From Rhizophagus irregularis (Eukaryota; Glomeromycota; Glomeromycetes; Glomerales; Glomeraceae), in contig NC_089441.1 in NCBI RefSeq assembly GCF_026210795.1, positions 1,054,001 through 1,118,000 of the forward strand: DNA of 64,000 bases, given 5' to 3'. The notes beneath the pieces are model-generated. The model did not search any database, had not been told where the DNA came from, and worked only from the letters and a program-made list of their open reading frames with translations. Numbering within the stretch: position 1 is the first letter of the stretch; each line of letters starts with the position of its first letter. Shown piece by piece: positions 1-64,000 of the stretch. The translations under genes were made by a program, and so were the position numbers.

Positions 1-1717
1 ACGCTTGTTTTATTCTCCTGATGATCACTTAGAAATAATTGAATCTTTAATTGATTTAACCTATTCTGATTCCTATTTAACCGTACAGTTCTTGGCATTT
101 TCTCCACGTCTTTTGCATTGACCAAATTAGTAATCTTATTCGATATTTGGTTAATGTTTTTTAGAGCATAAATACTTTATATATCGAAGAACATATGCCA
201 ACGCATTGATATTTGAACGATAATCGTATCCGAATAAACCTTACCCTATAAAAAAAATTCTAGAAAAAACTCCGATTAATGATCATTTTTCTAGATTTAT
301 TCCGAAGAAACTAAGACACGTGATCAATTTCTGAAAAATTTTTATAGGTTATTTATTACAGTAATATTATTTGATTGTAAACAGACAATAGATTAAAATT
401 TTATAATTATGATTTAACGAACGGACGGGTACCGATTAATATATTGATACACTAAATATTTTTTAATTTGTGATCTTAGTTGTTATAGTAAACATGACCA
501 CGAAAAATAAAGACATGATTTGCATTGGTTTGATTAATTTTTTTAAAATAATAGAAAAGGGTATAACAGTTCCAGACACATGGTTACCCCATAAAAAATT
601 TCATAGGAAAAGCTTCATTTTACTAGTTTTATTTCAAAAAAACTCCAGACATGTGATTAATTTTATAAAAAATTTTTTATAGGATTGGAAGCCACTTTTG
701 GCATCGTGGTTAGAAAATTCTTTTCCATTTGTTATGTTAATGCATGCAATCAAATACAATCAAAAGGGTCAAAGTGGCCAAAAAAAAAATCTTAATCTGA
801 TCCAAAAACTTAGAAATCCACAAAATTTAGGTTATTTGAAGTGATTGATGATCAGAAAAGGAGAAATGGTTTCAAATAAATAAATATATATTTTTTTTAT
901 AAAAGTTTTATGCGCAACCGATGAAGTCACATGCGTTCTTATAAAATGGCAATTTTGTTGTTTATAAAATTACATAATTTAAATCATGGGTTATCATGCT
1001 GCGGATCGTTAATTTAAGTCGCGTGATAACTTTCCAAAAGGTTTTGCAGTTTTCACATTGTATTTAGTTAAGCTTGTATATTCACTCAAAGGGCAGGACA
1101 TATTATTAGGATTTGTTATATAATCAATCTTTAGTTAATAAAAGTCAGGGCTCGTTCGATCAATAAAAGAGAAATATAAGTACTTGTATAACTTCCATCA
1201 TTAAGAAGTTAATCAACAAATTTATAATTAAGCTGTGCCAAACCAATATAATAATATCACGTAAAGTACCTCATAAACGATGAATATGAGAGTCCTTTGA
1301 GTTAGAGTTTCGATCCGTAGACGCGTAGCGGTTTTATCCGGATACCGGGTCGGTTAATTTAGGCTGGGACCACCAAAATTAATAAAAATTTATGGAATAA
1401 TATTATTTTAATTCTGGCCGAAATTATAGTCCGCTCAAAGCCAAAATTTGTATCCTTTTTTAATCATAATCCCACGTGAGTCGTGACGAATTACTCCGAT
1501 TTGTATTATAATAATAATTTTTAAAGGTATTCTTATTATACTGAATTTCAATTATATAATGTATCCTCCCCTATTAACAAAAAATCCCGATTCAAAATGT
1601 ACTATTTTTAGATTTAATGTTAGCTTTCAAAGTGATAAATTTCAGGGATAAATTATTGTAAACTCTGGCCAAGTTAATGTCGGTCAAATTTAGCCAAAAT
1701 TACAACGATCATTGATA
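1..1717. other. AT-rich intergenic region, no gene supported
   Basis: No coding signal could be supported. A short ORF near 470-682 is low-complexity, Ile/Lys/Phe-rich and has no recognisable motif. Two stretches, about 285-350 and 613-682, look like a weak diverged direct repeat: each runs from a tttta/ttatt segment through a gtgat motif to a ttttataggt-like end. The right edge is where similarity to the UGT family begins. Confidence 0.5.
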
Positions 1718-3487
1718 CTCTTACTATGTTAATACTGCAACGACACAAAATTTTATTCCAAGAAAAGTTGATTTCGATCGGCCGGGAATGCCTAAAAATA
1801 TTTTGGTCGGTTCTTATGTTGATGGAAGAAGTCATGTAAAACCAATGTTATTGCCGCTATATTAATTGTAAGGCTTTTTTTTTTTCTTTGACGTGTTTTT
1901 TGATCGATTATCGTCTGTTTTTAAATTTGCTCCTATTTAGTATATTCTTGATGCATAGGTAACATTATTAACATCAGGAAGATATGAATTTCACTCAGGT
2001 CTAAAGCTAGGACCTTAACTTACTGTCAAAAGTAATAATTTAAAAATTCATGGGAATTTTGATTATAGAGGAATGATACAATTTTAGAATATAAGCTCAA
2101 ATGACCAATAAAACTTATGAAAAATTTAAGAATGTTGCTAAAGAATATAATATTGATTTGTTTTTTGTAACATTATGGGAAATGAAGCTTGCATAGATCT
2201 TGCTTACAATCTTAAGAAACCTGTTGTTGTTTTTACTACGTATCTTCAATGTAATTATTAATGATCAAATTTATTTTTCTTTCTTTTTTTTTTAATAGTA
2301 AAAAATCATATATTAAAAGTTTTTTTTTTCATTTATTTAAGTAATAGATTCTATATATACCATATAAATCTGATCCGTTGTTCGATGTAATATCTCATTA
2401 GAAATGAATCGTTTTTTTGAGAGATTTAGATGCGCTGCTGTAATACAATCTTTACAAATAGCCGCGTTTCGGGGTCCTGAGCGTCAAATAAATGACATAA
2501 GAAATCAAATGAATATAAAAGCGGCATCAGAAAAAGTGCCAAAATTCTGAGGTAATTTATTTTATAAATAATAAAATATAATAACTTGGTTAAGTTTACA
2601 GAAATAACGATTTTTTTTCTTCTTCTTAAAGTTACCGCAATCTTTACCACCATAATTATGTTCAGGTAATCATCGTCTTTTATATTTATATTAATAAGAA
2701 ATTTAGCAAAATTATAAAAAATTAAATTTCCTCATTTTTCAAATTAATAGGAAATTGACCAATATTACTAGTATCCTCCACTTATACCAGAACTCTCTAA
2801 CTTTATGAGTGTACATAAACGAGTTTTATACGTTGTTTTTGGTACACGTTTCTTTACAACTGAGAATAACAACAAAATTTTACAATCACTTGTTGAAACA
2901 GCCAACAAAAAAAATACTAGTTGATGAATTAGTTTTAACATTAAAAATGATTTCAGTCCAACATTAAACATTTAAACTTAACTTATGGTACACAATTTCA
3001 AACTTTGTCAATTCTAAATAATAAGCATCCACATATTTATATTACAAAGTTTGCACCACAATTCGCAATATTTAATCAAAATTATTTTTTTGTTATGCGG
3101 GTTTAAAAAGTATCCATGAATCTCTTTATACTGGTATTCCTATGTTAGATGGGCAATACACAAAAATTAGAATCAGCTGGTGTTGCATTATCATTAGATA
3201 AATTTACTTTGGATGTTAATGACTTGGTCAATAAAATGAGTGTCTTATTAGAAGATGCGAAGATAAAGAAAAATTTAAAAAGATTGGAAGTTTTAGCCAA
3301 GATCAACAGTAGACGAAAATATAGTAGCAGTCGAATAATCTTTGACGTTTATGGAGCTTTATTAGGTATCGTTCTTACACTTATCGGAGGAATTGCATTC
3401 AAATTGATTAGATATTTGTTAAATCTTTCGTCTATTAGAATAATCAAAAAGAGAATAGATATTTTAAATTTTCGCTTTAGTATATAA
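1718..3487 (+). pseudogene. UDP-glycosyltransferase pseudogene (UGT copy 1)
   Basis: This is a decayed copy of the UGT genes at 57047 and 61895. Recognisable pieces come in exon order. Exon 1 similarity runs from about 1720 and includes KNILVGSY-DGRSH near 1793-1840. Exon 2 and exon 3 fragments lie at about 1967-2262 and 2345-2551. Exon 4 (2632-2665) is 34 bp, against 30 bp in the intact genes. Exon 5 starts after the acceptor near 2750. The longest open piece (3149-3487) encodes the C-terminal part ending in the membrane segment. The gene is broken by multiple frameshifts and stops. About 24 bp coding the Gly-Gly-Asp-Gln end of the UGT signature is missing next to position 3150. The ER-type tail of the intact paralogues is also lost. 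No product is expected. Confidence 0.85.
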
Positions 3488-4771
3488 ATATACATATATA
3501 ATATTATTATAGCAAATGACCAATATTTTAAAATTTTTTTTCGATTTCAATTTTTCATAAATAACCGAATTTTAAATTAGGAGAGAAAGAGTCTTGCAAA
3601 TTTTCTATATACTGTATGTATTTTCAGTTTTTTTTAAAATAAAAAATAAAATCGGCCACAATGATTTCTTCTGTAAATGGTATATATAAACGGAATAAGT
3701 CATAAAGTTAATAATTCCACGATTTATAATCGAGTCGACAATATAACAATATCGGAGTCACCGAGCTTCTTATTACGTATTAAAATTACCGTATCAGATA
3801 ATTTTGTAACATAAATGTTTCAATCGGCATGTAAAAGTCTAAAAGATAGTTATCAAATATTTCTGAATATAAAAGGTTAAAATAATTGAAAAAGGAGATA
3901 TGTAATCCTATTACATCAGTCGGAAAACAAATCTAATTATAATTTAGTCTAAAGGATCTTTTTTTTGGATGAACTTTCAAGTGATACGTAAGCGTAAATG
4001 AAACATCTGATACTGCATATAATGTTTGACGATAATTAATTTTATTGCCAAGAAATACCACTTGGAATATTATTTTTGTCAAATGTAGGTTGGAGTTATG
4101 AAAAACCTTAAATTTTTCCTTGTACTAGATTCAGGCTAACAAATTTTATTTATAAACTGGTTTATTAACCGGAATTAATCAGCTTAGGATTTCAACACCG
4201 GATAATCGCAGTTCTACGATCTGACCTATTAAAATTATAGTACACATACTGCCAATTCTTTGACAGATTATTCTTTCGCATTAACCGTTTTTTACACGCA
4301 TGAGTATGTAATTTAATTCTTTCTATCTGCTCTAAATTGTGTAGATTTCGTCTAATAAAATTTAATTAATTAACACTCATTAGTTCAGAGCGAAGTGAAG
4401 GACTATAGAACTCTAAGCAAGGCACAAAATATCCCGTTCCGTCCGTTCATTGTATGAGTTGATAGATAATTATTGTTCCTGACATTGCACATCTCCGCTC
4501 TAGCATAATGAAAAAAAATATCTCGACACGTAAAAAAAAAATGTCACTTTCAACATTATTGCTGTAATTACCGTTCCATAGTATACAATGTATGATATTT
4601 TTTGGGCATGTTTTAACTTGTAAGCAAACTAAATAAAAAGGAAAAAAGATTCTAAACATAGATAGTGACAAACAACTAAAATAAAAGATTTTTTACAAAG
4701 TTAAATTAATTAATTAAATAAATATTAAATATACATATTTTTAATTACGAAAATAATTTATTTATTTATCT
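3488..4771. other. AT-rich intergenic region
   Basis: This lies between the dead UGT copy and the convergent BTB-TLDc gene. I see no ORF with a recognisable motif. The one ORF of note (minus, 4447-4671) is Phe/Ile-rich and lacks family features. It presumably contains the 3' untranslated region of the minus-strand gene ending at 4772. Confidence 0.5.
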
Positions 4772-6253
4772 TCATTTTCTAATTACTTGAAATATTTCAA
4801 AATCTTCTATAGTAAAATTTCCTGAAATAATATCTATATTAGGATAGTGAGTTCCACTAAGATAAGTCCACTTATTGGAATTAAGGCAAACTAAATTACC
4901 CATACTAGGTCCTCGATCATTATAACAAGAAACAGCGCAATCTTTAATATTGACATAACCTAATTTTGCAGTAGAAGTATTTTTCATATCTGTAAAATTA
5001 AATAGAAAACTATCCGCAGTACTTTTCCAACCACAATTTCCGTTCCAATCAAGTGGGTTATAACCTCCAATTAATTGTGTTGAACCTTGAATTTTTGCTA
5101 CCCAAATAGTAGCTCCTTTATTGTCACAATTTCTATGAAATGATGTAGCATTAAATCCATTCTGACCTGAACGATATAATAATTTAAATTCATAAGGAAT
5201 CATTTTTTTATCATAATTTGAAGAATCCTTTTTATCAATCCATGAAGCAAAAAGTGGAATATATTCTGAATCAATCAATCTTGAATCAAGTTTAAAACTT
5301 AAACTTGACTTTCTTAATGGTGTTATATTATTAGTCTTAGGTTTCATATTAGGAACTATGTGAAATTCCAAAAGATCATTAATTAAATCCTGTGGTAAAA
5401 TATCTTTATAACAATAAACTTTATAAAAGAAATCTTCAGGTTTGATATTATAGAATCTAATAAGAGAGATAAATCTACTTAACGAACCCTTAATTTTTGT
5501 AATATCTTCTTTATTCCATTTTTTAGGGTCATTATTCATACTTAATTGTGCAAAACACCATTTCAATAAACTCTCCCAAATTTCAATCTCATCCGCATTT
5601 AAATCATCACTTTTTAACAATAATTCCAATAAAGAAGCTTTTAAATTAATAAATTCATCAGATTCTAATAAAATCTTTGGTTCTTTACAAATTTTTTCAA
5701 GATAAAATTCCCATAAATCTGTAAACGTTTCATGTTGATAAACGGTCTCAAGAATACCAGTTGGATTTTGATGTAAAAATTCAGTTTGATGTTCAATTAA
5801 ATATTCTTGAATATGAGAAATTAATGATTGAATATTAAGTTCATCCACTGCCACTAAAAGTTTTAGCACATCCGGTCCCTGTAAATTCTCCAATTCAATA
5901 TTTCCACAATAAATAAACCTAACATTTGAAAAATCATTATTAATTTATTATTTTTTTTTGTTTTTAAGAAAATTAGACGTATAACGATTTATACAATACC
6001 TAAGGATTATATTAAGAAAGTTGGGGGAAATGTTTGGTTTTCTCAAAATAAATTTTCCATCTTTTTTTTCAGCCCATTCATTAGAAAACGCCGTACGAAA
6101 ATATATTGACCTGATGCATAAAATATTTGAATGAGCATGAATCTCTTTAATATTTGATTCTTCTCCAGCATAAATAATAACATCATATCCTATTTCTGTT
6201 TCAAAAAGCTTTTCATAATCATTAGATAACTCGGCCCAAAATTTCGAAGACAT
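4772..6253 (-). CDS. BTB-BACK-TLDc domain protein
   Basis: Two exons on the minus strand: 6253-6000 and 5918-4772, giving 466 residues. The 81-bp intron has a GTATTG donor at 5999 and a TTAG acceptor; joining restores the frame across an Arg codon. I chose the ATG at 6253 (MSSKFWAEL), because upstream codons add a hydrophobic stretch alien to the family. Domains in order: BTB/POZ at about residues 20-120 (YDVIIYAG, then IHAHSNIL and RSIYFRTAF), BACK helices at about 125-245 (LESDEF, DEIEIWESLLKWC), and TLDc at about 290-466 (LLYRSGQNGF, then the GGYNPLDW core). In this family BTB normally dimerises or binds Cullin-3, and TLDc is linked to stress response or V-ATPase binding. The family is greatly expanded in Rhizophagus, and specific targets are unknown. 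The gene looks intact. Confidence 0.9.
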
Positions 6254-7537
6254 TGTTATAAAAAGTAGTGGAAAAAGTACGATGATCATTGAATTCGGGC
6301 TCAATAAATAACAATAATGATTGTGTAGACTATTCCTTTTTGGATAATTCCAGCCAGAATTTCAGCTATGACATAATTCTGACCGAACTTCAGAACTTAT
6401 TGAAATTAAATTCGCAAACTTTTCTGAATAATTATTACTGATCAAACATTTCATATTTAAGAAACAAATGTTAAAGCATATAAAGTCATAATTACTTTGC
6501 CAGTTAGAGATATTATTTCAAAGGTTTTTTGCCTTGAGAAAAATTATAATAATAAAAATTATCCAATACAAACGTGTGTTTAATAAACTAGATTTAGATC
6601 GTTCAGACGTTCAGTTGTAAATTATTATTTAATGAAAATTTTAAACATTTATGATATTTACATTATAGAAAATTGCATTTTTTATGATTAATGATTATAA
6701 TTTTTAAAATTTGGACAAATAAAGAGACATTACTTTATGATATAATATTTGACTTGTAGGATATGTGATTACATTAATTTGAAGGTTTTATTGGCGTTTC
6801 TTGAAATTTCTCGGAATCATCTATTTCATCACACTTTTCAATGAATTAATCGAATTATAATATCCTCAATATATGAATTGGAATCGATTAATCGAAAATC
6901 GACAAAACATAGTAAAATCGATTCTCAGCAATTTTTTACATATAAGTTAACCTGACTCCAAAGTAATTTTTCATGCCGGCCAAGTGCTGATTATTTTTAC
7001 TGAAATTAGAAACTGATTCAAAGTCAGGTTGGTCGTCTATAAGAAAAATCTTGAAAGATTCGATTTTCGATTCCAAATCCCTACCTCAATATATATGCTT
7101 GCACATTAGATTTTTTATTTTCCGCAATTAGATATAAGTAGGTATGGAATTTACTGCATGGCGCTAACTAGTATCGTTCGTTCTAAATCAATTTACCCGA
7201 TTTATAACATTAATTTAAGCAATATGATGATTTTTAGGAAATCACATATTACATATTCGATATATGAGGAAGGTAAGGAGTCTTATATAATAATACAGAA
7301 TTTGGTAGATTTCATAGTTTCGTAGAAACTTCGACGAGTTTTAAAAATCTTCTCAAGAATCAAAAAAAGGAGTACCTTGATTTGCGTTTGTATGAATAAT
7401 TTGTAAAAGTTATTATTATCTTTTCTTATTTGAAAGAGATCGTTGAAAAATTTGATTAGTACACGTGATTAGAAACATCCATCATGTTTTTTAGTATGGA
7501 TATTTTTTTAGAAAATAGAATAATTATTTAATTATTT
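6254..7537. other. AT-rich intergenic region upstream of the BTB-TLDc gene
   Basis: This should hold the promoter of the minus-strand BTB-TLDc gene (from 6254 rightwards), but no defined element could be picked out of the AT-rich sequence. No ORF with recognisable content. It ends where similarity to duplicated copy B begins, at the gactataattaaat stretch. Confidence 0.45.
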
Positions 7538-7659
7538 ATGACTATAATTAAATCTATTACTAAAACAAATATCTATATTGCCCGCATCTTTAGCTAATTT
7601 ATCAACTTGCTCATTTAATTCTATACCACTGTGTCCTTTCACTTTAATTAATTAAAGAT

Positions 7660-8022
7660 CTATTTTATTTTAAGTAAAGTGTTTCTCTTTAACCATTTCT
7701 TTGAAGAAAGATGCTGTATATTGTCGATGGATTGAATGGCTGCTTGACTATCAGTAAGCATGCGAACCGTTGATGCACATGGTGACGCAAGCAACACCAA
7801 CAATATTGCCACTAATTCGGCTCTGATCGATGAAAGCCAATGAAATAAGCTCGATTTAACATTTCTTATTGCATTGGTATAGAAATTAACTTTTGATCGA
7901 TGTTGAAGAGTATTGCGCGCTTCTAGTAGGTCGCTCTTTAATCGTAAGTTATCAATCCATCTTTTTATCCAGATACATGTATCAGTTGCTTCATGTTTTA
8001 CTAGTATGTTAATTGAAATCAT
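7660..8022 (-). pseudogene. RNase H domain fragment of the copy A element
   Basis: 120 residues open. The RNase H pattern is visible: a first-strand segment ending VNFYTN, the RAELVAILL helix carrying the catalytic Glu, and RMLTDSQAAIQS carrying the second Asp. The first catalytic Asp position reads Asn here (YTN), whereas copy B keeps YTD. The ORF ends prematurely after KKWLKRNTLL. The downstream His-region (VKGHSDIELN in copy B) continues left of 7660 only as a broken reading frame. No active enzyme is expected. Confidence 0.65.
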
Positions 8023-8516
8023 ATCTCGTCATGGGTCTCTTCTGATGATAAACCTGTCAAAGTAATTAGGATATCCTACATCAGGTGGTAATTGCGACTC
8101 GTCGTATTATCTAGTAATGAGAAGAGGTCTACTTCCTCATCACCAGTAGTCCATCGTCCAGACTTCCAGTTTTCGTAGAGGAGTAAGATGTGGAACTTCT
8201 TGTCTGGGAATCAAAGATTTCTTCTACGTTCGGAATGGAAAGGAATATCAAAAGCTTTATTCAATCTTCACGCACAACGAGAAATCCGTTGGAACTTTCG
8301 CAGTAGGTAAAACTTTAGCTTGTCAGGGTGAACAACTTTCCGTGAGTGTTGCTACCTGTGCCTCTCGTTTAGATTCAACAGGATAAAAGTGAGAACGTCT
8401 GGTGGTGTTTCTAACTTTCCTATTCTGTGAGTAACTTGATTATGAAGTAGTTTTTGAATCAGTAGAAAGGGCTTAACACGTTAATCTGATGAAACGTTTG
8501 TAAAGTTTACCAATGA

Positions 8517-9020
8517 TCAGTCAACACAATATCCAATGTTGACTTGATTAGTCTGATCAGCTATCACGTAACACTCTAGTAATTTGTGGTACCATTTCGC
8601 TTTCACTCCTTTGGCCGATAAGTTAACTAGTTTCTTATATTGTTGCCATTGAATAAGATGTCTTTTTGATGACGTTAATTGATTCAGGCAAAATATTGGT
8701 AGAACGCTGCTTTGATTGATACGGAAAAGCAGTTTCTTGTGCCGGAAGATTGGTAAATGGTGTGCAGCCTCAGTCCTCTTAATAACCATTCCCTACGAGT
8801 CACGATCGAACTTGCCTGTTTGAAGGGAGATGTTCATTGTTCTGGCCGCAAGTAAAACATGTAAATTGGTAGATAATTTTCTAAACCAGACAGCTCCAAT
8901 GACAGTTTCATTTCTTCTCACAAGCTGATTAAATTTAGGTGTACCAAAGGTATTGGTGATGTTGCGAAGCTTACTGTATAAAGTATCAAATGATTTGCAA
9001 AAATCCCTCGCACTCTCCAC
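8517..9020 (-). pseudogene. Unassigned coding fragments of the copy A element
   Basis: Two adjacent minus-strand ORFs (8793-9020 and 8517-8789) lie in the same direction as the RNase H piece and upstream of it. They have ordinary amino-acid composition (for example FNQLVRRNETVIGAVWFRKL and LSAKGVKAKWYHKLLECYVI). The matching sequence in copy B (about 14930-15420) carries extra indels, so the fragments look like eroded parts of one ORF. I cannot assign a domain. Confidence 0.4.
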
Positions 9021-10915
9021 TTCATTAACAAATAATTTTATCGAAGAAAAGATATTTACTTAGCCGATATGGATCATCGTATACATTCTTTAGATGAGAT
9101 CTATCATATAAAGTCCATTGTGTACTCTAAATAGACAAAATGGTTTAAGGAAAAAGCAAATAATTAAAAAATATTAAAACCTATACCATAAACCCATTGA
9201 ACCTTAAAATATTCAAGTCCGCATCATTTTCTATGCCTGAATCCAAACAATCCTTCATGAAAATACCAACACGAATTAGATTCCTACAATTCTTGTATAC
9301 ATTGTTCTCAGAAGGCGTCACTCATAAATATGACATCGCATATCTGTAATTAATGAATCACGGATACTACGATCTCCTGATTTCCTCGTCTTACTTCCGT
9401 TTAAGGTCATTCAACAATGTGCCTATTAAGATCATGCAACATCCCTCTCATTATGTGATCTAAATAGTTTGTTACCAATGTCATTTCACTAGAATCATTC
9501 ATTTTTGATCTTCGTAAAAGGTATGATTATAAGCCCATATTATCTTTTTGGAAGTTCTTCCACCAACCAATCTGTAACATGATTAAATGATTCATTTGTT
9601 GCTCGCTTTATCGCATCTCTAAACTTTGCTTAGCATCATGAATCCAATGCAGTTTGCTGTGTCAGGATAATTTGTAATCTAATAGCAGAGAATCAAATAT
9701 ATCGAACATTTTGAATCGGCGGGTGAAAGTGAAAGTATTCTATAAACATTTGACTCAACAAATACTTTCAGTTTTGCCATATTTATGGAATTATTCTGAT
9801 ACTTCTGGAAACAAATGAGATACATTGGTCTCTTCTATCTTACAATCATCAGCTGGTGAAGCATAGATCATCTATTTTAAGATATCAATATCTACCTCAT
9901 TTCTCTTCAAGAGTAGATTATTAATACTAATGTTGAGCATTGGAGGTTCTACGGTGAATTGTTTAATGCCGGACTACGTAGAAATGGTGTAGTATACCCA
10001 TCTTTATAATATTGATCTGGAATATTAGGAATATTATCCAGCGGCGCTAAAGTGACGCTGGACAGCTCATCATCATTGTTAACATTTCTCAAATCATTGT
10101 TCATATTGAGTTTCATGTGTGACGTTACATGGAAAATATTCTTTCATCAGTTTATGATCATTCTAAATGTAAAACAATTAGTTCCACTCTGATTCTCAAC
10201 TTTTAGCCAAAAAAGCGCATCCATTACCTTTTCATGACCCCTCTCCAGGTTTCTCTTTGAACCACCAACATAAAAAATTCATTATATAATCGAGCGCTTC
10301 CTGAATTATTAATATTAATTGTTGGATGAACCACTTCTCATTTTGTTCGATCTACGTTCCGATTCAGTTGCTGGTCAAGTAGTCGAGTACCCTCGGAAAG
10401 AAGAATCGAAAAGTTAATATCTTTTACCCAACGTGATTTTGAATTTTCCCATCTGATTTCTCATCCCATTGGGTCGACTAAAAAGACTTGAACACAGCAA
10501 AACTAGAAAATCGCACTGTGTTACGAAATGAGAAAAAATTCTTTTATAGCATTTCTTTTGATCACGTGTTCTGATCTGTTTTTAACACTTTTTTTTTAAA
10601 AAAAAAATTTCTATTTAATCTACTCTCCTTTTCAGAGACTAATATTTTTTTTTTATACTATTAGTAATAAAATATTTAAAAAAAACTTGATGTTGAATGT
10701 ATATGGGGGTAAAGCATCCAAATATTGATTGTAGATGGATAATTTATAGGTAACCCGGTAACCCCTGCAAACCAATCAGGAAGCCACATCACTAGTGGCA
10801 CAGTTGTTACTATTTTTATCATTGTACTGTATACATTTATCATGAACATTGAAAAAATGAAAAAACGCGTATCTTTTTTATTCTTTAATGGAAGAAAAAA
10901 ATTTCGTTCATGAAA

Positions 10916-11126
10916 GCAGGACTCCGTGTCTATGCAAACTGCAGGCAGTTCGTCTTTTGACCCGCTGTCCGTGGGTCCGTCCCCAGCAGATTTGCGCGTT
11001 CATGTACTGGCTAAAATAGCTTCTCGCTATACTCAACTGATGCAGGACTCCGTGTCTATACAAACTGCAGGCAGTTCGTCTTTTGACCCGCTGTCCGTGG
11101 GTCCGTCCCCAGCAGATTTGTGCGTC
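10916..11126 (+). repeat. 126-bp tandem repeat, GC-rich, in frame
   Basis: One full 126-bp unit (10916-11041) is followed by an 85-bp partial second unit (11042-11126) with about three substitutions. The period is exactly 42 codons and one frame is open through both units, encoding a repeat with TAGSSSFDPLSVGPSPADL. Base composition is far richer in G+C than the flanks. It could be a fragment of a repeat-containing gene or of a mobile element. No neighbour continues the frame. Confidence 0.7.
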
Positions 11127-11924
11127 TTTTGAGAGCTAGCTTTTCACTTAAAAAAAAAATGCTTAATACGTATAAGGTGGAAAGAGTGGTAATTAAGTTG
11201 GACGAGTCGATATTGCACATCAAAGAAGTTTGGTTTGGAAGAAACCAGATAATGTAAGTTTATTACATAATTTCGAATTTTTCTTTATCATCAGAGAATT
11301 TACAAGAAATCAAAATATTATCCGATTGAAAGTGTCGCTTCCTCTCTATATCAATATGCATTTGGGTTTTAGAGAGGTGATGAAAGAAAAATGATTAAAG
11401 TCATTTAAATTAATTATTTTTATATTATAACCTTTAACTTTCCCACTAACGCAATTAATTTTATTTTATAATATATGGGCACTCGGTTGAAGTGATGAAT
11501 TCAAGAGATTAATATCTGATATGCTACAGATAATACGTATCGGCGATGGAAAAATATGTCAGGTTATATCTTTTTACAATAATATTTCAAAATCAAATAT
11601 GCAAATGATGGAATTTATACAACGAAGTAATTCATTTGAGATTTATCTTTTTTAACTAAGGTATGTGCACATCGGAATAATAAGTGATCAAATTAAAAAT
11701 ACATATAAATGTATTCAAGATTTTTTTTTTGAATATGACTGAATTTAATCTATGTATAATGATCACAGAGCATTTACGTTTAAGTTTATGTAAGTATGAA
11801 CTGTTAGTTTCAACAAACATCTCGCACCTTTGATTAGCTTTAACTGACTCTCTGGTCTTATTAGACGACCAAAGCCTATAAGGAAGGGACTAAAAATAAG
11901 AGGAGGCTTGTTGGAGAAAATATT
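11127..11924. other. AT-rich intergenic region
   Basis: AT-rich, with no supported ORF or motif. It separates the GC-rich tandem repeat from a weak coding candidate on the plus strand. Confidence 0.4.
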
Positions 11925-12288
11925 ATGAAGAGTTCTCCACAGAATTTTGGAAAGAGCAAGGTATTTATTTCCTTTGGGCTCGCGATCTTCCTCACAAAAA
12001 ATGCTAATATTTCAGAAAATACTTATTTTTTTCTAGCAACATGTCAACTTAATGTAGGAATGACAGCATCATATAACATGTCGGGAAGATCACAATCCAG
12101 ATCCTAAAGTTTATTCAGGATCTGGAACTGATTCAAGATCTAGAACTGCCTCGGGAGCTAGGACTTCAACAAAAATTCTGAAAGCAGTTCCTCACCTAAT
12201 ATCTCGCGTTCAACAACACCAGCCGTGTCAAGACCAGTGACGCCTTCTATTTTGAGACCTGTGGCGCCCTCATTTATAGTGCCGTAAC
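11925..12288 (+). pseudogene. Possible Ser/Thr/Pro-rich gene remnant
   Basis: An ATG at 11925 opens 60 codons (to 12107). After the stop, an adjacent frame reads a Ser/Gly/Arg-rich stretch (SGSGTDSRSRTASGAR) and then, one base out of phase near 12170, a Ser/Thr/Pro-rich stretch (TPAVSRPVTPSILRPVAPSF) ending at a stop near 12288. A GTATTT...TTCTAG intron inside the first ORF is possible but does not give a long protein. This is either a spliced low-complexity gene that I cannot resolve or a frameshifted remnant. No family recognised. Confidence 0.2.
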
Positions 12289-12733
12289 AATTAATGTTTT
12301 TATTAATTAATTACATTGAGCCAGATGATCAAGAGTAATCAATCCAAATGTTCATGTAATTCTGCCTCCCTTGATCTTTGATTTGCGGGAAATATAGATA
12401 ATTTTTTTCTTATGTAATATGTAGATATATCAAATAAATTTTACGCAGTTCTCAGGAATTTAAATGTGATTTTTGTTCAATGCCATGAATGCCATGTATA
12501 ATTCCATAAAAGGATAGTTAGTCAAAAAAAGCTGATTTGAGTTAGGGAATTAACGGGGATCTAAGGAGATTTCATGTGATACGTATTTTTTTATTATTAA
12601 AAATAATTTAGATCGTCCAATCTACATGCATGTGAATACTGTATGTGCACAGCGCCTTCGTCAGATATAAGTGAACCTGATATTTTATTATAACTTGATA
12701 CAATCTACTATAAATCAATAAAATCGTTATATG
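12289..12733. other. AT-rich intergenic region
   Basis: Nothing recognisable: no ORF with a motif and no repeat boundary visible by eye. Confidence 0.35.
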
Positions 12734-13557
12734 TCAAATTGCCATATTATCCGCAATGAACTTCGATGAACGATGAGAAGCGGAAGTAATCTGTTTCGCT
12801 ATTGAGTCACAGCCATCTAAAGCACTTAAGCTGCCTAAAAACCGACAGGTTATGTCCCATTCAATAATACCACACGTTGATTCCGTTGAACCATCATTAT
12901 TCTTAAGTGAGTCTCCGCAGCGTTGTATATATGAAAAATAGTCTAACAATCTTACTAAAATTTTGCTCAATAGGATGCTATAAAAATGAGAAAAAAACCG
13001 AATATTAGGATCATGACTATAATTAAATCTATTACTAAAACAACTATCTATATTGCCCGTCTCTTTAGCTAATTTATCAACTTGCTCATTTAATTCTATA
13101 TCACTGTGTCCTTTCACTTTAACTAATTTAAGATCTATTTGATTTTTAGTTAACAACAAAAAGTGTTTCTCTTTAGCCATTTCTTTGAAGAAAGATGCTG
13201 TATATTGTTGATGGATTGAATGATGCTTGACTCAGTATGCATGAGAACCGTTGATGCACATGGCGACGCAAGCAACGCCAACAATATTACCACTAATTCG
13301 GCTCTGGTCGACGAAGGCCAATGAAATAAGCTGTTTCTTGAACTATGAAGGCGGCTTCCATAGAAAGTTGTGAATTCAGATCTAGATCCTCCGGTGTTGA
13401 TTGCATCGGTATAAAAATTAACTTTTGATCGATGTTGAAGAGTATTGCGCGCTCCTAGTAGGTCGCTCTTTAAGTTATCAATCCATCTTTCTATCCAGAT
13501 ACATGTATCAGTCGCTTCAAGGTAATTAGGATCTCCTACATCAGGTGGTAATTGCAA
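12734..13557 (-). pseudogene. RNase H domain of the copy B element (frameshifted)
   Basis: Two overlapping minus-strand ORFs (13557-13150 and 13180-12734) together cover a retroelement RNase H. The first Asp is kept (NFYTDAINTGGSRS), and so is the Glu helix (TRAELVVILLALL). The second Asp region reads LMHTESS, so the catalytic Asp is changed to Glu next to a small deletion. A frameshift near 13165 separates this from the C-terminal segment with LKLVKVKGHSDIELN and VDKLAKETGN, which carries the last His/Asp. Copies A and B have lost different catalytic residues, so they decayed independently. Confidence 0.7.
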
Positions 13558-13564
13558 CTCTTCG

Positions 13565-14377
13565 TAGGGTTCCGATCGGTTTCGGTAATTACCGAACCGA
13601 ACCGATCGGTTTTCGGTTTTCGGTCGGTAATTGCATCAAAAATTACCGACCTAACACTTCGGTAATTTACCGATCGGTTCGGTAATTTCGGTTTTCGGTA
13701 TCGGTTTTATCATTTATCGAACCGATTTACCGATCTGACTTTATATTTTGTGATTGGCAAACTGATAATCTTTTTTAGTCCATATATATATAGTTTTTTT
13801 TTAATTTTTCTTTTTTTTACAGCAAATTTCAAAATATACGGGACACTTGAGAAATTTGATTGTCGGGTTGTCGGGTAGCCGGGTTACTCGGCAGTAGGTT
13901 GTTTATTAGAAAAGTATAAATAACACGTGACGAGTATAATGAATAGTAGTATATCAGATTATATAATAACCTACTGCCGAGTAACCCGGCTACCCGACAA
14001 CCCGACAATCAAATTTCTCAAGTGTCCCGTATATTTTGAAATTTGCTGTAAATAGTAACGCGTTTATTATTAATTGATAACAATCATACAATAGATTACA
14101 ATTTCATATAAACACCTAGCGTATACTAAATCCAAGGATCTCAATCTTAAATTTGTTTATTGATAGGATTTATTTTTTATATAGGTTTTGTAATAAATAC
14201 ATCGAGGAGTAGTAAATTCGGTAAATCGGTATCGGTAATCGGTAATTACCGGCCGGTTTCGGTTATACAGTTTACCGATATCGAAAATTCGGTAAATTAT
14301 CGATTACCGATACCGAAATTCGGTTTCGGTTTCGGTATGACTCAAACCGAAACCGAACCGTACCGATCGGAACCCTA
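13565..14377. mobile_element. Non-autonomous hAT-type element (MITE), 813 bp
   Basis: Perfect 16-bp terminal inverted repeats, tagggttccgatcggt at 13565-13580 and its complement at 14362-14377, are flanked by the 8-bp direct repeat actcttcg (13557-13564 and 14378-14385). The matching position in copy A (about 8097-8104) is an uninterrupted site differing by one base. An 8-bp duplication and a TIR beginning TAGGG fit the hAT superfamily. Both ends are packed with ccgat/cggt/cggtt motifs in both orientations. It encodes no transposase. The interior contains the 85-bp-arm foldback. Confidence 0.88.
13816..14052. repeat. Foldback with perfect 85-bp arms
   Basis: The left arm 13816-13900 and right arm 13968-14052 are exact reverse complements over 85 bp, checked base by base, with a 67-bp AT-rich loop. 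The arms are GC-richer than the surroundings (gtcgggttgtcgggtagccg). It sits inside the hAT-type MITE, so it is either a nested foldback insertion or that element's core. A transcript would form a long perfect hairpin. Confidence 0.9.
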
Positions 14378-14580
14378 ACTCTTCGTAGTGATCTAGTAAT
14401 GAGAAGAGATCTACTTCCTCATCACCAGTAGTCCATCGTCCAGGCTTCCAGTTTTCGTAGGACAGTAAGTTCTGGAACTTCTTGTCTGGGAATCAAAGAT
14501 TTCTTCTACGTTCGGAATGGAAAGGAATATCAAAAGCTTTATTCAATCTTCACTACAATGAGAAATCCGTCGGAACTTTC

Positions 14581-14695
14581 ATGTTGCTAAATTATTCATT
14601 GCATCTTCATTACCATTTTCTGCTGCTTTTTGATACCAAAGAAAGGCTTTTTCTAAATTCTTTTCTGTCCCTTTTCCATTTTTATAACATGTGGC
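14581..14695 (-). pseudogene. Single Sel1-like repeat fragment inserted in copy B
   Basis: Copy A reads straight through here (near 8300), but copy B holds about 115 extra bp. Read on the minus strand, this extra piece encodes one textbook Sel1-like repeat: a Cys-Tyr start, then a KNGKGTEKNLEKAFLWYQKA core, then an AAENGNEDAMNNLA end and a stop. That is one 36-38 residue repeat, almost exactly the length of the insertion. Sel1 repeats are scaffolds found in very many Rhizophagus proteins. The fragment looks captured from such a gene and has no start or partner exon here. Confidence 0.7.
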
Positions 14696-15706
14696 TCAGT
14701 AGGTAAAACTTTAGCTTGTCGGGTGAACAACTTTAATTAGGTCCTTGTTCCGTGAGTATTGCTACCTGTGTCTCTCGTTTAGATTCCCACCAGGATAAAA
14801 GTGAGAACGTCTGGTGATGGGTGTTTCTAACGTTCCTAATTCTGTAAGTAACTTGATTATGAAGTAGTTTTTGAATTAGTATAAAGGGCTTAACACGTTA
14901 ATCTGATGAAACATTCAATGATCAGTCAGCACAATATCCAATGTTGGCTTGATTAGTCTGATCAGCTATCACGTAACACTCTAATTCGTGGTACCATTTC
15001 GCTTTCATCCCTTTGGCCGATAAGTTAGCTAGTTTCTAGTATTGTTGCCATTGAATAAGATGTCTTATTGACGACGTTAATTGATCCAGGCAAAATATTG
15101 GTAGAACGCTGCTTTGATTGATACGGAAAAGCAGTTTCTTGTGCCCGGAAGATTTGGTAAATGGTGTGCAGCTTCCTCTTAATAACCATTCCCTACGAGT
15201 CACGATCGAACTTGCCTGTTTGAAGGGAGATGTTCATTGTTCTGGCCGCAAGTAAAACATGTAAATTAGTAGATAATTTTCTAAACCAGACAGCTCCAAT
15301 GACAGTTTCATTTCTTCTCACAAGCTGATTAAATTTGGGTGTACCAAAGGTATTACGTCTGAATATTGCCCTTTATAAAGTATCAAATGATTTGCAAAAT
15401 CCCTCGCACTCTCTACTTAATTAACAAATAATTTTATCGAAGAAAGGATATTTACTTAGCCGATATGGATCATCGTATACATTCTTTGGATGAGATCTAT
15501 CATATAAAAGTTCATTTTGTACTCTAAATAGACAAAATGGTTTAAAAATTAATCATAAGGAAAAAGCAAATAATTAAAAAATATTAAACCTATACTATAA
15601 ACACATTGAACCTTAAAATCTTCAAGTCCGCACCCTTTTCTATGCCTAAATCCAAACATTCCTTCATGAAAATACCAACCCGAATTAGATTCCTACAATT
15701 CTTGTA

Positions 15707-15892
15707 CAGTCATCCTCCCATATAATCACACCCTTCGGGACCAAAAAAAAATGGTGTGACTATAAAAATTATATATGATGTGATTAAAGGGAAGGGTTTT
15801 TTAATAAGTTTATTAGTAACTTGGGATTAATGTAAATGTGCTTATAAGGGAGTTGTGATTATACAGGGGGTGACTATATGGGAGGACGACTG
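15707..15892. mobile_element. Mariner-type MITE, 186 bp
   Basis: Ends are inverted repeats of about 25 bp with few mismatches, starting cagtcatcctcccatata on the left and cagtcgtcctcccatata on the complement of the right. TA flanks each side (15705-15706 and 15893-15894), and copy A has a single TA at 9296-9297 in otherwise matching sequence. A TA duplication and a CAGTC start fit Tc1/mariner. No ORF. Confidence 0.85.
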
Positions 15893-17084
15893 TATACATT
15901 GTTCTCAGAAGGCGTCACCCACATCGCATATCTGTAATTAATGAATCACGGATACTACGATCTCCTGATTTCCTCGTTTTACTTCCGTATAAGGTCATTT
16001 AACAAATGTGCCTATTGAGATCATGCAACATCCCTCTCATTATGTGATCTAAATAGTTTGTTACCAATGTCATTTCACTAGAATCATTTTTGACCTTCGT
16101 AAAAGGTATGATTATAAGCCCATATTATCCTTCAAAGGTTTATTTTTGGAAGTTCTTCCACCAACCAATCCGTAACATGATTAAATGATTCTTTTAACGC
16201 TCGCTTTATTGCATCTCTAAACTTTGCTTCGCATCCTGAATCCAATGCAGTTTGCTGTGTCAGGATAATTTGTCATCTAATAGCAGAGAATCAAATATAT
16301 CGATCATTTTGAATTGGCGGGTGAAAGTGAAAGTATTCTATGGACATTTTGACTCAACAAATACCTTCAGTTTTGCCATATTTATGGAATTATTCTGATA
16401 CTTCTGAAAACAAATGAGACATATTGGTCTCTTCTTTCTTACAATCATCAGCTGGTGAAGCATAGATCATCTATTTTAAGATATCAATATCTACCTCATT
16501 TCTCTTCAAGAGTAGATTATTAATACTAATGTTGAGCATTGGAGGTTCTACGGTGAATTGTTTAATGCCGGACTACGTAGAAATGGTGTAGTATACCCAT
16601 CTTTATAATATTGATCTGGAATATTAGGAATATATCCAGCGGCGCTAAAGTGACGCTGGACAGCTCATCATCATTGTTAACATTTCTCAAATCATTGTTC
16701 GTATTGAGTTTCATGTGTGATGTTGCATAGAAAATATTCTTTCATCTGTTTATGATTATTCTAAAGGGTTAATGTAAAACAATTAGTTCCACTCTGATTC
16801 TCAACTTTTAGCCAAAAAAAAGCGCATCCATTACCTTTTCATGATCCCTCTCCAGGTTTCTCTTTGAACCACCAACATTAAAAGATTCATTATTGAATTG
16901 AGCGCTTCCTGAAATTGTCGAATTATTAATATTAATTGTTGAATGGACCACTTCTCATTTTGTTCGATCTACGTTCTGATTCAGTTGCTGGGTCAAGTAG
17001 TCGAGTACCCTCAGAAGGAAGAATAGAAAAGTTAATATCTTTTACCCAACGTGATTTTGAATTTTCCCATCTGATTTCTCATCC

Positions 17085-17270
17085 CATTGGGTCGACTAAA
17101 AGACTTGAACACAGCAAAACTAGAAAATCGCCTGCCCCTATGGGACCAGAATTAGGTCGACTAAATTTATTAAAGACTTGAATACAGCCAAACTAAAAGA
17201 TTTCCTGTACCCTAACACTGGTTTTGTGGCTCGGCTAAAAGACTTGAATGATGGAAAACTAAAAGATCTC
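17085..17270 (+). repeat. Degenerate coding-like repeat, three units
   Basis: Three units of about 66-72 bp begin near 17088, 17153 and 17225. Each has the pattern g-tcg-ctaaa-gacttgaa-a-agc-aaacta-aa. Translated, they resemble RLEHSKTRK, LKTxNTAKLKDFLYP and RLKDLNDGKLKDLHH. Copy A has only the first unit, near 10473. Origin unknown; possibly a decayed leucine/lysine-rich repeat protein. Confidence 0.5.
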
Positions 17271-17740
17271 CACCACGCCACTTGTTCCTTGATTGAATTT
17301 CAACAAAAACAATTTTTACTTGCCTTTTTATACCTATCGAAAAGATGTTGCGCATTTCTCTTCTACCTTCCTCATCACTTTTAATAATGTTCATGAGACT
17401 TAAATTTATATCTATTTTTTTTCTTGAAAACATTCGTTAAGAAACTCGATATACGTTTGATTAAAATATTCGTGTATTGGAAAATGAGAAAAAATTTTTT
17501 TTTTATAGCATTTCTTTGATCACGTGTTCTGATCTGTGTGTAACACTTTTTTAAAAAAAAAATCTACTCTCCTTTTTAGGGACTAATATTTTTTTTATAC
17601 TATTAGTAATAAATATTTAAAAAAACTTGATGTTGAATGTATATGTAGATGGATAATTTATATATTTAAGATATTCTTATTGCTAAAATAAGGTTTGTTA
17701 TATCGATGGATAAAATTACTATGCATCAATTTACCTAATC

Positions 17741-17959
17741 ATGTCCAGTTTGACATTACTTAACTCTTCAGAAGTCGTGCCTTTTTTGACCTTAACCGCT
17801 GTTATTTTGTTTATTGGTCTAGTGTTATTCATAAGGAAACAAAAAATTTCTGATGAATTTACTAGAATCGTCAATGACCTTGATACAAAAAATAATACAC
17901 CAGAAATTGAAAAGATCTTTGTCGAAATGAACAAAAAGCTTAGCGCACATATCGAATAA
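17741..17959 (+). CDS. Small single-span membrane protein (hypothetical)
   Basis: 72 residues from the ATG at 17741 to a TAA. Residues about 13-32 form one hydrophobic segment (VPFLTLTAVILFIGLVLFI), followed by a basic flank (RKQK) and a charged, helix-prone tail with acidic and lysine residues. Third codon positions and composition look more gene-like than the flanks. No family recognised. It lies just right of the dead copy B element and left of the Crinkler locus. It could also be a first exon of something larger, although no clear donor continues it. Confidence 0.4.
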   Translation: MSSLTLLNSSEVVPFLTLTAVILFIGLVLFIRKQKISDEFTRIVNDLDTKNNTPEIEKIFVEMNKKLSAHIE

Positions 17960-18129
17960 CAAACAAAAAATAAGCGAAACATTCAAACTTACCATAATTT
18001 ACATCATCAATATTATCTCCAATCAAACAAACGAGTATATTCCGTAAAGTATTATAAAGTAAGTTAGTTTATTGCTCGGCTAGCTTCTTGAAACATGTCA
18101 TCATGATCTTAATCGATTTTCCGCTATAG

Positions 18130-18414
18130 ATGTTCCATAATAAAATGGACATATTGCTCTTCTTGTTATATATCGGCATTTTTATCTTCGCCGAGAACCA
18201 TCATCACACGTACAATAAACGCAGTGAAATTACTCACATGAATCTCGTCACATGTGACGGCACAGTAAAAGTCTGGCGCAGTATATCAGGAATCATAAGC
18301 ATCTTCACTTGCCAAATTCTGCGCAGTATCGTACGTGGGATAAAAAAATCGAAATACCTTTATTATAATGCGTTAAGCAAATTTCAAGGTGGAATGGAAT
18401 GTTGCGAAAATTAA
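18130..18414 (+). CDS. Small putative secreted protein (hypothetical)
   Basis: 94 residues. Starting at the internal Met at 18145 (MDILLFLLYIGIFIFAENH), there is a typical signal-peptide core with a plausible cut after FAE. The mature part is about 70 residues with four cysteines (TCDG, FTCQ and a CC near the end) and several basic residues. It lies just upstream of the Crinkler gene on the same strand. No family recognised. The signal peptide call is from the hydrophobic profile only. Confidence 0.35.
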   Translation: MFHNKMDILLFLLYIGIFIFAENHHHTYNKRSEITHMNLVTCDGTVKVWRSISGIISIFTCQILRSIVRGIKKSKYLYYNALSKFQGGMECCEN

Positions 18415-18663
18415 TAGTAATGGTAAGTGTATATTACATTGCCTTATTTTTATCTTAATTGCTAATCCCCGATTTATGCTGTAGGTTCGAAATTACCTAA
18501 TCTCGGAGAAGTTTTCTAACAGGGAATATTTGCATCAGAATTTATCTTTATAAAAAACCGTTACCATTGGTAACGATCAGAATCATGTGACTTCGAAATC
18601 ACTGATCGTATGTGCGACATTTCGATTCCTAACATCTTTCTGTACAGCTTGTGTATCCAAAAC

Positions 18664-21225
18664 ATGTCTGATCTTATTGTAAAAGAAATAAAGCGCCTCG
18701 GGCTCCTGGCAAAAGAAAAAATACTTTTATTCACTTACTTTACTTTAAATGTAGAAAAAACAGCTGTTGTAGCATCTTATCTTAATGACTTAGATGATGA
18801 TGATGAAAAACGTATTTATTTGAGGTCTCTAATCTTTCTACCTGGTATGTTTTCTCAAAGCATGGATAATGTGGCTTAGTTTCTTGTCTCCTCTGTCATA
18901 TTTGCTACCGAATACTTACTTATTCTTGTGCTTTTCTCTCCTGCTTCTTATCATCAAACCCGCCCAAAAAACACATTCGCGTTATCACAGATCAACCCGA
19001 TACTGGTAAGTGAGTCATAATAAATTTAGTCAACATGAGTGATCGTGCATTTGTATTGGTTATTTTTTTAGTTATGTAACATCCAATACATAATCTTGCG
19101 CTTTTTTTTATTTTATTGCTCCTTATCCTCAAAAAAACCCCAAAAACACAATTCATGTAGGAGTCAGGAAAAAAATCACTGATGTCTTTTCTAATGGTAT
19201 GTATTAAGCAATTCTCGCTGAAAACTCGCCCCTCTTATATCAAGGCTGATCGAATATACGATTCATATGCTAGGCTTGCCATACATAGAACCAGAACCTT
19301 TGCTTCGCACTTCTGGTGCGAATTGGGAGTATCAGCCTGACCCATCTTTGAAGCAGATTTTGCGGGAAGCGCTTAGAAAGCATCATAAAAATTTTACTTT
19401 AGGGCGTATTGACAAAAAATCAGATCTGCCATTATATCTCTTCCTTTCTGGGGCCGGTACCGGCAAATCTCGAAACGCTAACGAATTTCACCAGACGGCA
19501 ATCACATGTTTGTCAGCTCAAGAAGATGGGGAGCTGTTGACCAAGATTAAAGAAGCTTGGGTATTCCATACCAGCTATGAGAATGGCTTCAGCTTAAAAA
19601 ATGGGGAAGACAACCCTTATCTTGCTATCGGGACTCGTATGCTATTTCAACTTCTTAGAAAGCAGATGGACCTTGATGAAATTATCGATACATACAAGCC
19701 ACCAAGTCCGATGGATGTTGTGAAATTGATTGCCAAACACTATAACCGAGACATGAAAAGTGCTACAGTCATTTTGATTGTTGACGGAATGCAACAGCTT
19801 ATGAAGGACAAAGATGATGGTTTAAAGTTAGATTCTATGTTTTATAGAACTTTGACATCGTTTGCAGATCTTGCGTTTAGTGGCACTTTCATAATACCTG
19901 TTTGTACCTCAACTATCACTGGACCGATTGATGGTGTGTTGAGAAATTTGACAAGGGATCGTGTATACCTTCCGGTCTCTTCTCTACAACCTCCAAACGA
20001 TCAACAGGGAGTCCCGGTCTTTAAAAATGATAAGATTACTAATACTATTGTGGAAGACTGCGGAGGACATGGAAGGGCTCTAGAAGTTCTGAATGATTGC
20101 TTGGACGGTCGTAGCATTGAAGAATGCAATGTCGATACTTTGATGAACGATCTGCGTTATAACCTTACTAAAAAATACCGTGATGCTATTTTTAGTTCTG
20201 TGGAAGAAGCCAGGCCTATTGCGCGAGCAATATTGACTAGATGCCTCTTAAATAGATATAAACCTATTCCCAAAACTGACAAAACACCAGATGAATTTGT
20301 TGGGAGTGGGATGATTCGATTCGAGCAAATAGAAAACACACCAAAAGGATACCTCACTGCACCGTACATCTGGCTCTGGATATTTGTAGAGATGTCTCAA
20401 CGGCTAGGAGATCCAATACTTCGGGATTGGGAATTTGCTGATTATGGAGAGCAAAGAGCACTCTTGAATCCAGTAACATCGTTGCAAGCCAAGTCATGGC
20501 AGAGTTTTGAAAAATTTGTCGTATCATTTCGTTGTATAAAATCAGCTGTGATTGAAGAAAATGAAACAACTTCGATCTCAGAGGTTCATGCGGGAGCACG
20601 TTTGAATGGCGATATCCAATTTAAAAACCACAATCTACAACTTGAAGTTGCAAAACACCATACAGACACAAGGTCTAAAACTCTTACTGCAAGCGAATGG
20701 AATGTTGATTGCTATAATTCTACTGTTGATGTCCGGAAATTCAAACACTGTATTATTAATGCCCCAGCTTCACCATATGGAGTTTCCTTCCTTTCATTAG
20801 ATCAGCCGGGTACTGAGAGTCCGAATGAAATCCACCAATTCAAATTACGAAAAAAAGCAGTCAGTAAAAAGGAATACCAAGAAGAGCGTGAAAAATCTGC
20901 ATCAGAAAATGATTTTTTCATCCTCTTTACATCTGCAAATTGTAATATTGAAATTCCGAAAAGGTCTGGAATTGTAGATAGAAATGCATTTACGAACTAT
21001 TTTGGACCATTTGCTGGAAGAGCATACAGATCCGCTATGGCTAATCCCTCTATCTATAATAATAATAAAGTCAAGAATATCCATACTGTTTCTCTTGGAC
21101 AAATCCGCAACATGAATCAAATTAGCAAAGAACAAGTGAATGCAAAAACAAAGATACCAATGAAGAATTTTTATTTCCGAAAAGGGCTTCACGTGATTTC
21201 TCGCGTTTTTCCTCGATTCATTTGA
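18664..21225 (+). CDS. Crinkler (CRN)-type protein, P-loop NTPase plus nuclease-like region
   Basis: The secure part is one long exon, 19274-21225, coding about 650 residues. In the numbering of the ORF that opens at 19267: Walker A GAGTGKS at 62-68, Walker B VILIVDG at 168-174, and near residues 448-462 a GDIQF...LQLEVAK pattern that resembles the D...ExK core of restriction-type nucleases. This NTPase-nuclease order is known for many CRN effector C-termini. Upstream exons are inferred: 18664-18844, a 15-nt exon 18991-19005 and 19161-19196, all phase 1, with GTATGT/GTAAGT donors and cacag/gtag/ctag acceptors. They join in frame to GLPYIEPEP. The classical ubiquitin-like CRN header is not evident in this N-terminus. 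An alternative start is 18610. Role: probably a nuclear effector or a self/non-self toxin-like protein. Confidence 0.75.
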
Positions 21226-21944
21226 AATAATCACTGGCATAGAAACATCATATACATATCATAGGAATTTGTAATAATTTTTTCTTAATGTACTGCAATA
21301 AAGTTAGTAAAATTTACAATGATCAGCGTGACAATTTGTCATGCGCATGTGATTAGTGAAGATAAGATTCGTTGTAGTTTTTTCAGATCTAACTAGACCA
21401 GAGGTTGCATATATCATAAAAAACTTCAAGGATTAGCTGTTATTAATACGCCACAGTCACATGACACTGTTCTGGCCTCACCACTAGTATTAGGATTTTT
21501 TACTTTCATTTTTTCTTAGCCAACCGCCCTTTCTCATGTATTGCTTTACAAAACTATAACAAAGATTTGGGTGTTTACATAGGTATGCGCAACTGATATT
21601 GCTTTTTTATTCTACTAATCGAATAATAATGGTGGCTTAGCTATGATCAAGAAAAGATGTATCTGATCGGCTGATCATTTCATGATTTATAGAAACTCGC
21701 CAGCTTCTGCAACACTCCTAGAACTATCAAGGAACTGGCAGGGAACTAGGGGAGTTCTCATGTAATATGATATACAGTACATCATATCACAAACCGATTT
21801 AGCCGATATAAATCTCTGACATGCTTATAATCGAATAAAAATGAATTTGGATTTAGTATAGTATAATCTTGCTAAATCAGCTATAAATTGATAAAAATCG
21901 CTATGTAAACTCTATAAATCGATAAATAACTAAAATTGATAAAT
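21226..21944. other. Intergenic region
   Basis: Contains the 3' region of the Crinkler gene and the upstream region of the next gene. Just before the next gene, the sequence ctataaatcgataaa recurs with small changes three times (about 21881-21930). Nothing else could be recognised. Confidence 0.4.
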
Positions 21945-22766
21945 ATGGTATATTCTGACCCCTTTGTACATTTAAGTGTAACTGATTCACATATTAACTA
22001 TAATCTTCCTAGAATGCGTGGGAATGAGACTCCATCAGATTGGAAGGATCGAATTTGGGACATATTAATGGAATATAGAAAAAATCATCTTTTGACTAAT
22101 TCTAATAAGAGATATTTTATCGCTAGAAAACAAACATATTTATTATATCAGTATGATGTTTGGTTTAGAATAAATATAGGAATATATTATTCTTGTAATC
22201 AGCTCGTCTATTCCAAATTAGGAAGTGGGTATGAGTATTTCCATGCATTCTTTATGGATAAGCATTGGCGTACAAATTGTACTGAAAATGAATATTGTGA
22301 TATGAGCTTCGAAGACTATATGAAGCTGAAAAATAATCCTTCACCTTGCTATTTCACAAAGAAAGCAATTCGTCGATATGAGATGTGGTTGGAAAATGTA
22401 TCAAATAGGATTCGACGTATCAGGCAAAAGCATAAGGTGCAAAGTAATGTAGCAAGTCTCACTATATTTATAACCATCCATATGAACAATACTTTCTCAA
22501 CTCCTCCTTTTCTGAAAAAACCTGTCCAACATCAGAGATACGATTTCCAAAGGGAATCTTGGATGGATAAGCCACGTTCTTTGACCTCTCCTCCTTTGCC
22601 ACCAAAGCCTGTTGCATTAATGAGTGGCTTCGAGAGATACACTATGCGACGTAGTGCAAGTGCACTAGAGATTTCAGCCTATAGATTTGAAAGAAGCCAG
22701 GTCTTGATTGATGCTGAAGCATATTTTGATTCCGTGCGGGAGATAGACTTAATATCTTTTAACTGA
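21945..22766 (+). CDS. Unrecognised protein, 273 residues
   Basis: I use the ATG at 21945 (MVYSDPFVHLS); upstream in-frame codons lack an ATG. The first half is rich in Tyr, Trp, Arg and Asn (DWKDRIWDILMEYRKNHLL, RRYEMWLENVSNRIRRIRQK), suggesting a folded helical domain. The second half (from about residue 170) is Pro/Ser-rich with PPFLKKP and SPPLPPKP, which resemble SH3-binding stretches, followed by MRRSASALE. No transmembrane segment or signal peptide. No family recognised. It reads as one intact exon. The upstream neighbour is the Crinkler gene, and a second unrecognised, broken gene follows. Confidence 0.6.
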   Translation: MVYSDPFVHLSVTDSHINYNLPRMRGNETPSDWKDRIWDILMEYRKNHLLTNSNKRYFIARKQTYLLYQYDVWFRINIGIYYSCNQLVYSKLGSGYEYFHAFFMDKHWRTNCTENEYCDMSFEDYMKLKNNPSPCYFTKKAIRRYEMWLENVSNRIRRIRQKHKVQSNVASLTIFITIHMNNTFSTPPFLKKPVQHQRYDFQRESWMDKPRSLTSPPLPPKPVALMSGFERYTMRRSASALEISAYRFERSQVLIDAEAYFDSVREIDLISFN

Positions 22767-22952
22767 ATATTATTAATATTATATATCTCAACTATATTTA
22801 GCCAAACATAACTTTATTTTTTTTGCGCTATATACTGTAATCTGCATACATGATCGCCTAGTATAATTGTGAAATGTATCACCTGTAGACGCTATGTATG
22901 ATCTGCCTATTCTGGGTTAGATCTTCTAATCTATTTTAAAGTATTTAGATCA

Positions 22953-23489
22953 ATGAAGCAATCTTGGGGATTCTTGATTGTGAGACATTATAACTATCAG
23001 TTTGAGAATTTCTATGCAACAGTTATCCAGCAAGCTTATAGGAATTACAAAAAAAGACCTAAATCTTTGGCAAAATGAGTTTGGGAGACGGTGAGGAATG
23101 ATAGTACTCCTGATGATATGAAGTTTTTAGGTATAAAAACTGAAGGATATAATCCTTCAGGACAAATTTGGTATGAGAAATATTGCTTTTCAGCAAAAAA
23201 TAGTTGGATATATAAAAAGAGAGCCCAATTATAGCAACAATTATCTTTTGCAACATTCATACTTGTTAAGAAATTATTATATCAGCAAGGCTATATAGTT
23301 ATTAGAGGTACATATTGGCTTGACATGTTAAAATGGCTACGGAATTCTGGATATTATAGTATTCATAAAAAGTATAATTATATATACTTTATCAGAATTT
23401 CAGAATATGAGGCATATAAGATTAAATCATCAGAAATGAAACTTATATGCGATTCACCATTAAAATACATATATCACAGACTTAGATGA
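22953..23489 (+). pseudogene. Unrecognised gene with stop codons
   Basis: One reading frame from the ATG at 22953 is coding-like but contains an in-frame TGA after KKRPKSLAK. It continues VWETVRNDSTPDDMKFLGIK to a TAG near 23235, then a shifted frame (LVKKLLYQQGYIVIRGTYW to LKYIYHRLR) ends at 23489. Aromatic and basic residues are abundant. No family is recognised. It may be a diverged tandem relative of the preceding gene, but I see no firm alignment. It is followed by sequence (23500-23720) with inverted accctgggtat/atacccagggt motifs. Confidence 0.45.
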
Positions 23490-23842
23490 TACCGTATATC
23501 ATGGGTCACAATACCCTGGGTATCTTGCAAATTTTGGGCATTTTGACCTGTATCTGGGGGTATATTATATGAGTGGGTACTATACATAGGAGGGGTACAG
23601 GATTTTTAAAATACCCAGGGTACTTGCCATGTATAATATCTGGGTATTGTAGATAATCACTATGATGTAATCTCTCGTTAAGAATTTCCAAATGTATCTT
23701 ATTTCTTATATCTTGATACTTTTTCAAGATATTTTACACAAAATTACTTATCTAAATACCCCTAATTCATACATAAAATGTCTTTATTTAATTTACGTGT
23801 CTTTATTTTATGCATTTTTTTTCTTTCTGCTAAAAGTAAAAT
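23490..23842. other. Non-coding stretch with inverted accctgggtat motifs
   Basis: About 23508-23530 (caataccctgggtatcttgc) and 23617-23635 (aaatacccagggtacttgcc) carry opposite-orientation copies of the same 11-bp core. Together with gggtaca and gggtac words, this suggests a small foldback element. No clean ends were found. Confidence 0.35.
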
Positions 23843-25217
23843 GGTAGTTATTGGCAACAAGAAAAATAAAAAAACACGCAATCATTTACTACAAAAGAAA
23901 CGAAAATAATGGAATGTATGGGAAAAATTAATGATAGTGCATTATTATGAAAATAATAATAAGAATATACGTGGAACTGCCAAAAGATTTGATATTCAGC
24001 CTAAACAACTGCGTGATTGGAAAAATAAAAAGGAACTTTATTAATAACTGCTTCTCATGTGGCTAAACTTCATTCAAATAAACCTGCCAAATATCCAAAA
24101 TTAGAAGATGATTTATTTGCATAAATAAGTAAAAAAAAGAGCCAATGGAAATGCCATTACTTGAAAATTAATTACCAATAAAGCCATTTCTTTATCCAAA
24201 AGTCCAGAATTATTAGCAAATAATTTGGGTATTGTTGGGTTCAAATTTTCTAATAAGTGGCTTGATGGATTTCTAGGAAGATATAACCTTAGTGAACGTC
24301 ATAAAATAACAGTAGCACAGCAACTGCCATTAGATTTAATTGAAAAGCAAAATATTTTTTTGAGTTATATTATGTACCTAAGAATTCACAATAAATATAA
24401 ACTAAAATATATAGGCAATATAGATGAAATGCCCATGTGGTTTAATTTGCCAAACAATACAACTATAAACCAAAAAGAAGCAAAAACAGTAAGTATTTGT
24501 ACAACTGGTCATGAACAATTATTATTTACAGTTATACTTGTATGTATGGCTGATGGTACGAAACTTCCTGCAGTTTGCATTTTCAAACTGAAAAATATTT
24601 TGAAAGAAAAATTTCCACACGGTATTTACATAAGAGCTAATGAAAAAGGATGGGTTAATAAACAGGAAATGTTGTGGTGGGTTGAAAACGTTTGGACTTC
24701 AAGGAACTGTTTTAGAAATCCACATTCTATGTTAGTATTAGATTCTTTTTGTGAGTATATAGTGAATTCTGTTAAAAATTGATTAGTAGAAAAAATACAA
24801 ACATTGCTATGATTTCTAGCAGTTGTACATCCAAATTGCAACCATTAGACATTGCAATTAATAAGAATTTTAAATCTAAGGTAATATTATTCGATCTTTT
24901 TACTTTAATTTTATTCTTATTAGTTATTAATATTAGTAAAATTATAGGTTAAAGATCGGTATAATAATTGGATGATATCAAATATTCATGCTTTTACTCT
25001 AGCGGGAAAGATTAAAAGACCTTTTTATTTAACAGTCACAATATGGGTTAAAGAGTTATGGGACGAAGTTGATGAAAATCTTATTCAAAGATCCTTTGAA
25101 AGTTGTGGAATTTTAACAAATATTGATAGTTCAGAAGATGATTGTATTTTTGATCATGATAGTTTATTGAATAGAGATAACAATAGAGCTCCGAACAGGT
25201 CAGCCAAATTCAGGTAA
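23843..25217 (+). pseudogene. Pogo/Tc5-type transposase pseudogene
   Basis: The order follows pogo-family transposases. A helix-turn-helix (KNIRGTAKRFDIQPKQLRDW, near 23950-24035) comes first, then a CENP-B/Tc5-like second DNA-binding region with broken frame (24040-24220), then the DDE_1 catalytic domain (24225 on). Catalytic acids are visible: GNIDEMPMW, MLVLDSFCEY, and LQPLDIAINKNF in a shifted frame near 24839-24862. This fits the DDD triad of pogo elements. A GTAATA...TTATAG segment (about 24882-24949) may be an intron. There are several stops (near 23910, 24040, 24127 and 24780) and frameshifts, so it is inactive. Terminal inverted repeats were not identified. A small MITE interrupts the C-terminal end. 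Confidence 0.75.
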
Positions 25218-25300
25218 CCTGACCTGACCTGACCTGAAAAAAAATTCAGGTCAGGTTTATCAATTAACCTGACCTGACCTGACCCATTCGGAGCTCTATT
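25182..25300. mobile_element. 119-bp MITE with 14-bp inverted repeats
   Basis: aatagagctccgaa (25182-25195) is exactly complementary to ttcggagctctatt (25287-25300). The interior is made of repeated aggtcaggtcaggt words in both orientations, so the element folds on itself. No target-site duplication is evident outside the repeats. The TAGAG start would fit hAT, but that is only a guess. Confidence 0.6.
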
Positions 25301-25385
25301 CACGTTTCTAAATAAATAATAGGAAATATTTATTAATAAGAAAAGGTAATATCAAACAAAATAATTTAATATTTGCATCACTTCG

Positions 25386-26745
25386 TCAGGAATTTGCGTG
25401 CCGCCTTCTTTTATCATTTTCTACCCAATTTGCACCTCGTCTTGCATTAAGAAGTTCCTCCCGTTGGTGCTGATGACGTTCATGAATGACATGTTTAATG
25501 ACGCCATCGGTCACTGGGAAGAACTTCTTATTAATTGATTTTTGAACAACCAGTATGATATTATTCACTTTTTTTCGTTGACTTTCAAAGGTTTTTTTCA
25601 TATTTAGACTTTTATCGTCTGGAAGTCAGTCTATTATTTCGACTATTTCACCTAATCGTGAGATTATCATAATTGATTAGCAACAATTTGGATAATTAAA
25701 ACTAATTAAAATAAAATACGGTTCATAATTGATTAGCAGCAATTCGGATAATTAAAACGAATTAAAATAAAATACAGTACTCTTAAAGCATTCCTCTGAT
25801 CCCTATTCATTTCTTCGTAATGAAGAAACGATGATGAATTTGAGGATGGCGCTGAATTTAAGGATGGTGCCGATTTTGAGGATGGTGAGGATGAAGTTGA
25901 TGAAGATGAAGAGGAAGAGGATGGGGATGGGGATGGAGATAGTCTGCTTCACACACTTTTTGACGATCCTGATATACCGTATTTTTGCACATATTTAGGC
26001 TTATTCAATAACCTGGTCACGTACTGGTTCTTTCGGCTCTTTGGACCTTGAGTTTCCAGATCCATGTTGAACCAGTCAATAATATTTTCTTTTGGATCAG
26101 TTACCTTCTGCTTTCCTTTCGTAACAGTCTTAAGCAGGCGAGTCAACTCCTCAACCTGCATCTGTAAAGCTACAAAAGGAAATCAGGTTAAAACTAAATC
26201 GATTTGTGATAGTTTTTTATATAACTACATACCGGATTTATTGGAATCATTATTTCTCTCATTCTGTTGAGTCGATTGGTCATTATTTCTCTCATTCTGT
26301 TGAATCGTATCATCATTTCCTTCGTCATCTTCGTCAACTAAATCAATAAAAATAGGCTTTTTGACTTTCATTATTTCACATCCTTTAGATTCGTGATATA
26401 TTGAATTCAATCGCGCATGATTAACATAAATTTTCAAAATATACCACTGTTTCCCTTGTCCTGAACAATGTCAATTAAAGCAGGCTTTGTTTTTTCGTAG
26501 GTTCTGATCGTCATCTTTTGTACGTCTTAACTCAGGATCACTTTCATTAGATATCGATTGTGAAGAATAAGTAATATATTAAGAAATTAAAGAATTGATA
26601 AAAATCAACCAAATTAAATTACCCTTGTTTGGTACTACTCTGCTTATCAGATTTTCTATCCAAATCACTATCTGAATGGTGACGTTTTTTAGATTTTTTT
26701 GACTTTTGTCTTTTTTATTTTTATTAGTCATATTTGAATGTATTT
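25386..26745 (-). pseudogene. Possible minus-strand accessory gene of the CACTA-type element
   Basis: Coding-like pieces run on the minus strand from an ATG at about 26731. A basic, Ser/Lys-rich start (KKRHHSDSDLDRKSDKQSS, one base out of phase with the ATG) is followed by 26437-26225 with IFIDLVDEDDEGNDD and a doubled NDQSTQQNERNND-like repeat. Then come 26161-25949 (VEELTRLLKTV...) and 25601-25386 (IHERHQHQREELLNARRGANW). GT/AG junctions near 26225 and 26165 suggest introns. It diverges from the transposase at 27321, as a second element gene might. No domain recognised, and the frames are not continuous. Confidence 0.35.
25671..25775. repeat. 56-bp tandem duplication
   Basis: Two units begin aattgattagca at 25671 and 25727 and match over about 49 bp with few differences (caatttgg versus caattcgg; actaatt versus cgaatt). 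AT-rich; function unknown. Confidence 0.75.
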
Positions 26746-26970
26746 ACAATTTTGGTAAATTTTTATGTATAGAATAATATAGGATTTTTTTACAAAAATT
26801 GGTAACGAGCGAGAAAGAAAAAAAAAAGTCTGTCTAAAAATTAGACTTATATATATATATTTATTTAATAGTTTAAAATAAACTTTTACGAACCATTGAT
26901 ATTTATGATTAAACTTAAATAAATCAATTTCATCAATTTTCACCGATTAATAAATAGTATAATATAAAAA

Positions 26971-27150
26971 TAAATTGTATCAAATTTTCGCAAGATTAAT
27001 AAATTATATACTATTGATATATTTAAAAAATAAATTGTATCAAATTTTTGCAAGATTAATAAATTATATACTATTGATATATTTAAAAATAAAAAAATAA
27101 ATCAATTGATATATTTAGAAATAAATTGTATCAATTTTCGCAATCTCTTT
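26971..27150. repeat. 60-bp AT-rich tandem repeat
   Basis: Two nearly identical 60-bp units (26971-27030 and 27031-27090) start taaattgtatcaaattt and include cgcaagattaataaatt. A shortened third copy follows near 27121-27150. They lie between the divergent minus-strand ORFs and the transposase, where a bidirectional promoter or subterminal region of the element would be. Confidence 0.75.
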
Positions 27151-27320
27151 ATTAACCGATTAAAATAAATAGTTTAATTTATCTAATTGTGGTAATATTC
27201 GCACAATTCAATTCTGATGTATACAATAATTAATCGCAAAGCCAATTAATCAAATTCTCTTGCGAACTAACTGATTGATGTATTTTGAGGAAATTTTGAT
27301 TACAAATTGACGGATTGAAG

Positions 27321-30300
27321 ATGATAAAATCAAAGAAAAATCACATTAATAAAAATCGTACAAAAGTTACTGATAGTGCACCTAAAACTAGAAAATTTGT
27401 CGAATGCAATTGTTTATTGCATTGTGGTGGTGATAAGTTAGTGGATCCCAGAACATTCAGAAGACATCAAGAAGAAGTTAACCGACTTCAAACAATTGCT
27501 TCTGGATCTCAGAGTTCTTCAAAACTAAAAGGTACCAGGAACGAACTGTATAGTGTAGAATCATCTCCAGATGAAAAAGGAAAAAAAAGAATTAGAGTGG
27601 TAGAGAATACATCAGATGATGATGTTGGCGATGATGATGATGATGGTGATGATGGTGATGAATCTCCCGATAAAAGAGGAAAAAGAAGAATTAGAGTGGT
27701 AGAATATTCATCAGATGATAATGATGAATCACCTCTAAGCGATAATGAACCAATGCCAGAGAGACCAGGAAGACGAAAGCGTACCAATAAGATTGACGAT
27801 ATGATTCCTGATGACGACGATAGTGATAGTTCTTTGACCGACAGGTCTTTAACAGAAAGTGACGATAACGAATCCTTGACAGAAGATGATGATGAGGCTT
27901 CTGAGGTATCTGGAGATGATGACTGTGGTTTAAGTGAAGATAAAGTTCCGATCGAACAATTTACAGCTCCTGATTTTGATGACTATGATTATGAATCAGA
28001 TCTTAGAAATCTTGACACAAACATTGACTTAACGATTCGTGGATACTTTTGTGGATATTCAAATATCAGGTGAGATTTCATCTTCCTGATGTCGCCATCG
28101 ATAAACTTATTAAATTTTTTAAGATAGTTTTATCAGATGCTGATAAATGATGATTTGAAAGATTTCCTACATCATCTTATTTGGCGAAAAAACTTTTAAA
28201 GATTGTTAAGCAAGAAAAGACATACGCAGTATGTCCAGATTGTAATACTTTGTATAAAGTTTCGGAAATTTTGACACAAAATCAAAATGTAGAGTTCAGA
28301 TGTACCCATGTGGAGTTTCTGAATCATCCAAAGCATAGCAAAAGACAAGCTTGCGGAGCAAAATTAACAAATAAGGTCCCGATAGTTAAGGGATTTGCCA
28401 GAAAACCTAAAATATTATTTCCGGTACCTTCTCTAAAGACCCAAATAATATCGATGTATCAGCGCCCGGGTTTTGTAGAGTTACTTTAAAAATGGACAAA
28501 TCGGGTTAATATAGCAAATTTATATACCGATATTTATGATGGAGAAGTATGGAAAACATTTCCGTCTTCCCTAGACAACCCAGATACTCGATTTTTTACA
28601 AATGAGACAGCCGATTCTAATCTTAGGATCATGATTAATTTAGACTGGTTCCAACCATTTAATTCGTTAGCTTACAGCTCTGGTGTTATCTATGGAGTCA
28701 TATGTAATCTTCCCTGTGATATTAGATTTAAACAAGAAAATATGCTATATCTTGGACTTCTATCAGGACCGGAAGAGGTAAAATTACACAAGATAAATCA
28801 TTATCTTAGTCCAATTGTTGACGAATTGTTAGAATTCTGGGATGGTGTTGATTTACCTTCTACCAATTTGCATTCAACTGGTAAAAGAATCCGGATGGTG
28901 GTAATTTGCTGCAGCAATGACATACCGGCTGCTAGAAAATTATGCGGTCATATTTCAGCATTAGTTGGCTGCCATCGATGCTATAAAATAGCTAACATCA
29001 ACAGAAGAAAGCTTAATTACGGAGGGTTTAATGACATGACCGAGTGGTTCGTGCAAAAAGATCTAAATGAACATTGACACAATGCCAAACGTTGGCGGTT
29101 GTGTAAATCTAAGTACGAAAAAAAAACATGTTTCCGAAACTCACGTACGTTGGTCAGAGTTGTTAAGATTGCCGTATTTCAACCTGATCAGATTTCTTGT
29201 GGTTGATCCAATGCATAATTTATTTTTGGGAATCGCGCATTGGATCGTAAAAAGGTTGTGAATAGATGGCGGAAAAATAACAAAAACCTATCTTAAATTG
29301 ATGGAAAAAAGAGCAAAAAAGATCCAAGTTCTGGTTGATTTAGGAAGAATACCTTCTAAAATAGCAACTGGAGAAGGATTTTCTGGATATACAGCTGATC
29401 AATGGAGGTCGTTTATTATGATTTATGCAACACCGATTATGTGGGATCTTTTGGACGAGGCTGATCGGAAAATTTTAGCAAATTTTGTAAGAGCCTGTAC
29501 TTTGCTTGTTTGTCGAATTGTTAACAAAAGCGCATTGCTCAAAGCTCATTACCGACTGCACCAAGTAGCTCGTTTAATTGAGGAAAATTACGGACAGGAG
29601 AAAATAACTCCAAATATCCATTTATCTCTCCACATCGTTGAATGTTGCCAAGATTATGGACCGCTTTATTCATTCTGGTATTATTCATTTGAACGAATGA
29701 ATGGCGTATTAGGTAAAACACGTTGATTGTTGAAAATCAAAATTTCTAATTGGCAAATTGGTAATGGATAAACTTATTGTTTAAATAGGTTCCCTTCCTA
29801 ATAGTAAATGTACTATTGAATTAGAATTGTTGCAAATCATCGTGCAAAATTCGCGGTTAGACAGCTTAATATCTGCCCAATCGGATAATGCAAAATTGAT
29901 GAATGCATTACCTTTGGTTCAATCTCGATTAACAACTGGAAGTTTAGCAGCTTATGATGGGTTTGATTTTAATGAACTTTACCATTTTATGCAAAATTTT
30001 CATCAAAATATTGATAACACGATTACTACTGGTAGCGAAGAATTTCCAGGAGAGATGCTTACTCCAAGAAATCGAGTATCGTTACCAAATGCCACATATG
30101 AACTATTGGTGAAATATTATAATGATATATACGATTAGAATTTTACATCAATTGCTGATTTAGCTTCAAGTGATTTATCGTCAGGAGATTCCAATCAATC
30201 AATCGTTGTATTACCAATCGTAACCCAGTTTGGTCGTATTCGGATTGCTGCCAAAATTTTTGGGTCAAAAAGTGCACCCTAATATCAAAGAAGTTCATAT

Positions 30301-30663
30301 ATTCTGGCCAAATTTATACAGGACAATGAGTCCATAGACATTTACCCTGGTCATGTTCAGTATTATTTCGAGCATACAGTTCAGCTGCCAATCGGTTCTA
30401 AGATGCATCAGCTCGCTTTTGTCAACTGGTATTTATAAGCACCAAATGAGAAAACAAGGTTTCATTGCAGAATCGGCAATTGGGATGATAAAAGTTGCAA
30501 CGTTGAATTGTGGAAATATGATTTCCACGAATTATCTAGAAATGCCATCATGCCGATTCATAACATATACAGTCGATTCTTACCTAGCAAATTTACAGTT
30601 GGCACACGAAATCCAACTACTTATATGGCAGTCATACCAATTAATAGACAATTTCATTTGTAA
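27321..30663 (+). pseudogene. Plavaka/CACTA-type (Tnp2-like) transposase, decayed
   Basis: I start at the ATG at 27321. Order of parts: a zinc-binding N-terminus (CNCLLHCGGDKLVDPRTFRRH), a long Asp/Glu/Ser-rich acidic linker (to about 28000), a second Cys/His cluster (CPDCNTLYKV, CTHVEF), TDIYDGEVW, and the family hallmark LDWFQPFNSLAYSSGVIYGV near 28640-28690. Then VVDPMHNLFLGIAHWI, WYYSFERMNGVLG, and a C-terminus ending VIPINRQFHL at 30660. A GTAAAA...AAATAG intron (about 29713-29789) joins in frame. In-frame stops occur at about 28147 and 28150 (tandem TGA), 28487, 29260, 30136, 30280 and 30435, and a frameshift lies near 29070. The whole length of the protein is present, but it is dead. 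Confidence 0.8.
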
Positions 30664-30714
30664 TAAAACAGAGTTCATTTATGTTTAAAATAAAAATAAA
30701 TTTATAATTTACTA

Positions 30715-31470
30715 ACAATCGGATTACAATTTGTTTTAAATTTATAAATTACTAACAATCGGTCACTATTTGTTTTAAAGAAAGCAATCGGTAAATTTAA
30801 ACTAAAAGATAGTTATCAATCAGGTATTAACCTGATTGATACCCGATTGAAGTGTACACCAATTTCTAACTATTGAATAAATCAGGTGACCGATCAAAAA
30901 AAAAGTTACCAATCGGGTAGATACCCGATTGGTCAGCGTTTTACCTGTGAGAATTATTGTGATATAACTGCGGATGACTGCATATGAAAAATTCAAAAAA
31001 TGAGTTTGACAGTTCAGGAAGATATTACCATGCATATGACTGCGTATGAAAATTTCATACGCAGTCGAAAAATGAATTAGGTGGTCCATTATTTTCGCAA
31101 ATAGCTGTAAGTAGTCCATTATTTCGCAAATATCTGTAATCTGTATCAATCGGACATATGCCTGATTGGTACCCGATTGACAATAATTCGACCTGCTGAT
31201 AGCTGATTGATAACTGATGGTCAACAATATCCAATCGGCAACCAATCGGTCAACTTCCAATATAGATGACAGATGGCTAATTGTTTACCGATTGTTAAAC
31301 TGGCACCAATCAGTCACCAATTGGCACCAATCAGTCATACAACTGATGTGTAGCCGATTGAAGTAAATGCCTGATTGATGACCGGTTGGTATCTGAATGA
31401 ATAAATCAGTAATAGATCAGCTACCAATAAGGTACCAATCAGTTATATAACCGATTGATGACCGGTATAT
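30715..31470. repeat. Subterminal motif field (caatcgg / ccgattg)
   Basis: The words caatcgg, caatcag, ccgattg and tgattg occur more than twenty times in both orientations, often as close inverted pairs such as caatcgggtagatacccgattg near 30915. Clusters of short degenerate motifs just inside the ends are typical of CACTA elements, where they bind the element's accessory protein. The field follows directly after the transposase end at 30663. The true terminal repeat was not found. Confidence 0.6.
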
Positions 31471-31503
31471 TATATTTCGACCTGTGTTAATCCAAGCCAG
31501 CTT

Positions 31504-33903
31504 ATGGAGAGCTTTACTTCAAATTATATAATAATAATGAAGTATGCAAATAAAAGTAATTTAAGAGGGTGCTTGACAGATTTAACAAATAATTGGGAAC
31601 AAAGATTATATAGTTTGTATAAAATTATTGCTGGTCTTAATAATCTTCATAAAGAAGGTCTCATTCATTGTAATCTTCATGACGGTAATATATTATGTAA
31701 TCAATATAAAAATGTTTGTATTAGTGATTATTTAGGGTCATATCAATTTGCAAAATCTTTATTAAAAAAAATAATATATATGGTGTTATACCATTTGTGG
31801 TACCTGAAGTTTTAAGAGGCAAACCCTGTACTCCAGCTAGTGATATATATAGTTTTTCTATAATTATGTGGGAATTTACATCTGGAATTCCACCATTTAA
31901 TGATAGAGCACACGATATTCAACTTGCTTCAAGTATTTGTAAAGGTGAACGTTCTGAAATTATTGAAAATATTCCACAATGTTATATAGATTTGATGAAA
32001 AAATGTTGGAACAAAAACCCATCAAAAAGACCATCTGCATCAGAAATTTTAGATACTATTGAAAAATGGATTATTCTTCCTTCTAATATGAAGATTAAAG
32101 ATATTAATGATGAAGAATTAAAAAGTAATATTATGAAATTTATAAATGCACCAATTGGACATAGAAATCTCATTACTAAAACTCATCCACAAGCATGTTA
32201 TACAAGTCAAATACTTGGTTTCACTAGTGAGAAATTAAATGAAATTCTAGAAGAATATTTAAAATCAAAAATTTTTGAAGCGAAACAAAAAGAAGAGGAT
32301 GCTGAGAAGAAACTTATTATATTAGAAAATGTTGCTGAAATTTATTATCAAAGTTCTCAAAATGAGTTAAAAGAAATGTATTTAGCATACCAAAATATTA
32401 AATTGGAATTACATACAGTCAAACCTTTATATAACGATATGTCGGGACATATATGAAATTTTTAGAAAATATCATTATATCAAAGTTATATACCAATATT
32501 TATATGTCCTCACATATAGTGGGAAAATAAAATTTTATCAGTATAACAAGTTTTTAATAGTATATCGGTATATCGAATATTGGTATATCGAGGTTAGACT
32601 GTAGTTAGTTTAAAACAAAAAAATTTTCAATTGGAACAAAATTATCAAAATTTGAGGCTTAGTTCAGCTGTACAAATTAGAGAATTTACAGAAAAAGAAA
32701 ATACTTTACAGGATCAAATTATTTGTCTGCAAAATGAAAAAAATGAAAAGAAAGCCTTAGCTGGTAATTTAACTGAACAGTTGGAATAAAATAAACTAAC
32801 TAACCGGCAAGTTCAAATCCAAATCAATCAGTTAGAGCAAGAAAAAATGAATCTGCAAGAAAAATTAGCCCAAACAGAAGCTAATATTCAAGAATTAAAA
32901 TTTCAGCAAGAAAGCTTAATTGGACAAAAAGAGCAATTAGAAAATAAACTTAGTCAATCGCAAGTTAATTGTGAGCAGATAGAAAAAGAAAAAATGAGAT
33001 TGCGTAATATGTTAGAAGGTCTCTCATAAGACCAAAAGCTTACTATTAAATTGAAAGCCAAGTTGGAAAAAGAACTTGCTCAATTAGAACAAAAATTGAT
33101 CAATGAAGAACAAATCAAAGAGCAATTGACCCAAGCTTTACAGATTAAGGAAGATAAAATAAATGAATTAGAACAAAAATTAATTGGTCTTGATTATGAG
33201 CATATTAAAAAGCTGAATAATAGAAGAAAAAAACTAAATGAAGTTGAAAAGGAATTAGTAAATAAATTAACTAGTGGAGAAAATACTAAGAATATTCATA
33301 AAGAAAAAGAAGCTAAACAAAAAGAGAGAAATGAACTCAAACAGGAATTATCAAGAACTTCAGCTTGCTTCTTATAATGCCAATAGAAAAAAATTGGTTT
33401 TCAATCAAGTTAACAATTTTCTGAAAGCCAAGGGTGATTTCTTAGCTTTACGAGAAGAAGCTATTAGAAAGCTACAAAATTGTTATACTAGTAAAGAAAG
33501 AAATACTATTAGAATTACTAGAGATATGGTTAGTGTGGAAGATAAAATCTCTAAAATAAATGTTGTTAATAGGCATACTAAAGAATTTCAAAATATTCTC
33601 ATAAAATATAATAATGGATTAATACAGCTGAACAAAAAGTATTACTCCTTAAAGAATATTGTTCAAGAAAATAAAGATTTGAAAATTAGTCCTATGATTA
33701 AAAATATTCTTAAGTTGGATTCTTTTAGTCTTGATAGACACAATATTTTTAGATTTGCTACTAATTCCCAAGAAGGAGCTAGAACTCAATTGAATTCTAG
33801 CATGATGGCAGAAGATATAAATTCATTAAGAAAGAATTTGAATGAATTGAAATCAGAATTGAAACAAGAAAAAAAAGAATTAAATAATTTAACAACAGAC
33901 TAG
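31504..33903 (+). pseudogene. Protein kinase-like protein with coiled-coil tail, broken
   Basis: The N-lobe is missing. From 31504 the C-lobe reads IIMKYANKSNLRGCL, then HCNLHDGNIL and CISDYLGS, where an active kinase has HRD/HxD and DFG-like acids. The catalytic Asp is Asn here. A frameshift near 31770 precedes APE-region VPEVLRGKPCTPASDIYSF, then the MWEFTSGIPPF and PSKRPSASEI motifs. After a mariner-type MITE (32416-32601), a long coiled coil resumes (32617-33903) with heptads rich in Gln, Glu, Leu and Lys. It has stops at about 32788 and 33027 and a frameshift near 33350. A kinase followed by such a tail is seen in expanded Rhizophagus families, so I read this as one former gene. It may formerly have extended left into 31470. 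Confidence 0.65.
32416..32601. mobile_element. Mariner-type MITE, 186 bp, inside the kinase gene
   Basis: Ends cagtcaaacct (32416) and aggttagactg (ending 32601) are imperfect inverted repeats, with further complementary tatataacgatat/atatcgaggtt sequence inside. TA is found on both sides (32414-32415 and 32602-32603). It interrupts the reading frame between the kinase C-lobe and the coiled coil. No ORF. Confidence 0.75.
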
Positions 33904-35046
33904 AATCAACCTGATGGATTACAGTACAATTCACAAATGAATTGAAACGAGCAACTTAAGTATTTATTAAGACACATAATTTAGAATTTATTGAACATTA
34001 TATATAGTCTAGTTTTAGGAATATATAGTATATATTAAATTATCATATATTTTTCATATTTTTTTATTAAATTATTTTATATCTTTTTATTAAATCATTA
34101 TATATATACTGTATATATTTGTTAGTGTATTAAAGAAGTTTTAATAAAAAAACATTAAAAACTTTTTTAATATGATAGAAGAATTTTTTTGATAACAAAG
34201 TGGTAAAAATGGTTTACTTATCCTAGCCGGGTCAATAAATTGTGATTCCGAAATTTATAGTTTATATAATTGGCCAATAAAAATGATTTAACTGTTAATA
34301 TCAAATGATAACTCACGTTATTTAAATTGCAAACTCAATACATACTAGAGCATTCACATTTAGTAATTTATCAAAACCCATTAATATTAATTCATCTAAT
34401 CTTACTTTATATCTTAATGATGAAGAAATAATTGTCCGAAGCGTTAGCGAAGGACTATTTACCATACTGAACTAGCAAAATTTGTTTGTACCTGTCACAA
34501 TCGACAATTTTATTTCCTTTTTTTTTGAATATGTATCACACGTAGATCACGTAAACACTTGCGAGTTATGTAACGCGAAGGATAATTTCCACGGTCCATC
34601 CTTCAATTATGTAACGAGAAATCATTTTTTACACTATGGAAGACAATTATTATGATTGATATATACTGAATTTGTATCTTTATCAGAAATTTTTAATTAT
34701 TTATATTCAGATTCTACTTAGATTTCGTTATTTATACTCATTTTCATATTCTATATTTTATTAGGAATAAGTTTATTCCAAATTTGTAAGAAGGGGATTT
34801 ACGTTCGCTAAAAAAAAAATTGGTGCTAGTGCGTTACTCCACCGTTTACACAATTATGTGATCATAATTATACCTAAATGCGTAAAAATTGTGTAATGGC
34901 AGGGATAACTAAACCAATTATGGGACTTATGTATAAATAACGGTAAATAATGGTAACATACAGTAATTTCTTTAAATCAATATAAACTTTGTAATATCAT
35001 AGAGCAAACATTTCTTTTGTAAATAAAAGACAAGTATATATATGTT
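33904..35046. other. AT-rich intergenic region
   Basis: No ORF with a recognisable motif. A 34810-34825 run of a and several tattata stretches are present. It ends at a GC-rich foldback. Confidence 0.45.
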
Positions 35047-35181
35047 GTGCGTCAGATGCCGATTTGCGTCAGATGACGCCGGCCTACATTATCGGCCCAA
35101 TATTGCCCAATATAATGCCTTAAGTGAGTTGGCCAGCATTACTAGGCCAGCCGTCATCTGACGGTTCTCGGCATCTGACAA
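35047..35181. mobile_element. Small GC-rich inverted-repeat element
   Basis: Left end gcgtcagatgccgatttgcg and right end (complement) tgtcagatgccgagaacc continue as imperfect inverted repeats of about 37 bp (both reach gtcagatgacg and ggcct). The unit is much richer in G+C than the surroundings. No ORF. No clear target-site duplication, so the class is open. Confidence 0.6.
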
Positions 35182-35211
35182 TAATATCATGATTTTTTAA
35201 AGATATCGCAA

Positions 35212-35363
35212 CAGTAATTATAATAATCTTAACGATACCTTTTCAACATCTTCATGATATTAAAATTGGTAACATTTTGATATTAGAATAATATTATATT
35301 GATTTTATAATTTGATATCACAAAGATGTTGAAAAGTATCATTAAGATTATTATAATTATCTG
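35212..35363. repeat. AT-rich inverted repeat with about 50-bp arms
   Basis: 35212-35261 and 35314-35363 are complementary with few mismatches, sharing aattataataatctta and cttttcaacatctt. The loop is about 52 bp. It abuts the GC-rich foldback on the right and precedes the LINE. Confidence 0.75.
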
Positions 35364-35659
35364 TTAGAATTCTTACAATGGGCACCCTTACCGATTAACT
35401 ATTATTATTAAAATCACTGTACCAAAAAGAAATGATAAATTTTATAATAACAAAAAAAATTATTTCATTTAATAATTCTCAAAGCATCCTGCTTGATCTT
35501 TAATAATATGTCTTAGTGCGCGAATGTGAGGCATGTTAACGTTATGTTTTTGCACATTAGTACTGCTGTATACTGACTGTATAGTACATCTGTTAAAATA
35601 TATGTGCAAATTTTTTCTTTATCATACGCCAATTTATTTTATACCACACGACTATGCGC

Positions 35660-35676
35660 AGTTAAATCTAAATCTT
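35660..35676. repeat. LINE target-site duplication, 3' side
   Basis: agttaaatctaaatctt here is repeated exactly at 55343-55359, directly outside the other end of the LINE. The last two T's could equally belong to the poly(A) tail of the element. Confidence 0.9.
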
Positions 35677-35909
35677 TTTTTTTTTTTTTTTTTTTGTTAA
35701 CCGTATTTCTTTATTTTATTAGTAATAATAACGCATCATTTTACATAATAATTGAAAGGTTAATACATTGAAATTCAATATTATACAATAATGAATCCCT
35801 TCATAACAAAGCCAAGGGTTATCTAACCAAGGCGCAAATAAACGTAAACAAAAGTTATTAAACCTATAACCTATCTATTTATCTATAAACTAAACTATAC
35901 TAATTATTA

Positions 35910-37040
35910 TTATGTATTGATCAAATTACTAATTATATTATTACCTATCCTATGTCTATTAGAACTACCTACACTAAATACGTCATTTTTAATTTTATTT
36001 TCTAAATCTATTTTTATTATTTTTTTAATTTTCTTCCTGTTTTTTGAGTTTTCTAGTTTTGTATTATCTGTTTCCTTATCTTCCGAATCATCCTCAGCGT
36101 CCCTTTTTTTCCTTTTTAGATCTTTAAATAAACCTTTTTGTTTTTCTATTTCTGTCACCTCGTTACATCTTTCTTTCCATATATGTTCTTGTATCTTCAT
36201 CAAATATAGGTCAAATATGTCTCTCAAAATTTTTTTAAAATTTTTATTTTTACATACGTTCATCCATTTTTCATTAATAATTCCTCTTGTGATTTCTCTG
36301 ATCATATTATGCAAAGGCATAATCATAGACCGACCAGTTGATATATCCACTAGGTTTTCTTTGAATTTCTTAATTTCATTCGAGTCTTCATCTGTCATTG
36401 CATGAACACAAATTTCCTCAATACTATCGCTAAAAAGCTTGTATTCAGTAAACACACCATTATTTTCACAAGACCATATGTGTTCCCATGTTTCAACTTC
36501 TATTATGCATCTAGGGCATTTCGTACTCTCAATACCCCAAACTTTCCTTTCATATAAAATCTCATACGTTGGTAATATTTTCAAAAAATTTTTAACTCTA
36601 AATGATCTTCTTGATGCATCTAACCTATTCGTGACATTTCTGCCTGTAGATATTTCGTTATTAATTAATTTGAACGTTTCTTTCCAATCGATCATTACAT
36701 TGGCTCCATTACATTCCACAAAACAATCTTTCACATAATCCATCAAAATTAAATCGATCCTATTTATGTTGTTACTAATTTCCTTGAAACATTTTCTATA
36801 TGCACCTTCTATCGCATTATAGTTCCATCTTAACGCATATTCATCTACCGCTATGTTTGAATATTTTAATACCACCTCTTTAATTGAATCTTTACATCTA
36901 ATTAGTTCTTGCTTTAACGCGGGTAATTTCACACTCACGCTCTTCATTATTGTTACATCATTATCTTTTTCCTCATCAATTAATAATCTAATATTTTTTA
37001 ATTCCAAAACTATATTGATACAATTTAGGAATATATAACA
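35910..37040 (-). pseudogene. LINE ORF2, C-terminal part (severed)
   Basis: About 375 residues in the same frame as 48742-53821 once the Gypsy element and one copy of its 4-bp duplication are ignored. It finishes the RNase H region and adds a Cys/His knuckle CPRCIIEVETWEHIWSC (CX2CX8HX3C), which Tad/I-type ORF2 proteins commonly carry after the RNase H. It ends with a Lys-rich tail (KRKKRDAEDD, KNRKKIKKIIKI). Separated from its start by 11.7 kb, it cannot be made as part of ORF2. The first ATG in this piece is not a natural start. Confidence 0.85.
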
Positions 37041-37043
37041 TGG

Positions 37044-38138
37044 TGAGATCCCCCAATTCCCTCTGTCATCAATTTACAGAGTTGCCACATCGAACGGGCA
37101 TTCCCATGGTCGAACGAACGAATAATCGAACGAACGAACAATTAAACGAACAAGCAAATAATCAACGTCATAATTAACAAACAACATAATCAACGAACAA
37201 CGTACAACAACATTCTTGGTTCACGACATAAATAGCGTTAGTAATATAAAACATTAAACGATATAAAATAAATTTTACTTCTCTAAATTTTCCCCAAATT
37301 ATATCCACTTTTACCTTTAATTACAAACTTCGATAGCTCTCGCTACGAATTATTACTTTTCAAAAATGTATATTTAATTCATCTTAAATTTCCATTTTAT
37401 TCAATTAAAATTAATTAAGCGAACATTAATTAAAGTTTAGGGCGAACCTATTACCTTTAATTAATATTATACTTCATTAACAAATAATTAAATTTAACTT
37501 ATATTTTTATTGAGTTCTGTGGATGAGAACTATGGAATTACTTTGAATTCCGTTCTCTATATATACAATTTTTATGCTACTTTCTATTCTATCTATATAC
37601 TATCTTTTATGTTCTTTACATATTATCTTTGAACTATCTTTCTAATATACTATCTATATTTTAAATATGCTATCTTTTAATATGCTATCTTTTAATATGC
37701 TATCTTTTTATATATGTTCTTTTTAATATATTATCTTTTACGTTCCATCTTTATACTATCTTTTTATATTATCTTTTACATTATTTTGTGTTCTTTAATC
37801 TTTCTGACATTATTTTATATGTTCTTTTAATTCGCTTTATGTGTTTTGCTTATAATCTATCTTTTGTGGCTTATAATTATTCTTTCTTATCGTTCCTATT
37901 GTTAAAGATTGCTAAGCCGCAATTGATCGACTCTATTTATCCTATTGGTTTCTTGTCAATCATTCAATAAATATTACATCATGTAGATCATTACTCTTCC
38001 TAAATGTTTATCCTTTTCGGCTAATTATTTATCCATCCACGCCAATTCATAATTAATTTGTTCGCTCTTAATACTTGGTAATTACATTTGGTGGTTGAAT
38101 TTTATCATCTTTTCGTGCTTGATATTCGACCGTTTACA
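37044..38138 (-). repeat. 3' LTR of the Gypsy element (1095 bp)
   Basis: Begins tgagatcccccaattccc and ends cgtttaca on the plus strand. It is nearly identical to 47464-48741 except for a 183-bp duplication present only there and four substitutions that I can see. It contains runs of tatgctatctttta words. Confidence 0.95.
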
Positions 38139-38152
38139 TTATCCCCCTCTTC
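38139..38152 (-). promoter_or_regulatory. Polypurine tract (plus-strand primer)
   Basis: On the minus strand GAAGAGGGGGATAA directly precedes the TG of the 3' LTR, the standard place and composition for the second-strand primer. Confidence 0.8.
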
Positions 38153-38214
38153 GCTATTTGTGACCTCACAACTAACTTTGATAGAATCGAACTCGTGTCT
38201 TATCCATAATAACT

Positions 38215-39440
38215 CTAATCGAATCGAACTCGGGTCTTATCGAATACCTCTTTTCCTTTAATTACTATTTTTGGTGTAAATCTCCCTCGATCATAAAATT
38301 TCTTTAACCATTCTCCGTTTTGTGGTGTCTTTAGTATTCTTCCATCCAATTCTTTGAGTTTGTATGCTCCATTTCCAAATTCTTTGTGAATTAAATATGG
38401 TCCTTTCCATTTGTTCTGTAATTTTCCAGACCATTGTTTCTCTCTCCATGCTTCATATAATAATACTTTTTCTCTTATTTCAAATTTAGGTTTTCTAATT
38501 CCTCTTTTGTCATGTTGTTGTTTTTGTCTCTCTTGAGCTTCTTCCACATTTTCTTTCATTTTTCTTCTTATTACCGGTAGCTCCTCAATTAGTATTTTTA
38601 CTCTATCAGCTAATGTTATCTTGTTTTCGTCTTTATCTAATGGTAATTTCGCTTCTCTCCCGTATGTTGCGTAAAAAGGTTTAATCTTTGTTGATGATTG
38701 CTTCTTTGTTCTATATGCAAATAATACGGATGGTATATGTTTATCCCAATTTTCTTCTCCTAATTTGGCTAATCCTTCGCATAAAGTTTTATTGAATCTT
38801 TTGACCAAACCATTTGTTTGTGGCCTATATGGTGTACTTAATCTGTGATTTATCCCACATCTTTCTACTAATTCCTCCATCATTTTATTGTTAAAGTGAG
38901 TCCCTCTATCGCTAATTATTTTCTTTGGACATCCATGTCTACAAATTATGTCTCTCCAAATAAATTCTACTACTCTTTTGCTGTAGCTTCTTTTAGTGGT
39001 GCGGCCTCGGGCCATTTTGTAAAATAATCCATTGCTACTACAATGTACTTATTTCCCTTTTCTGTCTCTTTTAATGGTCCAACTATATCTATTCCAATCA
39101 TCTCAAATGGTTCATTTACCTTTATCGGCATTAATTCGTTCTTTCCTCTTGGTTTTCCTCTCATTTGACAATTCCAGCACGTTCTTACATATTCTTCTAC
39201 ATCTTCTTTCATATTTTTCCACCAATAATTTTCTCTTATTCTATCTAATGTCGCTTCTATCCCAAAATGCCCTGATAATTCATTATCATGCATCATGTAC
39301 ATCAATCCCTCGTATTCATAATCCCTGATTACTCTAAATTTGTTTTGTCCTTTTATTCTATATAAAATTCCCTCTTTTAATTCATACTTATTTTCTTCTT
39401 TGATATTGTCTATTATTCTTTTGTAATTATTTTCTTCCAT
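38215..39440 (-). pseudogene. Integrase of the Gypsy element (frameshifted, catalytic Glu lost)
   Basis: Two overlapping frames. 39440-38970 carries the HHCC zinc-binding domain (HDNELSGHFG, then CWNCQMRG) and the first catalytic Asp (IGIDIVGPL). 39015-38215 carries the second (KKIISDRGTHF) and a C-terminal basic domain with KWKGPYLIHK. The frames meet at a run of four A (38976-38979) where one more A would keep the family frame. The DDE glutamate, expected in NGxxERFN, is Lys here (NGLVKRFN; codon AAA at 38800-38802, one transition from GAA). The enzyme would be inactive even if the frameshift were bypassed. A short leader with coiled-coil character precedes it (39441-39669). Confidence 0.88.
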
Positions 39441-39669
39441 AATATTTCTTTGTATATTTCCGTTCTACCTATGGCTATCTCTATTTTTATTATCTCCTCC
39501 TGTATTTCTTTAATTGATGATTCTTCCCTTTCGTTCCAATCGTCAATTTTATGTTACCTAACTTCCTGTTTTTATCCTTTAATTTGATAATTTCTTCTTG
39601 AATATTTCTTAATGCTTCAATCAATGCTTCTATTTCTGAATCCGTTGTTTTTATTATTTGTTCCATATT
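39441..39669 (-). other. Kinase-integrase linker segment
   Basis: Directly after the stop of the RT-kinase ORF, an ATG at 39666 opens a helix-rich Glu/Lys/Ile stretch (SEIEALIEALRNIQEEIIKL), then the coding signal moves to another frame (IKEIQEEIIKIEIAIG). It is probably the original N-terminus of the integrase ORF with a frameshift near 39545, or a region once joined to the kinase by recoding. Confidence 0.45.
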
Positions 39670-41751
39670 TTAATTCTGTACTTTTCTCCATTTTTCCACC
39701 TCTTTAAATACTTTTCTCCAACTACTATTGTCATTTTTAACTTTCACTCGACTGTATCTTTTGGTATCTTTGTACACACTCTGATTTTCTTCAAACATCT
39801 TAACCATGTCCAAATATTCATTCTTCTTTAATGTTGGGTATGATGATTTTTCCATTTTCTCTGTTTCTCTTCCAATATAATTTTTCCAACATACATCACC
39901 ATCTTTTTCTAAGAATATCACTATTGATTTATCTATCGTTTCTTTCAATCTGAATATTTCTTTTTCCATCTCATGATTTCCATGTGGAGTAATTAATCCC
40001 CTGTCGAAACTTTTCGTCTTCTGATAATAATATTCACAATATGGTGATTTGTCTAAAATTATTATATCTGTATCTTCATCATATTCTAACATTCTTCTGT
40101 TTATTTGTTCCACTACTTCTTTTCTAAATTTCCATTCCGTTTCCATCTTTGGTTCGTGAAATTCATCTTTATCTTTTCTCCTTCTTTTATAAGTGTTAAA
40201 TCTTACTTTTAATCCTTGCTTTTCCCATTCTTCAATTAAATTTTGTACTATACTTGTTTTCCCTAATCCATCTACTCCATCAATTATTACTATTTCTGGT
40301 TGGTCTTCTACTATTTTTAATAACCTACTTAATGCGTCAGCATTCGTATTTTCTTTTCCTGATCTATGTATTACTTCAAAATTATATTGCTGTAATTCCA
40401 TTACCCATCTTGCTCTTTTTCCTTTCGGTATCTTTGCATTCATTAATCCTTTCAATGCACTGTGATCTGTTACTACTTTAAATTTTCTATCGATCAAATA
40501 TTTATGAAAATGTTGAATTCCCCAAACTATTCCCAAACATTCCAATTCTGTTATCGGATAATTTTCTTCTGCTGGTAATAAACTTCTACTTGCATATGCT
40601 ATCACTACTTCTTTTCCCTTTTCATCTTTTTGACTTAATACTGCACCCAATCCTTTTCCTGATGCATCTGTTATTAATAAAAATTCTTTCTTCCAATCTG
40701 GATGTCGTAATATCGGATATTGTATCAACTTTTCTTTCAATTTTTCAAATGCTTCTTGTTGTTCTTTTCCCCAAATAAAAGGTATTCCCTTCTTTCTCAA
40801 ATCACTTATTGGTCTTGCTATCTTTGAAAAATTCTTCACAAATTTTCTGTAATATGAACAAAGTCCTAAAAATGATCTTACTTCTTTCACTGTTGTTGGT
40901 GCCTTCATTTCTTTTATCTTTTCTATCTTTTTATCGTCTGGCCTTAATCCATCATTTCCTACTATATGTCCTAAAAATTCTATGTTTCTTTCCAAAAATC
41001 TACATTTCTTTAATTTTATTATCAAATTATTCTCCCGTAACTTCTTTAATACTTTTTCCACATGTTCCATATGATCTTTTAAATTTTCCGAATATATCAT
41101 AATATCATCAATATATACTACCACAAAATCGTTTATGTATTCTTCTAATATTTCATCCATTAATCTTTGAAATGTTGCTGGTGCATTCGTTAAACCGAAC
41201 GGCATTACATTATATTCAAACAATCCTTTCGAACATACAAATGCTGTTTTTTCTTTGTCTTCTTCTTTCATCTCTACTTGATTAAATCCTGCTGCTAAAT
41301 CTATACTTGAAAACCATTTTGCTTTTCTATATTTGTCTAATAATTCATCCATTCTTGGTAAAGGAAAACTATCCATTATAGTTATCTTGTTTAACTTTCT
41401 ATAATCAATACAGAATCTATATTTTCCCGTTTTCTTTCCTGCTAACGTAACCGGTGAACTCCATGGACTTTTTGATTTCCTTATCCTTCCTTGTTTTAAC
41501 AATTTATCCACTTCTTCGCTTATAAATTTTGCCTTTTCATCTGTTTCTTTGTATCTTCTTTGCTTTATTGGTTCTACCCCCTCTTTTATCTTTATTTCAT
41601 GTTGTGCTGCTTTTGTTCTTCCTTCTATTTCCCCGTCATATTCCAAAATATCTTGGTATTCTAATAGTAATTTTACCATATTTTCCCAAATTGGTTCTTC
41701 TACTTTCCCTATACTTAGTTTTTGCATAAATTTTTCACTTGGTTCGAGCAT
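39670..41751 (-). CDS. Reverse transcriptase-RNase H fused to a thymidylate-kinase-like domain
   Basis: 693 residues. RT at about 80-260: DYRKLNKIT, LPRMDELL, FSSIDLAAGFNQ, MPFGLTNAPATFQ, and the YIDD box at 213-216. RNase H at about 355-478: first Asp in LLITDASGKGLGAVL, TELECLGIVW, VTDHSAL, NADALSR. Where such proteins normally end, the frame runs on: IIDGVDGLGKTS at 489-500 is a P-loop of the thymidylate-kinase form, DIIILDKSPYCEYY at 562-575 resembles the DR(Y/S) motif, and residues 608-655 resemble the beta strand, lid and Glu/Phe/Tyr helix of that family. The extra domain is about 205 residues, the usual size of a dTMP kinase. RT motifs look intact. The upstream protease is in a different frame. 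Inference: local dNTP supply for reverse transcription. Confidence 0.92.
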   Translation of the reverse strand: MLEPSEKFMQKLSIGKVEEPIWENMVKLLLEYQDILEYDGEIEGRTKAAQHEIKIKEGVEPIKQRRYKETDEKAKFISEEVDKLLKQGRIRKSKSPWSSPVTLAGKKTGKYRFCIDYRKLNKITIMDSFPLPRMDELLDKYRKAKWFSSIDLAAGFNQVEMKEEDKEKTAFVCSKGLFEYNVMPFGLTNAPATFQRLMDEILEEYINDFVVVYIDDIMIYSENLKDHMEHVEKVLKKLRENNLIIKLKKCRFLERNIEFLGHIVGNDGLRPDDKKIEKIKEMKAPTTVKEVRSFLGLCSYYRKFVKNFSKIARPISDLRKKGIPFIWGKEQQEAFEKLKEKLIQYPILRHPDWKKEFLLITDASGKGLGAVLSQKDEKGKEVVIAYASRSLLPAEENYPITELECLGIVWGIQHFHKYLIDRKFKVVTDHSALKGLMNAKIPKGKRARWVMELQQYNFEVIHRSGKENTNADALSRLLKIVEDQPEIVIIDGVDGLGKTSIVQNLIEEWEKQGLKVRFNTYKRRRKDKDEFHEPKMETEWKFRKEVVEQINRRMLEYDEDTDIIILDKSPYCEYYYQKTKSFDRGLITPHGNHEMEKEIFRLKETIDKSIVIFLEKDGDVCWKNYIGRETEKMEKSSYPTLKKNEYLDMVKMFEENQSVYKDTKRYSRVKVKNDNSSWRKVFKEVEKWRKVQN

Positions 41752-41786
41752 CTTTTCCGTCTCTCTCTCTTCAGAGCCAAGACTCT

Positions 41787-42290
41787 CTATTTAAAATTCT
41801 GGTGCATTTTGAATACCTCTCCTTCATCGTTACTTTCATATTCTTCATCGTCCTCGCTCTCCTCACTCTCATATGCTGCTTCTCTTTCATATCCTACCGG
41901 AATCGTTATTATTTCTCCCTGTTCTTCTATTCTTAAGGTATGGTCTTCGAAATTTATTTTTGCATTATACAACTTCCATATGTCATTTCCCAAAATTAGA
42001 TCCTCTTCTTCTGAATCGATTACTTCAACTTCTTTCAATATCTCTAATTCATCTTTGTATCTTAAAGTTATATTTGCCTTTCCTAACGCTGCTATCTTTT
42101 GCCCATTTGCTATTGTACATCTAAATTTACTTTTTCCAAACATAGGTATATTCAATCTTCTTCTTAATTTATCCGTTATCACGCTTACTGCTGCTCCAGT
42201 ATCTATTATTACATTCACCAATTGATCTTCAACTTCTAATTCTGTTCTCATTGCTGTAGTTCTTTTTTCCTCATTTTTCATAGTTCCCAC
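41787..42290 (-). CDS. Retropepsin-type aspartic protease of the Gypsy element
   Basis: About 167 residues with the active-site triplet in VIIDTGAAVSVITDKL and, near residue 97, DLILGNDIW (the second conserved hydrophobic-Gly pattern). It then ends in an acidic tail. It lies in the same frame as Gag, separated by a single TGA (42302-42300) followed by CTA, so it may be made by stop-codon readthrough as a Gag-protease fusion. Gly-start or GTG initiation is not needed. Its end and the RT start (41751) are in different frames. Confidence 0.85.
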   Translation of the reverse strand: MGTMKNEEKRTTAMRTELEVEDQLVNVIIDTGAAVSVITDKLRRRLNIPMFGKSKFRCTIANGQKIAALGKANITLRYKDELEILKEVEVIDSEEEDLILGNDIWKLYNAKINFEDHTLRIEEQGEIITIPVGYEREAAYESEESEDDEEYESNDEGEVFKMHQNFK

Positions 42291-42299
42291 CGAGTGTAG

Positions 42300-45200
42300 T
42301 CAATTTTTCTCGTTTATACTTCTTGGTCTATATGTTCCTTCTCTTAATTGTTTATGATACTTAGGATTATCCTTTACCATTTGTCCAAATGTTATATTTG
42401 CTCTACAATTTTTCACGTCTCCCACAATATCATAAGGTGGTATTCCGTCAGTTAATCTTGGTATATACTCTCTGGGTTTCGTTGGTCCTCCTGCTTCTCT
42501 CCATTTTTTTAGTCCCTCTGTTGGGTCGTAATAAGCTTGTCTTTTATTGCTCCATTTCATTCCTTTTGGTCTTATTGGTCTATCCCCATTTTGTTCAGTT
42601 CGTTCGGGTATATAATTTGGTGTCATTGTACCACTTGGTATTTCTCTATCGTCCATTCTATTTCCTGCTTCTCTTAATTCTTCTTGTAAATTTCCTTCTT
42701 CATTATTATTTTTATATCCCACTATTGGATTCGTTCTTCTCGTTTGTCTTCTTTCTTTTACTGCGTTATCTTTTGCATATAATTCATTATGATAATTTAA
42801 TTCTCCGTCTTCGTAATCATCGTAATAACCTTGTGTATAATATACTTCGTTATATTGTGGTTCCTCGTACCCATATTCATCATAATAGCAATCTTCTTGA
42901 TCATCATATTCGTCTATCATATTTACTCTCGCATTCCCTCCTTCGGGACAGTTATTCTTATAATGCCCCACTCTACTACATCCGAAACATGTTGGTACCC
43001 TATTCTGATTTGATTGGTAACTATTCCTATTACCATTATTTAATCTCCTTCCTGTATTTGGTCGATACCTATTCCTATTATCGCTATTTAATCTTCTCTC
43101 CATATTCGCTATTAGTCTTTCTAATTTACTAATTTTTGCCTTTTCTTCAAACGCTTTAACTAATTCGTCCTCATAATTTTCGTTCAATGGTTTTGCGAAC
43201 ATATTTTGTCTATTATCATCTTTTCCGGTATCTATCCTTGTACTAGTTGGTTGTCCTAATGCTTTCCTAATAAATTCGTCCTTTGCACCTTCTTCTCTTA
43301 CTGCTATTTCTATTGCCCCATTTAAGTTTGCTGGGTTTTGTCTTCTAACTTGATACCCTATTGTTGGTTCTAGTCCTTCAATATAAAAATCTACTTGATA
43401 TTCATCTGCTAAGGCATGTCCTCTAGTTGCTATTCTTAATATTTGTCTAAATCTTCTTGTATATTCCTCAACACTTTCATTCACTTCTTGTCGAGTTTTT
43501 CTTAATTCTAGCATTTTCTTTCTTCTAACATCCTCTCTAGTAAATCTCCTTTTTATTCTATGTTTTAAATCATTATCATTATCTGCATCTACCCAATTCA
43601 CTAAGTGACCTGCATTTAATTCTTTCGTTTCATTGTACCATTGTGCTGCTGCTCCTCTTAAATGTGCTGCTGCGTATGCCGCTTGTCTTATACCATTAGC
43701 TCCTGCTGTTTTTCCGACCGCTGTAAATGCTACCTCAAATTGTCTAACCCAATCACTAACATCTTCATCTTCTCTCCCATAAAAGAGTGGTATACTAATT
43801 GTTCCTCCTGCTTCATTCCCTGCATTTTCGATCCTTTCTATCAAACTTCCTCCTGCTCCTACTGCTGCGTTCAAAGTATTAGCTGGATAACCTAAAGCAT
43901 TCTCTATCAATCTTTTTATTTGGTTCTCAGTTGCCATATTTAATATATTCTCTTGAAATAAATCTCGTAAATTGTAATCAGATAATTCACTTTCGTTGTC
44001 AGAATTTTTAATATTTAATGAACTATTCGTATCTGAGTTTTGACTTAAGTCGATATCTCCTCTATTTATAACATTTTCAATTTCATCTTCAAATTCTTCT
44101 TCATTAAAATTTTCAATATTTTCATCCCATACTTCATCCGGACTTAATATTTCTCCAGTCTTTTCTGAATCATCTGTATTATCTTCTTCTGATTCTTCAT
44201 TATCACTCTTTTCACCACTTTCTTTACTATCTATTATTCCTGCTTGTTCTTTCAACAACTTATCTAACTTTTTCTTTAATTCTTTTTCCGACTCATTTTT
44301 ATTTTCTTGAAAGATTTCAATGAATTCTTTATCTAAAATTTCTCCATCTGTATATCCCATACTAGTTAATCTTAACAATTCTTCTTCAGTTATTATTGTT
44401 CCAATATCTTCAAAAATCTTCTGTAATCTTTTTACCCGATCATTAATTTCATCGACATCTTCTTCCTCACAATCTTTGCATATGGTTTTTCCTAATCTAA
44501 ACATATCGTTCATCCATCTTATTTCGCATCTTTCGCACCAGGTTGTGTTCTCATTTAACCATTTGTGCACCTCTTTTCTTAACTCTCTATCTTCTAATTC
44601 TATTATTCCCATATACCTTTCTATGAATTCTTCTGTTACCATTATTCGATTATTAACTCTGAACTTCTTCATTCTTCGAATTTCCGATACATCTATTTCG
44701 TATCCTAATTTTTCTAAGTTGTTTCTTAGTTCTATTAGTTCATCTTGTTCGTTTTTCTGCGCTTCTTTAATACATTCCCCGCATTCGCTATCCGCTTCTT
44801 CCATTTCGAACCTTCTATTACCACATTTTTCACATATTATTGTTTCTTTTTCTAACCATTCTTTTATCCTCAATTCTTTTTCCCTTTCATCCATTTCCTC
44901 TATCTCTTGAATTTTATCCATAAATATTCTTGTTACCAATATATCCATTTCTATCATCAACTTTATTCCTATCTTCCAAATGTACCTCAGTTGATCTTCA
45001 TCCATAGCATTTGACCTTCTTCTCAATTCACTAAATTTCCATGATTTATCTCCTATTATTATTTCTAATTCTTCCTCAGAACTATTTTCCAATTCGTAAC
45101 TTGCTGGACTATCTTCACTTTCTGAATCTTCTGGTTCTTTTGTAAAACCCCTAGTATCTATAAATATTCTTATTATCTTCTGTACCATATTCTTATGATG

Positions 45201-45866
45201 TTCATGAACATTATCTATTTCTACATTCTCATGTTTTATTCCTCGTATTAATTCTTTCACTTTTTCTTCACTTTCTGCTATCTTTTCTTCTTCATACAAT
45301 AATTCCTTGAACTTTCCTATTGCTTCTACTTCTGCTCTTACAGCCCTAATTTCTCCTAATGCAACCCTATACCATTGCCAAAATTTTTCAAATCTTCTTT
45401 CAACATCCCAATCTTCTAAAATATATTTGTGTTCTATTAATTCGGGATTTCCAATTAATCTATCAAATACTTCGTTCTCTAGATTTCTTTCAATACAATC
45501 TCTTACGATTACTAATATAATTGTTCGTAATCCTTTCTCTTTTATTTTCGGCTGTATTCTATATCTTATTGATTCTGTTATTCTATCCATTATATCCCTA
45601 CATTTTCCTTTATGTATTGTATCTTCTCTTTCCGAATTATTCATACTTAATAAATCTAATACTCCCTTAATCGTCACATCATTATATATTATTATTGCAT
45701 CTTCAAACTTAAATAATGCGTCCCAAAATTTCTTGAATACTATTGGTTCATTTACTATTGGATAACATAATTCACAATTTAAACATTCGTCCAATTCTTC
45801 CGTTCCTACTTCGTGTTCCTCTTTATGTGTTCTATATTCACTTTCCCATTGATGATACCATTCCAT
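42300..45866 (-). CDS. Gag polyprotein with duplicated zinc modules
   Basis: 1188 residues, long for a Ty3/Gypsy Gag. The first 560 residues are charged and helical and hold CLNCELC (28-34) and two cysteine modules: CEKC-X13-CGEC near 346 and CERC-X15-CKDC near 443. Each is preceded by a KEWLEKET/HKWLNENT-like helix and followed by similar sequence, so the region looks duplicated. An acidic linker (Ser/Asp/Glu) follows. The capsid region begins near 688 (IPLFYGREDEDVSDWVRQFE ... AAQWYN ... ESVEEYTRRF). A CCHC knuckle CFGCSRVGHYKNNC lies near 960. The C-terminus is Tyr/Asp/Glu-rich. The start is the first ATG after the leader. Confidence 0.9.
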   Translation of the reverse strand: MEWYHQWESEYRTHKEEHEVGTEELDECLNCELCYPIVNEPIVFKKFWDALFKFEDAIIIYNDVTIKGVLDLLSMNNSEREDTIHKGKCRDIMDRITESIRYRIQPKIKEKGLRTIILVIVRDCIERNLENEVFDRLIGNPELIEHKYILEDWDVERRFEKFWQWYRVALGEIRAVRAEVEAIGKFKELLYEEEKIAESEEKVKELIRGIKHENVEIDNVHEHHKNMVQKIIRIFIDTRGFTKEPEDSESEDSPASYELENSSEEELEIIIGDKSWKFSELRRRSNAMDEDQLRYIWKIGIKLMIEMDILVTRIFMDKIQEIEEMDEREKELRIKEWLEKETIICEKCGNRRFEMEEADSECGECIKEAQKNEQDELIELRNNLEKLGYEIDVSEIRRMKKFRVNNRIMVTEEFIERYMGIIELEDRELRKEVHKWLNENTTWCERCEIRWMNDMFRLGKTICKDCEEEDVDEINDRVKRLQKIFEDIGTIITEEELLRLTSMGYTDGEILDKEFIEIFQENKNESEKELKKKLDKLLKEQAGIIDSKESGEKSDNEESEEDNTDDSEKTGEILSPDEVWDENIENFNEEEFEDEIENVINRGDIDLSQNSDTNSSLNIKNSDNESELSDYNLRDLFQENILNMATENQIKRLIENALGYPANTLNAAVGAGGSLIERIENAGNEAGGTISIPLFYGREDEDVSDWVRQFEVAFTAVGKTAGANGIRQAAYAAAHLRGAAAQWYNETKELNAGHLVNWVDADNDNDLKHRIKRRFTREDVRRKKMLELRKTRQEVNESVEEYTRRFRQILRIATRGHALADEYQVDFYIEGLEPTIGYQVRRQNPANLNGAIEIAVREEGAKDEFIRKALGQPTSTRIDTGKDDNRQNMFAKPLNENYEDELVKAFEEKAKISKLERLIANMERRLNSDNRNRYRPNTGRRLNNGNRNSYQSNQNRVPTCFGCSRVGHYKNNCPEGGNARVNMIDEYDDQEDCYYDEYGYEEPQYNEVYYTQGYYDDYEDGELNYHNELYAKDNAVKERRQTRRTNPIVGYKNNNEEGNLQEELREAGNRMDDREIPSGTMTPNYIPERTEQNGDRPIRPKGMKWSNKRQAYYDPTEGLKKWREAGGPTKPREYIPRLTDGIPPYDIVGDVKNCRANITFGQMVKDNPKYHKQLREGTYRPRSINEKN

Positions 45867-47463
45867 TGTATGCCTTAGTTAAATTGCCATGAATATCCAT
45901 CCAGAATCTCAATCGGACTCCTCCCTCTATATATATATTTCACTCTTAATATTTCTATTTTCAATCTTTTAAACATTCTTTTATCTTTAAATAGATTGCT
46001 TCTTTTAATCTTTAGATTCCATCTTTCAGTTTTATGTATTCGCTACGCCATATTTTACTATTAATTTTTACTGCGCCTCAAAATTTCAAAAATTATTCTA
46101 AGTCCACGATCTCCTCAGACTGCGGAGGTTTTTACTGCGCCACAAAGTTTATCTTTTGTCACCAAGATCCATAATCTCACATATCACATTCTAAAATTTA
46201 TCCCCTATCACCGTGATTCATAATTTCACATATCACATTCTAAAATTTATCTTTTATCGCCGAGATTCATAATTTCACATATCACATATCACAAACTCCA
46301 AAATTTTCATAACTTTTAAAGTTTGCGAATCTTCAATCTTTCTTATTGTCCACATAAATCCTTCTTACTATATATTCTATATTATATAAATTAATCTATG
46401 ATACACAAAATGTCGTTCTTTTCAAATAAATGTCCTTCTTTTCAAATAAATGTTCTTTTTCAAATAAATATTCTTTTTCAAATAAATGTCCTTCTTTTCG
46501 GATTTTACTCTATTATTAAATACTGCACGTAATATTCATTATACGGCTCGTTAATGTAAATATCCTTCTATTTTATCTTCTTTTAACGGAACATTGTAAT
46601 GAGAACGTGAACTAGGACACTACACCAGGAACCTTCATCTGAAATGTAGCCTAGGACCTGTAACAATACAACGTATCCATTTTTTCCTCCTTCGTTGGCC
46701 GACTTGTCTCTTAACGGGTGAATCTAACCTTCCAAAATCCAGTTTCAAAAGTCATCAGCTATCCATAAAACTCGTCTAAACCAACTTATCTTTCCTCAAA
46801 TTGGTGGACCTATACTGGGCTTATCTCTATCTTTTTCCCATTGGGTAAAAGCATGATAGTTTACAGGTTTGTCCCATTTTATCCATTCAATGTTTCTTGA
46901 TAGTAGGTATCTTCACAATTTTCATTCCCCGTCCCCAAAGCAATTTGCGCATTATTGAGCTGGGTATCCAGATTTGACGTAACCCATACGTTATAATCTT
47001 TAATGTCGAAGAATAAAAATTTTCCAATCTCGAGCATTTATCCAAAATTCAAACTCAGAGGTAACCCATACCACACAGATGAACCCCAGATAATGCATTG
47101 GTGTTCTCCCATTATTAATCTTTATTTCAAAATTCATCTTTCACTTCCACATCTCCTTATGGAATTTCTCAGGTACTTTATTCCCGAAAGAAATATTCTT
47201 GTGCTTTCTATCGATTAAGTGATTACTTGCACAACAACAAACTCCAATCTTTCTCCTTTCCAAGTTTTTAACTCGATTAAATCCTTATTGATTTATTGGT
47301 TCCTTTTGAACTCGTCAAAACCTGAAATCTAAAAATAAATTCTAAAATAAAATATTGATTAATAATACCTATCAGTGACTTACTAACGAAATTAAATTTT
47401 CATATTCATTATAATAATAATCATGTGATGATGATCATTTCCTTTCTCGGAGCATGCACCATA
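45867..47463 (-). other. Gypsy 5' leader with two tandem-repeat blocks
   Basis: About 1.6 kb between the 5' LTR and Gag. I see no coding domain. It has about three units of roughly 49 bp near 46145-46290 (pattern aaaatttatc...ccgagattcataatttcacatatcac) and four to five 16-20-bp units near 46405-46500 (aaataaatgtccttcttttc). Such a long leader probably holds the packaging and dimerisation signals. Confidence 0.6.
47442..47463 (-). promoter_or_regulatory. Candidate primer-binding site
   Basis: Reading the minus strand inward from the 5' LTR gives two bases and then TGGTGCATGCTCCGAG. TGG next to the LTR is what the 3' CCA of a tRNA pairs with. I cannot name the tRNA. Confidence 0.6.
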
Positions 47464-48741
47464 TGAGATCCCCCAATTCCCTCTGTCATCAATTTACAGA
47501 GTTGCCACATCGAACGGGCATTCCCATGGTCGAACGAACGAATAATCGAACGAATGAACAATTAAACGAACAAGTAAATAATCAACGTCATAATTAACAA
47601 ACAACATAATCAACGAACAACGTACAACAACATTCTTGGTTCACGACATAAATAGCGTTAGTAATATAAAACATTAAACGATATAAAATAAATTTTACTT
47701 CTCTAAATTTTCCCCAAATTATATCCACTTTTACCTTTAATTACAAACTTCGATAGCTCTCGCTACGAATTATTACTTTTCAAAAATGTATATTTAATTC
47801 ATCTTAAATTTCCATTTTATTCAATTAAAATTAATTAAGCGAACATTAATTAAAGTTTAGGGCGAACCTATTACCTTTAATTAATATTATACTTCATTAA
47901 CAAATAATTAAATTTAACTTATATTTTTATTGAGTTCTGTGGATGAGAACTATGGAATTACTTTGAATTCCGTTCTCTATATATACAATTTTTATGCTAC
48001 TTTCTATTCTATCTATATACTATCTTTTATGTTCTTTACATATTATCTTTGAACTATCTTTCTAATATACTATCTATATTTTAAATATGCTATCTTTTAA
48101 TATGCTATCTTTTAATATGCTATCTTTTTATATATGTTCTTTTTAATATATTATCTTTTACGTTCCATCTTTATACTATCTTTTTATATTATCTTTTACA
48201 TTATTTTGTGTTCTTTAATCTTTCTGACATTATTTTATATGTTCTTTTAATTCGCTTTATGTGTTTTGCTTATAATCTATCTTTTGTGGCTTATAATTAT
48301 TCTTTCTTATCATTCCTATTGTTAAAGATTGCTAAGCCGCAATTGATCGACTCTATTTATCCTATTGGTTCCTTGTCAATCATTCAATAAATATTACATC
48401 ATGTAGATCATTACTCTTCCTAAATGTTTATCCTTTTCGGCTAATTATTTATCCATCCACGCCAATTCATAATTAATTTGTTCGCTCTTAATACTTGGTA
48501 ATTGTTAAAGATTGCTAAGCCGCAATTGATCGACTCTATTTATCCTATTGGTTCCTTGTCAATCATTCAATAAATATTACATTATGTAGATCATTACTCT
48601 TCCTAAATGTTTATCCTTTTCGGCTAATTATTTATCCATCCACGCCAATTCATAATTAATTTGTTCGCTCTTAATACTTGGTAATTACATTTGGTGGTTG
48701 AATTTTATCATCTTTTCGTGCTTGATATTCGACCGTTTACA
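47464..48741 (-). repeat. 5' LTR of the Gypsy element (1278 bp, with internal duplication)
   Basis: Same ends as the other LTR. It is 183 bp longer because a segment beginning gttaaagattgctaagccgc occurs twice in tandem (about 48321-48503 and 48504-48686). As the 5' LTR of a minus-strand element it should contain the promoter. Confidence 0.95.
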
Positions 48742-51700
48742 ACGGATCATCTAATTCTCTTCTATTGCTACCAATCTTACTATAGTCTATAAACCATTTT
48801 AATATTTTTTCGTCTGTTCTTAAATCTACGATCACATTATCTGGTATTATCATCAAAGCTATTATAATTCCAATAGCGTAAATTTTCCTCTCATTTCTAG
48901 TATTACAAACTTTACCTTCTATACTAAACTTTTCTTCTTTACTATTTTTTGCAAAAATCTCTATTCCAAAAAAACCGTCTAGATTTAAATCAGGGCCTTT
49001 TTGTATAATAGCTCCTATCTGTAAAAAAATTTCTTTGTCTGTAAAATCAAAAAAATCCCTTTCTATAAAATTATTTAAATTTTCATAAATTCCCGTTTCT
49101 ACAATAACGCTATTTAACCAGAACTTAGCATTTGCTCGTAATATATTTTTATCTCTGTCAATAATCATGTCGTTGATTATAAGTTTCTCTTTATTACTAT
49201 TTGACATATTTTGAACGCTCGCGTTTCTTTTATCAATATATTCCAAACTCCTATAAGGTTTGATATATTTCACGTCGACGTTATCTTTTCCCCATCTTCC
49301 TGGTATCGTCGTAGCTAAGTCTTTTTCTATATATATATAACATTCTAATTTCCAATCTTTTTTCTTTCTAATATTGTAATTACATCCTTTACAATTTATC
49401 AAAAAAGGAGAATTTATCACATCATTGTTGGCTTGTAATTGATCGTATTCTATCATATGTTTACCTATTTCGTCATAAAATCTATGACGTGACTTCTTTG
49501 ATCTTATACTATATATATTATTGGACGACTTTGGATCTTTCCATGTAATAATTTCTTTATTAGTTTCTTTTCTACTTTTATCAGAATGGTCTTCACTATT
49601 TCTTACTTTCTTGGTATCGTCTAAATCCATTCTTTTGATTAACATTTCGTTACATAATTCCCTTTCTAAAATACCATTAATTGTTATACGGTCCCTTACT
49701 ATTTTAAACCATTTTGGTTCTATTCTCAACGCTAACCCGTTTTCTTTTAAAAAGTGTGTCCATTTCATCATTTTGTCTGTGTAAGGTTCAATTGGTTGTT
49801 CAACGAACATAATGCCACATTTTTTAATTCTATTTTTGTAAAATCGGAATTCCTCTTCTAAAACTTCTTCGATCAAGATGTATCCTCCTCTAATCCTATG
49901 ATTTCGGAAAAGATCATTATAATTTTCATGATCACATAAATGAAATTTCTTGGAGTCTAAAACTATTAATGCATCTCCGACAAATCTTTTTGTTGAAAAT
50001 TTAACTTGTGATACTTTTTCTGCAAAACATAAGGGCGTCCACGCTTCTTGTTGCAACTGCTCCATTTGTATTTTAAATATTGATCTAACTATCTCATTGC
50101 CATTTGCCATATACATTATGTTTTTACTTAAACTTTCAAATTGTAAACTATAAATATCTTTAACTCCATATATGTCCTTATCGTATAATACACAGTTCGG
50201 CAACGAACTTGGCATTTTACATTTATGTTTTATCAAAGTGTTTATTGGCGCCATTAATTGTTTAGCTTCATTCTCTGTAATAACTACACCCTGTAATTGA
50301 TATTCTAATGCCGGAATCATATTAATGTTCCATAGTTTACATACTTGTTTATCTGTTATTATTTTCCTATTCATTATTTTAACAAAACCTTCTATCATAT
50401 CTTTCATTTTTTTAATGTGAACTGCTCTATTATTATTATACGTAAAGAAAATTCCCAGAAATCTATTACCATTTTTTGAATTAATTTTTTCTATTTTTTG
50501 CCCTTCTATTATCATATCTCTCTTTTCTACATTATTTATTCTAATTATTTCGTATTTTTTAGGGTTTGCTTTAATATCATTTAATCTATAGAAGCTGTGA
50601 CATATTTCTAACATATCCATCATTTGGTCATGTGATCTACTAATAAGTGTCGTGTCATCCATGAACGCTATCGCATTAATTATCATACTATGGATTGTCA
50701 CCTTATCTTTTGTAATATTTTCTTTGAACTCTGACTTAATTTCATAACCCGCTTGTTCTCTCATATCATCTAATTTACATAACAAGGGGTCGTAAAAAAT
50801 TCTCCATAATATCGGCGACCATACCTCACCTTGGTCGATTCCGTCTTCCACTTTATATTTTTCCGTTAAATCATTGTTAACTATAACTCTATTGAATCTA
50901 TTATAAGATATATCTAAAACTAAATTTATCCATTGTTCCAGTAATTTTATACGCTCCATCCCTTTTCTCAAACTTCTCGAGCTAACTGAGTCGTATGCTT
51001 TACTTATATCCATTAATACTATCCACGCTTCTTTTTTGTTAATATTGGCATCTTCGATTATCGCTTGCAAAATTTTTATTGGTTCGAATGTACTTTCATA
51101 TTTTAATGCCGCAAAATTTTTTCCCTTTAAAACAGTATACTTTGTCAAAATATCATTCAGACGGTTCGTAAGTATTTTGATCACGATTTTCCTTGCTGTC
51201 TCGATAAACGTTATTGGACGCGTTAGTTTTAAATCTCTATTCCACTCCATTGTTTTTTTGATCGGATAAATTATTCCGTCTTTCCATTTTTTTGGCCATG
51301 TTCCTTCTTTTATTACCAGATTTATAATTTCTATTAAAGCTTCCTTTGTATTATCACCACTTTTCTTCCAAAAATCGTAAGGAATACCACTTACCCCCGC
51401 TGCTTTATCATATTTGAGATTATTTAACGTTAGATTGCATTCTGTCATTGTTACTTCATCACATAAATGATCGTATATGTGTTCATCAATAGTATCGAGT
51501 TTGTTGTAATATTGATTCCAATTTCTATCAAACTCTTCTTCATCGAAATTTCTTGCGCATGTCCAATTTTTGTAATGTTCTATGACTTCATCTTTTATTT
51601 CTTCGTGATTTGTAATCATTCTGACCCTATCTTCACTTATTTTCTGACAACTATCTATTCTGATTTGACCTCTTCTTTTATCCATTATTCGAATGATCAT

Positions 51701-53821
51701 TTCTTTTAAGTCTGTTGTCATTAATTGTTCACGTTTTTCTATATTTTTTTCTATTTCTAGGCTGTGTTCGTATTGTTGTACATTTTCCATATCACACAAC
51801 AATCTGTTTTTTTCTATTTCTATCTTATCTTTGGTTCTGTTTATCGATATACTGTCTTCAAGGTTATCATGCAAATTTTTAAATTGATTTTCCGTTTCCG
51901 TTGTCATCATCGAGTTACAAATGTCGTTAAATCTATGTACTAGTATCTTGTAATTGGTAATTACATTCCTTTCTTTTGCACCAAAATTTTCCATTACATC
52001 CAAGTTTCGTCTTGTTTCTTCGTTAAATTTATTTCTTTCCGTTACCAGTCTATCCCATTTTTTCCACAGTTTTTCTATTTCATTTATAATTTTTAATTTG
52101 GTCTTAACTTTATCGCAATCAGACATGTCTTTGACGCTTGTATTGTATTCTTTCTGCGTGTTTTTATTATTTTTTTTAATATTGTTCTTCTTTTCTTGGT
52201 TCACTTCTGTTATTTCTTTGGTGATTACGTATTTAAGCGTGTTCCATTTTTTGTCTATTTCGGTTGTTATTCCATCTTTATCTCCTTCGCTTTCGTCCAT
52301 GTTCGTTTGTCTTTCTATAATACTTTTTTCTACACGTTCCGCTATTTCTTCCCATTCTTTCCCTGAAAATTTATGTCTAAAATATCCTGTGTCTTTTCCT
52401 TTATTATTATTATAGTTTGTTGTCTCATTTTCTATTTTAATAGTAATCGTTAACGCTTTGTGGTCTGTTGATAATTTGTTTTCTACATTTAATACTTCGT
52501 GTTCATCGATTCTCTGTAACATTTCGCTATTCACAAAAATATAATCAATTCTTGTACTTATGGTTCCGTTTGTCCATGTATCTATCAGGTCGTTATTGTT
52601 GAAATAAGTGTGTATATCTACCATATTATGACTATCTATCAATTCTAGAAAATTATTTTTATCTTTCTTCCCTATATTTTGTCTTCGTTCGTTGAAGTCT
52701 CCCATTACTATAATGTCTAGATTTTCATTTTTCCCATTTTCTATCCATTTATCTACTGTCGATATAATTTCCTTTTTTTTGTCTTTATTGTTACCTACCA
52801 TATATATATTTATAATTCTGATCAATTTTTTATTTCCTTTGAGTATAATATCTATTGATTGTGTGTATCCCTCTATTGTTTTATAGTTAATCGATCGTAC
52901 TTCTGTCCAATATTTTTGTATTAAAATTTGACTACCTTTACTTTTTTCCTCTTCCGCGCTGTTGTTCCTAATTTTCATTGTTTCCCAATCTCTATATATG
53001 TATTTTCCTTTTGATTTCTTGATTTTTGTTTCGTTGATTCCTGCTATGTCCCAATTTTCTTTGTTGATAAAACTTTTTAATCTCTCTTGTTTGTTATCTG
53101 ATCCTTTATCATCGTTTAAACCCCTTATATTTATACAACCTATTTTTATCTTATTGTTTATTTTGTTATTATTTAAATTTTTATTTGTTTTTTTGTTTTT
53201 TATCTTCTTATTTTCCTCTATATACTTGTCTACAGTATCTTCATCGCCCCACGTCTCCTCCTCATATATACTAATTCGTCGTGAAGTTGATTCAATATCT
53301 ATGTCCATAATGGACTCCGTTTCCTCTTCTTCTATCATTGTCGTGAATTGTGCGTTGTTATTTGTATCCAGTGTCGTATTGTCTATAATCATTTTCTCTT
53401 CCGTTATTATCTTCTCTTCTGTTATCGTATCTTGCTTTTCCATTAAAGTCGTGTCGTTGGGTGTAACTATATATTTGTTAAGTTTGGTAGTTTCTGCGAT
53501 TTCTGGAGTTGTTCTCATTTGGTCTTCTGTCGTAATTTCTTCCATAGTTTCTTCCGCTGTCTCTAAATTGTTGGTTGTTTTTGTTGTATCGATTGAATCT
53601 TTTATATGTAGTTCATCTTGAATCGTAACTTTGTTCATAGTTGTTGTTATTTCCGCTATATCTTCGTCTGTAATCATTGGGTCGTCTTGTCTGTTGTTGA
53701 TATATTGTTTGGTGTTTGTTGTTGTATTGTTGACGTCCTCTTTGTTCCCCTTTTCCTGTATATTCTCTTGCATCTTGTGAGTTGTTGTATCTTCCGTGTT
53801 GGTGATATGCTCTTCTTCCAT
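48742..53821 (-). pseudogene. LINE ORF2, N-terminal part: endonuclease, RT, partial RNase H
   Basis: About 1693 residues before the Gypsy insertion. Residues 1-210 are Thr/Glu/Asn-rich linker. The endonuclease is at about 225-460 with all apurinic-type catalytic residues seen: INIRG (N231), NETK (E264), VMGDFN (373-377), RIDYIFV and STDHKAL (H454). A coiled, charged linker follows. RT is at about 800-1150: LTRPITFIETARKI, LMDISKAYDSV, GEVWSPILW, and the box FMDDTTLI near 1049. RNase H begins near 1605 (NLDGFFGIEIF) and is cut at the insertion, where only four LTR-derived bases lead to a stop. This would still make endonuclease and RT but not RNase H or the knuckle. Confidence 0.9.
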
Positions 53822-55262
53822 CGAATCTGCTGTTGTTGTAACTGTGTTGGCTGGTCTGAAAGGGCTGCCCTATATAACCTTTGTTCCATGTAATGCATTT
53901 GTTATTTACTATGAACGGTATTTTCATGGCGCTATCTCTTTCCTTGCCATTTTTGAAATAAACTGTAATTATCTTTCTATTGGTTCGTTTGTCTTCGTTG
54001 ATATACCATTCTTTCGCCTTTACGTTGTTTAGGTTTTCACTGATATCTTTATACTCTATATTAGGGTCTACGTCTATAAGTTTGGCCATATATTTCTTCC
54101 TTTCCTGTTTCTGTGTTGCCATTAGATTTTGAGGGATAATCGTGATTCTGTTACCAAGATCGTCAATTGGTATGGACCATGTATCTCTTAGTTGTGCGTC
54201 GGTGCATTTTAGGTTTATTAATACACTTTCGTGTCGTTTTTTCCCATCTTTTGATTTTTTTGTATTATTAAACACTCTATTAATGTCGCCCATTCCATAG
54301 TTATCTACTGCTGCGCTTACTTCACTATTGCTAATGTCGATCGGTATGTTTAGGATCTCGCATTTTAACGGGTCACTGATCGTCACTTCCCTTTCTTGAT
54401 CCGTGTAGAATTTGCCCACGTTGTTGATAATCGTTTCGCTATTGGTCAATCTTGTTCTTTCTTCACTTGTTGCAAACATTACGTACATATACGTGTTACC
54501 GTTCTTGTTTGAGATGTCGATCCTAAATCTGTCTTTGTGAAAAATTTTTCCAATTTCGTTTTCTATTTCCTCTTTTGATAATTTTAGCATGTTAATGTTG
54601 ATCTTTGCGTGGTATCTTGTTCTGGAGTTTGTAAAATTTTTTTCGTGCATCGAGATGTTGTTACTATTGGGTGTTAATGTAACTCCTTCCATATCGTTCT
54701 CATCTATTTGTTTTTCGTTCACGTGACATCTCTTTTTTCCCTCGCTCTTTGAATTTTCGCCTTGGACGGTATTATTATCTTCTTCGTCTATTGATATAAG
54801 TTGTCCTGTCGGTATACTCTTCGTAGTATTATATTCTGGTCTGTCATTTGTACCAACTTCTATATTTGATATATGTTGGTTTATTGGCATCGCTTTGAAA
54901 TATTCTTCTAGTTCTTTGTCTTGTTTTTGGAGTTTATCTTTCGTTATATGTAGTTCGTGTTCTATAGCGGTTCCTTGTGAATAAAGTGTTTGTATTTGTT
55001 GGTCGAAGTGTTGTCTTTCTTTTTCCGTAACATTTTTATAAAATGTTTCCATCGTGTCTTTTTGTTTCGTTAGACATACTGTAACTACGGCTCTTATTAA
55101 CGCCGCTGTGACAACGTCTGTTCCCATAAATATTGCTATGTCATGATCTTGTGCTTCTAACTTCCAACCTGCGTGTTCCAGAATCTCTTCCCGTTCCTCT
55201 CCACTTTTGTAAACGTACCCTTCGAGCGTAGCAAAGTCTTCTGTTGAGACTGAAACTCCCAT
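53613..55262 (-). CDS. LINE ORF1 protein (RNA-binding, RRM-like)
   Basis: 549 residues from the ATG at 55262. N-terminal 100 residues: a folded helical part (TDVVTAALIRAVVTV), then a coiled coil (about 90-140, HELHITKDKLQKQDKELEEY). Residues about 215-410 contain two regions with RRM-like strand patterns (NTYMYVMFATSEERTRL; LINLKCTDAQLR), and a third similar part follows (ITVYFKNGKERDSAM). The C-terminal tail is Gln/Arg/Tyr/Asn-rich and basic. The role by family is to coat the element's RNA. It overlaps ORF2 by 209 bp in another frame, so ORF2 is probably made by reinitiation or frameshift. Intact. Confidence 0.8.
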   Translation of the reverse strand: MGVSVSTEDFATLEGYVYKSGEEREEILEHAGWKLEAQDHDIAIFMGTDVVTAALIRAVVTVCLTKQKDTMETFYKNVTEKERQHFDQQIQTLYSQGTAIEHELHITKDKLQKQDKELEEYFKAMPINQHISNIEVGTNDRPEYNTTKSIPTGQLISIDEEDNNTVQGENSKSEGKKRCHVNEKQIDENDMEGVTLTPNSNNISMHEKNFTNSRTRYHAKININMLKLSKEEIENEIGKIFHKDRFRIDISNKNGNTYMYVMFATSEERTRLTNSETIINNVGKFYTDQEREVTISDPLKCEILNIPIDISNSEVSAAVDNYGMGDINRVFNNTKKSKDGKKRHESVLINLKCTDAQLRDTWSIPIDDLGNRITIIPQNLMATQKQERKKYMAKLIDVDPNIEYKDISENLNNVKAKEWYINEDKRTNRKIITVYFKNGKERDSAMKIPFIVNNKCITWNKGYIGQPFQTSQHSYNNSRFDGRRAYHQHGRYNNSQDAREYTGKGEQRGRQQYNNKHQTIYQQQTRRPNDYRRRYSGNNNNYEQSYDSR

Positions 55263-55342
55263 GATTACTATATTTACTGCGGATTCCTTTATTCAATATT
55301 CTTTTACAAATGATCGAAAACAATGTTACCATCTGCCACATT

Positions 55343-55359
55343 AGTTAAATCTAAATCTT
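55343..55359. repeat. LINE target-site duplication, 5' side
   Basis: agttaaatctaaatctt is identical to 35660-35676 on the other side of the element. Confidence 0.9.
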
Positions 55360-57046
55360 GATAGCCATAAGTACACTTGCGTAACTTTTATAATTACTTA
55401 ATATCATATGAATGTAATGAATTTTATTTTTAATGTATACTTTTTCTCTTATTTTTTAAACTGATAAAAAGTTCCTTGTAATTTAGAATGAAAGCATAAA
55501 AATATCATGATAGGAGTAAACGCGAGTATCATATCTTGTTAGACCTTCTGGAATTTTTGAAATAACAACTTTAGGAATTTAAAAAGCATTAATTTGAAAC
55601 CTAATTTGAAAATGAGTGATTGTTCTCACTTAATATATACAATCGCAAGTTTTACGTCATTATATTGTATTATTTATTGTCGCACAGAAATTGAAATTAG
55701 TAGTTCAAATCTAACATGTGTTATATATGGATTTTCCGTGGTTTTCTCGAAATTTTTAAAAAATTAATTTTATAAAAGAGAGAATTATTATTATAATCGA
55801 GTAAAAATGATATAATTCTTAAATTATTTTATTTATTTGCAATCGATGATTAAAAGAAAGCAATCATTTTATTTAATTGATTTATAAACAATTTTAATCG
55901 CGGTGTTACCTATGTTCTATATAATTACTATCACGCGTTATATACTTGTAAGATAGTTTAGTATTTTCGCAAAAAAAGAATTATTTCTGCCGCAAAAGCC
56001 GCAAAATAGGCGAGTAATTCCAATATTTCCAATATTATAAAATCAAATTGTATTTGTAAAATTCCACAGATATTAGCGTAGAGAGATATATATAATGATG
56101 TATAAACAAAAGATTGTTTGTTATCGTTATTCGAGAAAGCCACCTTTGTATTAGCAGACGTTAACGTCATCCTTTAGCACGTGATATATAATTGATTGGT
56201 TCATAAAGGGTAAAATTACCGGTAAGGAACCGGATAATTTTCCCCCGATTAAGTTAAAAATCATTTATTTCGAAACATGACAGTACAGTAACAACAACAA
56301 TATTGGTGACAACAACCAAAATACCAAAAAACAATCATGGAATAATAATGATGAAAAAGGAAAATGACGAGAAAAGAAAAAGAGTTAATATTGTTTTCAA
56401 AAAAAACAAAACCCACTTATTGTTCCAGAATAATAAAAAAAAACCTACTTCAAAGATTTTCCATGTCGTATTTCGATTTATCCTAAAAAGAAAAAAAATG
56501 GTTATTTTCAAAAAAAACAATGAAAAAACTAAAAAAAAAAACTAAACAAAGGATGTCGTCTAATGAATTTGTTTTACAATTTTAGTTAAGCCAGACATCA
56601 TTTTGATTGGCACCTTACTGCGTTTAATAAATTAAGATCTGCACGCAGTTGACGGCTAATAAATATACCGATGTGGTTGTGTGCAGTGATCTTATTGGAG
56701 TTACCAAGTTTCATGCAAATTTAACATGCGAGTTTGATTTATATTTGGACGTAAAACAAAGGGAAAATTTTGAATGATAACAAATCTTTTTGAGTCATAA
56801 ATCCGAATATTTCCATATTTTCCGGAAAATTTCGCATGATCGACAATTGATATACACGGATAAATAATTCATTTTTAGTTTGCTAAATTTACCCAAATAA
56901 AAGATCTCTTTATATTTGTGTAATAGAGCGGTAAATCGGATAAACGGTGTGTGGAATCCGGGTGTTAATTTTTCCTCAATAACATAATCATAATAAATAG
57001 GGAGATTTCGAGTTCCGATTTTCGATATCAATCAGATAATTTAAAT
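55360..57046. other. AT-rich intergenic region before the UGT cluster
   Basis: No gene supported. The ORFs at 56303-56545 and its mirror are poly-Lys/Asn/Phe low complexity made by A-runs. The right end should contain the promoter of the first intact UGT gene; no defined element is seen. Confidence 0.5.
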
Positions 57047-59084
57047 ATGAATAAGAAAAATTTTACTTTCATATTATCGTTATTATTGTTGAATTTAATC
57101 TTCCGTGTCGAGGTCAATACAGCGACACAAGATAGTTATTATATTCCTACAAATGCTGATGTGGATCACCCGCCTAAAAATATTTTGGTCGGCTCTTATG
57201 TTGGAGGGAGAAGTCATATCAAACCAATGTTAGATATTGCTGCTGTATTAAGTGAAAGGGGTCACAATGTAAGTATTAAAAATTTTATTATCTTTCAAAT
57301 TCGTCCTTTATCTCACTTTATTACTTGATACTAGGTGATATTGATAACATCAGGAAATTATACGCCAGCATCAGAATATCCAACCATTAAACAAATTTCA
57401 TTTGGGCCCGCATTTGATGTTAAAAAAATTAGAAGTGTGGCAAACTTAATGCATAAAGAATTTGATTTTACAAAATTTGCTTTTATGTATGAAATGGGTA
57501 TTAACACATACGAAGACGCATTCGTAAAATATAAAAATGTTGCTATTGATCAAAATATTGACTTATTCTTTTGCCATGCTATGGTAAATGATGCTTGTTT
57601 AGATGCAGGTCGTGCTCTAAATAAACCTGTTGTTGGGTTTATGTCTTATCTTAATGGTAATTATATATAAATTAAAGAATTTTTGAAAAATATATATATA
57701 TATATTAAAAGAAAATCCTTCTTTTTTTTTAGCAATGGACCTTAAAACGTACAAATCAGATCCTTTATTCCGCTGTAATATTTCATTGGAAAATGAATCA
57801 TTTTTGGAAAGGTTTAAGTGTACTATAGTACAACCTCTTCGTATGCTTAATATAGTAAATTACTTTTCAAACCAATTAAATGATTTAAGAAGCAAAATGG
57901 GTATCGAACAAGTCTTTATGTCTCCGATGAGGTTGGCCAAAAATTCTTTAGTTTTGATTGATACTTTCTTTGGTTTTGAGGTAAAGCAAGTTTCAAATTT
58001 TCTCTTTTCTCTTTTAATTTAATTTTTTGTTCAAGTTAATTAAATGTATTATTATTTTTTTTTCTTTTTGAAGTTACCGCAAACTGTACCACCAAATATT
58101 CAGGTAATTTTTTTAACGTATAAAATGCTGGCCAAATTCATAACGTTGTGTATATAGTTCGAATCAGAGTAAAAAAATTATATTAATTTTCATTATTACT
58201 TCTTCAAATAATAGGAAATTGGACCAGTGTTGTCGAAACATTATCCCCCACTTACGCCCGAACTCTCGGACTTTATAAATGGACACAAGCGAGTTTTATA
58301 TGTAGCTTTTGGTTCACGATTCTTCACAACAATCGAGAATAACAGCAAACTTTTACAATCATTTATCGAAGCTATCAATAAAAAAATAGTTGATGGAGTA
58401 GTTTGGGCATTAAGTCAAACACCAGAAGATGATTTCTATCCCACGTTAAGCCTAAGTGATGGTTCACAAGTTCAAACTTCATTAATCCTGAATAACAAAC
58501 ATCCACATATTCATATTTTAAAGTTTGCACCACAATTCGCTGTACTTAATCACACCAATACAAAATTATTCTTTAGTCATGGAGGTGCTGGAAGTACTCA
58601 TGAATCTCTTTTTACTGGTACTCCTATGTTAGTAATACCCCTTGGTGGTGATCAGTTGGGCAACGCTCAAAAGGTAGAATTAGCTGGTATGGCATTATCA
58701 GTAAATAAATTTGCTTTGGATGTCAATGATATTATAAATAAAATAGATTTCTTATTAAAAGATGAAGATGTAAAGAAAAATTCACAGAGAATGAAATATT
58801 TAGCCAGAATTAATAGTAAGAGAAAATATAGAGCAGCGGATTTAATTGAATACATTTTATACCGTAATAATCTTGATAATGATTCTAATAAAGAATTAAA
58901 GGAATGGCTTCCAGCTAGTACAAGGATGGGATTTATCAAAGGAAATAATTATGACATTTATGGTACCATATTAGGAATTGCTCTTGGACTTATTGGAGGA
59001 ATTTTATGGATTACAATTAAATCAATTAAGTTCATTGCAAAGAAAATTTCTCCTTCTCCTAATCAAAAACCAAAAAGAGAATAG
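57047..59084 (+). CDS. UDP-glycosyltransferase, ER type (UGT copy 2)
   Basis: Five exons: 57047-57268, 57335-57656, 57733-57980, 58074-58103 (only 30 bp) and 58215-59084, giving 563 residues. All introns are GT-AG. The N-terminus is a signal peptide (FILSLLLLNLIF). Donor-binding part: FAPQFAVLNHTNTKLFFSHG, then GAGSTHESLFTGTPMLVIPL and GGDQLGNA, the GT1 UGT signature. The acceptor half has GSYVGGRSHIKPML (GRSH with the likely catalytic His). The C-terminus has one membrane segment (ILGIALGLIGGILWITI) and the tail KPKRE, a KXKXX ER-retrieval form. Predicted: transfers sugar from a UDP-sugar to a small lipophilic acceptor in the ER lumen. The acceptor cannot be read from sequence. It forms a cluster with 61895-63972. 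Confidence 0.92.
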
Positions 59085-59917
59085 TTGAAATATTTTTTTT
59101 ATTATAATTGAACCTTAATTTGTATTAATTATTATTAATATATCATGTATATTTATTTTATTCATTTCAATTAAAAATTAAATAATATTAAATATATTTT
59201 AACTGACGATGAGATACGTTGGGCGGAGTACGTAAAATTTTATTAACCACATGACATCGTGACGACGCGACGCCGTGAACATTAATAATATTAATCAAAA
59301 AAATTATAAAAATTGAATTCGCAAAATTCAATTAAATAAATTAAATAAAAATTTTCTATTTTTTTTTTTTTTTTTTTTTTTTGACTGGCGGAAAGACGTT
59401 ACATTGGTTAAATGCAGGGACACGTTATTACATTTTAAATATGAAGCTATTGGTTAAAAAATTTGTAACACATTTTACACATTTTGCAATACGTTATACG
59501 TTGCGTGCGTATAATAAATTTACATAATCCTACTAAAGTGGTTAAAGTTTAAAAAGAAAACGAATCACCTTTGTTAAAAAAGAATCTGATAAAATATTAT
59601 ATTACCAAATCAAGCCTTATATAATCTTTATTTACTTTGAATACATTTTCTCTTTTACATGTGAAATTTCATAATTTTTGTACAACATACTACTTTGAAC
59701 TTTCAATAATACAAAAATTCTCTATCCAAATTTGGTTTTCCCGATTTCCCGCATTATGCGGATAAATTTAAACCCGAATAACCTCTACTTAATTAGTTTA
59801 CAATGAATTATATCAAAATTAAAAAAGATTTTAAAATAATGCGTTATCAATTAATAAGTATCAAAAATGATTAAAAGTGTACTCACCAGATCAAAATTGT
59901 TTTTTTTTTATTTTTAG
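59085..59917. other. AT-rich intergenic region
   Basis: Contains a T-run (59354-59381), probably from a poly(A)-ended insertion or slippage. No ORF supported. It precedes the partial UGT copy. Confidence 0.45.
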
Positions 59918-60690
59918 TTGCCATAATCTTTACCACCAAATGTTCAGGTAATTAATTATTTATTATCTCCTTTTTAATATGCAATTAATAGGAAAAAATA
60001 GATATTAATTTCCCATTTAAATTAATAGGAAATTGGACCAATATTTTCGGGAAAATATCCGTCACTTACTCCTGAACTCACTAATCTTTCTTTATTAACG
60101 GGCATGAACGAATCTTATATGTAGCTTTTGGTACGCGTTTTTACGCAAATGCTTGGATCATTCGTCGAAGCAATTAATAGGAACATAATTGATGATGTGA
60201 TTTTAGTATTAGCTCAAACATCACAGGATAGCTATTCTTCGATATTATGGTTCACATATTCAAACTTAATCAATTCTAAAAAATGCACCACAATTCGCTG
60301 TACTTAATCAGTAATCACACTAACACGAAATTATTTTGAAATCACGGAGGTGCAACGGCTGATGTAGCATTAGCGTTAATTAGATATACTTTGAACGCTA
60401 ATGATATCATAAATAAAATAGATTTTTTATTAAAAGACGAAAAAGTAAAGAAAAATTCAAAGAGTATGATTAATAGTAAGAGAAAATATAGAGCTGCTGA
60501 TTTAATTGAATATATATTATATGATAGTAGCCTTAATGAAGGAGTTAATGAAGAATTTTTAAAAGAATGAATTCCTTCTGATTTTAGAATGGGATTCATT
60601 AAAAGAAATAATTATGACATTTTCGGAGCTTTATTAGGTATTATTCTTGGAATTATTGAAGACGGATTACAATTAAATCAATTAAGTTTA
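59918..60690 (+). pseudogene. UDP-glycosyltransferase pseudogene (UGT copy 3, exons 4-5 only)
   Basis: Exon 4 is present at its exact length (59918-59947), with TAA as the third codon. Exon 5 starts at 60029 (EIGPIFSGKYP-like). It then loses frame and carries internal deletions: the GGAGSTHES...GGDQ signature is reduced to a few residues near 60350. The tail (KSMINSKRKYRAADLIEYIL near 60460) and the membrane segment region are recognisable. Exons 1-3 are absent, so this looks like a truncated duplicate of the neighbouring genes. Confidence 0.85.
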
Positions 60691-61894
60691 TTTTTACTTT
60701 TATTCAATAATTTAAAGTTTATTTATATTTTATATATGTGTTATATATAATAAATATAAATTATTTGGCTTTTCATAACGGATTGTTCGGGATAAAAATT
60801 AGCCTATCTCTAATAGAATTGGTCTGGATGACCATTATTTCTCCAATTTTTAATATTAATTTACAACCATATCAGGTCTTTCCCGACAATGATAATGAAA
60901 ACCCCAGTTGAAGTTGCTTGTATATCTACCTTTCAACGAAAAAAAAATTTGTGCACCATGTGAAAAAAAAAAAAAATTAATCCTATATTGGTAATTTGGT
61001 ATTTGCAGCTGACTTTATTGAACGGTCACACGGATATCCCATTTTACCGACATGAAAATTAACCGGCTCTATTTACGGAAATCATCCGATTTCCGTCGAA
61101 AATTTATCCGATTTACCGTATATAATATTGATATATATTTTTATATACTATTATTATGTTTGAAATTTTTCAAATAAAATACATAGGAATAGGAATTTTT
61201 TAAAATATTTCTATTTACATCAAAATGATCAAATTGCAAAAATAAATTTAATAAATACAAATCACGGTATGATCCACTTCAACCAAAATTATTCTAATAA
61301 ATAAATGAAAAAAAAAACCAAGACCTTCCACGAAAGTTCCCGTGATCGTATAAACAAAGAAATTTGCTTTACGGTTCGTTTCATTAAGCGTTAGATTATA
61401 AAAGTAATAACAATAGGAAATCTTTTTATGTCATAATTTACAAGAAAATTTATCATCACTATTATCTGATCATCTGAAGACTCATTATTACAGTATGTTC
61501 TCAAAAAAAATTATTTTAAGTGCAAATTAATTTAATTTAATTTTGTTAATCAAAATACAGTCATCACATGTTCTGTTAAACCTATTTAAGTCTAGCTTCG
61601 GTAACTTCGGTAACTCAAGTTCCGATAAAAACCGAAAATCCAGTGTAATTGTTTGTTTGTACGTCTTTTTTCTTTGAGGAAAAAAAATCTTTCATTTATA
61701 CTATTGTATTTTTTATTTCTATTCAAAATACTACAACATAATGAGCATTTTTATTTCTTATTGGTGTTACTCGGAATATTTGATCAACCGAATAATTATT
61801 TCGAATCAGTATAAAAAATAAAATAATATAAATAAAGCAATAATTTACCTTTATAATTCGATCCGATATCAGTTCGATCTGTTTAAACATCAAA
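60691..61894. other. AT-rich intergenic region
   Basis: No gene supported. The ORF on the minus strand at 61723-61905 overlaps the UGT start and is not believable. The promoter of the last UGT gene should be here. Confidence 0.45.
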
Positions 61895-63972
61895 ATGATT
61901 AACAAAAATCTTATTTTCTTATTATCAGTACTCGTTCTATTATTAAATCAAATCCACGTTAATGCTGTAGATTATGTTCCTAGAAATATTGATATAGAGC
62001 GTTATCCTAAAAATATTTTGGTCGGTTCTTACGCTGGAGGAAGAAGTCATCTTAAACCAATGTTGGATGTCGCTGCTATATTGATTGAAAGAGGTCACAA
62101 TGTAAGATTTCTTTCTTTTATTCTACATATTTTTAGTTTGATCATCGTTAAAGTTTCCAAACTTACTCCTATTTTATATTCTTGATGCATAGGTAATATT
62201 ATTAACATCAGGAAATTATGAACCATCATCAGAGTACCCAGGTCTAAAACAAATCACATTAGGACCTAAATTGTCTGCAAGAAAAAGTAAAATAGATCTT
62301 CAGAAAGACTTTGATTATAGGCAAATGTCACGAATTAGGGAATTAACTACGGCTGGCTACGGCAAATCTTATGAAAAATTTAATAATGTTGCTAAAGAAT
62401 ATAATATTGATCTATTCTTTTGTGACGCTATGGCTAATGAAGCTTGCATGGATGTTGCTAATAATCTAAATAAACCTGTTGTTGCTTGGTCTTCGTTTCT
62501 TCAATGTAATTATAAATAATCAAATTTTCTTTCTTTTTATTAAGAGTAAAAAATCGCATATTACTAATAAAAAAAAAATATTTTCAATTGTATAGTTGTG
62601 GATCATAAACCATATAAATCTGATCCGTTGTTCGGCTGCAACATCTCATTTGAAAATGAATCATTTTTTGAGCGGTTTAGGTGTACTTTAATACAACCTT
62701 TACAAATAGCTTATGCGTTTGCGTCTGTTGAGCGTCAATTAAATGACGCAAGAAATCAAATGAATATAAATTTAGCATCACGAAAAGGGTTAAAATTCAA
62801 CTTAGCTTTGATTGATAATTTTTTCGGTTTTGAGGTAATTGATATTATAATAAATACAATAATAACTAGATAATTTATTTCTCATATAAATAATGATTTT
62901 TTTTATTTATCTTAAAGTTACCACAACCCTTACCACCAAATGTCCAGGTAATTAATGACTCATCTTTTAGTATATCCGTTAAATTCACCCACAACGAAAA
63001 TCCGAGAATTTATCCTTCGGATTATGATAATACTGATGGAAATTCCCACAGAGATGATTAATGGATTGTATATGAAGTTTCAAAAATTATAAAGAATTAA
63101 CTTTCCTCATTCTTTCAAATTAATAGGAAATTGGACCAGTATTATCGGATGAATATCCCCCACTTACGCCTGAACTCACCAATTTTATTGATAAACATGA
63201 ACGTGTCTTATATATAGCTTTTGGTACGCGTGTTTACGTAAGATCTGAACTCAATGACAAACTTACGCAAGTATTTGTTGAAGCAATCAACAATAAAATA
63301 ATTGATGGTGTAATTTGGGCATTATCTGAGACATCAAAAGATGATTTCAGTCCAACATTAAGCTTAACCGATGGTACACAAGTTCAAACTTCACCAATTT
63401 TAAATAATGAACATCCACATATTCATGTTACAAAGTTTGCACCACAATTTGCTGTACTTAATCACACCAATACGAAATTATTTTTTAGCCATGGAGGCGC
63501 CGGAAGTACTCATGAATCTCTTTATACTGGTACTCCTATGTTAGTGTTACCTTTTGGTGGCGATCAGATGGGTAACGCTCAAAGATTAGAAACAGCCGGT
63601 ATAGCATTATCATTAAATAAACATTCTTTGGATGTCAATGATATTTTAAATAAAATCGATTTCTTATTAAAAGATGAACATATAAAGAAAAATTCAAAGA
63701 GAATGAAATATCTAGCCAGAATTAATAGTAATAGAAAATATAAAGCAGCCGATTTAATTGAATATGTATTATATAGTAGTGGTTTAGATGAATATTTAGA
63801 TGATGACTTTTTAAAAGAATGGATTCCTGCTGAATCTAGAATGGGATTTATTAAAGCAAATAATCTTGACGTTTATGGATTTTTATTAGGTATCATTCTT
63901 ACACTTATTGGAATTACATTCAAATTGATTAGTAATTCTTTGTCTAATAGAAAAAAATCAAAGAAAGAATAA
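61895..63972 (+). CDS. UDP-glycosyltransferase, ER type (UGT copy 4)
   Basis: Five exons with the same structure as UGT copy 2: 61895-62101, 62193-62505, 62596-62834, 62918-62947 (30 bp) and 63127-63972, giving 544 residues. Signal peptide (FLLSVLVLLLNQIHVNA), GSYAGGRSHLKPML with the likely catalytic His, FGFE before the micro-exon, and the signature FAPQFAVLNHTNTKLFFSHG followed by GGDQMGNAQ. A C-terminal membrane segment (VYGFLLGIILTLIGITF) and the tail KSKKE, again KXKXX, suggest ER type I topology. The predicted role matches the paralogue; substrate preference may differ in the diverged acceptor half. The gene ends just before the window edge. Confidence 0.92.
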
Positions 63973-64000
63973 TTATTTTAAATTTTCGCTTTATATATAT

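What the first reader, a model, noticed from the sequence alone, without database searches (positions are those of the whole stretch)
39670..41751. Gypsy Pol carries a thymidylate-kinase-like domain after RNase H
Seen: after the NADALSR end of RNase H the same ORF continues about 205 residues with GVDGLGKTS and an ILDKSPYCEYY motif, plus a lid-like Arg/Glu/Tyr segment. The coding part is about 39670-40299. Family knowledge: this P-loop form and the DR(Y/S)-like motif are typical of dTMP kinases and related dNMP kinases. Inference: the element brought a nucleotide kinase to raise dTTP/dNTP for reverse transcription, as retroviral dUTPases do. I do not know of a described Gypsy lineage with this layout.
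Basis: partly seen in the sequence, partly recalled or inferred. Interest (0 to 1): 0.88.

Follow-up and report, generated by a model that had tools for sequence, protein, structure and literature searches.

The report
Fungal retrotransposon carrying a nucleotide kinase
Many copy-and-paste DNA elements in the genomes of mycorrhizal fungi carry, between their RNase H and their integrase, an extra conserved domain that is predicted to be a nucleotide kinase and would likely supply DNA building blocks for the element's own copying.

Summary
Residues 485-693 of the RT-RNase H ORF (window 39673-40299, minus strand) are a P-loop domain. Its predicted structure (pLDDT 93) matches thymidylate and deoxynucleoside kinases, and a thymidylate-kinase profile covers its length (E 2e-14). 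It is no private accident: the own genome (Rhizophagus irregularis-like) gives 151 matches in several diverged element lineages; in 19 of 20 fetched loci it lies between RNase H and integrase. Proteins of R. clarus, R. diaphanus and Glomus cerebriforme have it too. Active-site residues are kept (P-loop Lys in 76 of 77 clusters), and selection is purifying, about as on integrase (median dN/dS 0.065). Kinase-bearing RT sequences fall in one branch. New here: one lineage (L031-L033) carries the window family's kinase in another lineage's backbone; the AU test rejects common descent of kinase and backbone, so the kinase moves as a cassette. The host has its own, different thymidylate kinase gene. 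Substrate (dTMP or another deoxynucleotide or deoxynucleoside) and role (dNTP supply for reverse transcription) are inferred. Kinase-free Gypsy relatives thrive in this genome too. My searches found retroelement dUTPases but no retroelement thymidylate kinase.

The parts
47464..48741 (-). 5' LTR (TG...CA), carrying an extra 183-bp tandem duplication absent from the 3' LTR
42300..45866 (-). gag ORF, 1188 aa: long N-terminal region without confident Pfam match, then Retrotrans_gag/Ty3_capsid; a CCHC knuckle only at E 0.86
41787..42290 (-). aspartic protease ORF, 167 aa
39670..41751 (-). RT - RNase H - kinase-like ORF, 693 aa
40960..41436 (-). reverse transcriptase (RVT_1, residues 106-264)
   Evidence: E 2.8e-45
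40384..40698 (-). RNase H (RT_RNaseH, residues 352-456)
   Evidence: E 3.1e-37
39673..40299 (-). thymidylate-kinase-like domain (KIN), residues 485-693
40255..40278 (-). P-loop GVDGLGKT (KIN residues 8-15)
   Evidence: K14 in 76 of 77 clusters, D10 in 72 of 75
40021..40053 (-). DKSPYCEYYYQ motif (KIN residues 83-93), in the place of the DR(Y/H) motif of thymidylate kinases
   Evidence: D83 in 77 of 80, K84 in 79 of 80
39856..39870 (-). lid-like R-E-x-x-K (KIN residues 144-148)
   Evidence: R144 in 82 of 82, E145 in 80 of 82, K148 in 79 of 82
39490..39666 (-). 58-aa ORF, Glu/Lys-rich, right after the kinase stop codon
   Evidence: no other test made
38970..39440 (-). H2C2 zinc domain and first part of the integrase
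38215..39015 (-). second part of the integrase, in another frame in this copy (29 of the first 46 own-genome integrase matches, this copy included, lie in one 411-417-aa frame without a stop)
37044..38138 (-). 3' LTR (TG...CA), 1095 bp; 4 mismatches in 1040 aligned bases to the 5' LTR

Best explanation
A group of related Ty3/Gypsy LTR retrotransposons in arbuscular mycorrhizal fungi carries, between RNase H and integrase, a conserved P-loop domain that is predicted to be an active thymidylate-kinase-like enzyme and would likely raise dTTP (or other dNTPs) for the element's own reverse transcription. Shown: the domain, its place, its many copies in several lineages, retention of nucleotide-kinase motifs, purifying selection, and a kinase of one element lineage sitting in the backbone of another. 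Inferred: the domain is made as the C-terminus of the RT-RNase H product (or, in another lineage, the N-terminus of the integrase ORF) and so would be packed with the reverse transcriptase in the particle; there it would turn dTMP into dTDP, and host NDP kinase would finish dTTP. This would pay where the host's own dNTP supply is low, such as non-dividing nuclei of spores and hyphae. The exchange of cassettes is likely due to template switching between co-packaged RNAs.
Against: No activity, expression or particle data. The window protein is under Pfam's cut-off (20.3 against 27 bits) and far under NCBIfam's equivalog cut-offs. Fold scores do not separate thymidylate kinase from deoxynucleoside kinase. 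The usual Arg of the DR motif (recalled) is Lys here. hhalign with the deeper alignment A2 covers only the P-loop. Kinase-free relatives are common in the same genome: 29 of 150 RNase H matches have no listed kinase match within 1.5 kb and at least 20 have no room for one, so the kinase is not needed for Gypsy spread. The host has its own thymidylate kinase gene.
Confidence: 0.62

Rival explanations
1. The domain is a deoxynucleoside kinase (salvage enzyme of the dCK/dGK/dNK kind) rather than a dTMP kinase; it would still feed dNTPs to the reverse transcriptase, but from nucleosides.
For: Giardia deoxyadenosine kinase is the best Foldseek hit; human dCK and dGK tie with thymidylate kinase in Z; DKSPYxEYFY resembles the ERS-x-Y-S motif of these kinases (recalled).
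Against: Sequence profiles favour thymidylate kinase: Pfam dNK matched 1 of 13 members against 11 of 13 for Thymidylate_kin; PHROG best hits are thymidylate kinases; the P-loop has the Asp of GxDGxGK and the second motif an Asp, not Glu (the meaning of these letters is recalled).
Confidence: 0.2
2. The P-loop domain binds nucleotide but works as a helper ATPase, polynucleotide kinase or structural part of the RT-integrase complex, not in nucleotide metabolism.
For: Several other P-loop families score close to Thymidylate_kin (AAA_14 also 11 of 13 members, KTI12 7 of 13; FtsY 38 of 54); the domain lies next to integrase in 20 of 20 fetched loci.
Against: Those weak matches cover mostly the first part with the P-loop, while PHROG_761 spans the whole domain; conserved residues include the acceptor-side segment 39-69 and the lid 144-148; the fold neighbours are nucleotide and nucleoside kinases.
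Confidence: 0.13
3. The domain is a passenger captured from a host gene, without use to the element.
For: Retroelements do capture host genes (PMC5408684, section 14 read); kinase-free relatives spread well.
Against: Purifying selection in old and young comparisons, conserved active site, presence in several lineages and in Glomus cerebriforme, replacement of one kinase by another with its motifs kept rather than loss; the host gene is different.
Confidence: 0.03

Closest known systems
dUTPase-bearing fungal and rotifer Ty3/Gypsy elements (PMC2864245, passages; PMC5408684, passages and section 14)
   Same: An acquired enzyme of thymidine-nucleotide metabolism encoded inside pol of a Gypsy element; position varies among families
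   Different: dUTPase, not a kinase; PMC2864245 places it at either end of Pol or between PR and RT, PMC5408684 between PR and RT in its own elements; here a P-loop kinase between RNase H and integrase
Thymidylate kinases (Pfam PF02223, PHROG_761; E. coli Tmk, phage Tmk)
   Same: Fold, P-loop GxDGxGKT, acceptor motif with Asp, lid Arg
   Different: Identity about 9-17% to the solved structures listed; DK in place of DR; fused to RT-RNase H or to integrase
Deoxynucleoside kinases (dCK, dGK, mycoplasma and Giardia dAK)
   Same: Fold, equal structural scores
   Different: P-loop and second motif closer to thymidylate kinase; Pfam dNK matched 1 of 13 members
Orchid Ty3/Gypsy elements with an AlkB m6A demethylase (PMC9289625, abstract seen)
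   Same: Rare fixation of an extra enzyme domain in a Gypsy lineage
   Different: Extra ORF with RNA demethylase; different function

Membership tests
Ty3/Gypsy LTR retrotransposon | Order gag, PR, RT, RNase H, integrase between LTRs | tested here: met
   LTRs TG...CA, 4 mismatches in 1040
Ty3/Gypsy LTR retrotransposon | Short target-site duplication | tested here: inconclusive
   no exact duplication; CCGT against CCAT; removing 4 bases (or 1) lets the interrupted LINE frame read on, which agrees with a 4-base duplication with one later change
Thymidylate kinase | Full-length match to a thymidylate kinase profile | tested here: met
   PHROG_761 E 2e-14 over residues 3-204; 13 of 13 members
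Thymidylate kinase | Score over the curated family cut-off | tested here: not met
   Window protein 20.3 bits against 27 in Pfam, far under NCBIfam cut-offs; of 7 relatives scanned P0027, P0045 and P0080 pass Pfam's cut-off, four do not, and P0091 has no Pfam match at E<=0.001
Thymidylate kinase | Fold | tested here: met
Thymidylate kinase | P-loop with Asp, Gly, Lys | tested here: met
   D10 72 of 75, G13 70 of 76, K14 76 of 77 clusters
Thymidylate kinase | DR(Y/H/F) motif (recalled) | tested here: not met
   Lys at position 84 in 79 of 80 clusters; conservative change at the aligned place
Thymidylate kinase | dTMP phosphorylation | not testable with these tools
   needs an enzyme assay
Deoxynucleoside kinase | Match to the dNK profile (Pfam PF01712) | tested here: inconclusive
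   1 of 13 members at E 0.0068; fold scores tied

The most novel reading that the evidence does not exclude
Retrotransposons of mycorrhizal fungi carry their own dTTP-making enzyme covalently joined to the reverse transcriptase, a self-feeding replication machine that works in non-dividing nuclei, and they trade kinase versions among lineages as cassettes, perhaps to escape host control of nucleotide supply.
Probability: 0.35. Interest if true: 0.88.

Novelty: new variant of a known kind. Interest (0 to 1): 0.72.

Why it matters
Retroviruses and some Gypsy elements are known to bring a dUTPase, but I found no paper on a retroelement with a thymidylate or other nucleotide kinase. If the enzyme is active, it would show that dNTP supply limits retrotransposition in these multinucleate, largely non-dividing fungi, and it makes that question directly testable with one purified domain. 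The cassette exchange shows an accessory enzyme moving between retroelement lineages inside one genome.

Tried and rejected
Passenger or single-copy accident: rejected by copy number, selection and other species. Recent copy of the host thymidylate kinase: the host gene at C13:3242213-3242981 looks intron-split with motifs FEGCDKAGKST and DRYAYSGVSYS, unlike the element's GVDGLGKTS and DKSPYCEYYYQ; no tree with other thymidylate kinases was made, so the donor stays open. Phage or bacterial donor: tblastn of the window domain against phages found nothing at E<=0.01; P0091 only E 1 or worse, best rows Prevotella Lak phages; viral contigs and bacterial/archaeal genome contigs gave no confirmed relative. 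PDB by sequence gave nothing significant for one protein (best rows designed pentatricopeptide repeats) and only FtsY P-loops at E 0.009 or worse for the profile. hhalign of the deeper alignment A2 to E. coli Tmk was weaker than with A1, probably because of its gappy flanks. tRNA and Rfam scans of the window: none. Whether the kinase-free R. irregularis family P0170 (RNase H 69%; outside the kinase branch) is the same as the kinase-free loci could not be checked (search machine busy).

Limits of counts: lists hold only the best ~150 scored candidates, and some matches are pieces of one broken copy. In one search, 12 of 150 kinase matches had neither RNase H upstream nor integrase downstream in the lists, yet two of these, L035 and L046, do have neighbours. 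Two kinase-free pairs have wide gaps (1750 and 2759 bases) that might hold an unlisted kinase, and 7 more have no listed integrase. L002-L030 are the best kinase matches, which favours intact kinases. dS is near saturation between lineages. L034 was left out of alignments A1 and A2 (stop codon); L043 was in the first list and was left out of A1 and A2 too. 81 of 126 rows of the tree have unknown kinase status because their protein ends soon after RNase H; 28 of them lie inside the kinase branch. That tree was the quick kind, with SH-aLRT support alone. The swap is clean at the 5' side; on the 3' side the spacer between kinase and integrase (about 4401-4900 of L032) resembles neither partner well, and the first part of the integrase is also more diverged between L032 and L043 (86%, dS 0.51) than RT is, so more than one exchange is possible.

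Full report
What is there. The window lies in a 146.7-Mb assembly in 32 contigs; the kinase region matches proteins of Rhizophagus irregularis DAOM 197198 at up to 98%. On the minus strand lies a Ty3/Gypsy element with LTRs at 47464-48741 and 37044-38138 (TG...CA; 4 mismatches in 1040 aligned bases), so the insertion looks young. Its ORFs are gag (42300-45866), protease (41787-42290), RT-RNase H-kinase (39670-41751), a 58-aa ORF (39490-39666) and a zinc-finger integrase split over two frames in this copy (38970-39440 and 38215-39015). Of the first 46 integrase matches in the own genome (92-100% identical, this copy included), 29 lie in one 411-417-aa frame without a stop. The element sits inside a LINE-type ORF (endonuclease plus RT) whose frame reads on when the flanks are joined with 4 bases (or 1) taken out.

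Copies and layout. The own genome gives 151 matches (150 entered), some of them pieces of one broken copy; the first 56 rows are 93-100% identical, most others fall at 83-88, 75-79 and 54-67%. Of 20 loci fetched from the diverged groups, 20 have the zinc-integrase pieces downstream of the kinase and 19 have RNase H upstream (L046 does not). The kinase is joined in frame to RNase H without a stop in L002, L010, L031, L032, L037 and L041, with stops between kinase and integrase; in L045 and L047 it is joined in frame to the integrase, with stops between RNase H and kinase (600-aa frames; P0032, 47 members). Of 150 RNase H matches, 121 have a listed kinase match within 1.5 kb downstream and 29 do not; the RNase H to integrase gap is 648-871 bases in 20 of 22 kinase-free pairs and at least 1105 in all 88 kinase-bearing pairs. 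So kinase-free Gypsy families live in the same genome. Protein databases give 41 relatives of Pol length, 39 with RT, RNase H or integrase (zinc domain included) Pfam domains, and 99 relatives of domain length. All sources that bear an organism name are Rhizophagus irregularis, R. clarus, R. diaphanus or Glomus cerebriforme; many others are unnamed JGI, ENA or similar sequences.

Function kept. In 192 kinase sequences (91 clusters under 90% identity, not all covering each site) the P-loop Lys14 is kept in 76 of 77, Asp10 in 72 of 75, Asp83 in 77 of 80, Lys84 in 79 of 80, Arg59 in 75 of 78, Arg144 in 82 of 82 and Glu145 in 80 of 82. Between lineages kinase dN/dS is 0.09-0.25 in the seven pairs without the swap, 95% bounds 0.04-0.41; RT lies at 0.08-0.21 in the same pairs. 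Within the window family (30 copies, chosen as best kinase matches) the median over 420 of 435 pairs is 0.065, against 0.031 for RT, 0.023 for RNase H and 0.064 for the integrase core; 0 of 30 copies have an internal stop in the kinase. For contrast, the extra ORFs of bdelloid elements showed no significant departure from neutrality (PMC5408684, section 14).

One branch and a cassette exchange. In an RT-RNase H tree of 126 rows all 40 rows with a known kinase fall in one branch of 68 rows (SH-aLRT 97) and the five rows with a long tail but no kinase fall outside; 28 rows inside have unknown status, so losses cannot be counted. Within that branch the kinase is exchanged: L031-L033 group with L043 by RT and RNase H (SH-aLRT 99; dS 0.03 and 0.02 for L032-L043) but the kinases of L032 and L043 differ at dS 1.18 and 61% identity. 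Along the alignment, L032-L043 identity is 95-100% from PR to RNase H (one stretch 89%), 61-84% from 3801 to 4400 of L032 (kinase at 3815-4441), poorly alignable in the spacer to about 4900, and 86-100% from 5001 in the integrase. L032-window identity rises from 51-82% to 82-94% in just the stretch 3801-4400 and falls again to about 60% after it. The kinase tree puts L031-L033 with the window family; holding them with L043 is rejected (delta lnL 112.5, AU p 3.5e-48; the group was chosen after seeing the data, but the RT tree is independent).

Mechanism. Most likely the domain is made with RT-RNase H or with integrase, enters the particle, and turns dTMP into dTDP near the reverse transcriptase; host NDP kinase would complete dTTP. 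That this helps in nuclei outside S phase is inference from the assumed role of viral dUTPases in non-dividing cells (PMC2864245, passage) and from recalled cell-cycle control of thymidylate kinase. The host has its own thymidylate kinase gene with different motifs, so the element does not fill a host gap in gene content. Rivals are a deoxynucleoside kinase, which would serve the same end, and a non-metabolic P-loop function.

Known or new. Searches for thymidylate kinase with retrotransposon and Rhizophagus (0 papers), with LTR retrotransposon (0), with retroelement (1, on polyphosphate; passages), nucleotide kinase with retrotransposon and integrase (1, Toxoplasma; listing only), and thymidylate kinase with transposable element and fungi (3; one seen in passages, on polyphosphate kinases, the other two by listing) found no description; none of the 20 listed papers (of 744) held the words thymidylate kinase. 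Two papers on R. irregularis transposable elements do not contain 'thymidylate' in their main text. Only open-licence papers are searched. I therefore file it as a new variant of a known kind: a Ty3/Gypsy element with an acquired enzyme of nucleotide metabolism.

Noticed in passing
window 48742-53821 and 35910-37043 (-): A LINE-type ORF (endonuclease plus reverse transcriptase) interrupted by this Gypsy element; joined flanks read on for about 2069 codons when 4 bases (or 1) are removed.
   Followed up: partly
window 48318-48683: A 183-bp tandem duplication in the 5' LTR that the 3' LTR lacks, although the LTRs are otherwise nearly identical.
   Followed up: no
window 42300-45866 (-): A long gag ORF (1188 aa); the first ~720 residues have no confident Pfam match but hold repeated CxxC pairs.
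   Followed up: no
window 39490-39666 (-): A 58-aa Glu/Lys-rich ORF begins three bases after the kinase stop codon; P0017 has a similar charged tail after its kinase.
   Followed up: no
L051 (G000 C24:3288271-3288729 and flanks): A second thymidylate-kinase-like host stretch (VLEGCEDTNTT, VDRYVYYATAESAAAG) lies just downstream of an HMG-box-like ORF (HMG box recalled, no profile run).
   Followed up: no
G000 C28:1224005-1224616 (-): Best own-genome match to PHROG_761 (66 bits, 336-aa frame) is not among the 150 listed kinase matches; possibly a further diverged lineage. Its letters could not be fetched.
   Followed up: partly
window 4772-5893 (-): A gene with BACK and TLDc domains.
   Followed up: no
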